64,000 nt of DNA from positions 9,259,501-9,323,500 of the forward strand of contig NZ_CP121668.1 of NCBI RefSeq assembly GCF_029714425.1. The letters run 5' to 3'. This document shows positions 1 to 64,000 of this stretch, in pieces. The DNA comes from Bradyrhizobium sp. CB2312 (GTDB taxonomy: Bacteria; Pseudomonadota; Alphaproteobacteria; Rhizobiales; Xanthobacteraceae). A program made the position numbers and the translations under genes. The notes beneath the pieces were generated by a model. It saw nothing but the letters and a program-made list of their open reading frames with translations. It was not told where the DNA came from and did no database searches. Each line of letters begins with the position of its first letter. Position 1 is the first letter of the stretch.

Positions 1-450
1 AACGGGAACCGGGATGAATGGGGTCTGAATGCAGTTCCCCACGCCCCGGTTGCGACTGCGAAAACAAAAAACGTCGAAAACAACCCCATGCACAGTAGGA
101 GCTGCGCCGGCGGTCGGTGCGAGGTGGAGTGTGACAACTGGGTGTTGTCGTGGAAGAATTTCGAGGAAGCGCGCAGTTCGACGTGAGGGACGCGTTGCGC
201 GCTGATTTCGTCCGGAGTGACGGGCGCACTTCTCTCTCATTCCCTCCCCCCTTGCGGGGGAGGGGCAGGGAGAGGGGTACCACACGGGGACTCTCTCCGT
301 GGCGCCGCTCCGCTCACCGCCGACAACGAATGCCTTTTGCTGGGCTACCCCTCTCCCCGCCCTCCCCGCAAGGGGGGAGGGAGCGCAATCGTGCGCTTGG
401 TTGAAGCTCGGCTCACATTGACAAAACACGCTCGCCACGGAGCGCACCGG
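1..450. other. Intergenic stretch with repeats, no gene supported
   Basis: No convincing coding region is seen. Positions 61-110 (around AAACAACCCCATGCACAGTA) resemble, from memory, a sequence scattered between genes in Bradyrhizobium; this is recognition, not a search. Positions 235-384 hold a composite palindrome described separately. The open frames here are low-complexity readings of the repeat. It lies downstream of the minus-strand ABC operon. Confidence 0.5.
235..384. repeat. Composite C/G-rich palindrome (copy 1 of family)
   Basis: Two hairpins, CCCCCCTTGCGGGGGAGGGG near 245 and CCCTCCCCGCAAGGGGGGAG near 361, form the outer arms of a larger inverted repeat. Closely similar elements occur at 5201, 6381, 28691, 44893, 49821 and 58030. 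This copy sits 3' of the last gene of the ABC operon, where it could stabilise or terminate the transcript. Confidence 0.7.
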
Positions 451-1425
451 CTACGACGCCGCGACCTGCTCCGCCAGCACGCACCGCGCCGCCCGGCCCG
501 GGCCCACCTCCACATTCGCGGGCAGCCGCTCCAGGCAGCGCGGCTCGGCGAGCTTGCAGCGGGGGGCGAAGGAGCAGTTGTGGGGCTTTTCGGCCAGCGA
601 CGGCGGGGTGCCGGGGATGGTTTCAAGGCGTGCGCCTCGCTTGGCGCCGTGGATGGTGGAGGCGAGCAGGCCCTTGGCATAGGGGTGCACGGGGCTGCGG
701 ACGATATCGCGTAGCGTCCCCTGCTCCACGATCTGGCCGGCATACATCACCGCGACGCGGTCGCAGATTTCGATGGCAACGCCGATGTCGTGGGTCACGA
801 AGATCACGGACATGCCGAATTCGCGCTGCAATTCGCGCAGCAGCAGCAGGATCTGGATCTGCACGGTGGCATCGAGCGCGGTGGTCGGCTCGTCCGCGAG
901 CAAGATCTTGGGCCGGCAGGCGAGCGCAAGCGCGATCATCGCGCGCTGGCGCATGCCGCCGGACATCTCGTGCGGATAGGCATCCAGCCGGCGCTTTGCC
1001 GAGGGGATGCGCACGACATCGAGCATTTCGAGCGCACGCGCGCGCCCTTCTGCAAAAGACTTGCCTTCATGGCGCACCACGCTCTCGGCGATCTGCGCGC
1101 CGATGGTGTAGACCGGATCGAGCGCCAGTGCCGGCTCCTGGAAGATCATGGAGACGGTCTGGCCACGGAACGACGACAGCTCCTCGTCGTTCATGGCGAG
1201 CACGTCGCGGCCCATCACGTTGACCTTGCCGGAAATCTGCGTGCGCTTCTTCGGCAACAGCCGCATTAGGGCACGCAGGGTCACGCTCTTGCCGGAACCG
1301 GACTCGCCGAGCAGGCCCAGCACCTCACTATTGCCAAGCGAGAGATTGAGATCGTTCACGGCATAGACCGTGCGCTCGCCGGTGAAGCGGATGTTGAGGC
1401 CTGAGATCTCGACGAGGTTGGTCAT
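451..1425 (-). CDS. Oligopeptide/dipeptide-type ABC transporter ATPase (DppD/OppD-like)
   Basis: This 324-residue protein is a cytoplasmic ATPase that would power a peptide-type ABC importer. Visible motifs are Walker A GESGSGKS (residues 40-47), the Q-loop near Gln96, the signature MSGGM (154-158) and Walker B ILLADEP (174-180). The C-terminal oligo_HPY-type extension with Cys residues ([14 protein letters not shown]) is typical of OppD/DppD. It is the last gene of a minus-strand operon and its start overlaps the amidase stop by 4 bp, implying translational coupling. Its separation from the permease genes by the amidase pair is unusual. The substrate cannot be read from the ATPase. Confidence 0.93.
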
Positions 1426-2837
1426 GACGGCAATTTCGGCAATCGATCGTGATAGTCGGTGACGCGCTGGAAGGCGGCGCCGATGGTGAGCAGGGTCGCC
1501 TCATCGAAGGAGCGGCCGATCAGCTGCATGCCGACAGGAAGGCCGCTCTTGGTGAAGCCGGACGGGATGGTGAGCGACGGCAGGCCCAAAAAGTTCACCG
1601 GGCGGGTGAACAGCGTCAGGCGCTGCACCATGGCCGGCGCGTTCGGCCCGCCGCCGACATCGCTCTCCTCGATGGTCGGCGCCGGGATCGGGGAAGCCGG
1701 TGCGATGATCGCATCGACGCTCGATGTCGCCGCGTTGTGCGCGGCGAGCGCGGGGCCGCGCCAGCGCATCGTTTCGAGATAGGTAATGGCGGGAACGGCG
1801 AGCCCGTTCTGAAGCCGCATCAACACTTGCGCGCCGTAATCCTGCGGACGCTCGATCATCCAGCGCTTGTGGAAAGCGGCCGCTTCCGCCGCGAGCACGA
1901 GCTGGCTCGCCGCGGACAATTGCCGCTGGTCCGGCAGCTCGACGGTGACGATGTCGGCGCCCTCGCGCTTGAGCACCGCGATGGTCTCGTCCAGCACGCG
2001 CGCGACCTCGGCGTCGAGATCATCGACATAGAACGACGCGGGGACGCCGATCTTGAGGCCCTTCAGCGAGCCCTTGGTCGCGCCGACATAGTCGGACAGC
2101 GGCTCGTGGCTGCAGGTGGCATCCGCGGGGTCCGCGCCGGCCATCAGCGCCAGCAGCAGCGCACAGTCCTCGGCAGTGCGGGCGAGCGGCCCGACGGTGT
2201 CGAGCGATTGCGACAGCGGCATCGCGCCGGCGCGGCTGATGCGGCCGACCGTCGTCTTCAGCCCGGTGACGCCGCAGAAATGCGCGGGCATGCGGATCGA
2301 GCCGCCGGTGTCCGAGCCGAGTGCGGCATAGGTCAGGCGCGCCGCGACCGCCGAGCCCGAGCCCGAGGACGAGCCGCCGGTGATATGGGCGACATTCCAG
2401 GGATTGCGCACCGGGCCGTAATGGGCGTTGTGGCCGGTCGGGCCATAGGCGAACTCGGCAAGATGCAGCGTGCCGAGGCGGACCTGCCCCGCATCCTTCA
2501 GCCGCTGCAAGGCGGTGGACGTCACCGTCGGCACGAAATCGCGGCGGATCAGCGAGCCGCAGGTCGCGACATGGCCGGCGTCGTAATACATGTCCTTGTG
2601 CGCGAGCGGCACGCCATGTAGCGGACCGCGGGAATTGCCCCTGGCGAGCTCGGCATCGGCGGCCTCAGCCGCCTTCAATGCGGATTCGGCTTCAACCGAC
2701 ATGAAGGCGTTGAGATGCGGCTGCCACTGCGCGATGCGGTGCAGCAGCGCGCGCGTCGCCTCATGCGAGGACACCTGCTTCATCGCGATCGCACGCGCGA
2801 CCTCGGTGAGCGTCATCAAGGCAGGCTCAGTGCTCAT
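1422..2837 (-). CDS. Amidase signature family hydrolase (AtzE/GatA-like)
   Basis: This 471-residue enzyme belongs to the amidase signature family, which hydrolyses C-N amide bonds. The Ser-cisSer-Lys triad is readable: Lys81 in LAHKD, the Gly/Ser-rich motif GGSSSGSGS at 154-162 with cis-Ser about 156, and nucleophile Ser180 in GSDTGGS. Length is normal. It overlaps by 4 bp both the upstream small AtzG/GatC-like gene and the downstream ATPase gene, so it is part of the transporter operon. The pairing with a DUF4089-like partner favours an AtzE-like hydrolase acting on a small amide, carboxybiuret-like or ureide compound brought in by the transporter. The exact substrate is inference; it is not a tRNA amidotransferase GatA, since no GatB is present. 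Confidence 0.9.
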   Translation of the reverse strand: MSTEPALMTLTEVARAIAMKQVSSHEATRALLHRIAQWQPHLNAFMSVEAESALKAAEAADAELARGNSRGPLHGVPLAHKDMYYDAGHVATCGSLIRRDFVPTVTSTALQRLKDAGQVRLGTLHLAEFAYGPTGHNAHYGPVRNPWNVAHITGGSSSGSGSAVAARLTYAALGSDTGGSIRMPAHFCGVTGLKTTVGRISRAGAMPLSQSLDTVGPLARTAEDCALLLALMAGADPADATCSHEPLSDYVGATKGSLKGLKIGVPASFYVDDLDAEVARVLDETIAVLKREGADIVTVELPDQRQLSAASQLVLAAEAAAFHKRWMIERPQDYGAQVLMRLQNGLAVPAITYLETMRWRGPALAAHNAATSSVDAIIAPASPIPAPTIEESDVGGGPNAPAMVQRLTLFTRPVNFLGLPSLTIPSGFTKSGLPVGMQLIGRSFDEATLLTIGAAFQRVTDYHDRLPKLPS

Positions 2838-3031
2838 TTCGACACCTTCTGCGTCTGCGCGACGGCATAAAGCGCGGGCTCGAGGTCGAACGGCAGCGTG
2901 CCGGCGATGGCTTCAAACCCCTCGAAGGCAGGCCCGATGGAATTGGAGATGCGCGCCGCGATCTCGTCGTCCACGGGGATGCCTGCGATCTGCGCGATCG
3001 GCTTGATCTCTTTCGGTGTCGGTCTCGTCAT
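2834..3031 (-). CDS. Small AtzG/GatC-like protein (DUF4089-type)
   Basis: A 65-residue acidic helical protein. Its length, the N-terminal AGIPVDDE segment followed by an amphipathic helix, and its position directly before an amidase gene match the DUF4089/AtzG group. AtzG binds and stabilises the amidase AtzE in cyanuric acid degradation in a way that recalls GatC with GatA. The start ATG overlaps the stop of the DppF-like gene (ATGA at 3028-3031) and its own stop overlaps the amidase start, so three genes are tightly coupled. Assignment rests on size, context and general resemblance rather than catalytic motifs. Confidence 0.7.
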   Translation of the reverse strand: MTRPTPKEIKPIAQIAGIPVDDEIAARISNSIGPAFEGFEAIAGTLPFDLEPALYAVAQTQKVSK

Positions 3032-4089
3032 GCGTTTCCCTCTCTGGGCGCGCGGCTATGGCCTGAACCCGGAATCGCCATGTAGCACGCGGCCTCGTGG
3101 CCCATCTTATCCAGCGCAGTGAGCTTTGGTGTCGCATTTGCGCAGAGCGGCTCCGCAAACGGACAACGGGTGTGGAAGCGGCAGCCGGAGGGCGGGTCGA
3201 TCGGATTGGGCGGATCGCCCGTGATCGGCGGCTTCTCGGTGCGCTTGTCGGGATCGGAGGACGGCATCGCAGCAAGCAGCGCACGCGTATAGGGATGCGC
3301 GGGGCTATCCCAGACCTGATCGACCGGGCCGAGCTCGACCACCTCGCCGAGATACATCACCAGCACGCGATCCGAGATGTAGCGGACGACATTGAGGTCG
3401 TGGCTGATGAAGAGATAGGTCAGGCCGAACTCGCGCTTGAGATCGGCGAGCAGGTTGAGCACCTGCGCCTCGACCGATTTGTCGAGCGCGGAGACGGCTT
3501 CGTCCAGGATCACCAGCCGCGGCGACAGCGCCAGCGCACGGGCAATGTTGACGCGCTGGCGCTGGCCGCCGGAGATCTCGTGCGGATAGCGGTTGGCGAA
3601 GTTTTCGGGGCGCAAGCCAACCTTGCCGAGCAGTTCTCGCGCCAGGGTGCGCGCCGCGCCGTCGGCCATGCCGTGCACCTTGGGGCCGAACGCGATGGAT
3701 TCCTCGATGGTGAGGCGCGGATTGAGCGAAGCATAGGAATCCTGGAACACCATCTGCATGCCGCGGCGCAGCTCGCGCAGGCTCAGCGACTGGCCCACGG
3801 TCATGCCGTCATAGATGATGTCGCCGGTATCGCGCGGCATCAGATGCATCAGCAGGCGCGCGGTGGTGGACTTCCCGCAGCCGGACTCACCGACGATGCC
3901 GACGGTCTCGCCCTTGGCGACCGCGAAGGAGACGTTGTCGACGGCGCGCACGGTGCGCTTGGCTGCGAACAGCCCACCACGGACGGGAAAATGTTTTGTC
4001 AGGCCGTTGACCTGAAGCAACGGCTGCGCGACGCCGCCGCGGTCCTCGACTTGCTCCAGCATGGCGACGGAACTGTTGCTCTCGCTCAT
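3028..4089 (-). CDS. Oligopeptide/dipeptide-type ABC transporter ATPase (DppF/OppF-like)
   Basis: This 353-residue protein is the second ATPase of the importer. It shows Walker A GESGCGKST (67-75), signature ISGGQ (172-176), Walker B VILDE (193-197) and the C-terminal oligo_HPY-type domain (GCRFHTRCPFAEPLC). An N-terminal extension of about 25 residues precedes the nucleotide-binding domain. OppD and OppF normally form a heterodimer, so its partner is the ATPase encoded at 451-1425, separated here by the amidase and its small partner. A palindromic repeat lies in the 158-bp gap to the upstream permease gene. Confidence 0.93.
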   Translation of the reverse strand: MSESNSSVAMLEQVEDRGGVAQPLLQVNGLTKHFPVRGGLFAAKRTVRAVDNVSFAVAKGETVGIVGESGCGKSTTARLLMHLMPRDTGDIIYDGMTVGQSLSLRELRRGMQMVFQDSYASLNPRLTIEESIAFGPKVHGMADGAARTLARELLGKVGLRPENFANRYPHEISGGQRQRVNIARALALSPRLVILDEAVSALDKSVEAQVLNLLADLKREFGLTYLFISHDLNVVRYISDRVLVMYLGEVVELGPVDQVWDSPAHPYTRALLAAMPSSDPDKRTEKPPITGDPPNPIDPPSGCRFHTRCPFAEPLCANATPKLTALDKMGHEAACYMAIPGSGHSRAPREGNA

Positions 4090-4120
4090 GGCCGCGCTCC
4101 CTGCGCCAAGGCCTCGCCGC

Positions 4121-4206
4121 CGTCATGGCCGGGCTTGTCCCGGCCATCCACGCCTAGCCACAGGAAACAAAGAACGTGGATGCCCGGGACAAGCCCGGGC
4201 ATGACG
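4121..4206. repeat. Palindromic repeat in the permease-ATPase gap
   Basis: Long inverted repeat: CGTCATGGCCGGGCTTGTCC at the left pairs with GGACAAGCCCGGGCATGACG at the right, with inner arms ATCCACG/CGTGGAT. It fills the gap between the permease and the DppF-like ATPase. The type is different from the C/G-rich family and matches, from memory, a palindrome common between Bradyrhizobium genes. Confidence 0.75.
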
Positions 4207-4247
4207 ACCTTCTGTGCCGCGTCAGTGTGCATCCGCATCATCATACG

Positions 4248-5150
4248 TTAGTTCCTGATGTCCATGGCGCTGCGCAGGCCGTCCGAGAGCAGGTTGAAGC
4301 AGATCGAGACCGCGAAGATCATTGCGCCCGGCAATGCCGCAACCCACGGGTTGACGTAGATCGCGGTGCGCAGCGTGTTGAGCATCAGGCCCCATTCCGG
4401 CTCCGGCGGCTTTGTGCCGAGGCCGAGGAAGGAGAGACCGGCTGCCAGGATCATCGAGACCGAAATGAGGCTGGTGGCATAGACGAAGATCGCGCCCAGC
4501 ACGTTGCCGAGGATGTGCACGCGCATGATGGTGAAGGCGCCGGCGCCGGAGGCGCGCGCCGCCTCGACGAAATCCATGTTGCGCACGCCTGTCGTGACGC
4601 TTTCGGCGACGCGGGTGATCTGCGGCACGAACACGATGGTCAGCGCCACGATGGAATTGAGGATGCCGGCCCCCAGCGCGCCCGAAATCGCGATCGCCAG
4701 CAGCACCGAGGGGAAAGCGTAGAACACGTCGACCGTGCGCATGATCGCGGTGTTGAGCTTGCCGCCGACATAGCCGGCAATGACGCCGAGCGAGGTGCCG
4801 AAGCAGAACGCGAGGATCACCGGCAGGATGCCGATCACCAGCGACAGCCGCCCGCCATAGATCAGCCGCGCCAGCATGTCGCGACCGAGCTCGTCGGTGC
4901 CGAGCGGATAGCCAACGGTGCCGATGTGGCGGAGGCGGCGGATCATCGAGCCCTTGTAGGGGTCTTCGAGACCGAGCCATGGGGCGAGGATCGCCGAGAG
5001 GAAGATCAGCAGCAGCACCAGCGCGCAGGCCATGCTGACCTTGTCGCGCGTGATGCGGCGGCCGACAGTCGCCCAATAGCCGCGCGCCCTGGTCGCGGGC
5101 GCAGCCTGCAGCGCGGCATCGGCGGTGGCGGACAACGGAAGCTCGCTCAT
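4248..5150 (-). CDS. Peptide-type ABC transporter permease (DppC/OppC-like)
   Basis: A 300-residue inner-membrane permease with about six transmembrane segments; the first follows a cytoplasmic N-terminus of about 40 residues. The DppC hallmarks YPLGTDELGRD (periplasmic loop near 90-100) and the EAA loop EAARASGAGAFTIMRVHILG are present. It pairs with the DppB-like protein encoded upstream (5358-6311) to form the translocation channel. A 207-bp gap to that gene contains a composite palindrome. Confidence 0.92.
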   Translation of the reverse strand: MSELPLSATADAALQAAPATRARGYWATVGRRITRDKVSMACALVLLLIFLSAILAPWLGLEDPYKGSMIRRLRHIGTVGYPLGTDELGRDMLARLIYGGRLSLVIGILPVILAFCFGTSLGVIAGYVGGKLNTAIMRTVDVFYAFPSVLLAIAISGALGAGILNSIVALTIVFVPQITRVAESVTTGVRNMDFVEAARASGAGAFTIMRVHILGNVLGAIFVYATSLISVSMILAAGLSFLGLGTKPPEPEWGLMLNTLRTAIYVNPWVAALPGAMIFAVSICFNLLSDGLRSAMDIRN

Positions 5151-5200
5151 CGGCTGGCTCCCGGAAGTTGGTACGATCGATGCGAGCCAAGGAGGTGGTT

Positions 5201-5322
5201 CACCTCTCCCGCTTGCGGGAGAGGTCGGCGCAACGCGCCGGGTGAGGGCTTTCTCCTCTGGGGGGTCCTCGATTGGGGAGACACCCTCTCCCCGACCCTC
5301 CCCCGCAGGCGGGGGAGGGAGC
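5201..5322. repeat. Composite C/G-rich palindrome (copy 2)
   Basis: CACCTCTCCCGCTTGCGGGA near 5201 and CCCTCCCCCGCAGGCGGGGG near 5297 are hairpins in the gap between the two permease genes. The spacer holds a degenerate CGGGTGAGGG arm seen in other copies of this family. In mRNA it would fold into a strong stem and could create differential expression along the operon. Confidence 0.7.
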
Positions 5323-5357
5323 GCACCGTTTGCGCGGTCACAGCTGGGCTCATCTCG

Positions 5358-6311
5358 CTAGCCCCGCTTGATGCGCGGGTCGATCGCGGCTTGCGCGATG
5401 TCGACCAGGAGATTGAGGACGACGAAGAACAGCGCCAGGATCAGGATCGTGCCCTGGAGCAACGGCAGGTCACGCTGGAAGATCGCCGAGTTGAGCAGGA
5501 AGCCCGAGCCCGGCCAGGAGAATACGGTCTCGATCAGGATCGAGCCGCCGAGCATGTAACCGAGCTGAAGCCCCATCACCGCGAGCGCGGTGGGCGCGGC
5601 GTTCTTGATGACGTGGCGGAACACGCCGCGCTCGTGCAGGCCCTTTGCGCGAAGTGCCTCGACGAAATCCTGCGAGAGGATGTCGCCTGTGAGCGCACGC
5701 ACGGTGCGCGTGACGATGCCCATGGGAATCACCGAGGTCGTGATCGCGGGCAGCACGAGATATTGCAGATGCGCCCAGTCCCAGGCCCAGGAGTTGGAGC
5801 CGTTGGGACCGGCGCCGACCGCGGGCAGCCAGTTCAGCTGCACCGAGAAGATGATGACGAGCAGCATGCCAAGCCAGTAATGCGGCACCGAGACGCCGGC
5901 GATGGCAAAGGAGGTCGCGACCTTGTCGATCCAGGTCTCGCGGAAATAACCGGCGATCAGGCCAAGCAGGATGCCCATGGTAAAGCCGATGATGGCGGCG
6001 GCAATCGCCAGCGTGACGGTGTTGCCGACCGCGCGCATGACTTCGGCGAGCACGGGACGCCCGGTGGCGATGGAATTGCCGAGATCGCCGTGAAGGGCGC
6101 GCATCAACCACAGCCCGAACTGCACCGGCAACGGACGGTCGAAACCATAGGCGGCGCGGAGCTGCGCGGCGAGCTCCTGCGAGGCGTCTGCGGGCAGCAC
6201 GGCGACGAGCGGATCGCCCGGCGTGATATGCACGAGCAGAAAGCACACCAGCGCGACGCTGATGACGATCGGGATGACGTAGACGATGCGTCTGGCGGTA
6301 TAGGCGAGCAC
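5358..6311 (-). CDS. Peptide-type ABC transporter permease (DppB/OppB-like)
   Basis: A 317-residue inner-membrane permease. The N-terminus MLAYTARRIVYVIPIV followed by ITPGDP and GFDRPLPVQF is typical of DppB. The EAA loop EALRAKGLHERGVFRHVIKN, the ETVFSWPGSG stretch and the C-terminal DPRIKRG are also family hallmarks. About six transmembrane helices are expected. It follows the binding-protein gene after 193 bp that hold a palindromic element, and precedes the DppC-like gene. Confidence 0.93.
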   Translation of the reverse strand: MLAYTARRIVYVIPIVISVALVCFLLVHITPGDPLVAVLPADASQELAAQLRAAYGFDRPLPVQFGLWLMRALHGDLGNSIATGRPVLAEVMRAVGNTVTLAIAAAIIGFTMGILLGLIAGYFRETWIDKVATSFAIAGVSVPHYWLGMLLVIIFSVQLNWLPAVGAGPNGSNSWAWDWAHLQYLVLPAITTSVIPMGIVTRTVRALTGDILSQDFVEALRAKGLHERGVFRHVIKNAAPTALAVMGLQLGYMLGGSILIETVFSWPGSGFLLNSAIFQRDLPLLQGTILILALFFVVLNLLVDIAQAAIDPRIKRG

Positions 6312-6380
6312 TGATTTACCTGACTTGGTGTCGCACGATTTGGTGCGCGGGCTACAGTAAGGGACGCATGCTGCGAGGGT

Positions 6381-6482
6381 TCCCTCCCCCCTTGCGGGGG
6401 AGGGTTAGGGAGAGGGGTGGCCACACAGGGACCGCCCGTGTGGACCCCCTTCCCCAACCCCTCCCCGCAAGGGGGAGGGGAG
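6381..6482. repeat. Composite C/G-rich palindrome (copy 3), between binding protein and permease genes
   Basis: TCCCTCCCCCCTTGCGGGGG at 6381 and CCCTCCCCGCAAGGGGGAGG near 6459 form two hairpins joined by a spacer. The location immediately after the solute-binding protein gene parallels the REP element between malE and malF of E. coli, which protects the upstream mRNA and lets the binding protein be made in excess. Confidence 0.7.
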
Positions 6483-6504
6483 CCCTACCAGCGTGCTCGC
6501 CTCA

Positions 6505-8163
6505 CTAATTCATCGACACCAGCGAGAAGTCGATGAACCAGCTCTTCGGCTGCACGACGCCGGTCACCTTCGGGCTCATCGCACGCGGGCCGACGTCGTG
6601 GGCGACGTAGAGGAAGGCGGCATCGTCGACGGAGGCGGCGTGGAGCTCGGCGAGCGCGGCATCGCGCGCCGCGGGATCGAAGGTCTGACGGGCCTTCTTC
6701 ACCAGCTCGTCGAACTTGGGCTCGTTGATGAAGCCCCAATTGTTCGAGACCGGCGGCGCCATGCCCGATTGCAGGAAGCGCACCAGCGCGAAGAACGGGT
6801 CCATCGCCGCATAGGTGACGTTGGTGGCGTTCGAGCCGTTGGCGCTGGGATCCTTGGCGCCGCGGCGCCAGTTGGTGAACAACGTGTTCCACTCGATGAC
6901 GTCAAGCTTCACGTCGAAATAGCATTCGGCGAGCGCCTGCTGGAGATATTCGTTCATCGGCAACGGCTGCATCTGGCCCGAGCCCGACGCCGAGGTCTGG
7001 ATCTTCACCGTCAGCTTCTTGGACGGACCAAAGCCGGCCTCCTGCATCAGCTTTTGCGCAGCCGCCTTGTCGTACTTGATCTCGAAGCTCGGCTTGCCAC
7101 GCCAGGGATGGCCGGGCTCGAAGGTCCCGGTCGCCGGCACCATCAGGCCGGCGAGCAGGCCGTCCTTGAGGCCTTCGCGATCGACGCAGAGGTTTGCGGC
7201 CTTGCGCACGCGGATGTCGTTCCAGGGCGAGCCCTCGATGCGCGAGAACTGCCAGGGCCAGACGTGCGGCTGCTCGTTGGCGTAGAGCTTGAAGCCGCGC
7301 TGCTTGAGCTCGGGCAATGCGTCGGGCGCGGGCGCCTCGACCCAATCGACCTGTCCGGACAGCAGCGCCGCGGTGCGCGCATTCGCTTCCGGCATCGGCA
7401 AGAGCACCATCTTGTCGACCTTGGGTACGCGCGCCTTGTCCCAATAATTCGCGTTCTTCACCAGCTCGAGCCGCTCGCGCGGGGTGAAGCTCGCCATCTT
7501 CCACGGGCCGGTGCCGGCGGCGTCCTTGGCGAACGCGGTCCAGGCGGCCTGCGACTTCGCCTTGGCGTCTGCGCCTTCGGCCTTGTCGTAGAAATGCTGC
7601 CACTTCGACGGGCTCGCCATGAACAGATTGGTGAGATTGATCGGCAGGAAGCTGTCAGGCTCCTTGGTAGTGAGCTCGACGGTCATGTCGTCGATCTTCT
7701 TCGCCGAGGCCAGCGTCGGCATGCGCGATGCGGTGACGCCGACCTGGCTGGCGTCGAATTGCGGCGCATCCTGCTTCAGCACCTTCTCGACGTTCCACAC
7801 CACGGCATCGGCGTTGAACGGCGTGCCGTCATGGAAGGTGACGCCGGGGCGCAGCTTGAAGATCCATTTGGTCTTGTCGGCGTCGTCGACCTTCCACTCG
7901 GTGGCAAGGCCGGGGATCACCACGCTCGGCTTGTCGGCGGAGGACAGGTCCCAGCCGGTGAGCGCGTCATACATGGTGAGGCCGGTGAAGCGATTGCCTT
8001 CGAAACCTTGGTCGGGCTGACCCAGTGTGCGCGGAATATCGGCAGCCGTCATGCCGATGCGCAGCACGGTTTCCGCAGCTGCCATGCGCGGCCATGCGGC
8101 CGCGCTGCCAAGCGCCAAGAGCGCGATCAGCGCCGCCCGTGTCTTGTTGTTCTTGATAAGCAT
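6505..8163 (-). CDS. Periplasmic solute-binding protein, family 5 (peptide/amide type)
   Basis: A 552-residue SBP_bac_5 protein that would deliver substrate to the permeases encoded downstream. The start at 8163 gives MLIKNNKTRAALIALLALGS, a good Sec signal peptide cleaved near AAAETVLRIG, and is preceded by AAGGA; an upstream in-frame ATG at 8217 would lose the signal and was rejected. The motif WKVDDADKTKWIFKLRPGVT followed by FHDGTPFNADAVVWN is diagnostic. It heads the minus-strand operon and is strongly similar to the divergent protein at 8363-9958. A sequence matching the sigma-54 consensus lies about 50 bp upstream. Confidence 0.93.
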   Translation of the reverse strand: MLIKNNKTRAALIALLALGSAAAWPRMAAAETVLRIGMTAADIPRTLGQPDQGFEGNRFTGLTMYDALTGWDLSSADKPSVVIPGLATEWKVDDADKTKWIFKLRPGVTFHDGTPFNADAVVWNVEKVLKQDAPQFDASQVGVTASRMPTLASAKKIDDMTVELTTKEPDSFLPINLTNLFMASPSKWQHFYDKAEGADAKAKSQAAWTAFAKDAAGTGPWKMASFTPRERLELVKNANYWDKARVPKVDKMVLLPMPEANARTAALLSGQVDWVEAPAPDALPELKQRGFKLYANEQPHVWPWQFSRIEGSPWNDIRVRKAANLCVDREGLKDGLLAGLMVPATGTFEPGHPWRGKPSFEIKYDKAAAQKLMQEAGFGPSKKLTVKIQTSASGSGQMQPLPMNEYLQQALAECYFDVKLDVIEWNTLFTNWRRGAKDPSANGSNATNVTYAAMDPFFALVRFLQSGMAPPVSNNWGFINEPKFDELVKKARQTFDPAARDAALAELHAASVDDAAFLYVAHDVGPRAMSPKVTGVVQPKSWFIDFSLVSMN

Positions 8164-8212
8164 CGCCTCGATCCTTCTTCGGCTTTCGATGATTAATTTT
8201 GATGCAATCGTA

Positions 8213-8228
8213 TGCAATGGCTATGCCA
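8213..8228 (-). promoter_or_regulatory. Candidate sigma-54 (-24/-12) promoter of the ABC operon
   Basis: Read on the minus strand the sequence is TGGCATAGCCATTGCA, which fits TGGCAYR-N4-TTGCW with invariant GG and GC at the required spacing. The expected transcription start is near 8202, about 40 bp before the start codon at 8163. Within it and just downstream, ATGCAAT occurs twice on the plus strand (8202 and 8212), 10 bp apart. Confidence 0.6.
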
Positions 8229-8263
8229 AGGAGAAACTTATTCTGCAAATTGCCCCTGCGACG

Positions 8264-8307
8264 ACAAGTCCTTGTGATCAGGCATGGGCGAAAGCGGCGC
8301 CCTGCCT
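8264..8307. promoter_or_regulatory. Inverted repeats between the two candidate sigma-54 promoters
   Basis: ACAAGTCCTTGT (8264-8275) is a short palindrome, and AGGCATGGGCG (8280-8290) pairs with CGCCCTGCCT (8298-8307) apart from one unpaired base. They lie between the opposed -24/-12 elements, where an enhancer-binding activator could act on either promoter. Activator identity is unknown; neither repeat matches the classic NtrC site well. Confidence 0.35.
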
Positions 8308-8311
8308 ATTC

Positions 8312-8327
8312 TGGCATCAAGATTGCA
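8312..8327 (+). promoter_or_regulatory. Candidate sigma-54 (-24/-12) promoter of the second binding-protein gene
   Basis: TGGCATCAAGATTGCA matches TGGCAYR-N4-TTGCW exactly, with GG and GC properly spaced. The start of transcription would be near 8338, leaving about 25 bp of leader with a GGAG ribosome-binding site at 8351 before the ATG at 8363. Confidence 0.65.
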
Positions 8328-8362
8328 CGTTTGGCCCCAGATCCTCCCTGGAGCCCTGGGCC

Positions 8363-9958
8363 ATGCGTATTCGTCTATCGACCTGTCTCGCCGTGCTTGC
8401 GCTGGCGTTATCCGCAATCCCGGTGCGCGCCGAGACGGTGGTGCGCTACGGTATCTCGATGGCGGATATTCCGCTGACGACCGGCCAGCCCGATCGTGGC
8501 GCCGGCGCCTACCAGTTCACGGCCTACACGATCTACGATCCGCTGGTGGCGTGGGAGATGGATGTCGCCGACAGGCCGGGCAAGCTGGTGCCGGGCCTCG
8601 CCACCGAATGGAAGGTGGATGACAACGACAAGACCAAGTGGCGCTTCAGCTTACGCAAGGACGTGAAGTTTCACGACGGCAGCGATTTCAACGCCGACGC
8701 GGTGATCTGGAATCTGGACAAGGTGCTCAACGACAAGGCGCCGCAATTCGACAAGCGGCAGAGCGCGCAGGTGAAGACCCGCCTGCCCTCGGTCGCGAGC
8801 TACGCCAAGATCGACGATTTCACGGTGGAGATCACGACCAAGACGGTCGATTCCTTCTTCCCGTATCAGATGCTCTGGTTCCTGGTGTCGAGCCCGGCGC
8901 AGTACGAGAAGCTTGGCAAGGACTGGGACAAGTTCGCGAGCCAGCCCTCCGGCACCGGCCCGTTCAAGCTGACGAAACTGGTGCCGCGCGAGCTCGCCGA
9001 GCTCACCAAGAATCCAGACTATTGGAACAAGAAGCGCATTCCCAAGGTCGACAAGATCGTGCTGGTGCCGATGCCGGAAGCGCTGACGCGCACCAATGCG
9101 CTGCTTGCCGGCCAGGTGGATCTGATCGAGACGCCGGCGCCGGATGCCGTGCCGCAGCTGAAAGCGGCCGGCATGAAGATCGTCGACAACGTCACGCCCC
9201 ATGTCTGGAATTATCATCTCAGCGTGCTGCCGGGCTCGCCCTGGACCGACATCCGCCTGCGCAAGGCGCTGAATCTCGCGATCAACCGCGACGAAGTCGT
9301 TGGGCTGATGAATGGCCTCGCCAAGCCCGCCAAGGGCCAGGTCGATCCGTCGAGCCCCTGGTTCGGCAAGCCGACCTTCGAGCTGAAATATGATCTCGCC
9401 GCTGCAAAGAAGCTGGTGGAGGAAGCCGGCTATTCAAAAGCAAAGCCGCTGAAGACCACCTTCATCATCGCGCAGGGCGGCACCGGGCAGATGCTGTCGC
9501 TGCCGATGAACGAATTCCTGCAGCAAAGCTTTAAAGAGATCGGCATCGACATCGACTTCAAGGTGGTCGAGCTCGAGACATTATATACGCATTGGCGCAA
9601 GGGCGCGGCGGACGAGATGAATGCCGGCATCACCGCCAACAACATCGCCTATGTCACCTCCGATCCCCTCTACGCCATCGTCCGCTTCTTCGCCTCCGAC
9701 CAGATCGCGCCGGTCGGCGTCAACTGGGGCGGCTACAAGAACCCGAAGGTCGACGCCCTGATCAACGAGGCCAAGCAGACGTTCGACACCGCCAAGCAGG
9801 ACGATTTGATCGCGCAGGCGCATGCGCTGATCGTGGACGATGCCGTGCTGGTCTGGGTCGTCCACGATACCAACCCGCACGCGCTGTCGCCCAAGATCAA
9901 GCAGTTCGTGCAGGCGCAGCACTGGTTTCAGGATCTGACGACGATCGGGATGGAGTGA
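8363..9958 (+). CDS. Periplasmic solute-binding protein, family 5 (paralog, no adjacent permease on its strand)
   Basis: A 531-residue SBP_bac_5 protein. The start at 8363 gives the signal peptide MRIRLSTCLAVLALALSAIP, cleaved near VRAETVVRYG; longer in-frame starts were rejected. It shares long stretches with the divergent protein at 6505-8163, for example ADIPxTxGQPDxG, GLATEWKVDD and FHDGxxFNADAV, so the two arose by duplication. No permease or ATPase gene follows it on the plus strand, so it probably feeds the transporter encoded divergently, widening or shifting substrate range. A sigma-54-like promoter lies 35 bp upstream. Confidence 0.92.
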   Translation: MRIRLSTCLAVLALALSAIPVRAETVVRYGISMADIPLTTGQPDRGAGAYQFTAYTIYDPLVAWEMDVADRPGKLVPGLATEWKVDDNDKTKWRFSLRKDVKFHDGSDFNADAVIWNLDKVLNDKAPQFDKRQSAQVKTRLPSVASYAKIDDFTVEITTKTVDSFFPYQMLWFLVSSPAQYEKLGKDWDKFASQPSGTGPFKLTKLVPRELAELTKNPDYWNKKRIPKVDKIVLVPMPEALTRTNALLAGQVDLIETPAPDAVPQLKAAGMKIVDNVTPHVWNYHLSVLPGSPWTDIRLRKALNLAINRDEVVGLMNGLAKPAKGQVDPSSPWFGKPTFELKYDLAAAKKLVEEAGYSKAKPLKTTFIIAQGGTGQMLSLPMNEFLQQSFKEIGIDIDFKVVELETLYTHWRKGAADEMNAGITANNIAYVTSDPLYAIVRFFASDQIAPVGVNWGGYKNPKVDALINEAKQTFDTAKQDDLIAQAHALIVDDAVLVWVVHDTNPHALSPKIKQFVQAQHWFQDLTTIGME

Positions 9959-9978
9959 GGGCGGCGGGCGCCGATGTC

Positions 9979-10065
9979 GTAGGGTGGGCAAAGCGCAAGC
10001 GTGCCCACCAATGATGCGGTGAGAAAGACGTGGGCACGGCGCGTTGCGCCTTTGCCCACCCTACG
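9979..10065. repeat. Palindromic repeat with GTAGGGTGGGCAAA arms
   Basis: GTAGGGTGGGCAAAGCGCAA pairs with TTGCGCCTTTGCCCACCCTAC at the right end (apart from small interruptions), with inner CGTGCCCAC/GTGGGCACG arms. This is a cruciform-capable repeat of a type common between genes of this bacterial group. Confidence 0.75.
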
Positions 10066-10120
10066 GGAGTTTTTGGTGGCGCTGGTAGTCGGCACCAAAC
10101 TACCGCGCCAAACACAATTG

Positions 10121-10251
10121 TCGTCCCGGGCAAGCGCAGCGTAGACCCGGGACCCATAACCACAGGGAGGCGTTTGACGAGGACTCGGAGTTCCCGGCTC
10201 GCACGACGACTCCTCCCTGTGGCTATGGGTCCCCGCCTTCGCGGGGACGAC
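10121..10251. repeat. Palindromic repeat with TCGTCCC/GGGGACGA arms
   Basis: Outer arms TCGTCCCGGGCAAGCGCAGC and CGCGGGGACGA are followed inward by ACCCATAACCACAGGGAGG pairing with CTCCCTGTGGCTATGGGT. It forms a long interrupted stem downstream of both converging genes. Confidence 0.75.
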
Positions 10252-10288
10252 ACCTTTAATGAGGCGCGAGCGAAGCCCCTCCCCGCCC

Positions 10289-12520
10289 CTACTTCGTCAG
10301 CAGCGCATATGCCCCGGTCCAGCCTTCCGCCGGCGGATTGACCTGGAAATCCTTGATCCGCGCCTCGTAGAGCTTGAACAGCTTTTCCAGCGTGTCGGCG
10401 TCCTCGCTCTTGCGGCCGCGCGCGATTGCGTCCAGCGCGCCCTGCCAGTTCCGGCTGCGGTAGCAGCCGAGCATCTCGATGGTGATGTTGCGCAGGCGCT
10501 GGAAGGCGGCCGAATGCATCACGTCCTCGCGGCCGGCGATGGCGTAAATCACCTCCGGCTCGGTCTTGCCCTTGACCATGATGAAGTCGAGCTCGAGGAT
10601 CGCGAACTTGTCCTTGGCGGCGAGCGCCGTCCGCGAGCCGACGATGATCGGGAAGCCGTACTCCTTGGACTGCCCTTCCAGCCGCGAGGCCAGATTCACG
10701 CTGTCGCCCAGCACCGAATAGTTGAACTTGCGGTCCGATCCCATGTTGCCGACAACGCCGATGCCGGTGTTGAGGCCGATGCCGACATTGAGCGGGATGT
10801 AGACGTGGCCGCCGTCGGCCGCTTCTTCCTCGCGCTCCTTGTTGACCACGTCGATCTGCTCGAGCATCTGGATCGCAGCCTCGCAGGCGTTGATCTCGTG
10901 CTGGGGATCATCGAGCGGCGCATTCCAGAACGCCATGATGGCGTCGCCCATGTATTTGTCGATATAGCCCTTCTGCTCGATGATCACGTTGGTCAGCGGC
11001 GTCAGGAAGCGGTTCATCAGCGCCGTCAGGCCTTGCGGATCGTGCTTGTAGCTCTCCGAGATCGAGGTGAAGCCGCGCACGTCGGAGAACATGATCGTCA
11101 TCTCGCGCTCCTCGCCGCCGAGCTTCAGCTTCTCCGGCGACTGCGCGAGCTGCTCGACCAGCACGGGCGACATGTACTGCGCGAATTGCCCGCGGATCTG
11201 CACGCGCTGGCGCTGCTCGCGCACGAAGCTGGAGAAGATGAACGTGATGTAGATCGCGGTCGTCGAGAGCAGCGGATAGGTGAAGTCGATGAGGTAGCGG
11301 TACTGCGCGTAGAAGAACCAGGACGTGCCGACGAGACTCGCTGCGAACATCGCGCCCGCGAGTACCAGCCGGACCGGTCCGAGATTCGGCGTGAAGACGA
11401 TGACGAGCAGGCCGATGATCATCGCGACGAGCAATTCGACGCCGAGCGCGTAGTTCGGGCGGGAGATCGCGGCGCCGGTCAGTATGCTTTCGAGCACCTG
11501 GGCGTGAATCTCGACACCCGGCATGGCCCGCGACACCGGCGTGGTCTTGATGTCGTTCAAGCCGACCGCGGAGGTACCGATCAGCACCAGCTTGCCATTG
11601 ACCTTGCTCGGCGACACCGTGTTGTCGAGGACGTCGGCCGCCGAGACGTAGATCGAGGGATCGTGGCGGGCATAGTGCACCCAGAGCTGGCCGTTCTCGT
11701 CGGTCGGGATCTCGACACCCTTGAGGCGGACGGCCCTGATGCCGGTCTTGTCGGTCCGCACCAGCAGCGTCGGCGTGCCCGTGACGACGCGCAGGATCTC
11801 CAGGCTGAGCGAGGGCATGATGTTGCCCTGGGCGCGCATGATCATCGGCACGCGCCGGATCAGGCCGTCGCGCTCGGTCCTGATCGTGAACAGGCCGCGG
11901 CCGGCGGCGACCTTCTCGATGGCGGGCACGTTGCGCAAGAGGCCCGGGAATTCGAACAGGAAGCGCTCGGCCCCCGCTTCACCGACCGTTGCCACGCCGG
12001 TGAAGGGAAGCGCCTTGTCGATCTCCGACGTGATCACCGACTGCCCCGTTTCGCCCAGCACTACGCGCGAGCGCTTGATTGCTTCGGACAGGATCAGGTC
12101 GTTGCTCGGCAGCTCGCGCAGCTTGGCGCGAGTGGCATCGTCCAGATAGCGCATCTGGTCCGCGACGATGTCCGGATTGAGCCGGTCGGCTTCCGAGAAC
12201 ACCACGTCGAAGCCGATCGCGACCGCGCCGTTGCTGGTGAGGCTCTGGATCATGTCCGCGATCCGCGTGCGGGGCCACGGCCACTGGCCAAGCTGGGCGA
12301 GGCTCTTGTCGTCGATGTCGACGATGGTGACCGGCCGCACCGCCTTGTGGCGCGGATCGAGCAGCTGGAACATGTCGAAGGTGCGCAGCCGCAATTCCTG
12401 CACCGGCGGCGGGTCCCACAAGCGCAGTCCCGCAAACACGGCCAGCAGCACGAGGCACATCACCCGCGCAAGGCCGAGCTTGCGCGCAAACCACCGCCGC
12501 AGGATCTTGAGACGTTTCAT
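10289..12520 (-). CDS. CHASE2-domain class III adenylate/guanylate cyclase
   Basis: A 743-residue membrane-bound nucleotide cyclase. The N-terminal anchor (residues 18-36) is followed by a CHASE2 sensor domain (about 50-350; TIVDIDDKSLAQLGQWPWPR), three transmembrane helices (about 361-378, 384-404, 412-432) and a class III catalytic domain (about 470-650). Metal-binding Asp480 (FSDVRGFT) and Asp526 (DKYMGDAIMAF), the adenine-type Lys522 and the GDSVNLASRLEG transition-state Asn/Arg are all present, so it should be active, probably making cAMP. It lies 135 bp downstream of the giant FecR/VCBS protein on the same strand, suggesting a common transcript and function. The sensed signal is unknown. 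Confidence 0.93.
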   Translation of the reverse strand: MKRLKILRRWFARKLGLARVMCLVLLAVFAGLRLWDPPPVQELRLRTFDMFQLLDPRHKAVRPVTIVDIDDKSLAQLGQWPWPRTRIADMIQSLTSNGAVAIGFDVVFSEADRLNPDIVADQMRYLDDATRAKLRELPSNDLILSEAIKRSRVVLGETGQSVITSEIDKALPFTGVATVGEAGAERFLFEFPGLLRNVPAIEKVAAGRGLFTIRTERDGLIRRVPMIMRAQGNIMPSLSLEILRVVTGTPTLLVRTDKTGIRAVRLKGVEIPTDENGQLWVHYARHDPSIYVSAADVLDNTVSPSKVNGKLVLIGTSAVGLNDIKTTPVSRAMPGVEIHAQVLESILTGAAISRPNYALGVELLVAMIIGLLVIVFTPNLGPVRLVLAGAMFAASLVGTSWFFYAQYRYLIDFTYPLLSTTAIYITFIFSSFVREQRQRVQIRGQFAQYMSPVLVEQLAQSPEKLKLGGEEREMTIMFSDVRGFTSISESYKHDPQGLTALMNRFLTPLTNVIIEQKGYIDKYMGDAIMAFWNAPLDDPQHEINACEAAIQMLEQIDVVNKEREEEAADGGHVYIPLNVGIGLNTGIGVVGNMGSDRKFNYSVLGDSVNLASRLEGQSKEYGFPIIVGSRTALAAKDKFAILELDFIMVKGKTEPEVIYAIAGREDVMHSAAFQRLRNITIEMLGCYRSRNWQGALDAIARGRKSEDADTLEKLFKLYEARIKDFQVNPPAEGWTGAYALLTK

Positions 12521-12655
12521 TTCAGTCGGACTTCCTGCCGTGCTGGCCCGATCATGGCGCGCCGGAGTGCGATTGGCTATTCCCCGGATGGGAAGGATTA
12601 CGGATTTTTTTGCTGGGGGCGAGCTGCGCCGGCCACCGGGAGGCCGGGGCGGCGA

Positions 12656-15600
12656 TCAGGTCACGTGGAAAATGAAATCGCTGGCCTTGAGATTTGCGGC
12701 GATCACATTCTTGAGCAACAGCGACTCGTGCTCCGTGATCGGCGCGCCCTCGGCCTGCATGACCTGCTGCTGCCAGCTGACCAGCGTGTCGCCGGATTCC
12801 CCCTGCTGGACGATGGTGAGATTGCCGATGGAGCCGACGCCCGAGAACTGCCGCAGGTCGATCTTGTCGAGGCCTTCCGTGAAATCGGTGATGGTGTGCG
12901 TGAATTCGGTGACGGCATGCCCGGGGTACAGGACCCCCGGCGCGAACACGAACTGATCCTTGGCGCCACCGCCGGTCAGCGTGTCGTTGGTATCGGTCGC
13001 GAAGATCACGTCCTTGCCGTCGGTGCCTTGCAGGGTGATGCCCTGGCTGGTGTTGCCGGCCTCGTGGAAGATGAAATTGACGGTGTCGGACAGGTGCGTG
13101 GTCTTGTCCGTTACCGTCAGCGTGATCTGGTCGGTCGCAGGCGCCGAGGCTTCCGGATCGGTGCTGGCCCCGGTCGGATTGTAGGTCAGGCCGGTCTCGA
13201 AACCCAGATTGATGGCGTCGAGCGAGCCGGAGACCGGAGCGAAATCGACGCTGCTGAGACCCGGATGCGCGGTCGACAACGTGACGGTGAAATCGTGGGT
13301 CGCGGCGCCGGCATCGGTGTCTGTGACCACGAGATCCGTGATGATGTCGCTGTTGTTCTCGATGAGATGCTCGACGTGGAAGTTCTCGGTGTTGATGACC
13401 GGGCCGCTGCCTGCGGGCGCCGTCACGCTGGTGCCGATGCTGGTCGGCCCGTTCGAGACCGGCGTGGTACCGCCGGTGCCCGTGGCGGTGAGGTCGATCG
13501 TCTCCGTCGCGCAGTGGGTGGTGATCGCGCCGGTATAGGTATCGTCGAGGGCATGGACGCCGAGGCTGCCCGGCGTGCCACTGAAACCTTCAGCCGGGAC
13601 GAAGCGGATCAGCGTATCGGTGCTCAGCACCAGCGCGCTGGCGTCGCTGACGCCGGAAATATCGACCCAATGGTGGGTGCCGGCAATCTCGTACTGCCAG
13701 ACGCCCTGGTCCGAGGTGGCGCTGTCGGCGCTCACCGCGACGGCCTTGAAGCTCGCGCCGGTGTCGGCGTCGTGGAACTTGCTCGCGAACAGATCGCTGA
13801 TGGTGCTTCCGCTCGGATCGCTGTCGTTGCCGGCGACGGACGCCAGCGTGGCGTTGTCCAGCGTCGGCGCGTCGTTGCTGCCGGCGATGTTGATGGTGAT
13901 GGTCTGGCTTGCGCCGGTCGTGTGACCGTCATTGGGCGCGATGGTGTATTGCAGCGACAGCGTCTGGCCGGCGGTAAGGAAGTCGAAGGCCTGGCTGCCG
14001 GAATTGAATTCCCAGGTGAACTGGGCGTGCGTGGCGGTGCCGTTGAGGATGTCGCCGGACGGCAAGACGAGATAGTGCATCAGATTCGAGGCCGACAATC
14101 CCTCGAACCCGTCCGCCTGGAGATGGCCGTCGAGATAGATCCCGACGCCAGTGGCGGAGACCATCACGTGATCGGCCGTGTCGGCATCCGACAGGGTCAG
14201 CGTGCGGTGAAGGTCCAGGCCCGCATTGGTCTCGTCCGTGGCCGCGCTGGCGCTGTCACCGCTCTCGACCGTGATCACCGGCGCATCGTTGGCGCCGGTC
14301 ACGTTCACCGTGAACGAGGCCGTGCCGGTGGCGCCATGCGCGTCCTTGGTCTGGACGGTGAACGTATCGGCATAGTTGCCTTCCGACAGCGCGTTGATCG
14401 CCGCCGCATTGGGGACGTAGGTGTAGCTGCCGTCGGCGTTGACCGTCAGCGCGCCATAGTGACCTGCGACCGTCGTCACGGCGTGGCTGGTCGCATCCAG
14501 CACGGCATAGGTCAGTCCCGCCGTCTCGCCATGATCAGCATCGGTCCCGACCAGCGTTCCCGTGATGTCCGAGAAGCTGTCGGTCGCGGCGGTGTCCACG
14601 AGCGGGCCCGTGGTCACCGCAGCCAGCGTCGGCGCGTCGTTCTCGCCGGTGATCGTGACGGTGACGTCGGCCGCAACCTTCTGGCCGGCGCCGTCATCGA
14701 GCGTGATGGTGGAGACGACCTTCACCTTCTGGTCCGGCCCGAGGAAGTCGAGCTTGTTGTCGGCGATCGAATAGTTCCAGGTGACGGTGCCGTTGTTCTT
14801 GCCGGCCTGCTGATAGGTCAGCGCGCTCTTCAGCGCGGCGATCTCGTCGGCCGTGAGCGAGGCGGTGAGATCGGTGGTGCCATCCGCGGCGAGCAGGGTC
14901 ACGGTCTGCTCGGTGACGCTCGCCGTCGGCCGGTCGGTCAGGTCGATGTCGGTGAAGTGGATCGCGCCGGTCGCGGCGGGCGCCGGATCGGGCGTGGTGT
15001 CGTCGGTCTTGTTCTCGCGCTCGGAGAAGTCCGCGCTCAGCGTCGCCGTGGCGGCGTCGTGCGCCGGCGCATCGTCGTTCGCATGGATCGTGATCCGCGT
15101 GTGGCCGGTGCCGTCATCGCTGCCGGCGAAGTGCGCGTGGCTGTAGTCGGCGCCGGTCAGGGTCAGGCTGATGCTCTTGCCGTCCGCGTCGGTGACGGTC
15201 AGCACGCCGCCGGTCGAGGGATCGGCATTGGCGACATAGACCGCGCTGGTGCCGAGCCCGTATTTGATCGTCGACAGGTCGATCGTGTCGGTCGCCGACA
15301 ATTCCGCGATCGATCCGCCGAAGCTCGCCGTATCGATCTGAAGCTCGGCGCCGTCGCCGGCGAGCGTGATCGTCTGCGAGACCGTGCCCTCGAGCTTCAG
15401 CAACGCGCCGGCGTCGACGGTGACCGAGCCCGTGCCGGACAGTGAGCCGAACAGGGTCAGGACGCCATCATGAACCTCGATGGTGCCGGTATTGGTGATG
15501 CTGCCCGAGATCGACGCGGTGCCCCAGCTGTCGATCTCATGGGCGTTGGTGATGTTCAGGCCGGTCCCGAAAATCGAGGCACCGTTGAGCAGATCGATGA

Positions 15601-18600
15601 CGCCGTGGTTGACGATCGAGGACAGGTTGCCGAACACACTGGTGCCGGAAACGGTCCAGGTGCCGGCCGCCTCGTTGTTGAACGTCGCATGCGCGACCGA
15701 GATGTTGCCGTTGATCTCGTGAAAGTTGTTGATCGTGATGGCGCCGCCGGTCTCGACGATCGCATAGGTCGTCGAGGTCACGGCGCCGGCGCCGGGTCCG
15801 ATCGTGCCGGAATTGTCGATCGTCGCCGAGCCCGTGGCGTTTTCCTGGATGAAGATCGCCGCATGGCCGGTCGGGGCCACGATCGACCCGGAATTGGTGA
15901 TGTGGGTGGAGCCGGTCGCGCCGACTTCGTTCTGCGTGACGCTGATGCCGGCGAGGCTGGTGCTGGTGATGTGGCCGTGGTTGACGATGGTGACGTCGCC
16001 CGCGCCGTTGGCGATGGCGGCGAGACCAACCGCGCCCGTGGCGGAGCCGTCATTGGTGACGCTGACGTCGCCGCCGCCATGATCGAACGCGCCGATCGCC
16101 GTGCCTGCGGCGGTGATCTCTGAATTCTGGCCGGTCGTGACCGTGATGTCGCCGACGCCCCAGGTGAACGCCTCGATGCCGTAGCCCGCATCGGCGGTGA
16201 TCTTCGCATCGCTGTTGACGGTGACGTCGCCGTTGACCGCATTGGAGAAGGCGCCGGTCCCGCCGGGCTTGTAGCCGGCGATGATGCCGCCCGGCGTGGT
16301 GCCGTCGTTGTTCAGCGTCGTTCCGGAATGAATAGTGCCATGCGCCTCGACGAAGATCGTGCTGGCAACGCTGCCCGCGATCGCGGTCGCGTAGTTGACG
16401 GCAACGATGCCAGAGCTGTCCGAGGTGATGCTGTCGCCCTTCGCCAGGGTGACGCTGATGTCGCCCTGGTCGACGCTGAAGGCCCGGATGCCGTAGCTCG
16501 TCGCGCCCGAGATCGTGACGTTCTCGCCGAGCGTGACCGTCACGTCGCCGGTGCCGCCACTCAACGCCGAGGCGTTGATGCCGATGCTCTGGGTGCCGGC
16601 GACGGAGATCGTCGTGCCGACAAAGCTTTTCACAGTGACGTCGCCATTGCCGTAATTGTAGGCGTTGATGCCGTAACCGGCCGCGGCGGTGATGCTGCCA
16701 TGGTTGTTGACGACGACCGTGCCGTTGACGTCGGTGTTGGTGCCGGTGCCGCTCGTGGCGCCGGTATAGCCGGCTTCGATGCCACCCGGCGAGTTGCCGG
16801 CGAGGTTCGGGCTGCTGCCGGAATTGATCGTGCCGTAGTTATTGACGGTGATGGTGCTGTCGTCAGACCCGTCGAGCGAGATCGCGCGATTGACGACGAC
16901 GAGGCCCGCGCTGCCCGAAGTGATGATGCTGCCAGCCACGGTCGTGACCGTCTGGCTGCCGCTGCCATAGCTGCGCGACCGGATGCCGTAGATCGAGCTG
17001 CCCGTGATCGCACCGCCGGCGTCGATGGTGATGTCGCCGCCCCCCTGCGTGACAGCGTCGATGCCGTAGGCGCCGCCGACGGCGCCACCGAGCTGGGTGA
17101 TCGAGATGTCGCCGCCATTGGCGCTGTTCAGATTCTCGACGAGAACGCCGACCGAATTCGCGCCGGTGCCGGTCGCCTTCCCGGAGACGTTGTCGACGGT
17201 GATGTCGCCGACGCCGGTGGCGCTGTCGCGCAGCGTGATGCCGTTGCCGGCGAGCCCCTTGATGTCCCCGGTCGCGGTCAGCGAGATGTCGCCGCTGCCG
17301 TTCTGCGTCACGACGACGCCACCCGCGGCGCCGGTCAGCGTTCCCGTGGGCGTGAGGACGATGTCGGCAGGGTTGGCCAGCGTGCCGCCCGACGCCGTGA
17401 AGGCGAGCGCATTGCCGCTCGATGTCGTGATGTCGGCCGTGCCCGTGATGGTGAACGTGCCACCCGTCGACGACTGGCCGGCGATGGTGCCGGTAAAGCT
17501 CTGGCCCGCGACCTTGTCGAGCTGGAGCGTGTCGGTGCCGCCGGCGAAGGTGATGGTTTGCGCGGTCGCCCCCGCGAGCTCCAGCGTCGCGCCGTCGTCG
17601 ATGATCAACCCGCCGACGCCACTGAGACCGCCGGACAAATTGAGCGTGCCGGCCTGCACCTCGATGCTGCCGGTGTTGGTGACGGCAGCCGAGATCGTGC
17701 TGGACCCGGAAACGCCGTAGAGGTTGCCGGCATTGCCGAGGCTGCCGCCATTGATCGAGACGTCGGTGAGATAGAGCTTCGAATGGCTGTCGACGGTGAT
17801 CGTTCCGGTGCTGCTGTTGCTGACGGTGAGATTTGTCAGCTTCAGCGCGCCATAGTTGATCGCCGCGAGAGACGCGGTGTTGGAGATATCTTCGCCGGAG
17901 ATATCGAGCACACCGCCGTTCGCCTGAACGAGACCGTGATTGGTGATGGCGTGGATCGTGGCGGGATCGATCGTCAGCGTGCCGCTGGTGACGGTGATCG
18001 TACCGGTATTGGTGATGTCGGCATTGTCGATGGCGCTCGTGCCGGTCGATTCCAGCGTGCCCGCGATCGTGACGGTGCCGCCGTTGATGCTCGCGCCGCT
18101 GACCGTCAGCTTGCCGTTCGCATCGACCGTGACGTGGCCGGCGTTGGTGACACTGGTGCCCTGGTCGATGGTCAGCCAGCCATTCGCCAGCACCTTGATC
18201 GTGCCGGTGGCGGTGTTCGAGACCGTCTCGTGGGCGAACTCGGCCGTGCCCTTGACGTTGACGTTGCCGGAATTGTTCAGCGTGCCGCTCTCGATCAGGC
18301 TGGTGCCGTCGAGCTGCAGCGTGCCGAGAATGGCGACGGTGCCGCCATCGACGGTCGTGCCGTCGACGATCAGCGTCGTGCCGCCGTCGGCCTTCAGCGT
18401 GCCGCCGGCATTGTGGATCGCAGCCAGCGTCTTCAGCGTGCCGCCGGACAGCTCGATCGTGCCGGAATTGGTGATCGTGGTACCGGCAGCGAAATCGCCG
18501 CCACCTGCAAGCGTCAGATGGCCGGCATTGGTGAGCACGCTGGTGCCGAGGATCTCGGCCTTGCCGCCGACCGACATCGTGCCGGTCGCGGCGTTGGTGA

Positions 18601-20953
18601 GGATCGAGTCCGCGCTCATGTTGAGCGCGCCCGCGATCGTCAGCGAGCTCTGGTTGATCAGCTTCGGCGGCGGGCCGCCAAAGTCGTTCATCGTCACCGA
18701 CTTGGCAAAGGCCGCGGCGTCGATCGTCACCGGATAGGACGGGGTCAGGCCGTGCAGCTGGTCGGTGATGACGATGACGTCGTCATTGATGGTCGGGACC
18801 GTGCCGGTTTCCCAGTTGGCCGCGTCCTTCCAGAACCCGCCCGAGGGAGCGCCCGCCTTGTCGGTCGCGATCCACACCACAGCAGGTGCGTCAGTGCCCT
18901 TGATGGTGACGGTGATGGTCTGCTGCGAGGTCGCGCCTTGCGAATCCGTGAGTGTCACGGTGTAGATGAGCGTCAGCACCTCACCCTTCGGGATGAAGTC
19001 GGCGAGATAGACGGGCAGATCGGCCAGCGACCAGTTGATGGTGCCGGTGCCGTCGCCGGTGCTGTCGGCGCCCGACGCGATCGAGACCGACATCGCTTTC
19101 GCAAACGCCGCGAGCGGGCCCGGCGGCACCGTGCCGTCGGGCAGGGTCGCGCCGGTGAGCTTCACCGACACCGTGTGCGTGTCGGTGAGGTCGACATCGT
19201 CGAAGCTCAGCGTGCCCGAGGTCGGAACGTCGCCGGCGAGCGGACCGCCCGGCACGCTGGTGCCGCCTTCGAAGGTGATGGTCGGCACGCTCGTGGTGAT
19301 CACCGGCTTGTCGTTGGTGCCGGTGATGGTAATCGTGATCGGGATGAGGGCGGATTCAGGGTTGACGGCGAAATTGTTGTTGATGCGGACCATGTAGGTC
19401 AGCGTCAGCGTTTCGCCGGCCGCGAGGAAGTCGAAGACGTGGTCGGGGACCGTGTAGGTCCAGACCGCCGAGCCGTTGTTGTTGTTGGCTGCGTCGGGGA
19501 TGACCTGGATAGCGATCTGGGTCGCCGCGATGTCCTGCTTCTGAAGCGCGGAGAGCGTGCCGGTGACGTCCTGCTGACCGGCGTTCTTGTAGACATAGTT
19601 CGGCGCATCGCCGAGGCTGATCGACACCGTCGGCCGGTCGCCGAGATTTTGATCGACGAAGGTGATTCGGCCGGAGATCGTGTCGAGACCCACGCTGTCA
19701 CCGGACCCGTCCGCACGGTCGCCGGTCGCATTCGTGTGCTCGGTCAGCGTGAATACCGTCTTCACACTGCCGTTGGCATCGAGGCTGCGCGCATCCGGCG
19801 GACCGGGAATGCGGGTGCTGGTCGCCGGTGAGTTGCCGGGCCCCACCGACGTCTGCGGATTGAGGTTCGTGAAGATCGGGATCGCGGTGGCGCCGGACGG
19901 CGTCTTGATCAGGATGCCGTCGCTGGTCTGCGTGATCGTGTCGGTGAAGTTCTGGGTGAGCTTGGTGTTGGTGTTGTTGTCGGTGAACTTCAGCGTGAAC
20001 ACGTCCGTGATCAGCTTCTGCACGTCCGGCGACAGCAGCCCGTTGGTGATCGAGACGTTGCCGCCGCTGATCTGGATCATCTGGCCGGCCTGATTGACAG
20101 TCGCGATCGGCAGCAGCGTGACCTTGTCGAACAGGATGTAGGAGCCCGTCGTGCCGTTCGGCTCGACCAGCACCTGGAAGCTCGCCTGCGGCTGCGGATC
20201 GCCGCCGCCGGCGGGAACGACGAAGTTGATCTGGGTCAGCACCGCCGTGCCGCGGATGCCCATGGTGGCGACCGGCGTGTCGATCTTCATGTCGCCGTGC
20301 TTGGCGGTCTCGCCGGCGACGAAGGTGATGGTGCCGGCGACGAGGCTCAGCAGCGAGGAGTTGCTCGACCCGTTGGGGTCGTAGACCATCTCGTTCAGCA
20401 CCATCCGCGCATTCGAGGACAGGCCGAACACGGTGCCGTCGATGAAGGTGATGCCGAGCGTCGAATCGGCGCCGGTCGAGCACACGTCGCCCTTCTCGAC
20501 GTTGTCGCCGTTGTTGAGGATGACCGAGACGCCGTTGCGGATCGCGGTCGCGCTGCCCGACAGCTTGGTGACGTGGCCGATGACCTGGGCCGCGGCAACG
20601 CCTGACGCGGCCTGCGCATATTGCACATGGCCCGTGAGCGCGTTGACGACGTCGCCGGTGAGGTGGGCGCCGTCGGGCGAGGCGACCGCCGCGCGCTTGT
20701 CGCCCCTGAAATAATCGTGGACGACGAACTCGTGCCCGTCATGGGAGAGCACGAGGTCGAGGCCGGCGCGCTTGAACTCGCCGTTGAAGATCAGGTTGGC
20801 ATCGGGAACAACCACCGCGCCGTCAGGCAGCTGGCCATGCGCCTTGGCGATGAACGGCTTGCCGGTCAACGAATCGACATGAAGGTCGGCGGGCGAGCGG
20901 GAACTCGGACCGTCCATGGCGATCGCGGCGTCAAATTTGCCAGCGTAGTTCAA
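12656..20953 (-). CDS. Giant FecR/VCBS-repeat surface protein with type I secretion-like C-terminus
   Basis: A 2765-residue protein without a Sec signal. Residues about 123-240 form a FecR-like domain (VIGHVTKLSGSATAIRNG, VATMGIRGTAVLT). VCBS/cadherin-like repeats (ITITGTNDKPVI, TGENDAPTL, VTGANDAPVI, IAGSNDAPTL) occur at about 400-700 and in the last third. The middle (about 700-1850) is a beta-helix-like array rich in TNTGTI, NSGTI and YGI units resembling autotransporter passengers. The end carries a GTDGKDVIFATDTNDTLTGG nonapeptide-like segment and a type I secretion target region. It is probably a secreted adhesin. The frame opens with TTG at 20953; ATG at 20917 (MDGPSSRS) is an alternative. 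No type I exporter genes are in the window. Confidence 0.88.
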   Translation of the reverse strand: MNYAGKFDAAIAMDGPSSRSPADLHVDSLTGKPFIAKAHGQLPDGAVVVPDANLIFNGEFKRAGLDLVLSHDGHEFVVHDYFRGDKRAAVASPDGAHLTGDVVNALTGHVQYAQAASGVAAAQVIGHVTKLSGSATAIRNGVSVILNNGDNVEKGDVCSTGADSTLGITFIDGTVFGLSSNARMVLNEMVYDPNGSSNSSLLSLVAGTITFVAGETAKHGDMKIDTPVATMGIRGTAVLTQINFVVPAGGGDPQPQASFQVLVEPNGTTGSYILFDKVTLLPIATVNQAGQMIQISGGNVSITNGLLSPDVQKLITDVFTLKFTDNNTNTKLTQNFTDTITQTSDGILIKTPSGATAIPIFTNLNPQTSVGPGNSPATSTRIPGPPDARSLDANGSVKTVFTLTEHTNATGDRADGSGDSVGLDTISGRITFVDQNLGDRPTVSISLGDAPNYVYKNAGQQDVTGTLSALQKQDIAATQIAIQVIPDAANNNNGSAVWTYTVPDHVFDFLAAGETLTLTYMVRINNNFAVNPESALIPITITITGTNDKPVITTSVPTITFEGGTSVPGGPLAGDVPTSGTLSFDDVDLTDTHTVSVKLTGATLPDGTVPPGPLAAFAKAMSVSIASGADSTGDGTGTINWSLADLPVYLADFIPKGEVLTLIYTVTLTDSQGATSQQTITVTIKGTDAPAVVWIATDKAGAPSGGFWKDAANWETGTVPTINDDVIVITDQLHGLTPSYPVTIDAAAFAKSVTMNDFGGPPPKLINQSSLTIAGALNMSADSILTNAATGTMSVGGKAEILGTSVLTNAGHLTLAGGGDFAAGTTITNSGTIELSGGTLKTLAAIHNAGGTLKADGGTTLIVDGTTVDGGTVAILGTLQLDGTSLIESGTLNNSGNVNVKGTAEFAHETVSNTATGTIKVLANGWLTIDQGTSVTNAGHVTVDANGKLTVSGASINGGTVTIAGTLESTGTSAIDNADITNTGTITVTSGTLTIDPATIHAITNHGLVQANGGVLDISGEDISNTASLAAINYGALKLTNLTVSNSSTGTITVDSHSKLYLTDVSINGGSLGNAGNLYGVSGSSTISAAVTNTGSIEVQAGTLNLSGGLSGVGGLIIDDGATLELAGATAQTITFAGGTDTLQLDKVAGQSFTGTIAGQSSTGGTFTITGTADITTSSGNALAFTASGGTLANPADIVLTPTGTLTGAAGGVVVTQNGSGDISLTATGDIKGLAGNGITLRDSATGVGDITVDNVSGKATGTGANSVGVLVENLNSANGGDISITQLGGAVGGAYGIDAVTQGGGDITIDAGGAITGSSIYGIRSRSYGSGSQTVTTVAGSIITSGSAGLVVVNRAISLDGSDDSTITVNNYGTINSGSSPNLAGNSPGGIEAGYTGATSGTGTNTDVNGTVVVNNHGSITAAAGYGINAYNYGNGDVTVKSFVGTTISVAGTQSIGINASALSGGTGDVTVTLGENVTISGATSYGIRAFSVDQGDISVTLAKGDSITSDSSGIVAVNYATAIAGSVASTIFVEAHGTIHSGTTLNNDGTTPGGIIAGYKPGGTGAFSNAVNGDVTVNSDAKITADAGYGIEAFTWGVGDITVTTGQNSEITAAGTAIGAFDHGGGDVSVTNDGSATGAVGLAAIANGAGDVTIVNHGHITSTSLAGISVTQNEVGATGSTHITNSGSIVAPTGHAAIFIQENATGSATIDNSGTIGPGAGAVTSTTYAIVETGGAITINNFHEINGNISVAHATFNNEAAGTWTVSGTSVFGNLSSIVNHGVIDLLNGASIFGTGLNITNAHEIDSWGTASISGSITNTGTIEVHDGVLTLFGSLSGTGSVTVDAGALLKLEGTVSQTITLAGDGAELQIDTASFGGSIAELSATDTIDLSTIKYGLGTSAVYVANADPSTGGVLTVTDADGKSISLTLTGADYSHAHFAGSDDGTGHTRITIHANDDAPAHDAATATLSADFSERENKTDDTTPDPAPAATGAIHFTDIDLTDRPTASVTEQTVTLLAADGTTDLTASLTADEIAALKSALTYQQAGKNNGTVTWNYSIADNKLDFLGPDQKVKVVSTITLDDGAGQKVAADVTVTITGENDAPTLAAVTTGPLVDTAATDSFSDITGTLVGTDADHGETAGLTYAVLDATSHAVTTVAGHYGALTVNADGSYTYVPNAAAINALSEGNYADTFTVQTKDAHGATGTASFTVNVTGANDAPVITVESGDSASAATDETNAGLDLHRTLTLSDADTADHVMVSATGVGIYLDGHLQADGFEGLSASNLMHYLVLPSGDILNGTATHAQFTWEFNSGSQAFDFLTAGQTLSLQYTIAPNDGHTTGASQTITINIAGSNDAPTLDNATLASVAGNDSDPSGSTISDLFASKFHDADTGASFKAVAVSADSATSDQGVWQYEIAGTHHWVDISGVSDASALVLSTDTLIRFVPAEGFSGTPGSLGVHALDDTYTGAITTHCATETIDLTATGTGGTTPVSNGPTSIGTSVTAPAGSGPVINTENFHVEHLIENNSDIITDLVVTDTDAGAATHDFTVTLSTAHPGLSSVDFAPVSGSLDAINLGFETGLTYNPTGASTDPEASAPATDQITLTVTDKTTHLSDTVNFIFHEAGNTSQGITLQGTDGKDVIFATDTNDTLTGGGAKDQFVFAPGVLYPGHAVTEFTHTITDFTEGLDKIDLRQFSGVGSIGNLTIVQQGESGDTLVSWQQQVMQAEGAPITEHESLLLKNVIAANLKASDFIFHVT

Positions 20954-21571
20954 CCGGGCACCGTAAAAAGGGGTTAATATTTATGTAAGTATCGACCGAC
21001 TAAGCTTGCTTAGCATTACCAAGTCGTTAGCGAAACCATCTATTGCTTGTGTGATTTCGCGTCACTTGGCCATAGGAGCCTGCGCCGAGCGGCGCCGAAC
21101 AGAGAAGCTGAAGTAGTTTTTGAAGCATCCCAAAGTCGAATTGGGCTTATCTGCGCGCATTTCCAGTCATCCAAAGTAATCTGTCGTATAGATGAAACGG
21201 CAGATACTTGTGTCATCTCTTCTTCGTGATGCCCCGCAGCACCCTGCGGCAAACACGGGACTGAATCTGTGACCTAACTAACAGAACCCGTGAAATAGCG
21301 GGCTGTTAGCCATAGGACCCAGAATCGCCCGCCTCACAACCTGTGCCTGCAATTGGTCCCATTTCGCGGCAGCGAGTGCTCTCCTAGCCGGCGAATCGTA
21401 AAATTTTACGCAATTTGGGCAGGCCCGTTTCAGCCTGTCCTCCGGTTTTGGGACCCTGGCCGTGCGCGTTAAGCAGAACAAAACGGCCCGCCTCGCACTA
21501 TCGCCGCGAAAGCAACAAAGCCCGGTGCGTCGAGGTCGAGGGGACCCGGCGAAGCCGGAAGGGGATGTCAG
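20954..21571. promoter_or_regulatory. Divergent regulatory region between the giant adhesin and the LapG-like protease
   Basis: This 618-bp region is richer in A/T than its surroundings. It contains a perfect 14-bp palindrome CGTAAAATTTTACG at 21397-21410 and a hairpin at 21278-21309 (CTAACAG...CTGTTAG outer arms, CCCG/CGGG inner arms). A short frame at 21040-21252 on the minus strand has no recognisable features and was not accepted. Promoters of both flanking genes must lie here, but no clear -35/-10 could be fixed. Confidence 0.5.
21397..21410. promoter_or_regulatory. Perfect palindrome, candidate operator
   Basis: CGTAAAATTTTACG is fully self-complementary and A/T-rich in a G/C-rich genome, 162 bp before the LapG-like start. 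It has the form of a dimeric regulator site, but the regulator is unknown. Confidence 0.35.
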
Positions 21572-22303
21572 ATGGAGACCGCTGCTCGCTCGCGCGCCTG
21601 GCGCGCAATCCTTGTCATGTGCGGCTTGATCCTGCTCGGATCGGCGGCCGAAATTCGCGCCGGCACGCTGCTGTCGCCCGGAGCGGGCGTCCTCGTGCGC
21701 AAATCCGCCGAGCCGTTCGGTGTGTTCGCCTTCGCGATCTCCGGCGGCACCCTGCGGGAGAAATGGTCCGCGCTGAAGGCGAGGCTCGACGACGACATGG
21801 TGCAGCTCGCGCTGTGCGACGGCGACCGCGACAATTGTGCTTCGCCCGCGGCCTTGAGGCTGCTCGCCATCGTCGACCAGGCCCGCGCCCGCGACGGCCG
21901 CGCGCGGCTGGGCGAGACCAACCGCGCCATCAACCTGGCCATCCGCTCCGCCAATGACGGCATCGACGATGTCTGGAGCTCGCCGCTTGCCACCTTCGCG
22001 CGCGGCGCCGGCGATTGCGAAGACTATGCCATCGCCAAGCTCGCCGCGCTGCGACTTGCCGGCGTTGCCGCCGACGATCTCCGCATCGTCGTGGTGCGCG
22101 ACGTCAGGGCCGGCGAAGAGCATGCGGTGGTCGCCGCAAAGCTCGACGGCCACTGGCTGATGCTCGACAACCGCCGCATGGCGATGGTCGAGGACCACGC
22201 CGCGCGGAGCTACCAGCCGCTGTTCGTGCTCTACCAGGCGGCGGTGATGAAATATGTCGACGAGCCGGTGCGGTTCTCGATGGTCGCCGCCGAGGGGCGG
22301 TGA
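21572..22303 (+). CDS. Periplasmic transglutaminase-like cysteine protease (LapG/BTLCP family)
   Basis: A 243-residue exported protein of the bacterial transglutaminase-like cysteine proteinase family (DUF920), whose best-studied member LapG cuts the N-terminal region of giant adhesins to release them from the outer membrane. The catalytic triad is readable: Cys149 in GAGDCEDYA, His184 in GEEHAVV and Asp199 in WLMLDN. A signal peptide precedes AEIRAGTLL. The ribosome-binding site GGAAGGGG supports the start. It is divergent from the giant FecR/VCBS protein, an apparent substrate candidate. No LapD-type c-di-GMP receptor is in the window. An IS110-type element begins 12 bp after its stop. Confidence 0.85.
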   Translation: METAARSRAWRAILVMCGLILLGSAAEIRAGTLLSPGAGVLVRKSAEPFGVFAFAISGGTLREKWSALKARLDDDMVQLALCDGDRDNCASPAALRLLAIVDQARARDGRARLGETNRAINLAIRSANDGIDDVWSSPLATFARGAGDCEDYAIAKLAALRLAGVAADDLRIVVVRDVRAGEEHAVVAAKLDGHWLMLDNRRMAMVEDHAARSYQPLFVLYQAAVMKYVDEPVRFSMVAAEGR

Positions 22304-22426
22304 TCTAGATGCGGTAATGGGCCCGGCTCCGGAGCAAGGGGTCATGATGGTGGCTGTCCCCCGATAGATGATGAAACGGGGTCACGACTTGAGTCGGCCC
22401 CAAGCATCTGGAGACGGAGGACAGCC

Positions 22427-23461
22427 GTGGAGAATTATGCCGGAATCGACGTGTCATTGGAACTGTCGAGCGTGTGTGTTGTGGACGCCCAGGGTAAGAT
22501 CCTGAAGGAAGCGAAGGTCGCAAGCGAACCCGACGCCTTAGTTGAGTTTTTTGAGACGCTCGGCTTTGCAGTGAAGCGGATCGGGCTGGAGGCTGGGCCG
22601 CTGTCGCAATGGCTGCATGCAGGCCTGAAAGGTGCAGGATTTGAAACAGTTCTGCTGGAAACGCGGCACGTGAAGGCCGCATTATCTGCAATGACGGTCA
22701 AGACGGATCGCAAGGATGCCCGCGGGATCGCCCAGTTGATCCGGATGGGATGGTTTCGGCAGGTACACGCAAAGTCGGTTGATGCGCAAGAGATCCGGGC
22801 ACTCCTGATCGCACGCAAACAGCTTCTCGGGCGGCTGATCGATGTAGAATTAAGTATCCGAGGGATTTTGCGCGGCTTCGGTCTGAAGGTTGGCCCGGTG
22901 ACGCGAAGGAATTTCGAAGCGCGGATTCGAGAGTTGGTTGCAGGCCAGGCGACATTGGAGCGCATTGCTGGTGCGATGCTTTCGGCACGATCGGCCCTGA
23001 AGGCAGAATACGGAAGACTACACAAGGCTGTGCTGGCAATTGTGCGTGATGATGCAGTCTGCCGCCGGCTTATGACAGTACCAGGCGTTGGTCCCCTGGT
23101 GGCCATCACCTACAAATCGGCGATTGATGATCCTCATCGCATTGTAAAGTCAAAGGCAGCAGGCGCGCTGTTCGGGCTCACGCCAAAGAAATATCAATCG
23201 GGAGAAAAGGACGTCACGGGCGGAATCACGCTGGCCGGCGATGAGACGGTGCGGACGGCCTTGTATGAAGCCGCCAACGTTCTGCTATCGCGCATCACGC
23301 GGTTCTCAAAACTCAAACGCTGGGGGATGGACGTCGCCAAGCGGAGAGGCTCGAAGCGCGCAAAGGTCGCCTTGGCACGCAAGCTCGCAGTGATCCTGCA
23401 TCGGATCTGGGTCGATGGCACGACTTACCGATGGGCCGAAGCGGGCTCAATCGCAGCATAG
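22427..23461 (+). CDS. IS110-family transposase (DEDD/Tnp_20)
   Basis: A 344-residue transposase starting with GTG after GGAGGACAG. The N-terminal RuvC-like DEDD domain shows Asp8 (YAGIDVS), Glu55 (IGLEAG), Asp94 and Asp97 (KTDRKDARG). The C-terminal Tnp_20 domain shows the helix-hairpin-helix-like TVPGVGPLVAITYKS and the region around QSGEKDVTGG, where the family's catalytic Ser is expected. Length is full and the frame is intact, so it may be active. IS110 enzymes work with a structured guide (bridge) RNA made from the element's own non-coding end. Confidence 0.93.
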   Translation: MENYAGIDVSLELSSVCVVDAQGKILKEAKVASEPDALVEFFETLGFAVKRIGLEAGPLSQWLHAGLKGAGFETVLLETRHVKAALSAMTVKTDRKDARGIAQLIRMGWFRQVHAKSVDAQEIRALLIARKQLLGRLIDVELSIRGILRGFGLKVGPVTRRNFEARIRELVAGQATLERIAGAMLSARSALKAEYGRLHKAVLAIVRDDAVCRRLMTVPGVGPLVAITYKSAIDDPHRIVKSKAAGALFGLTPKKYQSGEKDVTGGITLAGDETVRTALYEAANVLLSRITRFSKLKRWGMDVAKRRGSKRAKVALARKLAVILHRIWVDGTTYRWAEAGSIAA

Positions 23462-23703
23462 AAGACGTGGAGGAGATCAAGAACGCAACCGGGATGAACT
23501 GAAGCCCGGTGCCCGAAGTCCCGTCGCCGGGACGGTGGATGCGGTGAAGCCGTTACACGCCCAGTGGCGTCGTCCGACGAACCACGCGTATCTAGATAGG
23601 CTCACCGCTCCCTCTGACAGCATGATGTGGCGGCCAGGCGTCGACCACGAACAGAAGCATGAGCTCGGCGGCGTGGCGTTCACTCGGGAGGCTTGACATC
23701 ATC
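23462..23703 (+). ncRNA. Candidate bridge/seek RNA region of the IS110-family element
   Basis: The 3' non-coding end of the element contains several self-complementary stretches, for example GTCCCGTCGCCGGGAC (23518-23533), a perfect 6-bp stem with a four-base loop. IS110/IS1111 elements are known to make a guide RNA from a non-coding end. The RNA limits are not determined; this marks the region where it would lie. Confidence 0.4.
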
Positions 23704-23713
23704 GGGCCCATTA

Positions 23714-23890
23714 CAGAAGGGGCGTGTACTCATAAAGGCGCAGATGCCGTCTTTTGGGGTCTAAGCAGACATGTTCTGCTTAATCAGAGTATTGCTGTTT
23801 TTGACCCAAACCGGTCCTCACACCGGATCGCGTTTGATCGCTAATTTCGGCGTAATGGGCCCGCCGCAAGCCTGAAGTAGACCGGGCGCC
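23714..23890. repeat. Dispersed intergenic repeat and a third TAATGGGCCC
   Basis: GCGTGTACTCATAAA at 23722-23736 recurs in inverted orientation at 27380-27394, with further matching sequence on either side, so both are copies of one dispersed element. TAATGGGCCC recurs at 23853-23862, in inverse orientation to the copy at 23704. The 177-bp segment has no believable gene. Confidence 0.55.
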
Positions 23891-25024
23891 CTAGCACCCG
23901 TCGTCTCCTTCCACGACGGTCGACAGGAAGCTGGAACGAGCCAGATCACATGCAATCGGTTTCGAGAACGAGGTGCCAAACCATCTACTCGTCAACGAAC
24001 CATCGTTGGTGACCCAAGGGATTGGCGGCAGTTGCGGCAGATAAGATGCATACGGCATCACTTTCGCAAGCGTCACTCTGACCAGATACTTTGCTAGAAA
24101 AGCCTCGTTCATTCCGCCGTCCAGTCCGCTGTAGATCGGAGCTGCCGGCACGTTGTCATTGAGCAATCGCGCGAGTTCGAGTTCGTCGGTGCGTTGCTTC
24201 TCAAGCGCCCGCCGCGCAATTTTGGAATCCACGACAAACGCGGGGCATTTATCGGTGGGACTGAACACGAGAGGATAAGGCGAATTTGGTGGAGCTTGCG
24301 CATCGAACACATAACGTCGATTGCACACGTCCACCCTAGGTTCGAGATGCGTCGTCTCGAAGTGATCGCTGCCGACTTTGAGCATTTTCCAGAAGGAGAG
24401 GTTCGGGCTATTTCGATGCTGCGCCAGGTTTGCCGGCGTCAGGCGGAATGGATAAGCCTGGACCTGAAAGGACGGTCGGCCGCCGAGGAATGAGTCCCGC
24501 GCTAGCGAATAGATCTCGCTTATCTGTTCGTCGGTCATGGCATAGCAACCGCTCGATGAGCAGTCGCCATGGATCATGAGTAAGCTGCCGTCGCGATTGT
24601 TTGCCTTGTCGAAGCTGTTGGGAAAGCCGACGTTGATCGCAAGATGGTAGTCGGAGTTGGGATTCATCAGCTCGGGCGTAATCGTATAGAACCCCTCTGG
24701 AGCCTGACGGTCACCCTCCTTCAGTTTGGGCCCGAGATCCCCCGACCATCGACAGATCGGGTACACCTTGAGGATTTTGAAAAGGCCGGTGGTGTCCTGT
24801 TTCCAGACTTCGAGCTCCGCCTCTTGCTTGAAGACGCGCACAAGGATAGGCGAGTATTTTGGCATCTTCTTTTGTCGGAGCAGCGAGAGCAATTCGGGTG
24901 GTAGCTCCTTTGTTGCCTTGGCCGGCAAGCGGTTGCTGTTTTCGCCAAGGCAGGTGGCCGGCGACAACGCCGGGAAAAAAGCTGCAGTCAGCACAAGCGC
25001 ACGGAGTGCCGTGGCGCCGATCAT
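23891..25024 (-). CDS. Exported L,D-transpeptidase family protein (YkuD/YafK type)
   Basis: A 377-residue periplasmic protein. The conserved L,D-transpeptidase signature IHGDCSSSGCYAM carries the expected His and catalytic Cys, and RQAPEGFYTI and YHLAINVGFPNSFD are typical of the YafK branch, in which the E. coli member removes Braun lipoprotein from peptidoglycan. The start at 25024 is preceded by GAGGTAAGG and gives a signal peptide; ATG at 25054 lacks such a site. The C-terminal half (about 200 residues) after the catalytic core has no recognised domain. The gene lies between two insertion sequences, which suggests a mobile or rearranged context. Confidence 0.82.
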   Translation of the reverse strand: MIGATALRALVLTAAFFPALSPATCLGENSNRLPAKATKELPPELLSLLRQKKMPKYSPILVRVFKQEAELEVWKQDTTGLFKILKVYPICRWSGDLGPKLKEGDRQAPEGFYTITPELMNPNSDYHLAINVGFPNSFDKANNRDGSLLMIHGDCSSSGCYAMTDEQISEIYSLARDSFLGGRPSFQVQAYPFRLTPANLAQHRNSPNLSFWKMLKVGSDHFETTHLEPRVDVCNRRYVFDAQAPPNSPYPLVFSPTDKCPAFVVDSKIARRALEKQRTDELELARLLNDNVPAAPIYSGLDGGMNEAFLAKYLVRVTLAKVMPYASYLPQLPPIPWVTNDGSLTSRWFGTSFSKPIACDLARSSFLSTVVEGDDGC

Positions 25025-25213
25025 GACCTTACCTCGGGCGTGGAATCTGCTCATTTGGGTAGCGTGTAGTTAGTGGGTCCGTAAGGCAAGCCCAGATGGG
25101 CGCAGTCATCGGAGAAGTTCGAGCTTGTCGTCGGCCTTGGGGATGCCAAGACGCTCGGTCTCGTCGTCCGCTTCGGGCCCTTAGCGGACCAATCGAGGCA
25201 GTGTGCCCGACGG

Positions 25214-26889
25214 CAGCTTTTGACCCTGGCTGTGTGAAAAGTCACGAGTCGGCTAGGATTCTTCCGTTTCCTGATGGGGGATACGGATGGGACGCTTCGT
25301 TGAAGGCGCGGACAGATCCCAGCTGACGCTCTTGCCGGAATGTCTGGAGGATTGGGTAGGCGAGGACAACGCGGTCCACGTGATCGATGTGTTCGTCGAG
25401 GCGCTCGACCTGCATGGAATGGGGTTTGAGCGTGTGATCGCCAAGGAGACGGGCCGGCCCTCCTATCATCCGGCAGTCCTTCTGAAGCTTTACATCTACG
25501 GTTATCTCAATCGGCTGCAATCCAGTCGCCGCCTGGAACGTGAGACGTGCCGCAATGTCGAGGTAATGTGGCTGATTGGGCGCCTGGCTCCCGATCACAA
25601 GACGATCGCCGATTTCCGGAAGGATAACGGCGCGGCGATCCGGAAGGTTTGCGCGAAGTTCGTTGCACTATGCCGGCAAATGGGCCTGTTGCAGACCGCA
25701 AGCGTCGCAATCGACGGCAGCAAGTTCAAGGCGGTGAACAACCGCGACCGCAACTTCACGCATGCCAAGATGGCAAGGCGGATGGCGCAGATCGAGGAAA
25801 GCGTCGGTCGATATCTGCGTCAACTCGATAGCGCCGATCGGCAGGAGCCATCGGAAGCGATCAGCATCAAGACGACGAGGATCAAGGAAAAGATCGCTCG
25901 GCTGAAGCAGGAGATGAGCCGCCTGGAAGTGCTTGATGCGCAGATGCGCAACACGCCGGATCAACAGATATCGCTGACCGATCCGGATGCCCGTTCGATG
26001 GCCACCAGCGGACGCGGATCGGGTGTCGTCGGCTACAACGTCCAGGTCGCGGTGGACACCGAACACCATCTGATTGTGACGCACGAGGTCATAAACGTCG
26101 GCAACGACCGTGGGCAGCTTGCTCGGATGTCGAAGCAGGCCAAAGAAGTGCTCGCAGTGGACAAACTCGATGCGGTCGCCGATCGTGGCTACTTCGACGG
26201 AGAGGAGATATTGGCCTGCGAAGAGGCTGGCGTTGCAGTCACCTTGCCCAAGCCCATGACGTCGAACGCCAAGGCGGAGGGCCGGTTCGGCAAACAGGAC
26301 TTCGCCTACCTGCCTGATGAGGATGTCTACCGCTGCCCATCGGGCCAGCTGCTGCCCTATCACTTCACCAACATCGAGCATGGAATGACGCTGCGCCGTT
26401 ACTGGTCGACGGCGGCATGCCAAGGCTGCGCGATCAAGAGCCAATGTACGCCGTCCAAGGAGCGCCGGATCACGCGCTGGGAGCATGAGCATGTGGTCGA
26501 GGAGGTCCAGCGACGGCTCGATTCCAATCCTGACGCCATGCGGACGCGACGTGAGACAGTCGAGCATCCCTTCGGCACGATCAAAGCCCGTATGGGTGCG
26601 ACCCACTTCCTGATGAAGCGCCTACGGAATGTCGCCGCTGAGATGGCGCTGCATGTTCTCGCCTATAACCTCACACGGGTGATGAACATCGTCGGCAAAC
26701 CGCGCCTGATTGCAGCCATCCGCGCCGCCTGAAGGCCGGAAAGCGCGTCCAAAACCGCAATACCCCGTCGCGATACCCACTTTGGCCGGTCATTGGACGA
26801 TCCGATGCGTCAGCACCGGCCGCCTGCAATGATTGGCGACCACGCCGCGTCCGACCTATCCGTTTGCACACAACCAAGACCCGAAGACG
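25214..26889 (+). mobile_element. IS1182-family insertion sequence
   Basis: An intact transposase is flanked by imperfect terminal inverted repeats of about 27 bp (18 matches): left 25214-25240 (ends GGCTGTGTGAAAA) and right 26863-26889 (begins TTTGCACACAACC). The total length of about 1.68 kb is normal for the family. Target duplications could not be seen with confidence, so the outer limits are approximate. Confidence 0.7.
25287..26732 (+). CDS. IS1182-family transposase (DDE)
   Basis: A full-length 481-residue DDE transposase. The N-terminal DUF772-like domain (PSYHPAVLLKLYIYGYLNRL) is followed by ASVAIDGSKFKAVNNRDRNF with the first Asp, ADRGYFDGEEI with the second Asp and RRETVEHPFGTIKARMG with the Glu. 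A Cys-rich segment (CQGCAIKSQC) precedes the last motif, as is usual for this family. No frameshift or stop is present. Confidence 0.93.
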   Translation: MGRFVEGADRSQLTLLPECLEDWVGEDNAVHVIDVFVEALDLHGMGFERVIAKETGRPSYHPAVLLKLYIYGYLNRLQSSRRLERETCRNVEVMWLIGRLAPDHKTIADFRKDNGAAIRKVCAKFVALCRQMGLLQTASVAIDGSKFKAVNNRDRNFTHAKMARRMAQIEESVGRYLRQLDSADRQEPSEAISIKTTRIKEKIARLKQEMSRLEVLDAQMRNTPDQQISLTDPDARSMATSGRGSGVVGYNVQVAVDTEHHLIVTHEVINVGNDRGQLARMSKQAKEVLAVDKLDAVADRGYFDGEEILACEEAGVAVTLPKPMTSNAKAEGRFGKQDFAYLPDEDVYRCPSGQLLPYHFTNIEHGMTLRRYWSTAACQGCAIKSQCTPSKERRITRWEHEHVVEEVQRRLDSNPDAMRTRRETVEHPFGTIKARMGATHFLMKRLRNVAAEMALHVLAYNLTRVMNIVGKPRLIAAIRAA

Positions 26890-27016
26890 ACATCCGAGGA
26901 GGTCGCCAGACAATAGCCTTGCTGAGATCACTCTCCTTGACATTTCAGCTTGTCGACGCTGACGCTGCATTGCTCAGCGATTGTCCCAGCCTTCGCAGCG
27001 TTGGAAAGGTATCACC

Positions 27017-27280
27017 ATGAGGAAGACGTTGTTGGCCCTCGCCGCCGTCGCGACTTTGGTCGTTTCAGCAGCCTCGCCCACTTATGCTGGTCCGCGCTAT
27101 GACTACGGCCCCGGCGGCAATCCGTATCCGCGCACTTATCCTGGACCCGGCGGCTATCCGTACTGGTCGGGCTATGTCGATGCCCCGGTTGGAGAGCCGA
27201 TCCCGCCTTGCCACTGGATAACCCAGCGCTTCTGGGACGGGCATGGCTGGCGCGAGCGCCGCGTGCGCATCTGCGGCTGA
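27017..27280 (+). CDS. Small secreted Gly/Pro/Tyr-rich protein
   Basis: An 87-residue protein starting at 27017 after GGAAAGG. A clear signal peptide (MRKTLLALAAVATLVVSAAS) ends near TYAGPRYD. The mature part is rich in Tyr, Pro and Gly (PGGYPYWSGYVDAP) and ends with a conserved-looking CHWITQRFWDGHGWRERRVRIC segment containing two Cys that could pair. Similar short secreted proteins are common in Bradyrhizobium, but no function is recognised. It lies just outside the IS1182 element. Confidence 0.75.
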   Translation: MRKTLLALAAVATLVVSAASPTYAGPRYDYGPGGNPYPRTYPGPGGYPYWSGYVDAPVGEPIPPCHWITQRFWDGHGWRERRVRICG

Positions 27281-27299
27281 TCGGGTCGCGGCTGTTTCG

Positions 27300-27430
27300 A
27301 TTGTCTGTTTTTGGCCCTTCTCGGACCTCGTGCAATGTCTGCTTCTGGGCCGCTGTTGGGGAATAAGCGGACATCGCGGATTTATGAGTACACGCTCTTG
27401 TGGCCTTGTGGCCAGGACCTCATCCCGCCA
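27300..27430. repeat. Dispersed intergenic repeat (second copy)
   Basis: The segment holds TTTATGAGTACACGC at 27380-27394, the reverse complement of 23722-23736, with matching flanks such as AAGCGGACAT and TGTCTGCTTCTGGG. It belongs to a dispersed sequence that yields spurious short frames in rhizobial genomes. No gene is supported here. Confidence 0.5.
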
Positions 27431-27494
27431 CAAACCCGTTTCGCCCGCGGTTCCGGGGCGCTAGCATGGCGCCTTCTATGCGGGGGCGAGTGGA

Positions 27495-28619
27495 ATGCGG
27501 TTCATCGTGCTGTCTGTGCTTGCGCTCCTGGCGTTGCCGGCGGCACCAGGATTGGCGCAATCCGGCCCATCCGACCGCTCCGTCACCGATCGGCTGCCGC
27601 TATTTGCCCGAAACAACTGCCAGTCGATTCGCGATCCCGGCAACCAATTGTTCTGCGGCGATCCCGAACTCGCCGCGGCGGCCGAGAAGCTGAGCACTGC
27701 GATCGAGGCGCGGCTCGCTCGCCTGCCCGATCGCCTGCCCGCGATCGAGGAGAACGCGATCTGGATCCGCCAGCGCAATCTCGGCTGCGGCATTGTCGGC
27801 CAGACCGCGATCCGCTCCGACGAGTTCGACCGGGTCAAGGCGTGCCTGCTCAAGGTGACCGAGGAGCGCGCCGCGATCGTGCGCGACCCGGACTTCGACT
27901 GCCTTGCCGCCAACACCGCGGCGGGCGCGCTGATCTGCGCGGACCCGGCGCTCGCGCTCACCGAGACCGAGCTCAACAGCCAGGTGCTCGGCCTGATCGG
28001 CAAGCTCGACCCGACCGCGGCGCGCTTTGCCTACGCCGAATACGGCCGCTGGACGCGCGAGCGCGACCGCAAGTGCAATCTGGTCGGCAAGGAAAACGTG
28101 CCGCTGGCCGAGCTCGAATCCGCAGAAGATTGTCTCGCCGATTTTCTGAAGCACAAGAGCGAGGAGATCCGCGCGGCGAAAGGCGATCCGAAGAAGGTGT
28201 TCGGCCGGCAGGTCGCGGCGCGCTCGCCCGACACCGACGCGGTCGATTTCTGCGCCGCGCGGATTCACGCGGCCAATTCCTGCGGCAACTTCCTTCGCAT
28301 CAACCGCGTCTATGCCATCGACAGCCAGGTCACCGAGCAGGAGGCGCAGGTCACCGGCGAGATCGAGATGGCCGTGCTGGCGCCCTTCACCACCTGCAGC
28401 AAGGTCGCCTCGACCTGCACCGGCACTTGCTGGAATCCCAGGACGGGCCAGCCGCAGCCCGGCGCCGGCAACAAGGAGCGATCCGGCGAGGCCTTCAACG
28501 TCACGCGCCGGCTGAGGATCCAGCGGACCTTTGCGTTCGTCAAAGCCGCCGACGGCTGGCGTTGCCGGGAAGACGAGCTGGCTCCGGTGAATTCGGGGAC
28601 AGCGGGCGGCGGGTCGTAG
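27495..28619 (+). CDS. Secreted protein with two LprI/DUF1311-like domains
   Basis: A 374-residue protein with signal peptide MRFIVLSVLALLALPAAPGL ending near LAQ. Two tandem Cys-containing units, FCGDPELAAAAEKLSTAIEA (about 54-73) with WIRQRNLGC, and ICADPALALTETELNSQVLG (about 154-173) with WTRERDRKC, follow the pattern of the lysozyme-inhibitor LprI N-terminal domain. The C-terminal 130 residues contain several Cys and no recognised domain. A role in envelope protection is plausible but unproven. The gene stands alone between the IS-rich stretch and the Liv operon. Confidence 0.75.
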   Translation: MRFIVLSVLALLALPAAPGLAQSGPSDRSVTDRLPLFARNNCQSIRDPGNQLFCGDPELAAAAEKLSTAIEARLARLPDRLPAIEENAIWIRQRNLGCGIVGQTAIRSDEFDRVKACLLKVTEERAAIVRDPDFDCLAANTAAGALICADPALALTETELNSQVLGLIGKLDPTAARFAYAEYGRWTRERDRKCNLVGKENVPLAELESAEDCLADFLKHKSEEIRAAKGDPKKVFGRQVAARSPDTDAVDFCAARIHAANSCGNFLRINRVYAIDSQVTEQEAQVTGEIEMAVLAPFTTCSKVASTCTGTCWNPRTGQPQPGAGNKERSGEAFNVTRRLRIQRTFAFVKAADGWRCREDELAPVNSGTAGGGS

Positions 28620-28690
28620 CTCTTACCCTCCCCTCCAGGGTAGGGCCATCGCGTATGGCCTGCACGATGCGGCGACATCGGCACTGGGCT

Positions 28691-28818
28691 CCCTCTCCCG
28701 CTTGCGGGAGAGGGTTGGGGAGAGGGTGTCTCCGCAACGGGATAATCCCCAAGAGGAAAGAACCCTCACCCGCCGCGCTCTGCGAGCGCGTCGGCCTCTC
28801 CCGCAAGCGGGAGAGGCG
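28691..28818. repeat. Composite C/G-rich palindrome (copy 4)
   Basis: CCCTCTCCCGCTTGCGGGAG at 28691 and CCTCTCCCGCAAGCGGGAGA near 28795 are hairpins separated by the characteristic AACCCTCACCCG arm. It is the same family as the copies inside both Opp operons. Confidence 0.7.
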
Positions 28819-28857
28819 GAGCAAGCCCGCAGACAATCCTGGTGAAATCCATATGCG

Positions 28858-28894
28858 CTTACCCTCCCCTGGAGGCCCTCCAGGGGAGGGTAAG
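28858..28894 (-). terminator. Perfect 18-bp hairpin at the end of the Liv operon
   Basis: CTTACCCTCCCCTGGAGG and its exact complement are separated by one base, ending 4 bp beyond the stop of the binding-protein gene. There is no following T-run, so it may work as a 3' stabiliser or in termination rather than as a classical intrinsic terminator. A related, less perfect copy is at 53033. Confidence 0.5.
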
Positions 28895-28898
28895 CAGA

Positions 28899-30098
28899 TC
28901 AAAACATCAGATTGTCCTTCACCAGCACCCAGCGGCCGCCTTTGACCTGCTGCACCTGGGTGATGGTGTTGGCGAGGTGGTCGGTCTTGGAGAACCTGGT
29001 CGGCGGCGAGTTGAAGATGTCGAGGAATTTCTCGCCCGACTCCAGTGAATCAAGCATCTTCTGCCCGGTGAGGTCCTTGCCCGCCTTGTCGGCGTAGAAG
29101 GCGAAGGTCGTCACCGCGTTGTAGCCGATGATGGCCTGCGTGTTGGCGTCGGTGCCGAACATCTTCTTGTAGTTGGCAAGCCAGTCCTTCACCTTGCCCT
29201 TGGCGTTGTCGTCGTAGGGAATCTCGAACTGGCTCGCGGCGTAGAGCCCTTCGACCGCATCCTTGCCCAGCGCCGGCACCTCCATCACGTTGGTCGGCGT
29301 GGCGCCGAGGAAGGTGACGTCCCAGCCAAGCTTCTTCGCCTCACCCATCGCGCCGATGGGCTCGCGCAGGACCGCGCCGAGCACCACGAGATCGCAGCCG
29401 TCGGACTTCATCTTGGCGATCTGCGCGCTGAAATCGGAGGCGCCGCGCTTGTAGCTCGTGATCGAGGCCGGCTGCACCTTCATGGCGGTGAGCTGCTGGT
29501 TGAAGCCGTCGAGCACGTTCTTACCGTACTCGTCGTCCTGATGCATGATGCAGGGCTTCTGGAATTTCTTCCATTCCATCATGTATTTCAGCGCCGCCCG
29601 CGTGCTCTCGACATAGGGCAGCAGATTGTTGAACTTCAACCGCTCCTGCGGCTTGGCCGGATCGAACTTGAAGGTGAACTCGGCCGCCGTCAGCGGGAAC
29701 AGCTGGAGCACGCCGGCGTCGAGCAGGATATCCTGCGCCGCGAGCACGGTCGGCGATCCCATCGCTCCCACCATCGCGAAGATCCTGTCGCGCTCGATCA
29801 GCTTCTGCGAAGCCAGCACGGCCTTCTTCGGATCGTACCCGCTGTCCTCGACCACCAGCCGGAGCTTGCGCCCCTGGACGCCACCAGCCGCGTTGATCTC
29901 CTCCACCGCCATCTTCATGCCGTTGGAGACCGGCACGCCCCAGCCCTTGATCGGACCCGACAGGTCCTGATGGGTGCCGATGACGATCTCGGAGGCCGAG
30001 ATCCCGTCATTGGTGACCTTGGTTTGCGCCGCGGCCGGCAGACAGGTAAGCGCCATTGCACTCACAGCAAGACCGAACGCGCAGAACGATTTCGACAT
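28899..30098 (-). CDS. Branched-chain-type ABC transporter substrate-binding protein (LivK-like)
   Basis: A 399-residue periplasmic type I binding protein (Peripla_BP_6). The start at 30098, preceded by GGAGAGGAG, gives the signal peptide MSKSFCAFGLAVSAMALTCL with cleavage near AAAQTKVTND. IVIGTHQDLSGPIKGWG and AVEEINAAGGVQGRKLRLVV are the family's ligand-domain motifs. It is the last gene of the operon livH-livM-livG-livF-fadD-livK. With the acyl-CoA synthetase next to it, the ligand is more likely an aromatic or aliphatic acid than leucine. Confidence 0.92.
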   Translation of the reverse strand: MSKSFCAFGLAVSAMALTCLPAAAQTKVTNDGISASEIVIGTHQDLSGPIKGWGVPVSNGMKMAVEEINAAGGVQGRKLRLVVEDSGYDPKKAVLASQKLIERDRIFAMVGAMGSPTVLAAQDILLDAGVLQLFPLTAAEFTFKFDPAKPQERLKFNNLLPYVESTRAALKYMMEWKKFQKPCIMHQDDEYGKNVLDGFNQQLTAMKVQPASITSYKRGASDFSAQIAKMKSDGCDLVVLGAVLREPIGAMGEAKKLGWDVTFLGATPTNVMEVPALGKDAVEGLYAASQFEIPYDDNAKGKVKDWLANYKKMFGTDANTQAIIGYNAVTTFAFYADKAGKDLTGQKMLDSLESGEKFLDIFNSPPTRFSKTDHLANTITQVQQVKGGRWVLVKDNLMF

Positions 30099-30203
30099 TG
30101 ACGTCTCCTCTCCTTTGGCCCGTGTTACGCGAAGGGCGGGGGCCGCCGCTGCTTCGCTTCTTGTCCGCACATGTCCGCGATCTCGAGGCGCGGAACAGGT
30201 GTC

Positions 30204-32042
30204 TCACGCCACCGCGCGCTCGCGATACATCGCGTCGATCTCGGCGGCATAGCGCTTGTTCACGAAGCCGCGCTTCAGCTTCATGGTCGGCGTCAGCTCC
30301 TCGTCCTCCGGGGTGAGCTGGCGCTCGATCAGATAGAACCGCTTGATGGCCTCGACGCGGGCGAAGTTGGCATTGACCTGTTCGATCTCGCGCCAGATCA
30401 GGTCCTGGATCTCCACCGCCCGGCACAAGCTGGCATAATTGGTGAAGGGGATGTCGTGGTCCTGGGCGAACTTCTCGACGTTCTCCTGGTCGATCATCAC
30501 GAGGCAGGTCAGATACGGCCGCTTGTCGCCGATCACCACGGCGTCCGAGATGTAGGGCGAGAATTTGAGCTGGTTCTCGATCTCGGACGGGGTGATGTTC
30601 TTGCCGCCTGAGGTGATGATGATGTCCTTCATCCGGTCGGTGATGCGGACGAAGCCTTCATTGTCGATGGTGCCGACGTCGCCGGTGTGCAGCCAGCCGC
30701 GCGCATCGATGGCTTCCGCGGTCCTCTCCGGCTGGTTCAGATAGCCCATGAACAGGAAGTCGCCCTTGATCAGGATCTCGCCCTCGGGAGACAGCGCGAC
30801 CTCGCCCCAGGACACCGCCTTGCCGACCGAGCCGAGCTTAATGTGATCCGCCGGCATCATGGTCGCGACCCCGCAATTCTCGGTCTGGCCGTAGACCTCG
30901 TGCATGTCGATGCCGAGCGCGAGATACCAGCGGATCAGCTCCGGCGCGATTGGCGCGGCCCCGGTGAAGGCGATGCGGCAGCGGTCGAGCCCGATCATGC
31001 GGCGGATGTTGCGGAACACCAGCCGATAGGCGAGCTGGCTGGCGATGCGAAGCGGAAGGGGCGGTGTCTTTCCCTCGAGCCGGCAATCCGTCATGCGCAG
31101 ACCGATGTCGATGGCACGGCGATAGACCCATTGCTGGAACGGCGTCGCGTCCTTCAGCGCGATGGTGATGGCGGAGTAGAACTTCTCCCAGATCCGGGGC
31201 ACGGCAAAGAAGACGGTCGGCTGTACCTCGCGCAGATTGTCCGGCACGGTCTCCGGGCTCTCGGCGAAATTCATCACCGAGCCGAGCGCGACCGAGATGT
31301 AATAGCCGGCGACCCGCTCTGCGACATGGCAGAGCGGAAGAAAGATCAGCCGGTCGTCATCTTGTCGGGCAGGAATGAAGTCGTTGGCGTGGCGCATCTG
31401 ATGCGTGACGCTGCGGTTGGAATGCATCGCGCCCTTGGGCGGACCGGTCGTGCCGGAGGTGTAGACGAGAATGACGAGATCGTCCGCGCTGCGGCTGTCG
31501 ATCATCTCCAGCCACAGCGCCTCGCGGCCGGCCATGTGGTTGCGCCCGAGCGCGCGAAACTCGTCCAGCGACATCACCATGTCGTCGACGAAGCCGCCGA
31601 GGCCCTCCATGTCGAACACGATGATCTTCTGCAGGCTCGGGCAGCGCGCGCGGCAGACGAGGATCTTGTCGAGCTGTTCCTCGTCCTCGGCGAAGATCAC
31701 CCGGGTGCCGGAATCGTTGACGAGATATTCGACCTGGGACGACGAATCGGTGGGATAGATGCCGGACGAGACGCCGCCGGCGCACAATATGCCCATGTCG
31801 GCATGGACCCATTCCGGCACCGCGTTGGCGATGACGGAGGCGACGTCGCCGGGCAGGAATCCGATCGCGCGGAGCGCGTAGGCGACCTCCCTGGAGATCG
31901 CGAGCCATTCGCGCCAGCTCGTCGGTTGCCAGATGCCGAACTTCTTCTCGCGGATCGCCGGCCTGTCGCCGCGCGTCTCTGCGGCGAGCAAGAAGCTCTT
32001 CGCGATCGTATCAGCGACCGTCAGCACCGCCGGTCGGGCCAT
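30204..32042 (-). CDS. Long-chain/aromatic acyl-CoA synthetase (AMP-forming, FadD-like)
   Basis: A 612-residue adenylate-forming ligase that activates a carboxylic acid to its CoA thioester. The ATP-binding motif YTSGTTGPPKGAMHSN, the adenine motif (YGQTENCG), the hinge region GWLHTGDVG and the C-terminal Lys region PTMKLKRGFV are present. The start at 32042 follows GGAGAG; a longer frame back to 32165 reads through an 18-bp tandem repeat and was rejected. It sits inside the Liv-type operon, suggesting vectorial trapping of the imported acid as CoA ester. Confidence 0.92.
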   Translation of the reverse strand: MARPAVLTVADTIAKSFLLAAETRGDRPAIREKKFGIWQPTSWREWLAISREVAYALRAIGFLPGDVASVIANAVPEWVHADMGILCAGGVSSGIYPTDSSSQVEYLVNDSGTRVIFAEDEEQLDKILVCRARCPSLQKIIVFDMEGLGGFVDDMVMSLDEFRALGRNHMAGREALWLEMIDSRSADDLVILVYTSGTTGPPKGAMHSNRSVTHQMRHANDFIPARQDDDRLIFLPLCHVAERVAGYYISVALGSVMNFAESPETVPDNLREVQPTVFFAVPRIWEKFYSAITIALKDATPFQQWVYRRAIDIGLRMTDCRLEGKTPPLPLRIASQLAYRLVFRNIRRMIGLDRCRIAFTGAAPIAPELIRWYLALGIDMHEVYGQTENCGVATMMPADHIKLGSVGKAVSWGEVALSPEGEILIKGDFLFMGYLNQPERTAEAIDARGWLHTGDVGTIDNEGFVRITDRMKDIIITSGGKNITPSEIENQLKFSPYISDAVVIGDKRPYLTCLVMIDQENVEKFAQDHDIPFTNYASLCRAVEIQDLIWREIEQVNANFARVEAIKRFYLIERQLTPEDEELTPTMKLKRGFVNKRYAAEIDAMYRERAVA

Positions 32043-32120
32043 GCACTCTCCTCCTTGTCGCCTTCCCCTCCGCTGCCTGCCTTGCCGGCGGTCCATGTTG
32101 GCGGATGGGCCATTCCATTT

Positions 32121-32174
32121 TAACGCCAAATCTTCCTCTAGCGCCAAATCTTGCTTTAGCGCCAAGTCTTCTTC
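32121..32174. repeat. Three 18-bp tandem repeats across the livF stop codon
   Basis: Units TAACGCCAAATCTTCCTC, TAGCGCCAAATCTTGCTT and TAGCGCCAAGTCTTCTTC lie exactly in register at 32121, 32139 and 32157. The third unit encodes the last residues of the LivF-like protein, and the other two lie in the leader of the acyl-CoA synthetase gene. Confidence 0.85.
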
Positions 32175-32944
32175 TTTTTCCAGCGCCGCTCGCCTCGCGC
32201 GCCCTGTTCCTTGGCGCCAAGGTAAAATTCCTGAATGTCCTGGGAATGCATCAAGCGTTCGCAGGTGTCGTTCATCACGATGCGGCCGATCTCAAGCACA
32301 TAGCCGTAATGCGCGGTCTCCAGCGCCACCTTGGCGTTCTGCTCGACCAAGAGGATCGACATGCCCTGCTCCTCGTTGACGCGCCGGATGATCGTGAAGA
32401 TCTCCTTCACCAGCAGCGGCGACAGGCCGAGCGAAGGCTCGTCGAGCAGCAGCAGCGTCGGCCGGTTCATCAGCGCGCGGCCGATCGCGAGCATCTGCTG
32501 CTCGCCGCCGGAGAGCTGGCCGGCCGGCTGGCTGATGCGCTCCTTCAGCCGCGGGAAATAGCCGTAGACGCGCTCCAGATCTTCCGCGACGCCGTCGCGA
32601 TCCCGGCGCGGATAGGCGCCCATCATCAGGTTCTCGCGTACCGAGAGGAACGGAAACACCTCGCGCCCCTCCGGCACGTGGCTGAGGCCGAGCCGCACGA
32701 TGCGGTCCGCTTCCATGCGCTGGATCGGCTTGCCCATGAACTCGATCGCGCCCTTCTGCGGATCGAGGATGCCGGAAATGGTTTTCAAGACCGTAGTCTT
32801 GCCGGCGCCGTTGGCACCCAGCAGCGTGACGATGCGGCCGCGCGGCACCTCCAGCGAGATGCCGCGGATCGCCATGATCGGCCCGTAATAGCTCTCGATG
32901 TTGGAGAGTTTCAGGATGATGTCGGGCGCCACGGTCGCATCCAT
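32156..32944 (-). CDS. Branched-chain-type ABC transporter ATPase (LivF-like)
   Basis: A 262-residue ATPase with Walker [10 protein letters not shown], signature LSGGEQQ and Walker [14 protein letters not shown], typical of LivF. The C-terminus ends in an unusual basic tail ([10 protein letters not shown]), created partly by an 18-bp tandem repeat that crosses the stop codon. Its start is 3 bp from the LivG stop. It would form the ATPase dimer with LivG. Confidence 0.93.
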
Positions 32945-32947
32945 GCG

Positions 32948-33706
32948 TCAGGCTCCGAGATATGCGGCGACGACGTCGGGATGCTGCTGCACCTGCGCCG
33001 GCGAGCCCATGGCGAGCACGCGGCCGTAGTTCAGCGCGATGACGCGGTCGGAGACGCGGTTCACCAGCGACATGTCGTGCTCGACCATCAGCACGGTGAT
33101 GCCGAGCTCGCTCTTCATGTCGCGGATCCAGAACGACATGTCGTCGGTCTCCTCGACATTGAGCCCGGAGGACGGCTCGTCGAGCAGGATCAGCTTTGGC
33201 TCCGAGCACAGCGCGCGGGCGAGCTCGATCACCTTGCGCACGCCGTAGGGCAGCCCCGAGATCAGCTTGTCGCGGTACGGCTCGAGGTCGAGGAATTCGA
33301 TCACCTGCTCGACCCGGCGGCGATGCACCTTCTCGTTGGCGCGCACGCTCGGCAGGAACAATAGCTCCTGCCAGAGCTGCGTGGTCGAGTGGCGGTGACG
33401 TCCGACCAGCAGATTCGACAACACGGTCGCGTTCTCGAACAGCTCGATGTTCTGGAAGGTGCGGGCGATGCCGAGCCTTGCGATGTCGTAGGGCGGCTGC
33501 TCGGTGATGTCCTGGTCCTCGAAGAAGATGCGGCCCGAGGTCGGCCGGTAGATCCGCGAGATCAGGTTGAAGATCGAGCTCTTGCCGGCGCCGTTGGGCC
33601 CGATGATCGAGAGGATCTCGCCCTTCTCCACCGCGAACGACACCGCATCGACCGCCTTGAGGCCTCCGAAATGCAGCGACAGGTTCTCGGCGCGGAAATA
33701 GCTCAT
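32948..33706 (-). CDS. Branched-chain-type ABC transporter ATPase (LivG-like)
   Basis: A 252-residue ATPase starting MSYFRAENLSLHFGG. Walker A GPNGAGKSS, the LivG-typical ARTFQNIELFENATVLSNLL stretch and Walker B LILLDEPSSGLN are visible; the signature region reads GLPYGVRK instead of a standard LSGGQ, a variation known in LivG proteins. The start codon overlaps the LivM stop by 4 bp. A longer frame to 34330 is only an antisense-free extension through livM and is not real. Confidence 0.93.
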   Translation of the reverse strand: MSYFRAENLSLHFGGLKAVDAVSFAVEKGEILSIIGPNGAGKSSIFNLISRIYRPTSGRIFFEDQDITEQPPYDIARLGIARTFQNIELFENATVLSNLLVGRHRHSTTQLWQELLFLPSVRANEKVHRRRVEQVIEFLDLEPYRDKLISGLPYGVRKVIELARALCSEPKLILLDEPSSGLNVEETDDMSFWIRDMKSELGITVLMVEHDMSLVNRVSDRVIALNYGRVLAMGSPAQVQQHPDVVAAYLGA

Positions 33707-34854
33707 CGGTTCCGCTCCGACTTCACGTAGATCTTCTGCCGCTTGAAGGTCGCGCGCTTGTAGAGCGGGAACAGCTGGAAGAAGAGTTTGATCTTCAGCC
33801 AGCGGCCGTAGAGCCCGAGCGGCTCGAACAGCACAAAGAGAACGATGATGATGCCGTAGATCGCGCCCTTCAGGCCGTTGAGCGAGGCGAAGGCCGCGAC
33901 CTTCGACTGGATATTGCCTGCCGTCGCGGGGCCCGCGCCGAACGTTGCGGCAATGCCGGCGATGATGCCGGGCATGTCGTCCTTCAGGTAAGTCAGGAAC
34001 GGATCGATCATCACGATGAAGATCGCCCCCAGCACCGCGCCGTGCAGGCTGAAGCTGCCGCCGATCAGGATCACGATGATGAACTCGATCGAGAGCTGGA
34101 GCGTGAACATCTCCGGCGAGATGAAGGAGAGCTTGTGCGCGAACAGCACGCCGGCGAGGCCGGTGATCGCCGCCGAGATCGCAAAGGACTTGACCTTGTA
34201 GAGCGCGACATTCACGCCCATGCTGCGCGCGGCCGTCTCGGAGTCCCGGATCGCGACGAAGGCGCGCCCCGTCGGCGAGCGCAACAGATTGAGCGTGCCG
34301 ACGATGGTCAGCACCAGCACGGCAAGGCACAGGAAATAAAAGGTCGGGCTGTCGCGCGGCACGGTGACGCCGAGCAGCGACAGCGTTTTGACCCGCATGC
34401 CCTCATTGCCGTTGGTGACGCTCTCCCACCGCGCCAGGATCTCCTCGACGATGAAGGCGAAGGAGATGGTGGCGATGACGAGATAGATACCCTGGAGCCG
34501 CAGCGCGGGAAAGCCGACCAGCGCGCCGATGCAGCCGGTCAGCACGCCCGCGGCGAGGAAATAGACCGGGAACGGCACGTTGTATTTCTGCAAATAGGCC
34601 GCCGTGTAGGCGCCGATCGCGAGGAAGGCCGCATGCCCGAGCGAAGCCTGACCGGTGAAGCCGGTCAAAATCATCAGCGCCACGCCGACCGTCGCATAGA
34701 TGCAGACGAAGACGAGCTGGCTCATCAGGTAGCTGGAGAGCACGTAAGGCGCGATCAGCAGCAGCGCGAGCAGGATGCCGTAGGAGACGACATAGCCCGA
34801 ATGCGGAAACAGCCTGATGTCGTCCTCATAGTCGGTCTTGAACAGGAAGCGCAT
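33703..34854 (-). CDS. Branched-chain-type ABC transporter permease (LivM-like)
   Basis: A 383-residue membrane permease with about nine to ten hydrophobic segments. GFTGQASLGHAAFLAIGAYT is the typical LivM start of the core, and RDSETAARSMGVNVALYKVKSFAISA is the cytoplasmic coupling loop. The N-terminal 20 residues and the C-terminal basic tail are cytoplasmic. It lies 6 bp after the LivH-like gene. Confidence 0.93.
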   Translation of the reverse strand: MRFLFKTDYEDDIRLFPHSGYVVSYGILLALLLIAPYVLSSYLMSQLVFVCIYATVGVALMILTGFTGQASLGHAAFLAIGAYTAAYLQKYNVPFPVYFLAAGVLTGCIGALVGFPALRLQGIYLVIATISFAFIVEEILARWESVTNGNEGMRVKTLSLLGVTVPRDSPTFYFLCLAVLVLTIVGTLNLLRSPTGRAFVAIRDSETAARSMGVNVALYKVKSFAISAAITGLAGVLFAHKLSFISPEMFTLQLSIEFIIVILIGGSFSLHGAVLGAIFIVMIDPFLTYLKDDMPGIIAGIAATFGAGPATAGNIQSKVAAFASLNGLKGAIYGIIIVLFVLFEPLGLYGRWLKIKLFFQLFPLYKRATFKRQKIYVKSERNR

Positions 34855-34860
34855 GGCGGT

Positions 34861-35736
34861 TCAGACCTTCTTGCGGACGTGAAGGCCGAACAGGCCTTCG
34901 GGCTTGAGCAAGAGCACCGCGAGCAGCACGATATAAGGCGCGACGTCCTTCCAGCCCTCGGCCAGATAGAATCCCGCCATGCTCTCGATCACGCCGATCA
35001 GGACGCCGCCGACGACCGCGCCGGGAATCGAGCCGAAGCCGCCGAGCACGGCGGCCGGAAATGCCTTGAGGCCGAGCACGAGGCCGACATTGGAGTGGAT
35101 GAAGGTGATCGGCGCCAGCAGCACGCCGGCGCAGGTCGCGACCGCCGCGCTGATGGCCCAGACCACCGATACCACCCGCTTGACCGGAATGCCCATGTAA
35201 TAGGCCGCCAGCATGTTCTCGGAACTGGCGCGCATCGCGGTGCCGAGCGTAGTCTTGTTGAAGAACAAATAGAGCAGCGCGCAGAGGATGATCGTCGCCG
35301 CGATCACCGACAGCTTATCATGGGCGAGCACCAGCGAGCCGATGCGCAGGACGCCCTGGCTGAACGGGGTGTCGATCTTGAAATCGTCGGTGCCCCAGAC
35401 CATGCCGGCGACCGAGCGCAGGAAATAGCCGAGGCCGATCGTGGCCATGATGATGGAGAATTGCGGATAGCCGAGGATCGGCCGCACCACCACGCGCTCG
35501 GCCAGCATGCCGAACAGCGCCATGGCGGCGACCGCACCGGCAAAGCCGATCCAGTAGTTCAGGCCCATCATGCCGATGAAGGTGAAGGCGAAGAAGCCGC
35601 CGAGCATCATCAGATCGCCCTGGGCGAAATTGACGACCTCGGTGGCCTTGTAGACGAGCACGAAGCCGAGCGCGATCAGGCCGTAGACGCAGCCGAGCGC
35701 AACACCGCTGACCAGCTGCTGAACGAAATCCAGCAT
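34861..35736 (-). CDS. Branched-chain-type ABC transporter permease (LivH-like)
   Basis: A 291-residue membrane permease, the first gene of the Liv-type operon. The N-terminus MLDFVQQLVSGVALGCVYGL and the motifs ALGFVLVYKATEVVNFAQGD and AVLGGFGSIPGAVVGG are LivH hallmarks. The start at 35736 was chosen because it gives the family's usual N-terminus and has GGGAGG upstream; an in-frame start at 35790 adds an unrelated leader. The 262-bp region upstream is shared with the divergent ABC exporter genes. Confidence 0.92.
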   Translation of the reverse strand: MLDFVQQLVSGVALGCVYGLIALGFVLVYKATEVVNFAQGDLMMLGGFFAFTFIGMMGLNYWIGFAGAVAAMALFGMLAERVVVRPILGYPQFSIIMATIGLGYFLRSVAGMVWGTDDFKIDTPFSQGVLRIGSLVLAHDKLSVIAATIILCALLYLFFNKTTLGTAMRASSENMLAAYYMGIPVKRVVSVVWAISAAVATCAGVLLAPITFIHSNVGLVLGLKAFPAAVLGGFGSIPGAVVGGVLIGVIESMAGFYLAEGWKDVAPYIVLLAVLLLKPEGLFGLHVRKKV

Positions 35737-35998
35737 CGCCGCGCATCCTCCCGATGCAACCGGCGGTTCTTTGTGACCGCCTCGCCGCATCTTGTGTCCA
35801 GTCGCTACGCAGTCGTTTCGCTGCGTTCGCGCATTCGTCCCAGCGCCAATTCAGCCCGAACCGCCAAGCGCTGTCAACAAACGGTGACTTGCCTTTAGTC
35901 GAAACCGGATGGTGGAATTTGTGGGCCGTAGATTCACGGTGCCGAAACATCTTCGGGTCATGGTCGCGGGCGATGCAAAACCGGATGGTGTGGCCGTC
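35737..35998. promoter_or_regulatory. Divergent promoter region, Liv operon and ABC exporter
   Basis: Both flanking operons must start in these 262 bp. Small inverted arms such as GGCGGTTC...GAACCGCC (around 35762 and 35860) are visible, but no promoter could be assigned with confidence. Alternative ATG starts of the exporter ATPase at 35909 and 35960 fall inside. Confidence 0.4.
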
Positions 35999-36744
<746 letters not shown>

Positions 36745-36748
<4 letters not shown>

Positions 36749-38271
36749 GCTCGGCGACCGCGCTGTCCTGGTTTGCCCGCCACGAGCTCCGCCTCGCCTG
36801 GCGCGAATGGTTCGCCATGATGACGGGCGGACGGCGCAAGCGGGCGCGCGCGGCCGTCATCGGCCTTCTCTTCTTCGCAGCGCTGCTGCACGTCCCGGCC
36901 TGGGCCGTGATCGGCCGCTTCGCCGATCTGCAATTGCCGCTCGACAAATCCTCGCTGATCGTAATCACGGCGACGATTTTTCTGGCCTGGACCTTGATGC
37001 TGTCGCAGGCGATCGAATCCGTGACGCGGGTGTTTTACGCCCGCGCCGATCTCGACCTGATCATGTCCTCGCCAGCGACGCTCGCCAATCTGTTCTCGGT
37101 GCGCATCGCCGCCATCGCGCTCACCGTCACGGTGATGGCGCTCTTGTTCTCGACGCCGTTCATCGACGTGCTGGTGATCGGCGGGGGTCCGCGCTGGCTC
37201 GCGGCGTTCGGCGTCGTCATCGCCATGGGCCTGTCGGCCGCCGCGATCGCGATCGCCGTCACCATCCTCTTGTTCCGCTTGATCGGCCCGGCGCGGACGC
37301 GCTTTGCGGCCCAGATCCTGGCCGCGATCATCGGCGCCGGTTTCGTGATCGCGCTCCAGGTCGCCGCGATCATGTCCTACGGCACGCTGTCGCGCTTCAC
37401 CATCCTGACCTCGGGGAGCCTTGCCGCCTATGCCCCCGATGTCGACAGCATCTGGTGGTGGCCGGCGCGGGCGACGATGGGCGACAGCGAAGCGCTGTTG
37501 CTGCTTCTGGCGCTCGGGCTCGTGCTGCTCGGAAGCGTAATGGCGATGTTCTCCGGCCGCTTCGCCGACACCGCGATCGATGCCGCGGCTTACGGCAGCT
37601 CCGGCCGCAGGCGTGCGAAGGAGCGTCCGTTCCGCAGCGGATCGCGGCAGCAGGCGCTGCGGCGCAAGGAATTCAAGCTGCTCTGGCGCGATCCCTGGCT
37701 GATCTCGCAGACCCTGATGCAGCTGCTCTACCTGGTGCCGCCTGCGCTCTTGCTCTGGCGCAGCTTTGCCGACAGCTCCGCGGCGGTGACGCTGATCACG
37801 CCCGTCATCGTCATGGCGGCCGGTCAGCTCGCGGGCGGCCTTGCCTGGCTGACGATCTCCGGCGAGGACGCCCCTGATCTCGTCGCCACCGCGCCGCTGA
37901 CGCCGTCCAGCGTCATCCGCGCCAAGATCGAGGTGGTGCTGATCGCGATCGCCGCCATCTTCTGCCCGCTGATCGGCGCGCTCGCCCTCGCCTCTCCGTA
38001 CCAGGCTGCGGTCAGCGCCGGAGCGATCATCATCAGCTCGGCCTCGGCGACCGCGATCCAGCTCTGGTTCCGGGTGCAGGCAAGGCGCAGCCAATTCCGC
38101 CGCCGCCAGACGTCGTCGCGGCTTGCGACCTTCGCCGAGGCGTTCTCCTCGATCGGCTGGGCCGCCAGCGCCGCGCTGCTGCTTGCCTTGCCGATCGCGG
38201 GCCTCATCAGCGGCTTGATCACCGCCGGCCTCGTCGCCATCACCTGGAAGTTCAGCCCGCGGCGGGAGTGA
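36745..38271 (+). CDS. ABC exporter membrane protein
   Basis: A 508-residue protein with about 11-12 hydrophobic segments (for example AAVIGLLFFAALLHVPAWAV and TATIFLAWTLMLSQAI). A cytoplasmic, Arg/Lys-rich loop (about 290-320, GRRRAKERPFRSGSRQQALR) divides two membrane halves. No catalytic motif is expected. Its start overlaps the ATPase stop, so the two proteins should form one exporter. The substrate is not evident from sequence or neighbours. Confidence 0.85.
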
Positions 38272-38304
38272 CGGGCATCGGTTGCCTGCGAGGCCACCGC
38301 CGCT

Positions 38305-39471
38305 TCAGGTGTCGAAGGCCGGTTGTGTGCTGCGTAGAGCGGCGGCCTTGCGCCGATCCATCAGGCGCCTGACCCAGTTGCGCCCGGGCTCTTCCACGAA
38401 GCGATATGTTGCGACCGACAGCAGCACGGTCAGCACCAGCATGGCGATTTGGAGGAGATCGCCAAGCCAGAGCGATCCATTCAAGGAGACCACCTTCGTT
38501 GGTTCATGGTCCGAGCTGAGCGCATAGGAGACAAACAGATCCATATGCCCGAGACGCTCGACGACCATGAGGATCGCCCGCACAACCGCCCTGACGAGCG
38601 GATGCAGCATGTAGATCGAGTAGGTCAGGGTCCCGATCATGAGCATGAATGGCGCCGTCAGCCGATGGCTGACCCCGCCGGCCTCACGCGCGAACACGAG
38701 AACGACGAGCGTGAACACCAGTGGCGAGGCCACCTGCAGGATGACGCTGCTTCCCGCGACCGAAACATACCCAACGACGAGCATCAGGCTCGCCGCCTCC
38801 AGCCATGTCTCGCCTGATGGCGCCAGGCGCGCTCGCAAGAGCGGGAAGCGCTCGCGCAACTCGAAGCAGACGACGCCGAGTGCAAAGCCATAAAGGCAGC
38901 GCACGAGCCCGTAGTCGTAGGTCGCGTTCATCCCATCGGGGCTGATGGCGGCGAGCACGACCGGCCCGACAACGATCGGGAGCAGCCAGGGCCAGATCGC
39001 AGGCCCGATCCTGCTCACGACGGCCGCGAAGATCACGTAGGCGGCGAACTCGGTGCTGATGCTCCAGCTCGCGAAGTTCAGCCAGTTCTGCGGATTGACG
39101 CCGAGCCCCTGCACGAGAAGGACATTGGTGATGACGGCCTGGAGCAGGTTCGCCCCGACGCCGTCCTTCGTGGCATCGATGGGGATGAACAGCAGCAGCG
39201 TCACGAGGTGCAGCGGGTAGATCCGCCCCAGCCGCAGCATGAGAAAGCGGCCCGTGCCGAAGCCCGCGGCGAGGCGCGAACGATAATTCGACGCGATGAC
39301 AAAGCCGCTCAGCACGAAGAAGAAATCGACGAACAAATAGGCATGTCTGGTGAGCGGCAGGAAGGACAGATGGCTGATCACGTCGAAGTGAAACAGCGCG
39401 ACCATGCAGGCGCAAATGCCGCGCCAGCTGTCGAGCGCATGATATCGGGTGATGTTTTCAGCCGAGGCCAT
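38305..39471 (-). CDS. Acyltransferase 3 family membrane protein (OafA/NodX type)
   Basis: A 388-residue integral membrane acyltransferase with about ten transmembrane segments. The family N-terminus RYHALDSWRGICACMVALFH, FVDFFFVLSGFVIA and RLGRIYPLH are clear. Such proteins O-acetylate or succinylate sugars of surface polysaccharides or, in rhizobia, Nod factors. The start at 39471 (MASAENITRY) is preferred to a TTG at 39510. It converges with the ABC exporter; no polysaccharide genes are nearby, so the acceptor is unknown. Confidence 0.87.
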   Translation of the reverse strand: MASAENITRYHALDSWRGICACMVALFHFDVISHLSFLPLTRHAYLFVDFFFVLSGFVIASNYRSRLAAGFGTGRFLMLRLGRIYPLHLVTLLLFIPIDATKDGVGANLLQAVITNVLLVQGLGVNPQNWLNFASWSISTEFAAYVIFAAVVSRIGPAIWPWLLPIVVGPVVLAAISPDGMNATYDYGLVRCLYGFALGVVCFELRERFPLLRARLAPSGETWLEAASLMLVVGYVSVAGSSVILQVASPLVFTLVVLVFAREAGGVSHRLTAPFMLMIGTLTYSIYMLHPLVRAVVRAILMVVERLGHMDLFVSYALSSDHEPTKVVSLNGSLWLGDLLQIAMLVLTVLLSVATYRFVEEPGRNWVRRLMDRRKAAALRSTQPAFDT

Positions 39472-39831
39472 CGAAAACGGGTAGGCAGAAAACGCCACTG
39501 TCACAAGCAAGGGTTGAATCTATACTTAATGTGTCAGGCAGTCGCGGCATGACGCAGCGGCAACGACTCGACGGCGGTCTGGGCGCGCGAGAGCGGCACA
39601 AGCAGCTATATCGGCTTCGGGTCCGCTACGCTGCAACTCGGCTGGACCGGCATCGCCGCCGATGTCTCGACCTATGCGCTCAGCGTCCAGAACACCAGCG
39701 GTGCGATCCACTATGTCACCGCCCAGCTCTCCTGAGCTATGTCACTTTTCCGGATCATGCCTCGACGGCATGACGCCCGAACGATTCGAAGCTACACTGA
39801 CCGGATCGTCGACTGAATGGCGGGCGGACTG
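39472..39831. other. Intergenic region with a coding remnant
   Basis: About 360 bp separate the acyltransferase from the MBL-fold gene. The stretch 39553-39735 is an open reading remnant without a start (listed separately). CCGGATCATGC near 39756 resembles one arm of the repeat at 42303. Nothing else is recognised. Confidence 0.45.
39553..39735 (+). pseudogene. C-terminal remnant of a beta-rich protein
   Basis: A frame open from just after a TGA at 39550 reads RSGNDSTAVWARESGTSS and then YIGFGSATLQLGWTGIAADV and ends STYALSVQNTSGAIHYVTAQLS before TGA. Codon composition (G/C at third positions, no rare runs) and the alternating Ser/Thr/Gly pattern suggest the end of a former secreted or surface protein. 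No start codon or ribosome-binding site precedes it. Parent gene not identified. Confidence 0.35.
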
Positions 39832-40647
39832 ATGATGTCTCGACTCTTGCTGACGGCCTTGGCGTTCTTCGGCTGGCTGCTGGCGCCTGCCCTTGCCCAG
39901 CAGCCACAGCGCAGCGAGTGCCTGGCGATGGCCAATGCCGCGCCGCGGGTCATGTCGGTCGCCTTCAGGAAGGCGGCGGCCGCCGCGGAGGTCGAGATCA
40001 CCTATGCCGGCCACTCCACCTATTTCATCGACACGCCCGGCGGCTTGCGCATCGCGACCGACTATAGCGGCGCCTATCAGGTGGGCCGGCTGCCCGACGT
40101 CGTCACCATGAACCGGGCCCACAGCACCCACTACAGTCTGTTTCCCGACCAGCGCATTCCCCATGTGCTGCATGGTTGGGGCGACGACGGCAAGCCGGCG
40201 ATCATCTCGGAACGCATCGGCGACACCTTCATCCGCAACGTCACCACGGACATCCGCCGCTATTTCGGCGACGATGCCGGCGTCGACATGATCCGCGACG
40301 GCAATTCGATCTTCATCTTCGAGGTCGCCGGCCTCTGCATCGGCCATCTCGGCCATCTCCACCACAAGCTCGACGACAGCCACTTTGCCCAGATCGGGCG
40401 GCTGGATATCGTGATGGTGCCGATCGACGGCACCTACACCATGTCGCTGGGCGGCATCTCCGACATCACCAAACGCCTGCGCGCGTCCGTGGTGCTGCCG
40501 ATGCATCGCTTCGCCACGCCGCTCGACGAGTTCATGGACCGCATCGGCCAGCAGTTCGAGATCGACCGGCGCAACGCGCGCTCGTTCCGGATGTCGCGCG
40601 ATGCACTGCCGTCGAAGCCGACGGTGATCATCCTCGACGGAGTCTGA
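39832..40647 (+). CDS. Exported metallo-beta-lactamase-fold hydrolase (UlaG-like)
   Basis: A 271-residue protein with signal peptide MMSRLLLTALAFFGWLLAPA ending near LAQQ. The core YAGHSTYFIDTPGGLRIATD matches the first strand motif of UlaG-like MBL-fold proteins, and HLGHLHHKLDD, VMVPIDGTYTM and VLPMHRF match the later ligand motifs. The usual HxHxDH zinc motif is replaced by MNRAHSTHYS, keeping two His but not the Asp-His pair, so metal content may differ. ATG at 39817 is an alternative start. Function and substrate are unknown. Confidence 0.8.
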   Translation: MMSRLLLTALAFFGWLLAPALAQQPQRSECLAMANAAPRVMSVAFRKAAAAAEVEITYAGHSTYFIDTPGGLRIATDYSGAYQVGRLPDVVTMNRAHSTHYSLFPDQRIPHVLHGWGDDGKPAIISERIGDTFIRNVTTDIRRYFGDDAGVDMIRDGNSIFIFEVAGLCIGHLGHLHHKLDDSHFAQIGRLDIVMVPIDGTYTMSLGGISDITKRLRASVVLPMHRFATPLDEFMDRIGQQFEIDRRNARSFRMSRDALPSKPTVIILDGV

Positions 40648-40718
40648 CCCGCAAAAGCGGGAACGCATGAACCGCCTGCGACTTGGTTGCTTCGAGATCG
40701 TCTTCGATCGGAGCAATC

Positions 40719-41663
40719 ATGAGCAGAAGGTTCCTCATCATCGGCGCGTTCGCCGCCATCTATCTGCTATGGGGTTCCACCTACTTCGCCATCACGCTGG
40801 GCCTGAAGTCGATCCCGCCATTTCTGCTGATGGCGCTTCGCTCGCTCTGCGGCGGCATCGTGTTATTGGCGATGAGCGGTGGACAGATCGCGAGCGTGTC
40901 GTTGCAGGCATGGGCCATGGCGAGCCTGTGCGGACTGTTCTTCTTCGTCGGCTGTCACGGCGTGCTCGCCTTCGCCCAGCAATCGGTTCCTTCGGGCGTG
41001 GCAGCCATCGTGCTCGCCACGATCCCGTTCTGGATCCTGCTGATCGATCTCGTGTTCCCTGGGGATCAGCGGCCGCGGCCCGTTGCCCTGCTGGCGCTCG
41101 TGCCGGGCTTCCTGGGCGTTGGACTCGTGGCATGGCAGAACGTCGAGCAGGCCGGCATCAGCATTCTTCCCGTCGTCCTCCTGCTGGCTGCGGCCTTGTC
41201 GTGGTCAGCCGGGACCGTGCTGTCCCGGCGCATGTCGAGCCAGACGTCCGCCATCCTGCTGTCAGGCATGCAGTTGTCGATCGGCGGTGCCGTGCTGTTC
41301 GCGATCAGCTGGCTGACGGGCGAGATCGAAAGCTTCAGGCCGGGCGACGTCTTGCCGATGTCGCTCGCAGCAGCGCTTTGGCTGATCATCGCCGGCAGCG
41401 TGATCGGATTCGTCGCCTACAACTGGCTGCTGGAGAACGTCTCGACCTCACTGGTGTCGACCTACACTTTCGTCAACCCGGTGATCGCGGTGCTGCTCGG
41501 CACCGTCGTGCTGGGCGAACCGTTCTCGCCCATGATGCTGCTCGGCGCGGGGCTCGTCATCGTCTCTGTCATCGTGATTTGGCGCGCGGAGCGCACAGAG
41601 AGCGGACGGACGAAAGATGAGGCCGATCGGGGCATCAAGAATATGGCCCTGCACAAGACCTGA
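40719..41663 (+). CDS. EamA/DMT-superfamily permease
   Basis: A 314-residue inner-membrane protein with ten predicted transmembrane segments in two EamA repeats. LLWGSTYFAITLGLKSIPPF is the characteristic first repeat start, and AYNWLLENVSTSLVSTYTFVNPVI lies in the second. The start at 40719 follows CGGAG. Proteins of this group export amino acids or metabolites. It stands alone. Confidence 0.9.
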   Translation: MSRRFLIIGAFAAIYLLWGSTYFAITLGLKSIPPFLLMALRSLCGGIVLLAMSGGQIASVSLQAWAMASLCGLFFFVGCHGVLAFAQQSVPSGVAAIVLATIPFWILLIDLVFPGDQRPRPVALLALVPGFLGVGLVAWQNVEQAGISILPVVLLLAAALSWSAGTVLSRRMSSQTSAILLSGMQLSIGGAVLFAISWLTGEIESFRPGDVLPMSLAAALWLIIAGSVIGFVAYNWLLENVSTSLVSTYTFVNPVIAVLLGTVVLGEPFSPMMLLGAGLVIVSVIVIWRAERTESGRTKDEADRGIKNMALHKT

Positions 41664-41737
41664 CGATCGCGGACGGCAATTTTCTCCAAGTCATCCGCGG
41701 TCCGCTCGTGCTGATCTCCGGACAACGGGAGATCGAC

Positions 41738-42268
41738 ATGACCGACTTTGCGAGATTGTTGCACGCCGATGGACCAAATCCGGAGCACGCATCGGCGCTC
41801 CAGCTCTATGGCCGCTTCGTCGGCGATTGGCGCGCCGAGATCACCGCTCGTGGCGCCGATGGAACGAAACACACCGCGCCGGGCGAGATCCATTTCGGTT
41901 GGGTGCTGGAGGGCCGCGCCGTGCAGGACGTCTGGATCATTCCGCGGCCCGCCGGCAGCCCGGCCTTTCCAGTCGCGGGCAATTGGTACGGCACGACGCT
42001 GCGGGTCTATGATCCCTCCATTTCCGCGTGGCGGATTTCCTGGTTCGATCCCGCACGCTGCGTCTTCCGGCAGCAGATCGGCCGCGCGCGCGGCGCCGAT
42101 ATCGTGCAGGAAGGCACGACCGAAGCGGGCGAGCTGACACGCTGGAGCTTTACCGAGATCACCGAGGATTCCTTCCATTGGCTCGGCGAGGTCAAGCCTG
42201 CCACGGCAGACGCGTGGCAACTGGTGGTCGATGTGAGGGCGACACGGTGCAAAAGCGCGATGGCATGA
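41738..42268 (+). CDS. Conserved cytosolic protein, DUF1579/lipocalin-like
   Basis: A 176-residue protein without signal peptide starting MTDFARLLHADG after GGGAG. Alternating strands (GDWRAEITARGADG, EIHFGWVLEGRAVQDVW, LRVYDPSISAWRISWFDP) suggest a lipocalin-like beta-barrel of the DUF1579 type. Small-molecule binding is plausible, but no ligand or pathway can be inferred. Confidence 0.7.
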   Translation: MTDFARLLHADGPNPEHASALQLYGRFVGDWRAEITARGADGTKHTAPGEIHFGWVLEGRAVQDVWIIPRPAGSPAFPVAGNWYGTTLRVYDPSISAWRISWFDPARCVFRQQIGRARGADIVQEGTTEAGELTRWSFTEITEDSFHWLGEVKPATADAWQLVVDVRATRCKSAMA

Positions 42269-42302
42269 AGATGCATCACCATCGCGCTTTTGGTTATTGT
42301 AT

Positions 42303-42352
42303 GAGCATGATCTTTTCGGAAAACCGCTACGCACTTTGCCGGATCATGCTCT
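42303..42352. repeat. Rhizobial stem-loop repeat with GAGCATGATC arms
   Basis: GAGCATGATC (42303-42312) pairs with GGATCATGCTC (42341-42351). This element (with TTTTCGGAAAACCGC in the loop) is recognised from memory as a common intergenic repeat in Rhizobiales. It lies downstream of the DUF1579-like gene and may end its transcript. Confidence 0.65.
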
Positions 42353-42465
42353 AGGGCTGAGCGCTGTGCTTGCGATGACGGGTGCGGTTGCGCAGCGCGC
42401 GCTGCTGCGTGAGGCGATGAGGTGCTAGGCTCCCCCCACAAAGAATATAGAGGGAGCGAACGCCT

Positions 42466-43518
42466 ATGGCCGCAACTGGCTTGTCCGCCAACACGAGCGG
42501 GCTGTTCGTCGAGCCGCGCGAGGACTGGCTCGCGCAACATCAGGAGGAGATCATCGATCCGGCCCGGCCGATCGTCGATCCCCATCACCATCTCTGGAAT
42601 CGCGGACACCGCTATCTGATCGAGGAGATGGCTGACGACATCGCCTCCGGCCACAACGTCATCGCCACCGTCTATGTCGATTGCCGCTCGATGTATCGCG
42701 CGCATGGACCCGAGGCATTTCGGCCCGTCGGCGAGGTCGAGTTCGCGAGCGGCGTCGCCGCCATGAGCGCGAGCGGTGGCTACGGCAAGGCGGCGATCTG
42801 CGCCGGCATCGTCAGCCACGCCAATCTGCTGCTGGGCGATGCCGCAAGGCCGGTGCTGGAAGCGGAGATCGCGGCGGGCAACGGCCGTTTCCGCGGCATC
42901 CGGCATTCCTCGGCCTGGGACCAGGATCCCGCCGTCGCCGGCATGTACGCGAACCGGCCGAAGGAATTGTTGCGGGACCCGACCTTCCGCAAGGGCTTTG
43001 CCTGCCTCGCGCCGCTGGGCCTCAGCTTCGATGCCTGGCTGTTCCATCCGCAGATCGGCGAGTTGACCGAGCTCGCGCGCGCCTTCCCCGACACCAGAAT
43101 CGTGCTCGACCATTGCGGCGGTCCGGCCGGCATCGGTCGCTTTGCCGGACGGCGCGAAGAGGTGTTTCCGCAGTGGCGCGCCTCGATCCAGGAGATCGCC
43201 AAATGCGAAAACGTGGTGGTCAAGCTCGGCGGGCTCGCGATGTGCCTGCTCGGCTACGACTTCCATCTGCGCGAGAAGCCGCCGTCATCCGAGGAGCTTG
43301 CGGCGGCGTGGCGCCCCTATGTCGAGACCTGCATCGAGGCGTTCGGCGTGAGGCGCGCGATGTTCGAGAGCAACTTTCCGCCGGACAAGGGCCAGTGCAG
43401 CTACCAGGTGATCTTCAACGCCTTCAAGCGCATCGCAGCGCCTCTGAGCGAGGCCGAGAAGACGGCGCTGTTCTCGCAGACCGCGACGGATTTCTACCGG
43501 CTCGATCTGCCGTCATGA
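42466..43518 (+). CDS. Amidohydrolase 2 family protein (TIM-barrel metal hydrolase)
   Basis: A 350-residue amidohydrolase-related enzyme. The first metal motif VDPHHHLW (about 37-44), the RGIRHSS segment, LDHCGGP and MFESNFPPDK match the family that includes lactonase- and decarboxylase-like enzymes. A full-length domain is present with no signal peptide. The gene is monocistronic, preceded by GGGAG at 42451. The substrate is unknown; PDC-hydrolase-like lactonase activity is one possibility. Confidence 0.85.
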   Translation: MAATGLSANTSGLFVEPREDWLAQHQEEIIDPARPIVDPHHHLWNRGHRYLIEEMADDIASGHNVIATVYVDCRSMYRAHGPEAFRPVGEVEFASGVAAMSASGGYGKAAICAGIVSHANLLLGDAARPVLEAEIAAGNGRFRGIRHSSAWDQDPAVAGMYANRPKELLRDPTFRKGFACLAPLGLSFDAWLFHPQIGELTELARAFPDTRIVLDHCGGPAGIGRFAGRREEVFPQWRASIQEIAKCENVVVKLGGLAMCLLGYDFHLREKPPSSEELAAAWRPYVETCIEAFGVRRAMFESNFPPDKGQCSYQVIFNAFKRIAAPLSEAEKTALFSQTATDFYRLDLPS

Positions 43519-43600
43519 CGAGAAGAGGGGCCGGGATGTTGATCCCGACCCCTCTTCGTCGTGGCCGCTGGGAAGCGTGCTTGAAACTTTATTGTTTGCT

Positions 43601-44056
43601 CTAGCCGGCGCCCATCAGCGAGGCCGGACGGCGTTCGCCGGTCGAGACGAACATTTTCTTGAGCTTGTTGACGACGCGGATCAGGAAACCGATCATCACC
43701 GGATTGGTCTTGCGGCAGAACGCGATCTTCTTGACGTAGCCCTCGACGTGCCATTTGGCATGGGCGCCGTCGCGGAAGAAGATGACGTCGCCGGGGCCGT
43801 AGCGCTTCGGCGGCATGCCGTCGCTTTCGAGCACGATCGATCCTTCCATGATCATGATCGTCTCGTCGATGTCGTAGTACCAGTTGAAGCGGCCTTCGGT
43901 GCAGTGCCAGATGATGGTCGAGGCGGTGCCGTCGGCACTGGTCGACAGGATATGCGAGCGCGACACCGGGTTGCCCTCGATGATCCAGGACGGCTCGATC
44001 GGCCGCAGCTCGAGGTCCACATTGCAACTACCGACTTCAATCAATGCGCGCGACAT
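43601..44056 (-). CDS. Cupin-domain protein
   Basis: A 151-residue single-domain cupin. The two metal-site motifs are recognisable in degenerate form around WYYDIDETIMIMEGSIVLES and PGDVIFFRDGAHAKWHVEGY. The start at 44056 is preceded by GGGGAAG. The C-terminal 30 residues (VVNKLKKMFVSTGERRPASL) are basic. Possibly a small-molecule isomerase or binding protein; no specific role can be proposed. Confidence 0.75.
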   Translation of the reverse strand: MSRALIEVGSCNVDLELRPIEPSWIIEGNPVSRSHILSTSADGTASTIIWHCTEGRFNWYYDIDETIMIMEGSIVLESDGMPPKRYGPGDVIFFRDGAHAKWHVEGYVKKIAFCRKTNPVMIGFLIRVVNKLKKMFVSTGERRPASLMGAG

Positions 44057-44285
44057 CTGCTTCCCCAAGGAATATAATATGGCTTGCCGGGTCTCGGCCC
44101 GGATTGTTTCCAAAGATGTTGGAACGCTAGTAGCCGGTTTTTAATTCTTTCTTACGCAGGCCCCGCAAATCAGCCGCAAGTTGCATGTGCGAAGCAGCAA
44201 ACGCGACGATTTCCCTGCAAATCCGCGCACATGAACCCATCTTTTCCAGGGTGCGACAAAATGCGCGAAGCAGCCAAAGGAGCCC

Positions 44286-44846
44286 ATGCCGATGCCCCTG
44301 ACGCCCGAGGTCCTCACAGCCAACGATGAGGTCGTCGCCTGGCTCGGCAGCCTCGATGTCTCCTTCGCGCCGGACGAAGAGACCTGGTTCACCATCGACG
44401 GCATCGAAAGCCCCCGGCAGATCGGCAGTGACAGCGCCGGCGGCGCCTTTGTCCTGCTGCCATCGCAGAATGTGCTCTACGTCTCATCGGAGGGCCGCGC
44501 CGGGATCATCGCGGAGAATTTCGAGGCGTTCATCCAGCTCGTGATCGCCCGCCCCTACTGGCTCGACATCCTGAAATTTTCCGCCGGCGGCGACCTCGCC
44601 GAGATGCGGCGCGCGGCCGATGCGCTGGAGGCGACACTCGACGACGAGGACGACATCAACGAGGCCCGCGAGCAACTCCGTGCTGCGCTTGACCTGCCGG
44701 ACGCGAATGATCCGGTCAGCGCGCTCTACGACGCGGTCGCTGCTTCCGACGTCGTCGTGCGGGCGACCGACGCCAGCCCGTTCACGACGCTGTTCAACCG
44801 CTTCAGCATCGACAACAACCCGATGCTGCGCGACGCGGCGGCCTGA
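44286..44846 (+). CDS. Conserved hypothetical acidic protein (possible SMI1/KNR4-like fold)
   Basis: A 186-residue acidic cytosolic protein. The N-terminal half (VLLPSQNVLYVSSEGRAGII, then ENFEAFIQLVIARPYWLDIL) recalls SMI1/KNR4 (SUKH) proteins in its pattern of a regulatory strand followed by an EFI-like helix. The second half is helical with a run of Asp/Glu (LDDEDDINEAREQL). Many SUKH proteins are toxin immunity proteins, but no toxin gene is adjacent, so the assignment is tentative. AAAGGAG precedes the start. Confidence 0.65.
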   Translation: MPMPLTPEVLTANDEVVAWLGSLDVSFAPDEETWFTIDGIESPRQIGSDSAGGAFVLLPSQNVLYVSSEGRAGIIAENFEAFIQLVIARPYWLDILKFSAGGDLAEMRRAADALEATLDDEDDINEAREQLRAALDLPDANDPVSALYDAVAASDVVVRATDASPFTTLFNRFSIDNNPMLRDAAA

Positions 44847-44892
44847 AACGAATCATAGAGTGAGAGTTCAGGAGGGATTGTCGCCTGGACCT

Positions 44893-45050
44893 TCACCTCT
44901 CCCCAGCGGGGAGAGGTCGGATTGCTCAGGCGCGCAATTGCGCGCCTGAGCAATCCGGGTGAGGGGCCGCGGCACCCAGCGAGACCAGAACCCCTCACCC
45001 GCATCGCATCTTGCGATGCGACCCGACCTCTCCCTACGGGAGAGGTGAAG
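44893..45050. repeat. Composite C/G-rich palindrome (copy 5)
   Basis: CACCTCTCCCCAGCGGGGAG at 44894 and CCTCTCCCTACGGGAGAGGT near 45026 are the outer hairpins; a second palindrome, GCTCAGGCGCGCAATT and its complement (44924-44955), lies inside. It fills the convergent gap before the aminopeptidase stop. Confidence 0.7.
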
Positions 45051-45073
45051 AGCTCCCGGGGCTCGAGCGTGCC

Positions 45074-46330
45074 CTACTTCGCCCACTCGCCCTTGCGGAA
45101 CACCGGCACCTTGCTGCCGTCAGCCAGGATGCCGTCGATGTCGGTTTCGGCGGTGCCGATCATCCAGTCGATGTGGATCAGGCTCTGGTTGCCGCCTTGG
45201 GCGGCGATCTGCTGCGGCGTCAGCTGCGCGCCGTTGACGAAGCACTTCGAATAGCACTGGCCGAGCGCGATGTGCGAGGCCGCGTTCTCGTCAAACAGCG
45301 TGTTGTAGAACAACAGTCCGCTTTGCGAGATCGGTGAGGAATGCGGCACCAGCGCCACCTCGCCGAGGCGTCGCGCACCCTCGTCGGTGTCGAGCACCTT
45401 GTTCAGCACCTCCGCGCCGCGCGAAGCTTTTGCGTCGACGATCTTGCCGTCCTCGAAGCGCACCGCGATGTTGTCGATCAGCGTGCCCTGATAGGACAGC
45501 GGCTTCGAGCTCACGACATGGCCGTAGACGCGCCGGCAATGCGGCGTGGTGAAGACCTCCTCGGTCGGGATGTTGGCGTTGCAGCTGATGCCGTTCTTGG
45601 AGAGCGAGGCGCCGCCTTCCCATTCATGACCGTCGGCGAGCCCGATGGTGAGGTCGGTGCCGGGTCCCGAATATTGCAACGCGCGAAAGCGCTGGCCGTT
45701 GAGCCAGTTGTTGCGCTCGCGCAGCACCGCATTGTGGCTCGCCCAATTGCCGATCGCGTCCTCGCGGTCGACGCGCGACGCCGCGAAGATCGCATCCGCG
45801 AGCTTGCCGATCGCGACGTCTTCCGGATCGTTCGGAAACACCTGCTTGGCCCAGGACGGGCTCGGATAGGCGATGATATTCCAGTTGGTGTCGAAATTGA
45901 CGATCTTTTCCAGCGCCGGCTGATAGGCCATCGAATTGGCCTTGCTGGCGCGCGCGACCTTGGACGGATCCTCGCCCGACAGCAGCATCGGATTGTCGCC
46001 GACGATGGCGAGCCGCGCCGTGTTGTCGGAGAATGCCTTGGCCATGCCCTCATAGAGCCAGCCGGCGGCGCGGTCGAAACTGTCGTCGTGACCGTGGCGG
46101 TAGCGCGCCAGCGTCATCTCCTCGTCCGACAGGATCGGCGTCACGATGCCGGCGCCGGCCTTGTAGGCATGCACGGCGATCCGCCGCACCAGCGGCAGCG
46201 CGATCGCGGGCGCCGTCAAGAGCAGATCCTGTCCCGGCCGCAAGCCCAGGCCCACCTTCACCGCCACCTCGGCCAGCCGGTCGAGTTTCGCGGGATCGAT
46301 GGGAGCGGCGGAATTGCGGTGATCAGTCAT
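45074..46330 (-). CDS. M29-family metallo-aminopeptidase
   Basis: A 418-residue cytosolic aminopeptidase of the M29 (thermophilic aminopeptidase T/AmpS) family. Family motifs are visible: NIPTEEVFTTPH with a metal-binding Glu, GEVALV, LLFYNTLFDENAASHIALGQ with Glu and His ligands, and SLIHIDWMIG with His and Asp. It would release N-terminal residues from short peptides, which fits a region rich in peptide transporters, although it is not in an operon with them. Confidence 0.93.
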   Translation of the reverse strand: MTDHRNSAAPIDPAKLDRLAEVAVKVGLGLRPGQDLLLTAPAIALPLVRRIAVHAYKAGAGIVTPILSDEEMTLARYRHGHDDSFDRAAGWLYEGMAKAFSDNTARLAIVGDNPMLLSGEDPSKVARASKANSMAYQPALEKIVNFDTNWNIIAYPSPSWAKQVFPNDPEDVAIGKLADAIFAASRVDREDAIGNWASHNAVLRERNNWLNGQRFRALQYSGPGTDLTIGLADGHEWEGGASLSKNGISCNANIPTEEVFTTPHCRRVYGHVVSSKPLSYQGTLIDNIAVRFEDGKIVDAKASRGAEVLNKVLDTDEGARRLGEVALVPHSSPISQSGLLFYNTLFDENAASHIALGQCYSKCFVNGAQLTPQQIAAQGGNQSLIHIDWMIGTAETDIDGILADGSKVPVFRKGEWAK

Positions 46331-46443
46331 GCGGAGTCCTCTGCCGAAAGTCTGACGTTCAATCTAAGCCTAGCATCGCGAGACACAAGTGCGCGAGCAC
46401 CTTGCGACACATGAAAGATACGCAATTTCACCCATCTTGGTTT

Positions 46444-47805
46444 TCAACGCGTTGCGGATTTCAGCACCCGGTCGACCATCGCGGGCGCGAGACCGAGGTA
46501 ATTTTTCGGTGAGGTGAGCGCCTCGATCGTGGCGCGGTCGATGCGGCTTGCGACGCGGGAATCGGACGAGAGCGCGTCCGCCAGCGTCAGGCCCTTCTCG
46601 TTGGCGAGCCGGCAGGCGTCGTAGACGACGTCATGCGCCTCCTGCCTTCCGATCTGCGGCGCGAGCCCCATCATGACCGCTTCGGCCACGATCAGGCCGC
46701 GGCTGATGGCGAGATTGTCGTTCATCTTCGCTTCGTCCACGATGAGGCCGGCGAGCGCGAACTTGGCCTGGTGCAGCGCGCCCGCGGTGAGCACAAAGCT
46801 TTCGGGGATGGCCATCCATTCGGCGTGCCAGGGACCGGTGGCGCGTTCGAAGTCCTGCACCATCGCGTCCAGCATCAGCCCGGCGTGCTGGCGCACCGCC
46901 TTGCTTGCCGCGAGCATCAGCTCCGAGGAGATCGGGTTGCGCTTCTGCGGCATGGTCGAGGAGGCGCCGCGGCCCTTGACGAAGGGCTCATAGAGCTCGG
47001 CGAACTCGGTCGAGGCCATGATCATGATGTCGAGCGCGATCTTGCCGAGCGAGCCGGTGACGAGCGCGAGGAAGTTCACGCCTTCCGCAAAGCCGTCGCG
47101 TGCGACATGCCAGGTCGAGGCGGGCACCCCGAGCTTCAGCTCCGCGCAGAGCGCCTCCTGCACCTCAAAACCCTTGTCGCCGAGCGAAGCAAGCGTGCCG
47201 GCAGCGCCGGCGAACTGGCCGACCAGGACGCGCGGCTTCAATTGCTTCAGACGCTCGGCGTGGCGGTCGAACATCGCGAGCCAGATCGCCGTCTTGTAGC
47301 CGAACGTGACCGGCAGCGCCTGCTGAAGATGGGTGCGGCCGGCCATCGGCGTGTCGCGATAGCGCTTCGAGAGGTCCGCAAGGATTTTTCGGAGCTCGGC
47401 GATGTCGCGCTCGATGATCTCGAGGCCCGCGCGCAGTTGCAGCACCACGGCGGTGTCCATGATGTCCTGCGTGGTCGCGCCCCAATGCACGTAGCGGCCG
47501 GCCTCCCCGCACTGCTTCACCATCTGATGCACCAGGGGGAGGATCGGATAGCCGACGATGTCGGTCTCCTGCCGCAGCAGATCGAAATCGAGCGCGGCGA
47601 CGTCGGTCCGCGCCGCGATCTGGTCGGCCGCCTCCTGCGGGATCACGCCGCATCGCGCCTCCGCTTTCGCCAGCGCCACCTCGACCTCGGCATAGCGGCC
47701 GACCAGCGCGACGTCGGAAAACACCTCGCGCATCTCCGGCGTGCCGAAGGCGTCGCGGAACAGCATGGAGTCGAGCACGGTGGTGGAGGCGGGAAAAGCG
47801 GGCAT
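46444..47805 (-). CDS. Fumarase/aspartase superfamily lyase (PcaB/adenylosuccinate lyase-like)
   Basis: A 453-residue lyase/cycloisomerase. The superfamily signature GASSTMPQKRNPIS (about 286-299), WGATTQDIMDT (about 103-113) and GRTHLQQALPVTFGYK (about 156-171) are complete. The short C-terminal domain resembles 3-carboxy-cis,cis-muconate cycloisomerase (PcaB), but no other protocatechuate genes are nearby, so another adenylosuccinate-lyase-like role is possible. The gene is separated from the aminopeptidase gene by 113 bp on the same strand. Confidence 0.85.
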   Translation of the reverse strand: MPAFPASTTVLDSMLFRDAFGTPEMREVFSDVALVGRYAEVEVALAKAEARCGVIPQEAADQIAARTDVAALDFDLLRQETDIVGYPILPLVHQMVKQCGEAGRYVHWGATTQDIMDTAVVLQLRAGLEIIERDIAELRKILADLSKRYRDTPMAGRTHLQQALPVTFGYKTAIWLAMFDRHAERLKQLKPRVLVGQFAGAAGTLASLGDKGFEVQEALCAELKLGVPASTWHVARDGFAEGVNFLALVTGSLGKIALDIMIMASTEFAELYEPFVKGRGASSTMPQKRNPISSELMLAASKAVRQHAGLMLDAMVQDFERATGPWHAEWMAIPESFVLTAGALHQAKFALAGLIVDEAKMNDNLAISRGLIVAEAVMMGLAPQIGRQEAHDVVYDACRLANEKGLTLADALSSDSRVASRIDRATIEALTSPKNYLGLAPAMVDRVLKSATR

Positions 47806-48250
47806 GGGCGTTTCTTTATGGTTGGCGTTTGTGTGGAGGGCAGCTTACGCGGGGCGTGCTGTTCGGCAATGGACATTCACTGTTCGGTGCATATGCAAAT
47901 GCCGTCATTGCGAGGAGCTCTTGCGACGAAGCAATCCAGAATCCCTCCGCGGAAAGACTCTGGATTGCTTCGCGGAGCCTGTCATCGGGCCGCGCTTCGC
48001 GCGGACCCGTTGGCTCGCAATGACGAAGGAGAGGACGGAGGCCGCATGAGCGCAGCGATACCTCGCGAGAAGCTGTCGGAAATGGCCACAATTCTAATTC
48101 CGGTTGTATTCCCCCTTGAAATCCGCATGGCAGCCATCACGCAAACGTGCTGAACCCTGTTGCCCCTTCGGCGGACTCACAGACTTCAAGTCGAAATCCA
48201 TTTTCGATTTCATCATTGCCAGATGTTGCCGTGAGGATTGAGTTTTCGAC
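47806..48250. other. Divergent intergenic region with a large palindrome
   Basis: This 445-bp gap between the lyase and the first TolB/TPR regulator holds the palindrome at 47904-48024 and otherwise no recognised gene. Just before the regulator start, AATCCATTTTCGATTTCATC is A/T-rich and may contain its promoter. Confidence 0.5.
47904..48024. repeat. Palindromic repeat GTCATTGCGAG...CTCGCAATGAC
   Basis: Outer arms GTCATTGCGAG and CTCGCAATGAC enclose GAAGCAATCCAGA, which pairs with TCTGGATTGCTTC. It forms a long cruciform-type stem and is one of the most recognisable intergenic repeats of Bradyrhizobium/Rhodopseudomonas genomes (from memory). Confidence 0.8.
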
Positions 48251-49804
48251 GTGCAGTTTCTGTTCCGGGATCACCTTCTCGACACCGACCGGCGCGAGCT
48301 GAGCCGCGAGCAGGTTCCCGTGGCCGTGGAGCCGCAGGTTTTCGATCTCGTCGTCCACCTCATGGAAAATCGCGATCGCGTCGTCAGCAAGGACGAGCTG
48401 ATCGACAAGATCTGGCACGGGCGCAGCGTCTCCGAATCCACCCTGACCAGCCGGATCAACGCGGCGCGGAAGGCGATCGGCGACAGCGGCGCGAACCAGG
48501 CCCTGATCCGCACCATCGCGCGCAAAGGCTTCCGCTTCGTCGGCGACGTCCAGACCCAGTTCGGCGCGGCCGAGCCCGGCCGTATTGCCGCAGCGCCGCA
48601 GATCACGCTCGCGCTGCCCGACCGGCCCGCGATCGCGGTGCTGCCCTTCACCAACATGAGCGGCGATCGCGAGCAGGATTATTTTTCCGACGGCATCAGC
48701 GAGGACATCATCACCGCGCTGTCGAAGCTGCGCTGCTTCTTCGTCGTCGCGCGCAACTCCTCCTTCATCTACAAGGGCCGCGCCGTGCACATCCACGAGG
48801 TCGCGCGCGAGCTCGGCGTGCGCTACGTGCTCGAAGGCAGCGTGCGGCGGAGCGGCGAGCGGCTGCGCATTTCGGCGCAGCTCAACGACGTCTCGACCGG
48901 CAGCCATCTCTGGGCCGAGCGCTACGACCGCGAGCTCGCCGACATCTTTGCCGTGCAGGACGAGATCACCGAGGCGATCGTCGCCGCGATCGAGCCGCAG
49001 CTCTATGCCGCCGAGAGTTTTCGCGCGCAGCAGAAGCCGCCGGGGAGCCTGGATGCCTGGGACCTCGTGATGCGCGCGCTGTCGCATTACTGGCGCATCA
49101 CGCGCGAGGACAATGCCGCCGCGCAAGGCCTGCTGGAAAAGGCTATTGCGATCGATCCCGCCTATGGTAAGGCGCTCGGCCTGTTCGCAACCAGCCATAT
49201 CTTCGGCGCGCATATGGGCTGGGCCGACATGGCCATGACCGTGCCGGTCGCCGAGCGCGCCGCGGTCGCAGCGGTGGCGGCCGATCGCGACGACGCCTGG
49301 GCCCATCACGGCCTCGGCTATACGTATCTCTTCCGCCGCCGCTTCGACGACGCGCTGGCGGAGTTCGAGCTGGTGCTAAAACTCAATCCGAATTTCGCGA
49401 TGGCGCACGCCTTCCATGGCGTGACGCTGTGCTACGCGGGAAGATGGCAGGACGGCGATGCCGCCGCGCGCCGCGCGCTGCGGCTCAGCCCGCGTGATCC
49501 GCTGGCCGCGATCTATTGCGGCGTTGTCGCCTATGCCCAGTTCATCGGCCACAACTATGAGGCATCCATGCAGATGGCGCGGGAATCGATGCGGCAGCGG
49601 GCCGATTTCGTCGGCGCCCATCGCGTGCTGACGGCGGCGGCCGGCATGTCGGGCGATCCCGAGCTCGCGGCCTCCGCGCTGCAAGGTCTGAACCGTGCCC
49701 AGCCTGGCATCTCGCTCGCCTGGATCACGCGCGAGCTGCCGATGCTGCGGGCCGAGGATCGCGAGCATTACCTGGAAGGATTGCGGCGCGCGGGGATGAG
49801 GTAG
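48251..49804 (+). CDS. Winged-helix/TolB-like/TPR transcriptional regulator (CadC-like), copy 1
   Basis: A 517-residue cytosolic regulator starting with GTG. Residues 1-100 form an OmpR-type winged helix (PQVFDLVVHLMENRDRVVSK, ESTLTSRINAARKAIGDSG, RTIARKGFRFVG). Residues about 125-265 are the TolB-like segment typical of this group (IAVLPFTNMSGDREQDYFSD, GISEDIITAL). The rest is TPR-like helical repeats (AWAHHGLGYTYLFRRRFDDA). No transmembrane helix is seen, unlike CadC itself. It is nearly the same size as, and clearly paralogous to, the protein at 51476-53026; the two flank two minus-strand genes. Confidence 0.88.
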   Translation: MQFLFRDHLLDTDRRELSREQVPVAVEPQVFDLVVHLMENRDRVVSKDELIDKIWHGRSVSESTLTSRINAARKAIGDSGANQALIRTIARKGFRFVGDVQTQFGAAEPGRIAAAPQITLALPDRPAIAVLPFTNMSGDREQDYFSDGISEDIITALSKLRCFFVVARNSSFIYKGRAVHIHEVARELGVRYVLEGSVRRSGERLRISAQLNDVSTGSHLWAERYDRELADIFAVQDEITEAIVAAIEPQLYAAESFRAQQKPPGSLDAWDLVMRALSHYWRITREDNAAAQGLLEKAIAIDPAYGKALGLFATSHIFGAHMGWADMAMTVPVAERAAVAAVAADRDDAWAHHGLGYTYLFRRRFDDALAEFELVLKLNPNFAMAHAFHGVTLCYAGRWQDGDAAARRALRLSPRDPLAAIYCGVVAYAQFIGHNYEASMQMARESMRQRADFVGAHRVLTAAAGMSGDPELAASALQGLNRAQPGISLAWITRELPMLRAEDREHYLEGLRRAGMR

Positions 49805-49820
49805 GCGCTACACTGACGGT

Positions 49821-49967
49821 GCACCCTCTCCCCTTGTGGGAGAGGTGGATTCGATGCAACGCATCGAAGCCGGGTGAGGGGTTTCTATCCTCGCGAGCGG
49901 TCTTGCATGCGGAGGGAAACCCCTCATCCGGCGCTTCGCGCCACCTTCTCCCACAAGGGGAGAAGGA
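49821..49967. repeat. Composite C/G-rich palindrome (copy 6)
   Basis: CACCCTCTCCCCTTGTGGGA at 49822 pairs with TTCTCCCACAAGGGGAGAAG near 49946, and GGATTCGATGCAACGCATCG holds an inner hairpin. It lies between the converging regulator and GFA-family genes. Confidence 0.7.
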
Positions 49968-49980
49968 AGAACAGAGTCCC

Positions 49981-50403
49981 CTACTCCTGCATCATCTCGC
50001 CGCTGCCGCCGAACTCGGCGGGGAAATCCTTCAGCTTCGGCAGCCCGTCGCGCATCGGCAGCACGGTCTCGGCATAGTTGACGTGGACGCCCGGCGTAAA
50101 CGCGAGCGTCGGGATGGTCGCGGTGAAGACGTCGATCAAGTCGAGCGGCGGATGGTTGGTCATGAGATGGCCGCCGCACTTCCTGCAATATTTGCGCTGG
50201 CTGAGCGGCGTCTTCACAAAAGTCTCGACGTGCTGGGCGCCTTCGGTGATGCGCACCGCTTCGGGCTTCCACAGGCTGAAGGCGTTCACCGGTCCGCCCG
50301 ACCACGACCGGCAGGAGCGGCAATGGCAATAGCCCATCGCCGCCGGCTCCCCCGTGACCTCGATCGTGACCGCGCCACAGAAGCAGTTTCCGACATGTTT
50401 CAT
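49981..50403 (-). CDS. GFA-family zinc protein (glutathione-dependent formaldehyde-activating type)
   Basis: A 140-residue protein with the zinc-binding Cys set of the GFA/CENP-V family: GNCFCGAVTIEV (CxC), YCHCRSCRSWSG (CxCxxC) and KYCRKCGGHL (CxxC). GFA proteins are linked to glutathione-dependent handling of formaldehyde, but many paralogs have other, unknown roles. It follows the MddA-like gene on the same strand after 150 bp, so the two may be co-transcribed. Confidence 0.85.
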   Translation of the reverse strand: MKHVGNCFCGAVTIEVTGEPAAMGYCHCRSCRSWSGGPVNAFSLWKPEAVRITEGAQHVETFVKTPLSQRKYCRKCGGHLMTNHPPLDLIDVFTATIPTLAFTPGVHVNYAETVLPMRDGLPKLKDFPAEFGGSGEMMQE

Positions 50404-50553
50404 TGGGTCGTCTCCGTTGAGTATGAGATTTGGTGAGTGAGAAGAGATTTGGTCAGGCGAGCAGGCTGCGCACTCCCCGTTCGTCGAAGGAGGGGCGAAG
50501 AGACACCGCCGCGCATCCTCCTTTCGGAGGACGCGCGCGGATGGACGCGAGGC

Positions 50554-51342
50554 CTATACTGACCGGCGCCAGGGAATAAGCATCGAAACCCGTTGTTTGT
50601 ACTGCCGGTATTCGTCGCCAAAGAGGCCGATGAGATCGTGCTCCTCCAGCGCGATGCCGACGAAAATGTACATCGTGGTCACGGCCGCGAACAGCAGGTG
50701 GCCGACGGTCATCACAGGCGCCGCCCAGAACGCGATGATGAAGCCGAGATAGATCGGATGACGGACGAACTTGTAGAGCATCGGCGTCTTGAAGCGCACC
50801 GGCGCCTCCTCCTTGCCGACGAGATGGTTGGTCACCTGGCTGAGGCCGAACAACTCGAAATGGTTGATCATGTAGGTGCTCATGAACACCAGCACCCAGC
50901 CGGCGAACGACAGCGTGACCATGGTCACGGCAAGGTCCGGATTGCCGACGTCCCATACGACCGATGGCAACGGACGCCACTGCCAGAACAGGAGCAGCAA
51001 TGACAGGCTCGCGAACAGGACGTAGGTCGAGCGCTCCACCGCCTTGGGGACGAATTGCGTCCACCATGCCTTGAAGCGCTGACGCGCCATCACGCTGTGC
51101 TGAACGGCAAACAGGGTCATCAGCAGCAAGTTGATGATGACGGCCTCGGCCGTCGGCGTGTCGGTTCCGGTGTCGATCGTCTTCGGCACCACCAGCCCCA
51201 TCACGAAGCCGATAGCGTAGAGAATGGTGACGAAAAACACGAGATATGCCGCAATTCCGTACAGAAAGGCGATGAACTTGAAAACGCGTGAGCCCGCAAT
51301 GTCCGGGCCGATCGAATGAACCTGATGATCAATTTGGGTCAT
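50554..51342 (-). CDS. mddA: MddA/NnrU-like membrane S-methyltransferase (probable methanethiol S-methyltransferase)
   Basis: A 262-residue membrane protein with about five to six hydrophobic segments. The C-terminal motif YKFVRHPIYLGFIIAFWAAP and the following VGIALEEHDLIGLFGDEYRQ are those of the isoprenylcysteine methyltransferase-like/NnrU superfamily. Length, the early AVQHSVMARQRFKAWWT segment and the host group match MddA, which methylates methanethiol to dimethyl sulfide and is known in Bradyrhizobium. The name rests on recognition, not on a computed comparison. It is divergent from the second TolB/TPR regulator with 133 bp between starts. Confidence 0.65.
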   Translation of the reverse strand: MTQIDHQVHSIGPDIAGSRVFKFIAFLYGIAAYLVFFVTILYAIGFVMGLVVPKTIDTGTDTPTAEAVIINLLLMTLFAVQHSVMARQRFKAWWTQFVPKAVERSTYVLFASLSLLLLFWQWRPLPSVVWDVGNPDLAVTMVTLSFAGWVLVFMSTYMINHFELFGLSQVTNHLVGKEEAPVRFKTPMLYKFVRHPIYLGFIIAFWAAPVMTVGHLLFAAVTTMYIFVGIALEEHDLIGLFGDEYRQYKQRVSMLIPWRRSV

Positions 51343-51430
51343 AGAACGCTCCGTTGTGCCGAAGCATCGGCACTATTTGGTCTTCGCACCATGCCGGATC
51401 GGCCTGCCAGAGACTTTCGCGGACGGTTGA

Positions 51431-51469
51431 TTTTCGCCTGAGACGACTTTGATTTTTGCTTGAGACGAC
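51431..51469. promoter_or_regulatory. Two direct repeats, candidate regulator site
   Basis: TTTTCGCCTGAGACGAC (51431-51447) and TTTTGCTTGAGACGAC (51454-51469) recur in direct orientation, with the shared core TGAGACGAC repeating after 22 bp, about two helical turns. They abut the GTG start at 51476 in the gap divergent to the MddA-like gene, so an OmpR-like winged-helix dimer could bind here to control itself and its neighbour. Confidence 0.5.
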
Positions 51470-51475
51470 AGAAAC

Positions 51476-53026
51476 GTGCGATTTCTCTTTGAAAACAACG
51501 TGCTCGACGGCGACCTGCGGGAACTGACCTGTGACGGCGCAGCCGTGCCGCTGCAGCCGCAGGTGTTCGATTTGCTGCTTTATCTGGTCGCGCAGCGCGC
51601 CCGCGTGGTCACCAAGGATGACCTGATCAGCGCGATCTGGAGCGACCGAATCGTGTCGGATTCCGCGCTGAACAGCCGGATCAACGCCGCGCGCAAGGCG
51701 ATTGGCGACGATGGTGCGGCGCAGCGGCTGATCAAGACCATCCCGCGCAAGGGCTTTCGTTTCGTCGGCGAGGTCCGGGAACAATCGGCAGCGCCATTGG
51801 CGGCGACCGAGCCCGCCCCTGCCAGGCCGCGCACTGCTGCGGACCGGCCGGCGATCGCGGTGCTGGCCTTCGAGAACATGAGCGGCGATCCCGCGCAGGA
51901 TTATTTCGGCGACGGCATCAGCGAGGACATCCTCACCGCGCTGTCGAAGCAACGCTGGTTCATGGTGATCGCCCGCAACTCGTCCTTCACCTACAAGGGA
52001 CGCGCTGTCCATATCCGGCAGATCGCCGAGGAGCTCGGCGTCCGCTACGTCGTCGAGGGCAGCGTGCGCAAGGCCGACAATCGCGTGCGCATCACCGCGC
52101 AGCTCAACGACGCCACGTCAGGCAGCCATCTCTGGGCCGAGCGCTACGACCGCGAGCTCGTCGACGTCTTCGCCGTGCAGGACGAGATCACCAACGCGAT
52201 CGCCGCGGCGATCGAGCCGCAGATCCACGCGGCCGAGAATTTCCGCAGCCGTCGCAAGCCGCCCGCGAGCCTGGACGCCTGGGACCTCCTGGTGCGGGCG
52301 CTGTCGCATTACTGGCGGGTGACGCGGCAGGATCACGAGGCCGCGCGGGCGCTGCTCGAGCGCGCGATCGGGATCGATCCGAACTACGGCCAGGCATTGT
52401 CGGTGCTGGCGGCGAACCACATGTTCGGCGTGCATCTCGGCTGGGCCGAGCTCGCCCGCGTGGCGCCGGCCGCGGAAGCCGCTGCACTGAGGGCGGTGCG
52501 CTGCGACCACGAGGATGCCTGGGCGCATGCCGCGCTCGGCAGCGTGTTCTTCTCGACGCGCCGGCTTTCGAACGCGCTGTCCGAGTTCGAGCAGGCGCTC
52601 GCGCTCAATCCCAACTTCTCGCTGGCGCAGGGCTATTACGCGCTGGCGCTGTCCTATGCCGGACGCTCACGGGACTCGTTCGACGCGGCGCAGCGGGCGA
52701 TCCGGCTGTCGCCGCGCGATCCCTCGCTCGCGATCTATCACGGCATCGCCGGCTATGCCCGCTTCACCGAGCGGCACTATGACGAGGCCATCGCGCTCGC
52801 GCGCGAGGCGATCCGCCACCGCGGCGACCTCACCGGCGCCTACCGCGTGCTCGCGGTGTCCGCCGGCATGACCGGCGACGCCGCGCTGGCGGAGAGCGCG
52901 CTGGGCGAGCTGCGCCGCACCCAGCCGGGCATCTCGCTGCACTGGATCGCGACGCAGCTGCCCTGGGCCAGCGAGGCCGACCGCGAGCATTACCTGGAAG
53001 GGTTCCGGCGCGCGGGGTTGAGGTGA
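51476..53026 (+). CDS. Winged-helix/TolB-like/TPR transcriptional regulator (CadC-like), copy 2
   Basis: A 516-residue paralog of the regulator at 48251-49804, also starting with GTG. The winged helix (PQVFDLLLYLVAQRARVVTK, DSALNSRINAARKAIGDDG, KTIPRKGFRFVG), the TolB-like part (IAVLAFENMSGDPAQDYFGD) and the TPR region align along their whole lengths, and both end in DREHYLEGxRRAGxR. Conservation is lowest around residues 105-120, the linker after the DNA-binding domain. It is divergent from the MddA-like gene and probably controls it. No transmembrane segment is seen. Confidence 0.88.
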   Translation: MRFLFENNVLDGDLRELTCDGAAVPLQPQVFDLLLYLVAQRARVVTKDDLISAIWSDRIVSDSALNSRINAARKAIGDDGAAQRLIKTIPRKGFRFVGEVREQSAAPLAATEPAPARPRTAADRPAIAVLAFENMSGDPAQDYFGDGISEDILTALSKQRWFMVIARNSSFTYKGRAVHIRQIAEELGVRYVVEGSVRKADNRVRITAQLNDATSGSHLWAERYDRELVDVFAVQDEITNAIAAAIEPQIHAAENFRSRRKPPASLDAWDLLVRALSHYWRVTRQDHEAARALLERAIGIDPNYGQALSVLAANHMFGVHLGWAELARVAPAAEAAALRAVRCDHEDAWAHAALGSVFFSTRRLSNALSEFEQALALNPNFSLAQGYYALALSYAGRSRDSFDAAQRAIRLSPRDPSLAIYHGIAGYARFTERHYDEAIALAREAIRHRGDLTGAYRVLAVSAGMTGDAALAESALGELRRTQPGISLHWIATQLPWASEADREHYLEGFRRAGLR

Positions 53027-53032
53027 CATCTC

Positions 53033-53073
53033 TTACCCTCCCCTGGAGGGGGAGGATAAGAGCGGAGGGTAAG
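53033..53073. repeat. Palindromic remnant related to the 28858 hairpin
   Basis: CTTACCCTCCCCTGGAGGGG followed by GAGGATAAG is an imperfect version of the perfect hairpin at 28858-28894. It lies in the short convergent gap between the second regulator and the Irr-like gene. Confidence 0.55.
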
Positions 53074-53085
53074 AGCGCGGCGGCG

Positions 53086-53565
53086 TTACATGCTCTTTCG
53101 GCGCAGATGCACGATGACGTCGAGCCGCGCGATCTCATGGCCGGGAAGCGCCTCGGGCATTCTGGTGAAGGCGAGGCCATCGGCGACATCGACCAGCACA
53201 TCCTCGCCTTCGAGGTAGAAGTGCGGGTGCACTGACGTGTCGGTATCGAAGAACGACTTGATGCCGTCAGCGGCGATCCGGCGCAACAGGCCGGCTTCCG
53301 TGAACTGATTCAGGGTGTTGTAGACGGTCGCAAGCGACAGATAGGCGTTCGCGGCCATTGCCTCTTCATAAAGGCTCTCCGCGGTGACGTGACGGTGGCC
53401 GCGCAGGAACAGCAACTGGCCAAGCGCCAGGCGCTGGCGGGTTGGCCGCAGGCCGGCATCGACGAGCAATTGCAGGCAGTGCCGCATGCCCTCATCAAGC
53501 TCAGGTCCGACGCAGTCAGATCCGCTGTCGTCGGCCGTAGCGATATTCGTGGCCTGCATGTCCAT
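53086..53565 (-). CDS. Irr-type Fur-family iron response regulator (paralog without haem regulatory motif)
   Basis: A 159-residue Fur-superfamily DNA-binding protein closely resembling rhizobial Irr: LRPTRQRLALGQLLF, HVTAESLYEEA and LSLATVYNTLNQFTEAGLLR cover the winged helix, and FFDTDTSVHPHFYLEGED covers the metal/haem region. The Irr N-terminal haem motif GCPWHD is absent (CVGPELDEG instead), and the His cluster reads HPH (113-115) rather than HHH. It is therefore probably the second, Irr2-like member, with altered haem control. The start at 53565 was chosen over 53664 for length. It is divergent from a 103-residue protein gene. Confidence 0.82.
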   Translation of the reverse strand: MDMQATNIATADDSGSDCVGPELDEGMRHCLQLLVDAGLRPTRQRLALGQLLFLRGHRHVTAESLYEEAMAANAYLSLATVYNTLNQFTEAGLLRRIAADGIKSFFDTDTSVHPHFYLEGEDVLVDVADGLAFTRMPEALPGHEIARLDVIVHLRRKSM

Positions 53566-53748
53566 CGATCGTCTCACGTCTGCAAGAACCAGGACGCGCA
53601 ACAGAACATCCCGCCAGTTGCTATTGGATCGCAGAAGCGGCGACCCGGCGTTGATCCGGATCAAATTCGGCGCCGCCCCGCCTCTGACCTATCGCAAGGC
53701 TGTCCGGTTTATTCCCGGCCACAATGCGAAGATATCGATGAGGCTCAC

Positions 53749-54060
53749 ATGTCCAGGCCGGTTCCCGACAAGGCAGAGGTCGCGCTCGAATATCCCGACA
53801 AGTTCTATGTCGGCACCTTCGAGCATTCATCGCGTTTCGAGGCGCGGCTCGACGGCAGCGGCGTTGCGCTCGTGCTGCAACATCCGGGCGCGGCCGATGA
53901 GCGCAAATCGGTGCACCTGCACATCAATTTCGGGCTGCTCGCCGGCATCCTGCGGGAGCTTGCCGGCAGCGTCGCCGCCCTCCCCAAGGACGACATCGCA
54001 CATCGCGAGCAGCTCGCAGACGCGCTCGACGAATTGCGAAAGGCGCTGCGGACGCCCTGA
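53749..54060 (+). CDS. Small conserved hypothetical protein
   Basis: A 103-residue cytosolic protein starting MSRPVPDKAEVALEYPDKFY after GAGG. A beta-rich N-terminal half (YVGTFEHSSRFEARLDGSGV, ALVLQHPG) is followed by a helical, acidic C-terminus (ELADALDELRKAL after REQ). No family is recognised. It is divergent from the Irr-like gene and converges with the DUF2147 gene, leaving 3 bp between their ends. Confidence 0.6.
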   Translation: MSRPVPDKAEVALEYPDKFYVGTFEHSSRFEARLDGSGVALVLQHPGAADERKSVHLHINFGLLAGILRELAGSVAALPKDDIAHREQLADALDELRKALRTP

Positions 54061-54063
54061 AGG

Positions 54064-54633
54064 CTACTTCGTTTTCACCTGGATCGGCTTCGGCGCCGGC
54101 ACGGCGGCCCATTCCTTGTCGGCGCGGGGGCCGTTGAGATCGCCGGTCAGTCCGACGAGCTGGCCGGGTAGCACGTCGAGCGTCTGCTGCCAGGTCTGGG
54201 TCTGGCACAGAAATCTTATGAGGCAGCCCTTCAGCTTGAGGCGGTCGGGAGACTCGCGCCAGAGCGAGACCGAATAGGACCTGCCGTCCTCGGCATTATA
54301 GATCTCGCCCGCAAACCGCCCCTCGGCCGTCGCCTGCAAGCCCATGATGAACTGGTGGCCGAGCAGCGCCCGGGCGCGCTTGTCGGGATCCGGATTCTGG
54401 CTGTCGCGATAAGGCTGGCCGCGCTTGTCGGCGGGCTCTTTCATCCAGACGATGAAGCCGCAGATGCGATCGCGCGAGGGACCGCAGCGCTCGAGCCGGA
54501 TGCGGGCGCGGCCGTCCTCGACCAGCCAGGTGCCGCTCGGATCCGGCGGTGCGGCGGCGCCGGCGCGGTCGCCAAAGGCCATCAGCACGATCGTGATCGC
54601 GATGCGCAGCACGAAGCGAAGCAGGAGGTTCAT
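54064..54633 (-). CDS. Exported DUF2147-family protein
   Basis: A 189-residue protein with signal peptide MNLLLRFVLRIAITIVLMAF ending near AGAAAPPD. The mature domain (GTWLVEDGRARIRLERCG, then GFIVWMKEP and LGHQFIMGLQATAEGRFAGE, GEIYNAEDGRSYSVSLW, LKGCLIRFLCQTQTW) matches DUF2147, a lipocalin-like envelope domain whose members are often induced by solvents or stress. The ATG at 54633 follows AAAGG; a GTG three codons upstream is less likely. It forms a pair with the DUF3313 lipoprotein gene, 32 bp upstream. Confidence 0.82.
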   Translation of the reverse strand: MNLLLRFVLRIAITIVLMAFGDRAGAAAPPDPSGTWLVEDGRARIRLERCGPSRDRICGFIVWMKEPADKRGQPYRDSQNPDPDKRARALLGHQFIMGLQATAEGRFAGEIYNAEDGRSYSVSLWRESPDRLKLKGCLIRFLCQTQTWQQTLDVLPGQLVGLTGDLNGPRADKEWAAVPAPKPIQVKTK

Positions 54634-54665
54634 CAGTGGCACCTTTCGTTGGATTGGTCGCGGCG

Positions 54666-55322
54666 TCAGTTCAGTTGCGCCATCAGCGCGTCGGCGCCCT
54701 TGTCGAGGCCGGCGGTGGCGGCTGCGAGCGCGCCTGCGGTGGCCTTGATGTCGTAGGCGCCGGGATATTGCTTGGTGACGTAGGCGCTGATCAGCCGTGA
54801 GGTCGTGGCGTCGAAGATCTCGACGCCGTAGATGACCGAGCCGGTCAAGGTGCCCTCGCCGTCGCGCGCGGCCTGCACGCCGTTATAGACCGCACCGGCG
54901 ACGTCGAAGCGGGAGAGCGTGCCGAGCACGGGCGTGTTGGTGACGGCGCCGGTAAGCGTCAGCCTGATCCGCAGCGTGTTCGGCCCGCGATCGCGCACCA
55001 GCGCGAAGCGGCCCCGCAGCCGGTCGGCGAAGCAATTCTGCATGTGGGCGGCGAGCGTCGCCTTGTCCTTGGCGGACATGTCGCCGAACTGATGATCCTT
55101 GCCGCGGTAGATCACGACGGGATCGAGGATCACTTTATTATAGGCGCGCCAGTCGACCGGCGTGGAATAGCGATAGGGCACACGGCCGTCCGACTTGTCT
55201 GGCACCATGTAGGCCGACGACGCCATCTCCGAATAGGGCACGGGCACGACCGAGGCGCAGCCGGCCGCGGCCACGCAAAACAGCAGCGTTCCCAGACCGC
55301 GCAGCGCGATCGAGCGATCCAT
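54666..55322 (-). CDS. DUF3313-family lipoprotein
   Basis: A 218-residue lipoprotein with a lipobox AAGCASV at the end of the signal peptide (Cys22). The mature domain (YNKVILDPVVIYRGKDHQFG and LRIRLTLTGAVTNTPVLGTL) matches DUF3313, an outer-membrane-associated family of unknown function. It is probably co-transcribed with the DUF2147 gene downstream. A TetR-type palindrome lies about 195 bp upstream, so the adjacent TetR regulator may control this pair. Confidence 0.82.
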   Translation of the reverse strand: MDRSIALRGLGTLLFCVAAAGCASVVPVPYSEMASSAYMVPDKSDGRVPYRYSTPVDWRAYNKVILDPVVIYRGKDHQFGDMSAKDKATLAAHMQNCFADRLRGRFALVRDRGPNTLRIRLTLTGAVTNTPVLGTLSRFDVAGAVYNGVQAARDGEGTLTGSVIYGVEIFDATTSRLISAYVTKQYPGAYDIKATAGALAAATAGLDKGADALMAQLN

Positions 55323-55516
55323 TCCAGACTCCTCAAGTGGCTTTTGTGAAAGGCCGATTTTGCAAGAGGCCTTTTTGGGAAGGTCTTTTGAGAAAAGCTT
55401 CGGTGGCCGCAGCCGCGTATGGGACCAGACGCGGCTGCGGCGCTCACCATCGCCGGCCCGGGGCTTCTCCGGGGCCAGTTCGGAAGCCTCGGGCCGTCTC
55501 AGTGTTTCGATTTATA

Positions 55517-55534
55517 AAACCGACCAGTTGGTTT
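55517..55534. promoter_or_regulatory. TetR-type operator palindrome
   Basis: AAACCGACCAGTTGGTTT is an inverted repeat with seven of eight bases complementary in each half. It closely resembles the ACCGACCGGTCGGT-type operators bound by many TetR regulators. It lies between the end of the TetR gene and the start of the lipoprotein gene, both on the minus strand, so it could repress the lipoprotein operon. Confidence 0.55.
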
Positions 55535-55618
55535 GTAAAGTCGCAAAATGACAGCCTGACGCATTTGGCCGCAGGCGCGGCTTTGAGCAGGTCATGGCAA
55601 GCTTTCGTTAACGATGAA

Positions 55619-56254
55619 TCAGGCGCGCTTGCGCCGCGTTGCGGCCTTTGCCGCCGACGGCGCCGCAGATTTGGCGGCGCGCGTGGCCGGCTGTTCGAGG
55701 CCGGTCCACTGCGTATCATCGAGCAGGCGCGCGAACAGTCGCTGGTGCTCGTCCTTGTCGAGCGGCGACATGCCAAACAGCGAGCTCAGCAGCAGGCCCA
55801 TCGCGCCGGCCCAGCGCAGCATCGCAAGATCGGGATCGGTGGCTTCTTCCCTGATCGCCGCCATCCTCTCCATCTCGCGCTCGCGCGGCAACGCCATCAG
55901 GCGGGGATTCTCGACCATGGCTGCAACCAGCGCCAGCGCAGCGGAGTTCGGCGAGGCCGCGGCTTCGCGGACGGTGGCGAGCTGGGTCGCCAGATTGGGA
56001 TTGGCGGAGGTCTTGCTCACCTTCGCCATATAGGCTGCCGAGAATTCCTCAAAATGCGCCATCTGGCGCTCGAGCAACGCCTTCAGCACCGCCTCCTTGG
56101 TGCGGAACTGGTGCATCACGCCGCCCTTGCTGAGACCGCTCTCGCGCGCGATCGCATCGAGCGTCAGTCGGCCCGGACCGTCGCGCGCGATGATCGCGAT
56201 GGCCGCTTCGAGCGCGGCATTGCGGGATCGTTCGGAGCGGGTGGCGTTGTCCAT
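55619..56254 (-). CDS. TetR-family transcriptional repressor
   Basis: A 211-residue TetR/AcrR-type protein. The N-terminal helix-turn-helix (LEAAIAIIARDGPGRLTLDA, then IARESGLSKGGVMHQFRTKE) is complete, and the ligand-binding C-terminal part is helical. The last 20 residues are Ala/Lys/Arg-rich. The start at 56254 gives the typical N-terminus; a frame open to 56536 has an unrelated extension. CTTGTC-N5-GACAAG (56261-56277) immediately upstream may be an autoregulatory site. Confidence 0.88.
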   Translation of the reverse strand: MDNATRSERSRNAALEAAIAIIARDGPGRLTLDAIARESGLSKGGVMHQFRTKEAVLKALLERQMAHFEEFSAAYMAKVSKTSANPNLATQLATVREAAASPNSAALALVAAMVENPRLMALPREREMERMAAIREEATDPDLAMLRWAGAMGLLLSSLFGMSPLDKDEHQRLFARLLDDTQWTGLEQPATRAAKSAAPSAAKAATRRKRA

Positions 56255-56260
56255 GGCCGA

Positions 56261-56277
56261 CTTGTCTCCGTGACAAG
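56261..56277. promoter_or_regulatory. Short palindrome upstream of the TetR gene
   Basis: CTTGTC and GACAAG are separated by five bases, ending 7 bp upstream of the TetR start codon. It could be an autoregulatory operator or an RNA hairpin covering the ribosome-binding site, which lies inside it (GGAG in the loop on the minus strand). Confidence 0.35.
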
Positions 56278-56398
56278 ACAATGAATCAAGTAAAAACGGG
56301 ACGCGCTGTACATTTTTTGGGCGAACGCTGTCGAGACTTTCATCTTGCGGCGCCGAATGGGACTGTGTGAGCCTCGATATCGGATGGGGACTGAGATG

Positions 56399-56450
56399 GG
56401 CCGGCCGTCGCTTCGCGCGCGAGCACGTCGCGAAGCGTTTGCGGCCGGCC
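56399..56450 (+). other. Strong stem-loop in the leader of the second Opp operon
   Basis: GGCCGGCC (56399-56406) pairs with GGCCGGCC (56443-56450), and GCTTCGCG (56410-56417) pairs exactly with CGCGAAGC (56429-56436). The stem ends 20 bp before the ATG at 56471. In the mRNA it would lie next to the ribosome-binding region; it could modulate translation or mRNA decay. Confidence 0.5.
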
Positions 56451-56470
56451 GCGCTTGAGAAAGATACGAT

Positions 56471-58021
56471 ATGCCAAAACGAGTGTTGCTTGGTCTCCTC
56501 CTGGCTTGCGGCCTCACGGCCCCGGCGCTGGCGCAAGAGCCGAAAACGGGGGGCGTGATCAATGCCGTGATCCAGCCCGAACCGCCCGGCCTGATGCTTG
56601 CGCAGGTCCAGAACGGCCCGACCCAGATGGTCTCGGGCAACATCTTCGAGGGCCTTTTGCGCTACAGCCCCAAGCTCGAGCCGCTACCGGAGCTGGCCGA
56701 AAGCTGGAGCGTCAGCGAGGACGCCAAGACCTACACCTTCAAGCTCAAGAAGGGCGTGACCTGGCATGACGGCAAGCCCTTCACCGCCGCCGACGTTCTG
56801 TTCTCGATGGAGATGCTGAAGCAGACGCACGCCCGTGCGCGCACCAATTTGGCGCAGGTCGACAAGATCGAGACGCCGGACGACTATACGGTGGTCTTCA
56901 CGCTGAAGCAGCCGTTCGGTCCGTTCCTCGGCATCTTCGAGGTCGGCTCGATGCCGATGGTGCCGAAACATCTCTACGAAGGCACCGACTGGAAGACCAA
57001 CCCCTACAACAACGCACCGGTCGGCACCGGCCCCTTCATGTTCAAGGAGTGGCAGAAGGGCTCGTTCATCCGCCTGGTCAAGAACCCGAACTACCACGAA
57101 AAGGGCAAGCCCTACATCGACGAGATCTACTGGCAGATCATCCCCGACGCGGCCGCGCGCTCGGTGGCGTATGAGACCGGCAAGGTCGACGTTCTGCCCG
57201 GCGGCTCGGTCGAGAATTTCGACGTGCCGCGCCTCTCCAAGCTGAAGGACACCTGCGTCACCGGCGCCGGCTGGGAGTTCTTCTCGCCGCTGGCCTGGCT
57301 ATGGCTGAACAACCGCCAGGGGCCGCTCGCCGACAAGCGGGTGCGGCAGGCCATCATGTACGCGATCGACCGCGATTTTGCCAAGGACGTGATCTGGAAC
57401 GGGCTCGGCAAGGTCGCGACCGGCCCTTCGTCCTCGGCCATCAAATACTACACCGACGACGTGAAGAAATATCCGTACGATCCGGCCAAGGCCAAGGCGC
57501 TGCTGAAGGAAGCCGGCTACAAGGGCGAGAAGATCCGCCTCTTGCCGCTCGCCTATGGCGAGACCTGGCAGCGCTGGGGTGAAGCGGTGAAGCAGAATCT
57601 CCAGGACGTCGGCATGAACATCGAGACGATCGCCACCGACGTTGCCGGCGGCAACCAGAAGATCGGTGACTGGGACTACGACATCGCCTTCACCTATCTC
57701 TACCAGTATGGCGATCCCGCCCTCGGCGTCGGCCGCAATTACATCTCCAGCAACATCGCGAAGGGACAGATCTTCAACAACGTCGAGGGCTACGTGAACC
57801 CGGAGATCGACAAGCTGTTTGCCGACGGCGCGACCGCGACCCCGGATTCCAAGCGCAAGGAGATCTACGACAAGGCGCAGAAGATCCTGGTCGAGGACGT
57901 GCCGGTGGCCTGGATGCTCGAGCTGCAATTCCCGACCATCACGCGCTGCAAGGTCAAGAACCTGATCACCACCGGCATCGGCGTCAATGACGGTTTCAAG
58001 GACGCATGGCTCGACAAGTGA
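56471..58021 (+). CDS. Peptide-type ABC transporter solute-binding protein (family 5)
   Basis: A 516-residue periplasmic SBP_bac_5 protein. The signal peptide MPKRVLLGLLLACGLTAPAL ends near AQEPKTGG. YTFKLKKGVTWHDGKPFTAA and VGTGPFMFKEWQKGSFIRLV are family motifs. It heads a plus-strand operon with two permeases and a fused ATPase. It differs clearly from the two binding proteins at 6.5-10 kb, so this system is an independent importer. A hairpin precedes its start, and a composite palindrome separates it from the permease gene. Confidence 0.93.
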   Translation: MPKRVLLGLLLACGLTAPALAQEPKTGGVINAVIQPEPPGLMLAQVQNGPTQMVSGNIFEGLLRYSPKLEPLPELAESWSVSEDAKTYTFKLKKGVTWHDGKPFTAADVLFSMEMLKQTHARARTNLAQVDKIETPDDYTVVFTLKQPFGPFLGIFEVGSMPMVPKHLYEGTDWKTNPYNNAPVGTGPFMFKEWQKGSFIRLVKNPNYHEKGKPYIDEIYWQIIPDAAARSVAYETGKVDVLPGGSVENFDVPRLSKLKDTCVTGAGWEFFSPLAWLWLNNRQGPLADKRVRQAIMYAIDRDFAKDVIWNGLGKVATGPSSSAIKYYTDDVKKYPYDPAKAKALLKEAGYKGEKIRLLPLAYGETWQRWGEAVKQNLQDVGMNIETIATDVAGGNQKIGDWDYDIAFTYLYQYGDPALGVGRNYISSNIAKGQIFNNVEGYVNPEIDKLFADGATATPDSKRKEIYDKAQKILVEDVPVAWMLELQFPTITRCKVKNLITTGIGVNDGFKDAWLDK

Positions 58022-58029
58022 TGAGCCTC

Positions 58030-58213
58030 TTACCTCTCCCCGCCTGCGGGGAGAGGTCGACGCGCCCCGAGCGATGCGAAGCATCGTCTCGCGCGCGGCG
58101 GGTGAGGGGGTACATGTCCCTCGGCAACGTCCTGCCGTGGGGAGAGGCCCCTCACCCCAACGCTCTCAGAGCGAGCGAAGCTCGTCTCGCCCCCGCAAGG
58201 GCGGGGCGAGGGA
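58030..58213. repeat. Composite C/G-rich palindrome (copy 7), between binding protein and permease genes
   Basis: TTACCTCTCCCCGCCTGCGG at 58030 with GGGGAGAGG, and CGCCCCCGCAAGGGCGGGGCG near 58189, are hairpins separated by GGTGAGGGGG arms. As in the first Opp operon, it fills the gap between the binding-protein and permease genes. Confidence 0.7.
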
Positions 58214-58263
58214 GCGCACTGCCCCAGTGATTCCTGGTCAACTCACCAAGATGACTTTCTAAG

Positions 58264-59235
58264 ATGCTCTCCTTCGTAGCCCAGCGTGTCCTCAAGGGCG
58301 TGATCGTCCTGCTCGCGATCGTCGTCCTCAATTTCTTCCTGATCCGGCTTGCGCCCGGCGATCCCGCGGTCGTGATGGCGGGCGAGGCCGGCGCCAGTGA
58401 CCAGGTCTTCGTCAAGCAGCTCCGGGAAAAGTTCGGCCTCGACAAGCCGCTGCCCGAGCAGCTCTTCATTTACGTCAAGGGCGTCGTCAGCCTCGACCTC
58501 GGCTTCTCCTTCCGCCAGCAGGCGCCGGTCGCGAAGCTGATCGGCGAGCGGCTGCCGGCGACGCTGCTGCTGACGCTGACGGCATTCGCGATTTCGCTCG
58601 CGCTCGGCGTTATCTTCGGCACCTTCGCCGCGCGCTTTGCCGGGACCTTCCTCGACACCGCCATCACCGTGTTCGCGCTGATCTTGTATGCCATGCCGAT
58701 CTTCTGGGTGGCCTTGATGGGCATCCTCCTGTTCTCGGTCACCATGGATTGGCTGCCGAGCTTCGGTTACGAAACGGTCGGCGCCAACTACACCGGGCTT
58801 GCCCATGCGGTGGACGTCGCAAAGCACCTGGTCATGCCCGCGATGACGCTCGGCCTGTTCTTCATGGCGACCTATACCCGCATGACGCGCGCCTCGATGC
58901 TCGAGGTGAAGCGCCTCGACTTCGTCAAGACCGCGCGCGCCAAGGGCCTCAGCGATGCCGTGATCCAGCGCCGCCATGTGCTGCGCAACGCGCTGCTGCC
59001 GGTCGTGACGCTTGCTGGCGTGCATTCCGGCACACTGATCGGGGGCGCCGTCATCACCGAGACCGTGTTCGCCTGGCCCGGCATCGGCCGCCTGATGTAC
59101 GACGCCCTGCTGCAGCGCGACTACAACCTGCTGCTCGGCGTGTTCGTGATCTGCTCCGCCATGGTGCTGATCTTCAACCTCATCACCGACCTCGTCTATC
59201 GCCTGGTCGACCCGCGCATCGAATTCGCCTCATGA
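58264..59235 (+). CDS. Peptide-type ABC transporter permease (DppB/OppB-like)
   Basis: A 323-residue permease with about six transmembrane helices. FLIRLAPGDPAVVMAGEAGA, KFGLDKPLPEQLFIYVKGVV, KTARAKGLSDAVIQRRHVLR (EAA loop) and VITETVFAWPGIGRLMYDAL are DppB hallmarks, and DPRIEFAS ends it. Its stop overlaps the start of the next permease (ATGA), so the proteins are made together. Confidence 0.93.
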   Translation: MLSFVAQRVLKGVIVLLAIVVLNFFLIRLAPGDPAVVMAGEAGASDQVFVKQLREKFGLDKPLPEQLFIYVKGVVSLDLGFSFRQQAPVAKLIGERLPATLLLTLTAFAISLALGVIFGTFAARFAGTFLDTAITVFALILYAMPIFWVALMGILLFSVTMDWLPSFGYETVGANYTGLAHAVDVAKHLVMPAMTLGLFFMATYTRMTRASMLEVKRLDFVKTARAKGLSDAVIQRRHVLRNALLPVVTLAGVHSGTLIGGAVITETVFAWPGIGRLMYDALLQRDYNLLLGVFVICSAMVLIFNLITDLVYRLVDPRIEFAS

Positions 59236-60071
59236 AACAGTTCTGGAAATCGATGCTGAAGAGCCCCAGCGGCGTCATCGGGCTCGTCATCTTGCTCTTC
59301 GCGATCTCGATCGCGGTGTTCGGACCGATGCTGTTCCCGAACTCGCCCTGGCGCATGGTGCAGCGGCCGTTCCTGCCGCCGTTCACGCTCTCGACGGTAC
59401 CGCTCGGCACCGACGCGCTCGGCCGCGACGTCTTCGCCGGCATGATCTTTGGCGCCCGCGTCTCGCTGCTGGTCGGCCTCGTCTCCACGCTGGTCGCACT
59501 CGTCGTCGGCGTGCCCATCGGCGCCATGGCCGGCTATTTCGGCGGCAAGGTTGACGACGCCTTGATGCGCTTTACCGAGTTCTTCCAGACCATTCCGAGC
59601 TTCGCGCTCGCCATCGTGCTGGTTGCGATCCTGCAGCCCTCGATCTATTCGATCGTGGCCTCGATCGCGGTGGTGAGCTGGCCGCCGGTCGCGCGCCTCG
59701 TCCGCGGCGAGGTGCTGTCGCTACGTACGCGCGAGTATGTCCAGGCCGCAATCGTCACCGGCCAAAGCAACAGCTGGATCATCCTGCGCGAGATTTTGCC
59801 GAATGCGTTGTCGCCGGTGATCGTGCTGGCATCATTGATGGTGGCGACCGCCATCCTCCTGGAATCCTCGCTGGCCTTCCTCGGCCTCGGCGATCCCAAT
59901 CTGATCTCCTGGGGCTACATGGTCGGCGCCGGCCGCACCGTGATCCGCCAGGCCTGGTGGATCACGGTGTTTCCCGGCGTCGCCATCCTGATCTCGGTGC
60001 TCGGGCTGAACCTGATCGGCGAAGGGCTCAACGACGCGCTCAATCCGCGCCTGTCGCGGGAGGGCCGCTGA
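59232..60071 (+). CDS. Peptide-type ABC transporter permease (DppC/OppC-like)
   Basis: A 279-residue permease starting MKQFWKSMLKSPSGVIGLVI. The DppC hallmarks VPLGTDALGRDVFAGMIFGA and the EAA loop QAAIVTGQSNSWIILREILP are present, and ESSLAFLGLGDPNLISWG is the typical later motif. The start overlaps the previous stop, and its stop (TGA at 60069-60071) overlaps the ATPase start, so three genes are translationally linked. A longer upstream frame is the antisense-free extension of the wrong frame. Confidence 0.92.
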   Translation: MKQFWKSMLKSPSGVIGLVILLFAISIAVFGPMLFPNSPWRMVQRPFLPPFTLSTVPLGTDALGRDVFAGMIFGARVSLLVGLVSTLVALVVGVPIGAMAGYFGGKVDDALMRFTEFFQTIPSFALAIVLVAILQPSIYSIVASIAVVSWPPVARLVRGEVLSLRTREYVQAAIVTGQSNSWIILREILPNALSPVIVLASLMVATAILLESSLAFLGLGDPNLISWGYMVGAGRTVIRQAWWITVFPGVAILISVLGLNLIGEGLNDALNPRLSREGR

Positions 60072-61693
60072 TGATGACCGCGCCGCCTGCCGTCTCCATC
60101 AAGAACTTGCGGATCGCGCTGCCCAAGGGCGCCGAGCGCCCCTTCGCGGTCGACGGTGTTTCGCTGGACTTGCGGCCCGGCAAGATCGTCTGCGTCGTCG
60201 GCGAGTCCGGCTCCGGCAAGTCGATGTGCGCCCACGCGCTGATGGGCCTGCTGCCCGATACGGTCTCGGTCACATCAGGCGAGATCCAGTTCGAGGGACG
60301 CGACCTGCTCAAGCTCGATGACGACGGCTGGCGCGATTTGCGTGGCCGCCGGCTCGCGATGATCTTTCAGGAGCCGATGACCGCGCTCAATCCGTTGATG
60401 CGGATCGGCGACCAGATGGCGGAGATGTTCGAGGCCCACGGCCTGCTCACGCCGAAGGAGCGGCGCGCGAGGGCGTTGGCGCTGGCGCGCGAGGTCGGCC
60501 TGCCCGACCCCGAGCGCATCGTGCGCGCCTATCCGCACCAGCTCTCCGGCGGTCAACGCCAGCGCGCCATGATCGCGATGGCGCTCGCGCTCGAACCGGC
60601 GGTGCTGGTCGCGGACGAGCCGACCACCGCGCTCGACGTCACCACGCAAGCACAGATCCTCAAACTGATCCGCAACCTCCAGCGCAACCGCAACATGGCG
60701 GTGATGTTCATCACCCACGACTTTGGCGTGGTTGCCGATATCGCCGACCAGGTCGTGGTGCTCAGGCACGGCAAGGTCGTCGAGGAAGGTCCCGCCGCGA
60801 CCGTATTCAACGAGCCGCGGCATGACTACACCAAGGCGCTCCTCGCTGCCGTGCCGTCGATGGATCCGCCGAAACGCGCGCCGCTCGACGACCAGGCCAG
60901 GGCCGTCGAGGTGATCGGGCTGGACAAGACCTATGTCACGTCGGGCGGCTGGTTCCGCGAGGATCGCCGTGTCGATGCCGCGCGCGCAGTCAACTTCAAC
61001 ATCCTCAAGGGCGAGACGCTCGGCCTCGTCGGCGAGTCCGGCTCCGGCAAATCGTCGGTCGCGCGCCTCGTGATGCGGCTGATCGAGGCCGACTGTGGCA
61101 CGGTGCGGATCGGCGAGACCGACCTCACACAGCTCTCCGGCAGGGCGCTGCGCGCCGAGCGCCACCGGATCCAGATGATCTTTCAGGATCCGTTCGCTTC
61201 GCTCAACCCGCGGCGCAAGATCGGCCACATCATCGCCGACGGCCCGATCGCAGCGGGCACCGATCCCAAGGTCGCGTTCGAGCGCGCTCGCGATCTCCTC
61301 AAGATGGTCGGCCTGGATGCCGGCGCGCTCGAGCGCTATCCGCACGAATTCTCCGGCGGCCAGCGCCAGCGCATCGGGATTGCCCGCGCGCTTGCACTGG
61401 AGCCCGAGATCATCGTCGCGGACGAAGCCGTCTCTGCGCTCGACGTCTCCGTGCAGGCGCAGGTGCTAAAGCTGCTCGAAGATCTCAAGGCACGCCTTGG
61501 CCTCTCGATGCTGTTCATCACCCACGACTTACGCGTCGCGGCTCAAATCTGCGATCGCATCGCGGTGATGCAGCGCGGCGCCATCGTCGAGCTGAAGCCG
61601 ACCGCGCAGCTCTTCGCCGCGCCGGAGCACGCCTACACGCGCGAACTGCTCGTGGCGGTGCCGGGACGGAAGGAACGTGCGCCGGCGGCGTGA
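60071..61693 (+). CDS. Fused double ATPase of a peptide-type ABC transporter (DppD-DppF/GsiA-like)
   Basis: A 540-residue protein with two complete nucleotide-binding domains. The first has Walker A GESGSGKS (44-51), signature LSGGQRQRAMIAMALALEPA and [12 protein letters not shown]; the second (from about residue 280) has Walker [30 protein letters not shown] and IIVADEAVSALD. OppD and OppF are thus fused, as in GsiA or YejF. It completes the operon of binding protein and two permeases. The first start is ATGATG at 60071. Confidence 0.93.
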   Translation: MMTAPPAVSIKNLRIALPKGAERPFAVDGVSLDLRPGKIVCVVGESGSGKSMCAHALMGLLPDTVSVTSGEIQFEGRDLLKLDDDGWRDLRGRRLAMIFQEPMTALNPLMRIGDQMAEMFEAHGLLTPKERRARALALAREVGLPDPERIVRAYPHQLSGGQRQRAMIAMALALEPAVLVADEPTTALDVTTQAQILKLIRNLQRNRNMAVMFITHDFGVVADIADQVVVLRHGKVVEEGPAATVFNEPRHDYTKALLAAVPSMDPPKRAPLDDQARAVEVIGLDKTYVTSGGWFREDRRVDAARAVNFNILKGETLGLVGESGSGKSSVARLVMRLIEADCGTVRIGETDLTQLSGRALRAERHRIQMIFQDPFASLNPRRKIGHIIADGPIAAGTDPKVAFERARDLLKMVGLDAGALERYPHEFSGGQRQRIGIARALALEPEIIVADEAVSALDVSVQAQVLKLLEDLKARLGLSMLFITHDLRVAAQICDRIAVMQRGAIVELKPTAQLFAAPEHAYTRELLVAVPGRKERAPAA

Positions 61694-61708
61694 GACCGCA
61701 AATCGCGA

Positions 61709-61978
61709 CTATCGCTTGGCCGGAGGGTTCGTATTGTTCCAGTTGGGGACCGAGTTGGTCACACCGACGGACGGCTGATTAGATGTTCCGACCGATGGCG
61801 CGGTGACCGTCCCGACAGTTTGTCCGGAACTTCCAACTGTGCCTTGTTGTGCGGGTACGCCCGGGCTGAGGCGCGTGCCGCTTTGTGAGCCCGCCGACGT
61901 TTGCGCGCTTGCGGCGAGCGGCACAGCCGCCAATCCAAGAGTAACAAGTGTGGCGATAGCGCGTCTTGTTCTTGTCAT
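61709..61978 (-). CDS. Small secreted Ser/Thr/Gly/Pro-rich protein
   Basis: An 89-residue protein starting at 61978 after AAAGGATC. The signal peptide MTRTRRAIATLVTLGLAAVP ends near AQTSAG. The mature part is low in charge and rich in Ser, Thr, Gly, Val (SGQTVGTVTAPSVGTSNQPS, VGVTNSVPNWNNTN), and is probably extended or surface-exposed. It is paralogous to the partial gene at the window end (63785-64000): GSSGQTVGTVTAPS is identical. Function unknown. Confidence 0.75.
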   Translation of the reverse strand: MTRTRRAIATLVTLGLAAVPLAASAQTSAGSQSGTRLSPGVPAQQGTVGSSGQTVGTVTAPSVGTSNQPSVGVTNSVPNWNNTNPPAKR

Positions 61979-62325
61979 GACTGATCCTTTCGAGCGCGGT
62001 CCTTTGATCGCATCGGCCGTTCGGCAGGTCGAACCGCTCGTGCATTGAACGATTGTACAACTCCAAGCCCGCAAAAATGTGCCGCGGCACGATCGTACTG
62101 CGGGGCTCAACACTGCATCACGATGCCGGGAAGCGGCTCTGTCAGACGTGGCGTGAGGCAGAGGCGTTGCTGAGGTATTCTCTTCCGCTCAGGAACGGAT
62201 CGGTCACGGGCTTTTTATCCCTTGTGACCGCCAGCACGGCTGCAACAACGAAGTGTGCACCCCATATCCGCATGGAATGATTTCCATCATCTGATGATGG
62301 ATCGAGGATCATATTGGAGGCCGAC
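61979..62325. other. Intergenic region with a palindrome near its end
   Basis: No gene is accepted in this 347-bp divergent gap; short frames on both strands lack ribosome-binding sites. A 19-bp palindrome at 62283-62301 lies just upstream of the small gene pair. Confidence 0.45.
62283..62301. promoter_or_regulatory. Perfect 19-bp palindrome, candidate operator
   Basis: TCCATCATCTGATGATGGA has nine complementary bases on either side of a central T. It ends 24 bp before the ATG at 62326, so it could be a repressor site over the promoter or 5' leader of the small two-gene unit. Confidence 0.5.
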
Positions 62326-62490
62326 ATGGGCCAGGTTATTCAGTTTGTGTCGAAATCGGAGCGCGAACGTCTTCGCCTCATCCAGGAAGCGCGCGCGATT
62401 TACGACAGCATCTTCCCGCCGGCCGATCCGGCCGGCGATCAGTCGAGCGGAGCCGACGCGCGCCAGAGCGACAGGGGCAACCTCGCATGA
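62326..62490 (+). CDS. Small conserved hypothetical protein (54 residues)
   Basis: A 54-residue protein (starts MGQVIQFVSKSERERLRLIQ, ends RQSDRGNLA) too short for routine gene calls. TTGGAGG precedes its ATG. The N-terminal half forms an amphipathic helix (SKSERERLRLIQEARAIYDS) and the C-terminal half is Pro/Asp-rich (FPPADPAGDQ). It overlaps the next gene by 4 bp (ATGA), supporting both. A DNA- or protein-binding role is possible; no function is known. Confidence 0.7.
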   Translation: MGQVIQFVSKSERERLRLIQEARAIYDSIFPPADPAGDQSSGADARQSDRGNLA

Positions 62491-62696
62491 TCAAGATCAT
62501 CGCCGTGCTTTGCAGCCTCGCCTCTCCGACCAACTGTCACGAGCAGCTCGTCACCAGCTCGGACTTTGCGCAGGTCTCGGTGCAGTCGTGCCTGATGGGC
62601 GCGCCGCAGCTCGCCGAATGGATGAACCAGCATCCGGCCGAGCGCCTGGCAGCCTGGCGCTGCGTGATCGGTCAACAGAACGGCCGGGGCATTTAG
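62487..62696 (+). CDS. Small conserved hypothetical protein with Cys residues
   Basis: A 69-residue protein starting MIKIIAVLCSLASPTNCHEQ at an ATGA overlap with the upstream 54-residue gene. It has four Cys (positions 9, 17, 35 and 58) and a Trp-rich end (AEWMNQHPAERLAAWRC). The first dozen residues are hydrophobic but too short for a certain signal peptide. It may form disulfides if exported. Similar short proteins are known in Bradyrhizobium without function (from memory). Confidence 0.65.
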   Translation: MIKIIAVLCSLASPTNCHEQLVTSSDFAQVSVQSCLMGAPQLAEWMNQHPAERLAAWRCVIGQQNGRGI

Positions 62697-62842
62697 CGGC
62701 GCGAGGCCGCTTTCCCCGAACGGTCCGGCCGTCACGGCTATCGTGACCGGCGACCTTTCGAGCCAGGAACGGCTCGAACACAGTGACGACCATCCATTGC
62801 CGGAGTAACCTGACCTGCACCGTTGGCAGCAGGGGAAATCGG

Positions 62843-63772
62843 ATGGAGGTCGCCAGCCTCGTTCTTCCCGTATTCGCGATCATCGTCACCGGGTGGCTCG
62901 CCGGCGAGTTCGGCTATCTCTCGCGCTCGCTCGCCGATGCGCTGGTGCATTTCGCCTACAACGTGGCGATGCCGGCGCTGCTGATCGTCACCATCGCCCA
63001 GGAGCCGGCGCGCAATCTCTTGGAATGGCGCTTCCTGCTCGCGTTCGGCGGCGGCTCCCTCATCTGCTTCGCGCTGGTCTTCGTCGCCGTTCGCGGAAAG
63101 CATGATCTCGCCAGCAGCACGATCCACGGCATGGCGGCGGCGATGACCAATACCGGGTTCGTCGCGCTGCCGATCCTGCATGCGATCTACGGCCAGCCCG
63201 CCGTCCTGCCCGCCGCGGTGGCGACGGTGTTCGTGGCCGCGGTGATGTTTCCGATCACCGTCATCCTGCTGGAGCGGAACGCGCGCGAGCCTGCGCATTC
63301 CGCCGGCCTCGCAAGGCAGATCCTGCTCAATCCGATGGTGCTGTCGACCCTCATCGGCCTCCTCTGGTCGATCACGGGCTTGCGGATTCCAGCAGCCGTC
63401 GCGGCCTATCTGAACATGATCGCGGCCGCGCTCACGCCCTGCGCGCTGTTTGCCATCGGGCTCGGCCTGTCGGTCGAAGGCCTCCGCTCGAACCTGAAGG
63501 CATCGTTCGCACTCGCCGCCATCAAGCTGGTGATCATGCCGCTGCTCGTCTACGGGCTCTGCGTGATCCTGGGCCTCAATCCGCTCTACACGGTGGCCGC
63601 CGTCATCTGCGCGGCCGTGCCGACGGCGAAGACCGTGTATGTGCTGGCGCACGAGCACAAGGTCGAGGAGAAGCTGGTTGCGGCCACGGTCTCGGTCACG
63701 ACGATGCTGTCGGTCGGAACATTGCTGGTCGCGCTCTACCTGCTCTCGGGCCTCGCCACCGGATCGCGCTGA
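62843..63772 (+). CDS. AEC-family (auxin efflux carrier-type) permease
   Basis: A 309-residue inner-membrane protein with about ten transmembrane segments in two halves. MEVASLVLPVFAIIVTGWLA, FAYNVAMPALLIVTIAQEPA, AAAMTNTGFVALPILHAIYG and AVPTAKTVYVLAHEHKVEEK are typical of the AEC family, whose bacterial members move malonate, malate or similar acids. The start at 62843 (after AGGGGAAATCGG) is preferred to 62783. It appears to be single-gene. Confidence 0.88.
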   Translation: MEVASLVLPVFAIIVTGWLAGEFGYLSRSLADALVHFAYNVAMPALLIVTIAQEPARNLLEWRFLLAFGGGSLICFALVFVAVRGKHDLASSTIHGMAAAMTNTGFVALPILHAIYGQPAVLPAAVATVFVAAVMFPITVILLERNAREPAHSAGLARQILLNPMVLSTLIGLLWSITGLRIPAAVAAYLNMIAAALTPCALFAIGLGLSVEGLRSNLKASFALAAIKLVIMPLLVYGLCVILGLNPLYTVAAVICAAVPTAKTVYVLAHEHKVEEKLVAATVSVTTMLSVGTLLVALYLLSGLATGSR

Positions 63773-63784
63773 TCCACATCGGCG

Positions 63785-64000
63785 CTATCGGGTGGTGTTG
63801 CTCCAGGTCGGCACCGCATTGGTCACGCCGACCGACGGCCAGTTGTACGTTCCGATCGACGGCGCAGTAACCGTGCCGACCGTCTGTCCGGACGAGCCAT
63901 AGGAGGCCTGGGGCTGCGCGACCGGCGCGCCGACGCCACGATAGGTCGGAGCCACCACGCTGGTGCTGTAATGCCGGCTGGACCGGTGCTTCTTCGCTTC
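63785..64000 (-). CDS. Partial secreted Ser/Thr/Gly-rich protein, continues beyond the window
   Basis: Reading leftward from the window end, 71 codons are open to the TAG at 63785-63787. The protein contains GVGAPVAQPQASYGSSGQTV and ends SVGVTNAVPTWSNTTR. GSSGQTVGTVTAPS and SVGVTN are shared with the protein at 61709-61978, so the two are paralogs on the same strand. The N-terminus lies outside the window, so the signal peptide cannot be checked. Confidence 0.75.
   Translation of the reverse strand, partial: EAKKHRSSRHYSTSVVAPTYRGVGAPVAQPQASYGSSGQTVGTVTAPSIGTYNWPSVGVTNAVPTWSNTTR

What the first reader, a model, noticed from the sequence alone, without database searches (positions are those of the whole stretch)
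10289..22303. CHASE2 cyclase, giant FecR/VCBS adhesin and LapG-like protease in one locus
Seen: a 2765-residue protein with FecR-like domain, VCBS repeats and a type I secretion-like C-terminus; a CHASE2 class III cyclase 135 bp downstream on the same strand; and a divergent periplasmic cysteine protease with a full LapG triad (Cys149, His184, Asp199). Known: LapG cuts LapA-like adhesins under control of the c-di-GMP receptor LapD. Inference: here the release of the adhesin may be tied to a cAMP-making membrane sensor instead, since no LapD is in the window. This would be a new way of coupling a giant adhesin to cyclic nucleotide signalling.
Basis: partly seen in the sequence, partly recalled or inferred. 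Interest (0 to 1): 0.78.

Follow-up and report, generated by a model that had tools for sequence, protein, structure and literature searches.

The report
Giant adhesin operon with its own cyclase
In almost every Bradyrhizobium genome looked at, the gene for a giant surface-sticking protein stands beside genes for a membrane enzyme that should make a signalling nucleotide and for a cutting enzyme, with an exporter close by, which suggests that the surface protein is tied into the cell's internal signalling.

Summary
The three genes are where stated and the neighbourhood is conserved: 38 of 40 Bradyrhizobium loci, and 70 of 80 named loci (in the other ten the stretch ends too early to see the cyclase). 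The FecR-like head matches 5ix9 (E 1.4e-8), the anchoring region of an RTX adhesin (entry recalled). The protease is LapG-like. No LapD was found in the genome (PF16448).

Adhesin, exporter and cyclase are also linked in other genera of the class with no C93 protease in the stretch, so the cyclase is not simply a substitute for LapD. The LapG consensus site is not conserved. In four genomes the CHASE2 half was swapped while head and protease stayed. A CRP-like site is shared by 54 of 80 adhesin/protease promoters. Best reading: a LapA-like adhesin whose display state is read by a CHASE2 cyclase, with cAMP acting back on transcription. FecR-CHASE2 pairing and cAMP-Lap crosstalk are known elsewhere; no printed account of this operon was seen.

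The parts
10289..12520 (-). CHASE2 class III cyclase (probable adenylate cyclase), 743 aa
   Evidence: Pfam CHASE2 1.5e-61 and Guanylate_cyc 5.5e-21; D480, K522, D526, N609, R613 in 98 of 98 aligned copies, residue 602 S in 95 and T in 3 (some copies are the same strain twice)
11408..12448 (-). CHASE2 periplasmic sensor domain (residues 25-371)
   Evidence: exchanged together with the membrane part, residues 1 to about 435, in 4 distinct genomes
10553..11107 (-). cyclase catalytic domain (residues 472-656)
   Evidence: solved adenylate cyclase relatives 6fht, 2w01, 3r5g
12521..12655 (-). 135-bp adhesin-cyclase gap; no terminator-like or promoter-like match in 12300-12900
12656..20953 (-). giant adhesin, 2765 aa, TTG start
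20618..20827 (-). N-terminal prefix domain of the head (residues about 43-112)
   Evidence: alignment of 25 heads from several families
20084..20584 (-). FecR-like retention module (residues about 124-290)
   Evidence: Pfam FecR at 157-238; head profile matches one solved chain only, 5ix9 residues 12-86 of 195, E 1.4e-8
19955..20044 (-). helix-like stretch and N-rich turn after the retention module (residues about 304-333); candidate protease recognition segment
   Evidence: N..N[PT] pattern in 51 of 53 heads with a linked C93, 0 of 10 without; pattern chosen after seeing them
12659..13186 (-). C-terminal RTX/type I secretion-like region
   Evidence: read from the sequence; the family name is recalled
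21268..21283 (-). CRP-like palindrome TGTTA-N6-TCACA in the shared adhesin/protease promoter region
21397..21410 (.). palindrome CGTAAAATTTTACG, candidate operator
   Evidence: 36 of 80 regions, mean 0 in shuffles
21572..22303 (+). LapG-like C93 cysteine protease, 243 aa, signal peptide-like N-terminus (read by eye)

Best explanation
The locus is a Lap-like surface display system with a receptor cyclase built in. SHOWN by comparison: a giant adhesin with an RTX-type (FecR-like) retention module, a linked ABC/HlyD exporter, a CHASE2 cyclase and, in Bradyrhizobium and related genera, a LapG-like protease (divergently encoded in most) form a conserved unit. INFERRED: the exporter threads the adhesin out until the folded head jams in the periplasm, so the adhesin stays displayed. 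The CHASE2 domain in the periplasm reads the head, the loaded exporter or a signal delivered through it, and sets cAMP production. cAMP with a CRP-type regulator acts on the shared adhesin/protease promoter. The protease cuts just after the retention module and lets the adhesin go. Direction proposed: from adhesin to cyclase, not from cyclase to protease.
For: Gene order: 38 of 40 Bradyrhizobium loci, one of them put together from two stretches without reading the gene between; 79 of 80 named loci with divergent protease and 70 of 80 with cyclase. Exporter: between adhesin and cyclase in 9 of 9 loci of other genera that show all three genes, and orthologous and 3.6-11.4 kb downstream of the cyclase in 9 of 9 Bradyrhizobium examined. 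Adhesin-ABC-HlyD-cyclase order in L353, L355, L356 of other families of the class. Head profile to 5ix9, E 1.4e-8. Protease: NCBIfam CystProtLapG 7.9e-16 and chains 4u65 (4.8e-17) and 4fgo (2.9e-10), LapG entries as recalled. Head and protease distances correlate beyond rpoB and the cyclase catalytic domain (r 0.51-0.63, p 0.001). CRP-like site in 54 of 80 promoter regions against 0.05 in shuffles. Precedents for FecR proteins beside CHASE2 receptors.
Against: No residual head-CHASE2 covariation in the full set (r 0.07, p 0.15), because four genomes carry a different CHASE2 half with the same kind of head. Distances correlate across the whole locus: protease and cyclase catalytic domain given rpoB give r 0.64 in the full set, more than head and protease (0.43), so shared inheritance of the locus could explain it. 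No structure or complex could be predicted. The CRP-like site has one mismatch, is missing in 26 of 80 regions and in 10 of 10 promoters of other genera, and the 80 regions are kin, which the shuffles ignore. No LapG consensus site is conserved. Two order loci and four class loci with the same head show no cyclase in the stretch although the adhesin ends inside it.
Confidence: 0.45

Rival explanations
1. One reading: the CHASE2 cyclase takes LapD's place and holds or frees the protease, so that adhesin release follows the state of the cAMP-making sensor.
For: No LapD found by PF16448. Protease and cyclase stay side by side in G006, where the head lies on another contig, and in the draft genome G289, head also on another contig. 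Without the four mosaics and G037, protease and CHASE2 distances correlate beyond rpoB and the catalytic domain (r 0.47, p 0.001). A non-LapD receptor already serves a Lap-like system in Desulfovibrio (DvhD, PMC13090378, passages).
Against: Cyclase and adhesin are linked where no C93 protease lies in the stretch; 2 of 11 such genomes have no C93 at all. In the full set there is no residual protease-CHASE2 covariation (r 0.03, p 0.34).
Confidence: 0.18
2. The CHASE2 domain senses an unrelated envelope or plant signal. The cyclase is in the operon only so that adhesin and protease are made when cAMP is high, through a CRP-type regulator.
For: CRP-like site between adhesin and protease genes. CHASE2 half exchanged against a constant head. 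S. meliloti CHASE2 cyclases respond to a plant protein through an outer-membrane barrel (PMC13001267, passages).
Against: A transcriptional link does not need a cyclase gene beside the adhesin, yet the pair recurs across families. FecR-type partners recur beside CHASE2 receptors in the literature.
Confidence: 0.3
3. The protease does not cut this adhesin; it acts on other envelope proteins, and the adhesin is held or shed without it.
For: LapG consensus site not conserved. The genome has five other C93 loci. Score far below the LapG equivalog cut-off (57.9 against 320 bits).
Against: Divergent neighbour of the head in 79 of 80 loci. LapG-like by profile. Protease-linked heads share a distinct segment after the retention module. 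Distance correlation with the head, confounded by adjacency.
Confidence: 0.2

Closest known systems
Lap system of Pseudomonas (LapA, LapG, LapD; outlined in PMC13090378, passages; gene linkage recalled)
   Same: Giant type I adhesin with a periplasmic retention module, linked exporter, LapG-like protease with the triad
   Different: No LapD found; a CHASE2 cyclase in the locus; no conserved [TAP]AAG site; an extra prefix domain before the module
Dvh system of Desulfovibrio (DvhA, DvhG, DvhD; PMC13090378, passages)
   Same: Shows that the receptor side of a Lap-like system can have another architecture
   Different: DvhD is a dCache/PAS/HD-GYP c-di-GMP receptor, not a cyclase
Shewanella Bpf system with CRP (PMC8938473, passages)
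   Same: cAMP influences retention of a giant adhesin
   Different: There cAMP-CRP acts through the LapD homologue BpfD; here no LapD was found and the cyclase is encoded in the locus
FecR protein plus CHASE2 receptor gene pairs: Campylobacterota cyclase cluster (PMC9239204, passages) and Burkholderia BiofilmReg histidine kinase operon (PMC5192318, passages)
   Same: A FecR-domain envelope protein encoded beside a CHASE2 receptor
   Different: There an outer-membrane or LysM-FecR protein; here the FecR-like domain is the retention module of a giant adhesin with an exporter

Membership tests
LapA-type RTX adhesin | N-terminal periplasmic retention module | tested here: met
   Head profile A4 matches one solved chain only, 5ix9_A residues 12-86, E 1.4e-8 (listed as 'Antifreeze protein', its identity as the anchoring region recalled). 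By sequence; no fold could be compared
LapA-type RTX adhesin | Linked type I exporter (ABC, HlyD) | tested here: met
   Orthologous ABC/HlyD linked in 9 of 9 Bradyrhizobium and 9 of 9 loci of other genera with all three genes; Pfam ABC_tran and HlyD_3 in the own genome. No TolC/LapE partner was looked for
LapA-type RTX adhesin | LapG cleavage motif [TAP]AAG after the module | tested here: not met
   [TPA]AA[GV] in 9 of 63 heads with 120 further residues; after the module in 3 of 53 protease-linked heads and 5 of 80 named
LapG | C93 family with Cys-His-Asp triad | tested here: met
   PF06035 1.2e-14; triad invariant in 18 of 18; aligned to 4u65 and 4fgo
LapG | NCBIfam LapG equivalog cut-off | tested here: not met
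   57.9 bits against 320: LapG-like, not filed as LapG
LapG | Cuts the adhesin and is held by a receptor | not testable with these tools
   Needs purified proteins
LapD | LapD_MoxY_N receptor with GGDEF/EAL in the genome | tested here: not met
   Single weak hit is a MoxY-like histidine kinase as read from its ORF; a receptor of another fold cannot be excluded
Class III adenylate cyclase | Two metal Asp, Lys, transition-state Asn and Arg | tested here: met
   D480, D526, K522, N609, R613 in 98 of 98; the roles of the residues are recalled
Class III adenylate cyclase | Makes cAMP rather than cGMP | not testable with these tools
   Lys522 and Ser602 suggest cAMP (recalled rule)
FecR-CHASE2 receptor pairs | FecR-domain protein encoded beside a CHASE2 receptor | tested here: met
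   binding not testable

The most novel reading that the evidence does not exclude
A giant adhesin acts as the antenna of a receptor cyclase: its retention module, jammed in the exporter, is the periplasmic ligand of CHASE2. Attachment, pulling or proteolytic loss of the adhesin is thereby converted into a cAMP change, and cAMP-CRP closes the loop on the adhesin/protease promoter.
Probability: 0.27. Interest if true: 0.85.

Novelty: new variant of a known kind. Interest (0 to 1): 0.6.

Why it matters
If right, giant adhesins of a major group of soil and root bacteria are wired to cAMP and not only to c-di-GMP, and a surface protein would report its own state to the cell. It would also suggest an answer to what CHASE2 domains sense in such operons, namely FecR-like domains of envelope proteins, and give a clear genetic test in non-pathogenic strains.

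Tried and rejected
Rejected: chance neighbourhood. A LapD elsewhere in the genome, by PF16448. The protease as a LapG equivalog. A conserved canonical LapG site. Inconclusive: alanine pairs in the linker between prefix and FecR domain, because the linker could be read in only 2 of 10 heads without the protease (48 of 53 with it, 40 of these with a pair). Exact CRP-type, a relaxed CRP-type and a Clr-type pattern (recalled consensus) gave 0 of 80; the one-mismatch form was found afterwards by eye in the conserved columns and then counted. In the distance test the rpoB control was wrong (wrong strand chosen for some or one genome) and corrected; one search failed on a recalled motif. I also withdrew L190 as a locus without adhesin, since its head lies 11 kb away. 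The odds of that rival were raised from 0.15 to 0.18 for this.

Not done: structure prediction of the head or the protease and any fold search; each attempt met a full queue. The own genome's TolC-type channels and CRP-type regulators were not searched for.
Full report
What is there. The window lies at C1:9259501-9323500 of a 9.78-Mb single-contig genome. Its genus is Bradyrhizobium by its named relatives: 74 of 80 records bear that name, and some have the contig lengths of G genomes of the genus. The three genes are as described: adhesin 12656-20953 (-), CHASE2 cyclase 10289-12520 (-) 135 bp downstream, C93 protease 21572-22303 (+). The adhesin start is a rare TTG, but in the aligned relatives similarity begins there. 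The genome holds six C93 loci, four CHASE2 loci and no LapD by PF16448: the one weak hit is a MoxY-like histidine kinase as read from its ORF.

Conservation in the genus. The cyclase was found in 60 of 60 genomes searched, own included. Of 40 loci fetched from these, 37 show protease, adhesin head and cyclase in the same order and orientation. One more (L079) is completed by the neighbouring stretch L139, which holds head and protease; the very long gene between was not read through. One locus ends at a contig end (L086). In one (L090) protease and cyclase stand side by side and the head lies on another contig. Divergent protease: 79 of 80, the other contig ending too early. Cyclase downstream: 70 of 80, the other ten stretches ending within the adhesin or at most about 250 bases after it. 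In 3 of the 70 (L263, L267, L285) 1.4 to 4.2 kb lie between the head's open frame and the cyclase. Head identity to the window is 67-96% in 15 and 42% in one of 16 aligned relatives, while adhesin length (1.4 to 3.7 thousand residues) and middle vary greatly.

The exporter. In other genera of the family, 20 regions were taken from the 25 listed protease matches outside the genus (47 of 119 genomes matched, five of them of the genus; regions). Nine of 20 show protease, adhesin and cyclase in the same order. Five show protease and head, all with the stretch or contig ending before a cyclase could be seen. Two show protease and cyclase: L190, whose head lies 11 kb away, and the draft L182, whose head is on another contig. 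Four show the protease alone. In all nine, an ABC transporter and an HlyD protein lie between adhesin and cyclase. Their orthologues (ABC 72-80%, HlyD 78-84% identical; other own-genome copies at most 43% and 37%) lie 3.6 to 11.4 kb beyond the cyclase in 9 of 9 Bradyrhizobium examined, in the own genome at C1:9255870-9258919, 0.6 kb outside the window. The own genome has six HlyD genes over the cut-off.

Wider distribution. In the order, 55 of 199 genomes matched the head profile, many only over the FecR part. Ten long-headed loci were examined: cyclase next to the adhesin in five, three run off the contig, two have none in the stretch. Two weak-headed loci have a divergent cyclase; four small FecR proteins have none. 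No protease of this type was found in these stretches. In the class, 42 of 289 genomes matched, own included; ten loci were fetched within the letters left. Three show adhesin-ABC-HlyD-CHASE2 cyclase, one a divergent cyclase, two run off contigs, four show no cyclase in the stretch. Nine of 11 such genomes have a C93 gene on another contig or far away, and two have none. So the adhesin-exporter-cyclase association is broader than the association with the protease.

What the parts are. The head profile matches one solved chain only, 5ix9 (E 1.4e-8, over residues 12-86 of 195). The listing calls it 'Antifreeze protein'; that it is the anchoring region of the Marinomonas primoryensis RTX adhesin is recalled. 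PMC13090378 (passages) describes that adhesin's anchoring domain as the prototype. Thus the FecR-like domain is most likely the retention module, preceded by a further conserved prefix domain. The protease matches NCBIfam CystProtLapG at 57.9 bits against a cut-off of 320, and its profile matches 4u65 (4.8e-17, 'putative cystine protease') and 4fgo (2.9e-10, 'periplasmic protein'), which I recall as LapG entries. The canonical motif [TPA]AA[GV] is present in 9 of 63 heads. Instead, protease-linked heads share a helix-like stretch and an N-rich turn after the module: the pattern N..N[PT] is in 51 of 53 linked heads and 77 of 80 named, and in 0 of 10 unlinked heads of the order; of ten class heads only two could be read (0 of 2). 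The pattern was chosen after seeing the sequences, and the linked heads are close kin. The cyclase keeps the catalytic residues in 98 of 98 copies.

Covariation. In 29 Bradyrhizobium with rpoB as control (29 of 30 genomes gave rpoB), head and protease distances stay correlated after rpoB and the catalytic domain are removed (r 0.51 in the full set, 0.59 without the divergent head G037, 0.63 also without the four mosaics; p 0.001). But the whole locus correlates: protease and catalytic domain given rpoB r 0.64-0.68; head and catalytic domain 0.06 in the full set, 0.67-0.70 without G037. Shared inheritance of neighbouring genes could explain all of it. Head and CHASE2 show no residual correlation in the full set (0.07, p 0.15) nor without G037 (0.05, p 0.31), and a moderate one without the mosaics (0.38, p 0.001); protease and CHASE2 likewise 0.03, 0.02 and 0.47. 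The mosaics are a finding in themselves: in four genomes CHASE2 (residues 40-360) is only 61-65% like the window while catalytic domain, head and protease are 81-90% alike, the break lying near residue 435. This speaks against a tight, specific head-CHASE2 interface, or for a sensor that is exchanged to change specificity.

Promoter. Between protease and adhesin lies TGTTA-N6-TCACA (21268-21283), one base from the CRP consensus TGTGA-N6-TCACA (recalled). The pattern TGT[TG]A-N6-TCACA occurs in 54 of 80 promoter regions (window plus 79 named; L238 dropped as too short) against 0.05 in shuffles, and in 0 of 10 regions of other genera. The regions are kin, so the shuffles overstate the case. In 71 distinct regions the half-sites are 0.91 conserved and the six bases between 0.64, ranking 6th and 3rd of 609 positions by half-site conservation and by the difference. 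It is the only such site in the window and one of 18 in the genome (the pattern read backwards gives 5 and 2). This suggests, but does not show, that cAMP acts back on adhesin and protease transcription.

Mechanism and standing. Shown by comparison: one conserved unit of adhesin, exporter, cyclase and, in this family, protease; an RTX-type retention module by sequence; a LapG-like protease; no LapD found. Inferred: the periplasmic head or loaded exporter is read by CHASE2, cAMP feeds back through a CRP-type regulator, the protease releases the adhesin. Known context: LapD/LapG control by c-di-GMP and a different receptor in Desulfovibrio (PMC13090378, passages); cAMP-CRP acting through the LapD homologue in Shewanella (PMC8938473, passages); FecR proteins beside CHASE2 receptors in Campylobacterota (PMC9239204, passages) and Burkholderia (PMC5192318, passages); S. 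meliloti CHASE2 cyclases activated through an outer-membrane protein (PMC13001267, passages); a CHASE2 cyclase gene after mtxA in magnetic bacteria (PMC4439547, passages). Ten searches of the held library showed no description of this operon. Seen whole (titles and abstract starts): FecR with CHASE2, 3 of 3 papers; LapG/retention/adhesin/FecR, 15 of 15; LapG/LapD/Bradyrhizobium, 7 of 7; large adhesin/cyclase/LapG, 11 of 11; FecR/VCBS/adenylate/CHASE2/LapG, 5 of 5. Seen in part: 20 of 29; 25 of 16,275; 15 of 26; 15 of 475; 15 of 358. Subscription papers are not held.

Noticed in passing
L071, L072, L074, L075 (cyclase residues 1 to about 435): The sensor half of the cyclase is replaced by a divergent version while the catalytic half, the adhesin head and the protease stay close to the window's: allelic exchange of a CHASE2 sensor.
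   Followed up: partly
window 21397-21410: Perfect palindrome CGTAAAATTTTACG in the adhesin/protease intergenic region, present in 36 of 80 regions: a candidate operator of unknown owner.
   Followed up: partly
window 21000-21013: Inverted repeat CTAAGC-AA-GCTTAG just upstream of the adhesin start, found in 9 of 80 regions.
   Followed up: no
G000:C1:2378817-2380508 (L137): A second own-genome pair: a 229-aa FecR-like frame divergent from a 1374-residue FecR-headed frame, with no match to the protease or cyclase profiles in the 18.5-kb stretch.
   Followed up: partly
G170:C134:30229-31683: A paralogue of the protease stands next to a small FecR-like frame, a second protease-FecR pairing.
   Followed up: no
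L263, L267, L285: The head's open frame ends 1.4-4.2 kb before the cyclase, unlike the other 67 loci with a cyclase; a broken adhesin frame or further genes, not examined.
   Followed up: no
window 22427-23461 and 25287-26732: Transposase-like ORFs (IS110-like and another) downstream of the protease; families recalled from reading, not scanned.
   Followed up: no
L201:7171-8640: An AMP nucleosidase-type gene (AMNp_N 4.4e-56) follows the HlyD gene on the same strand.
   Followed up: no
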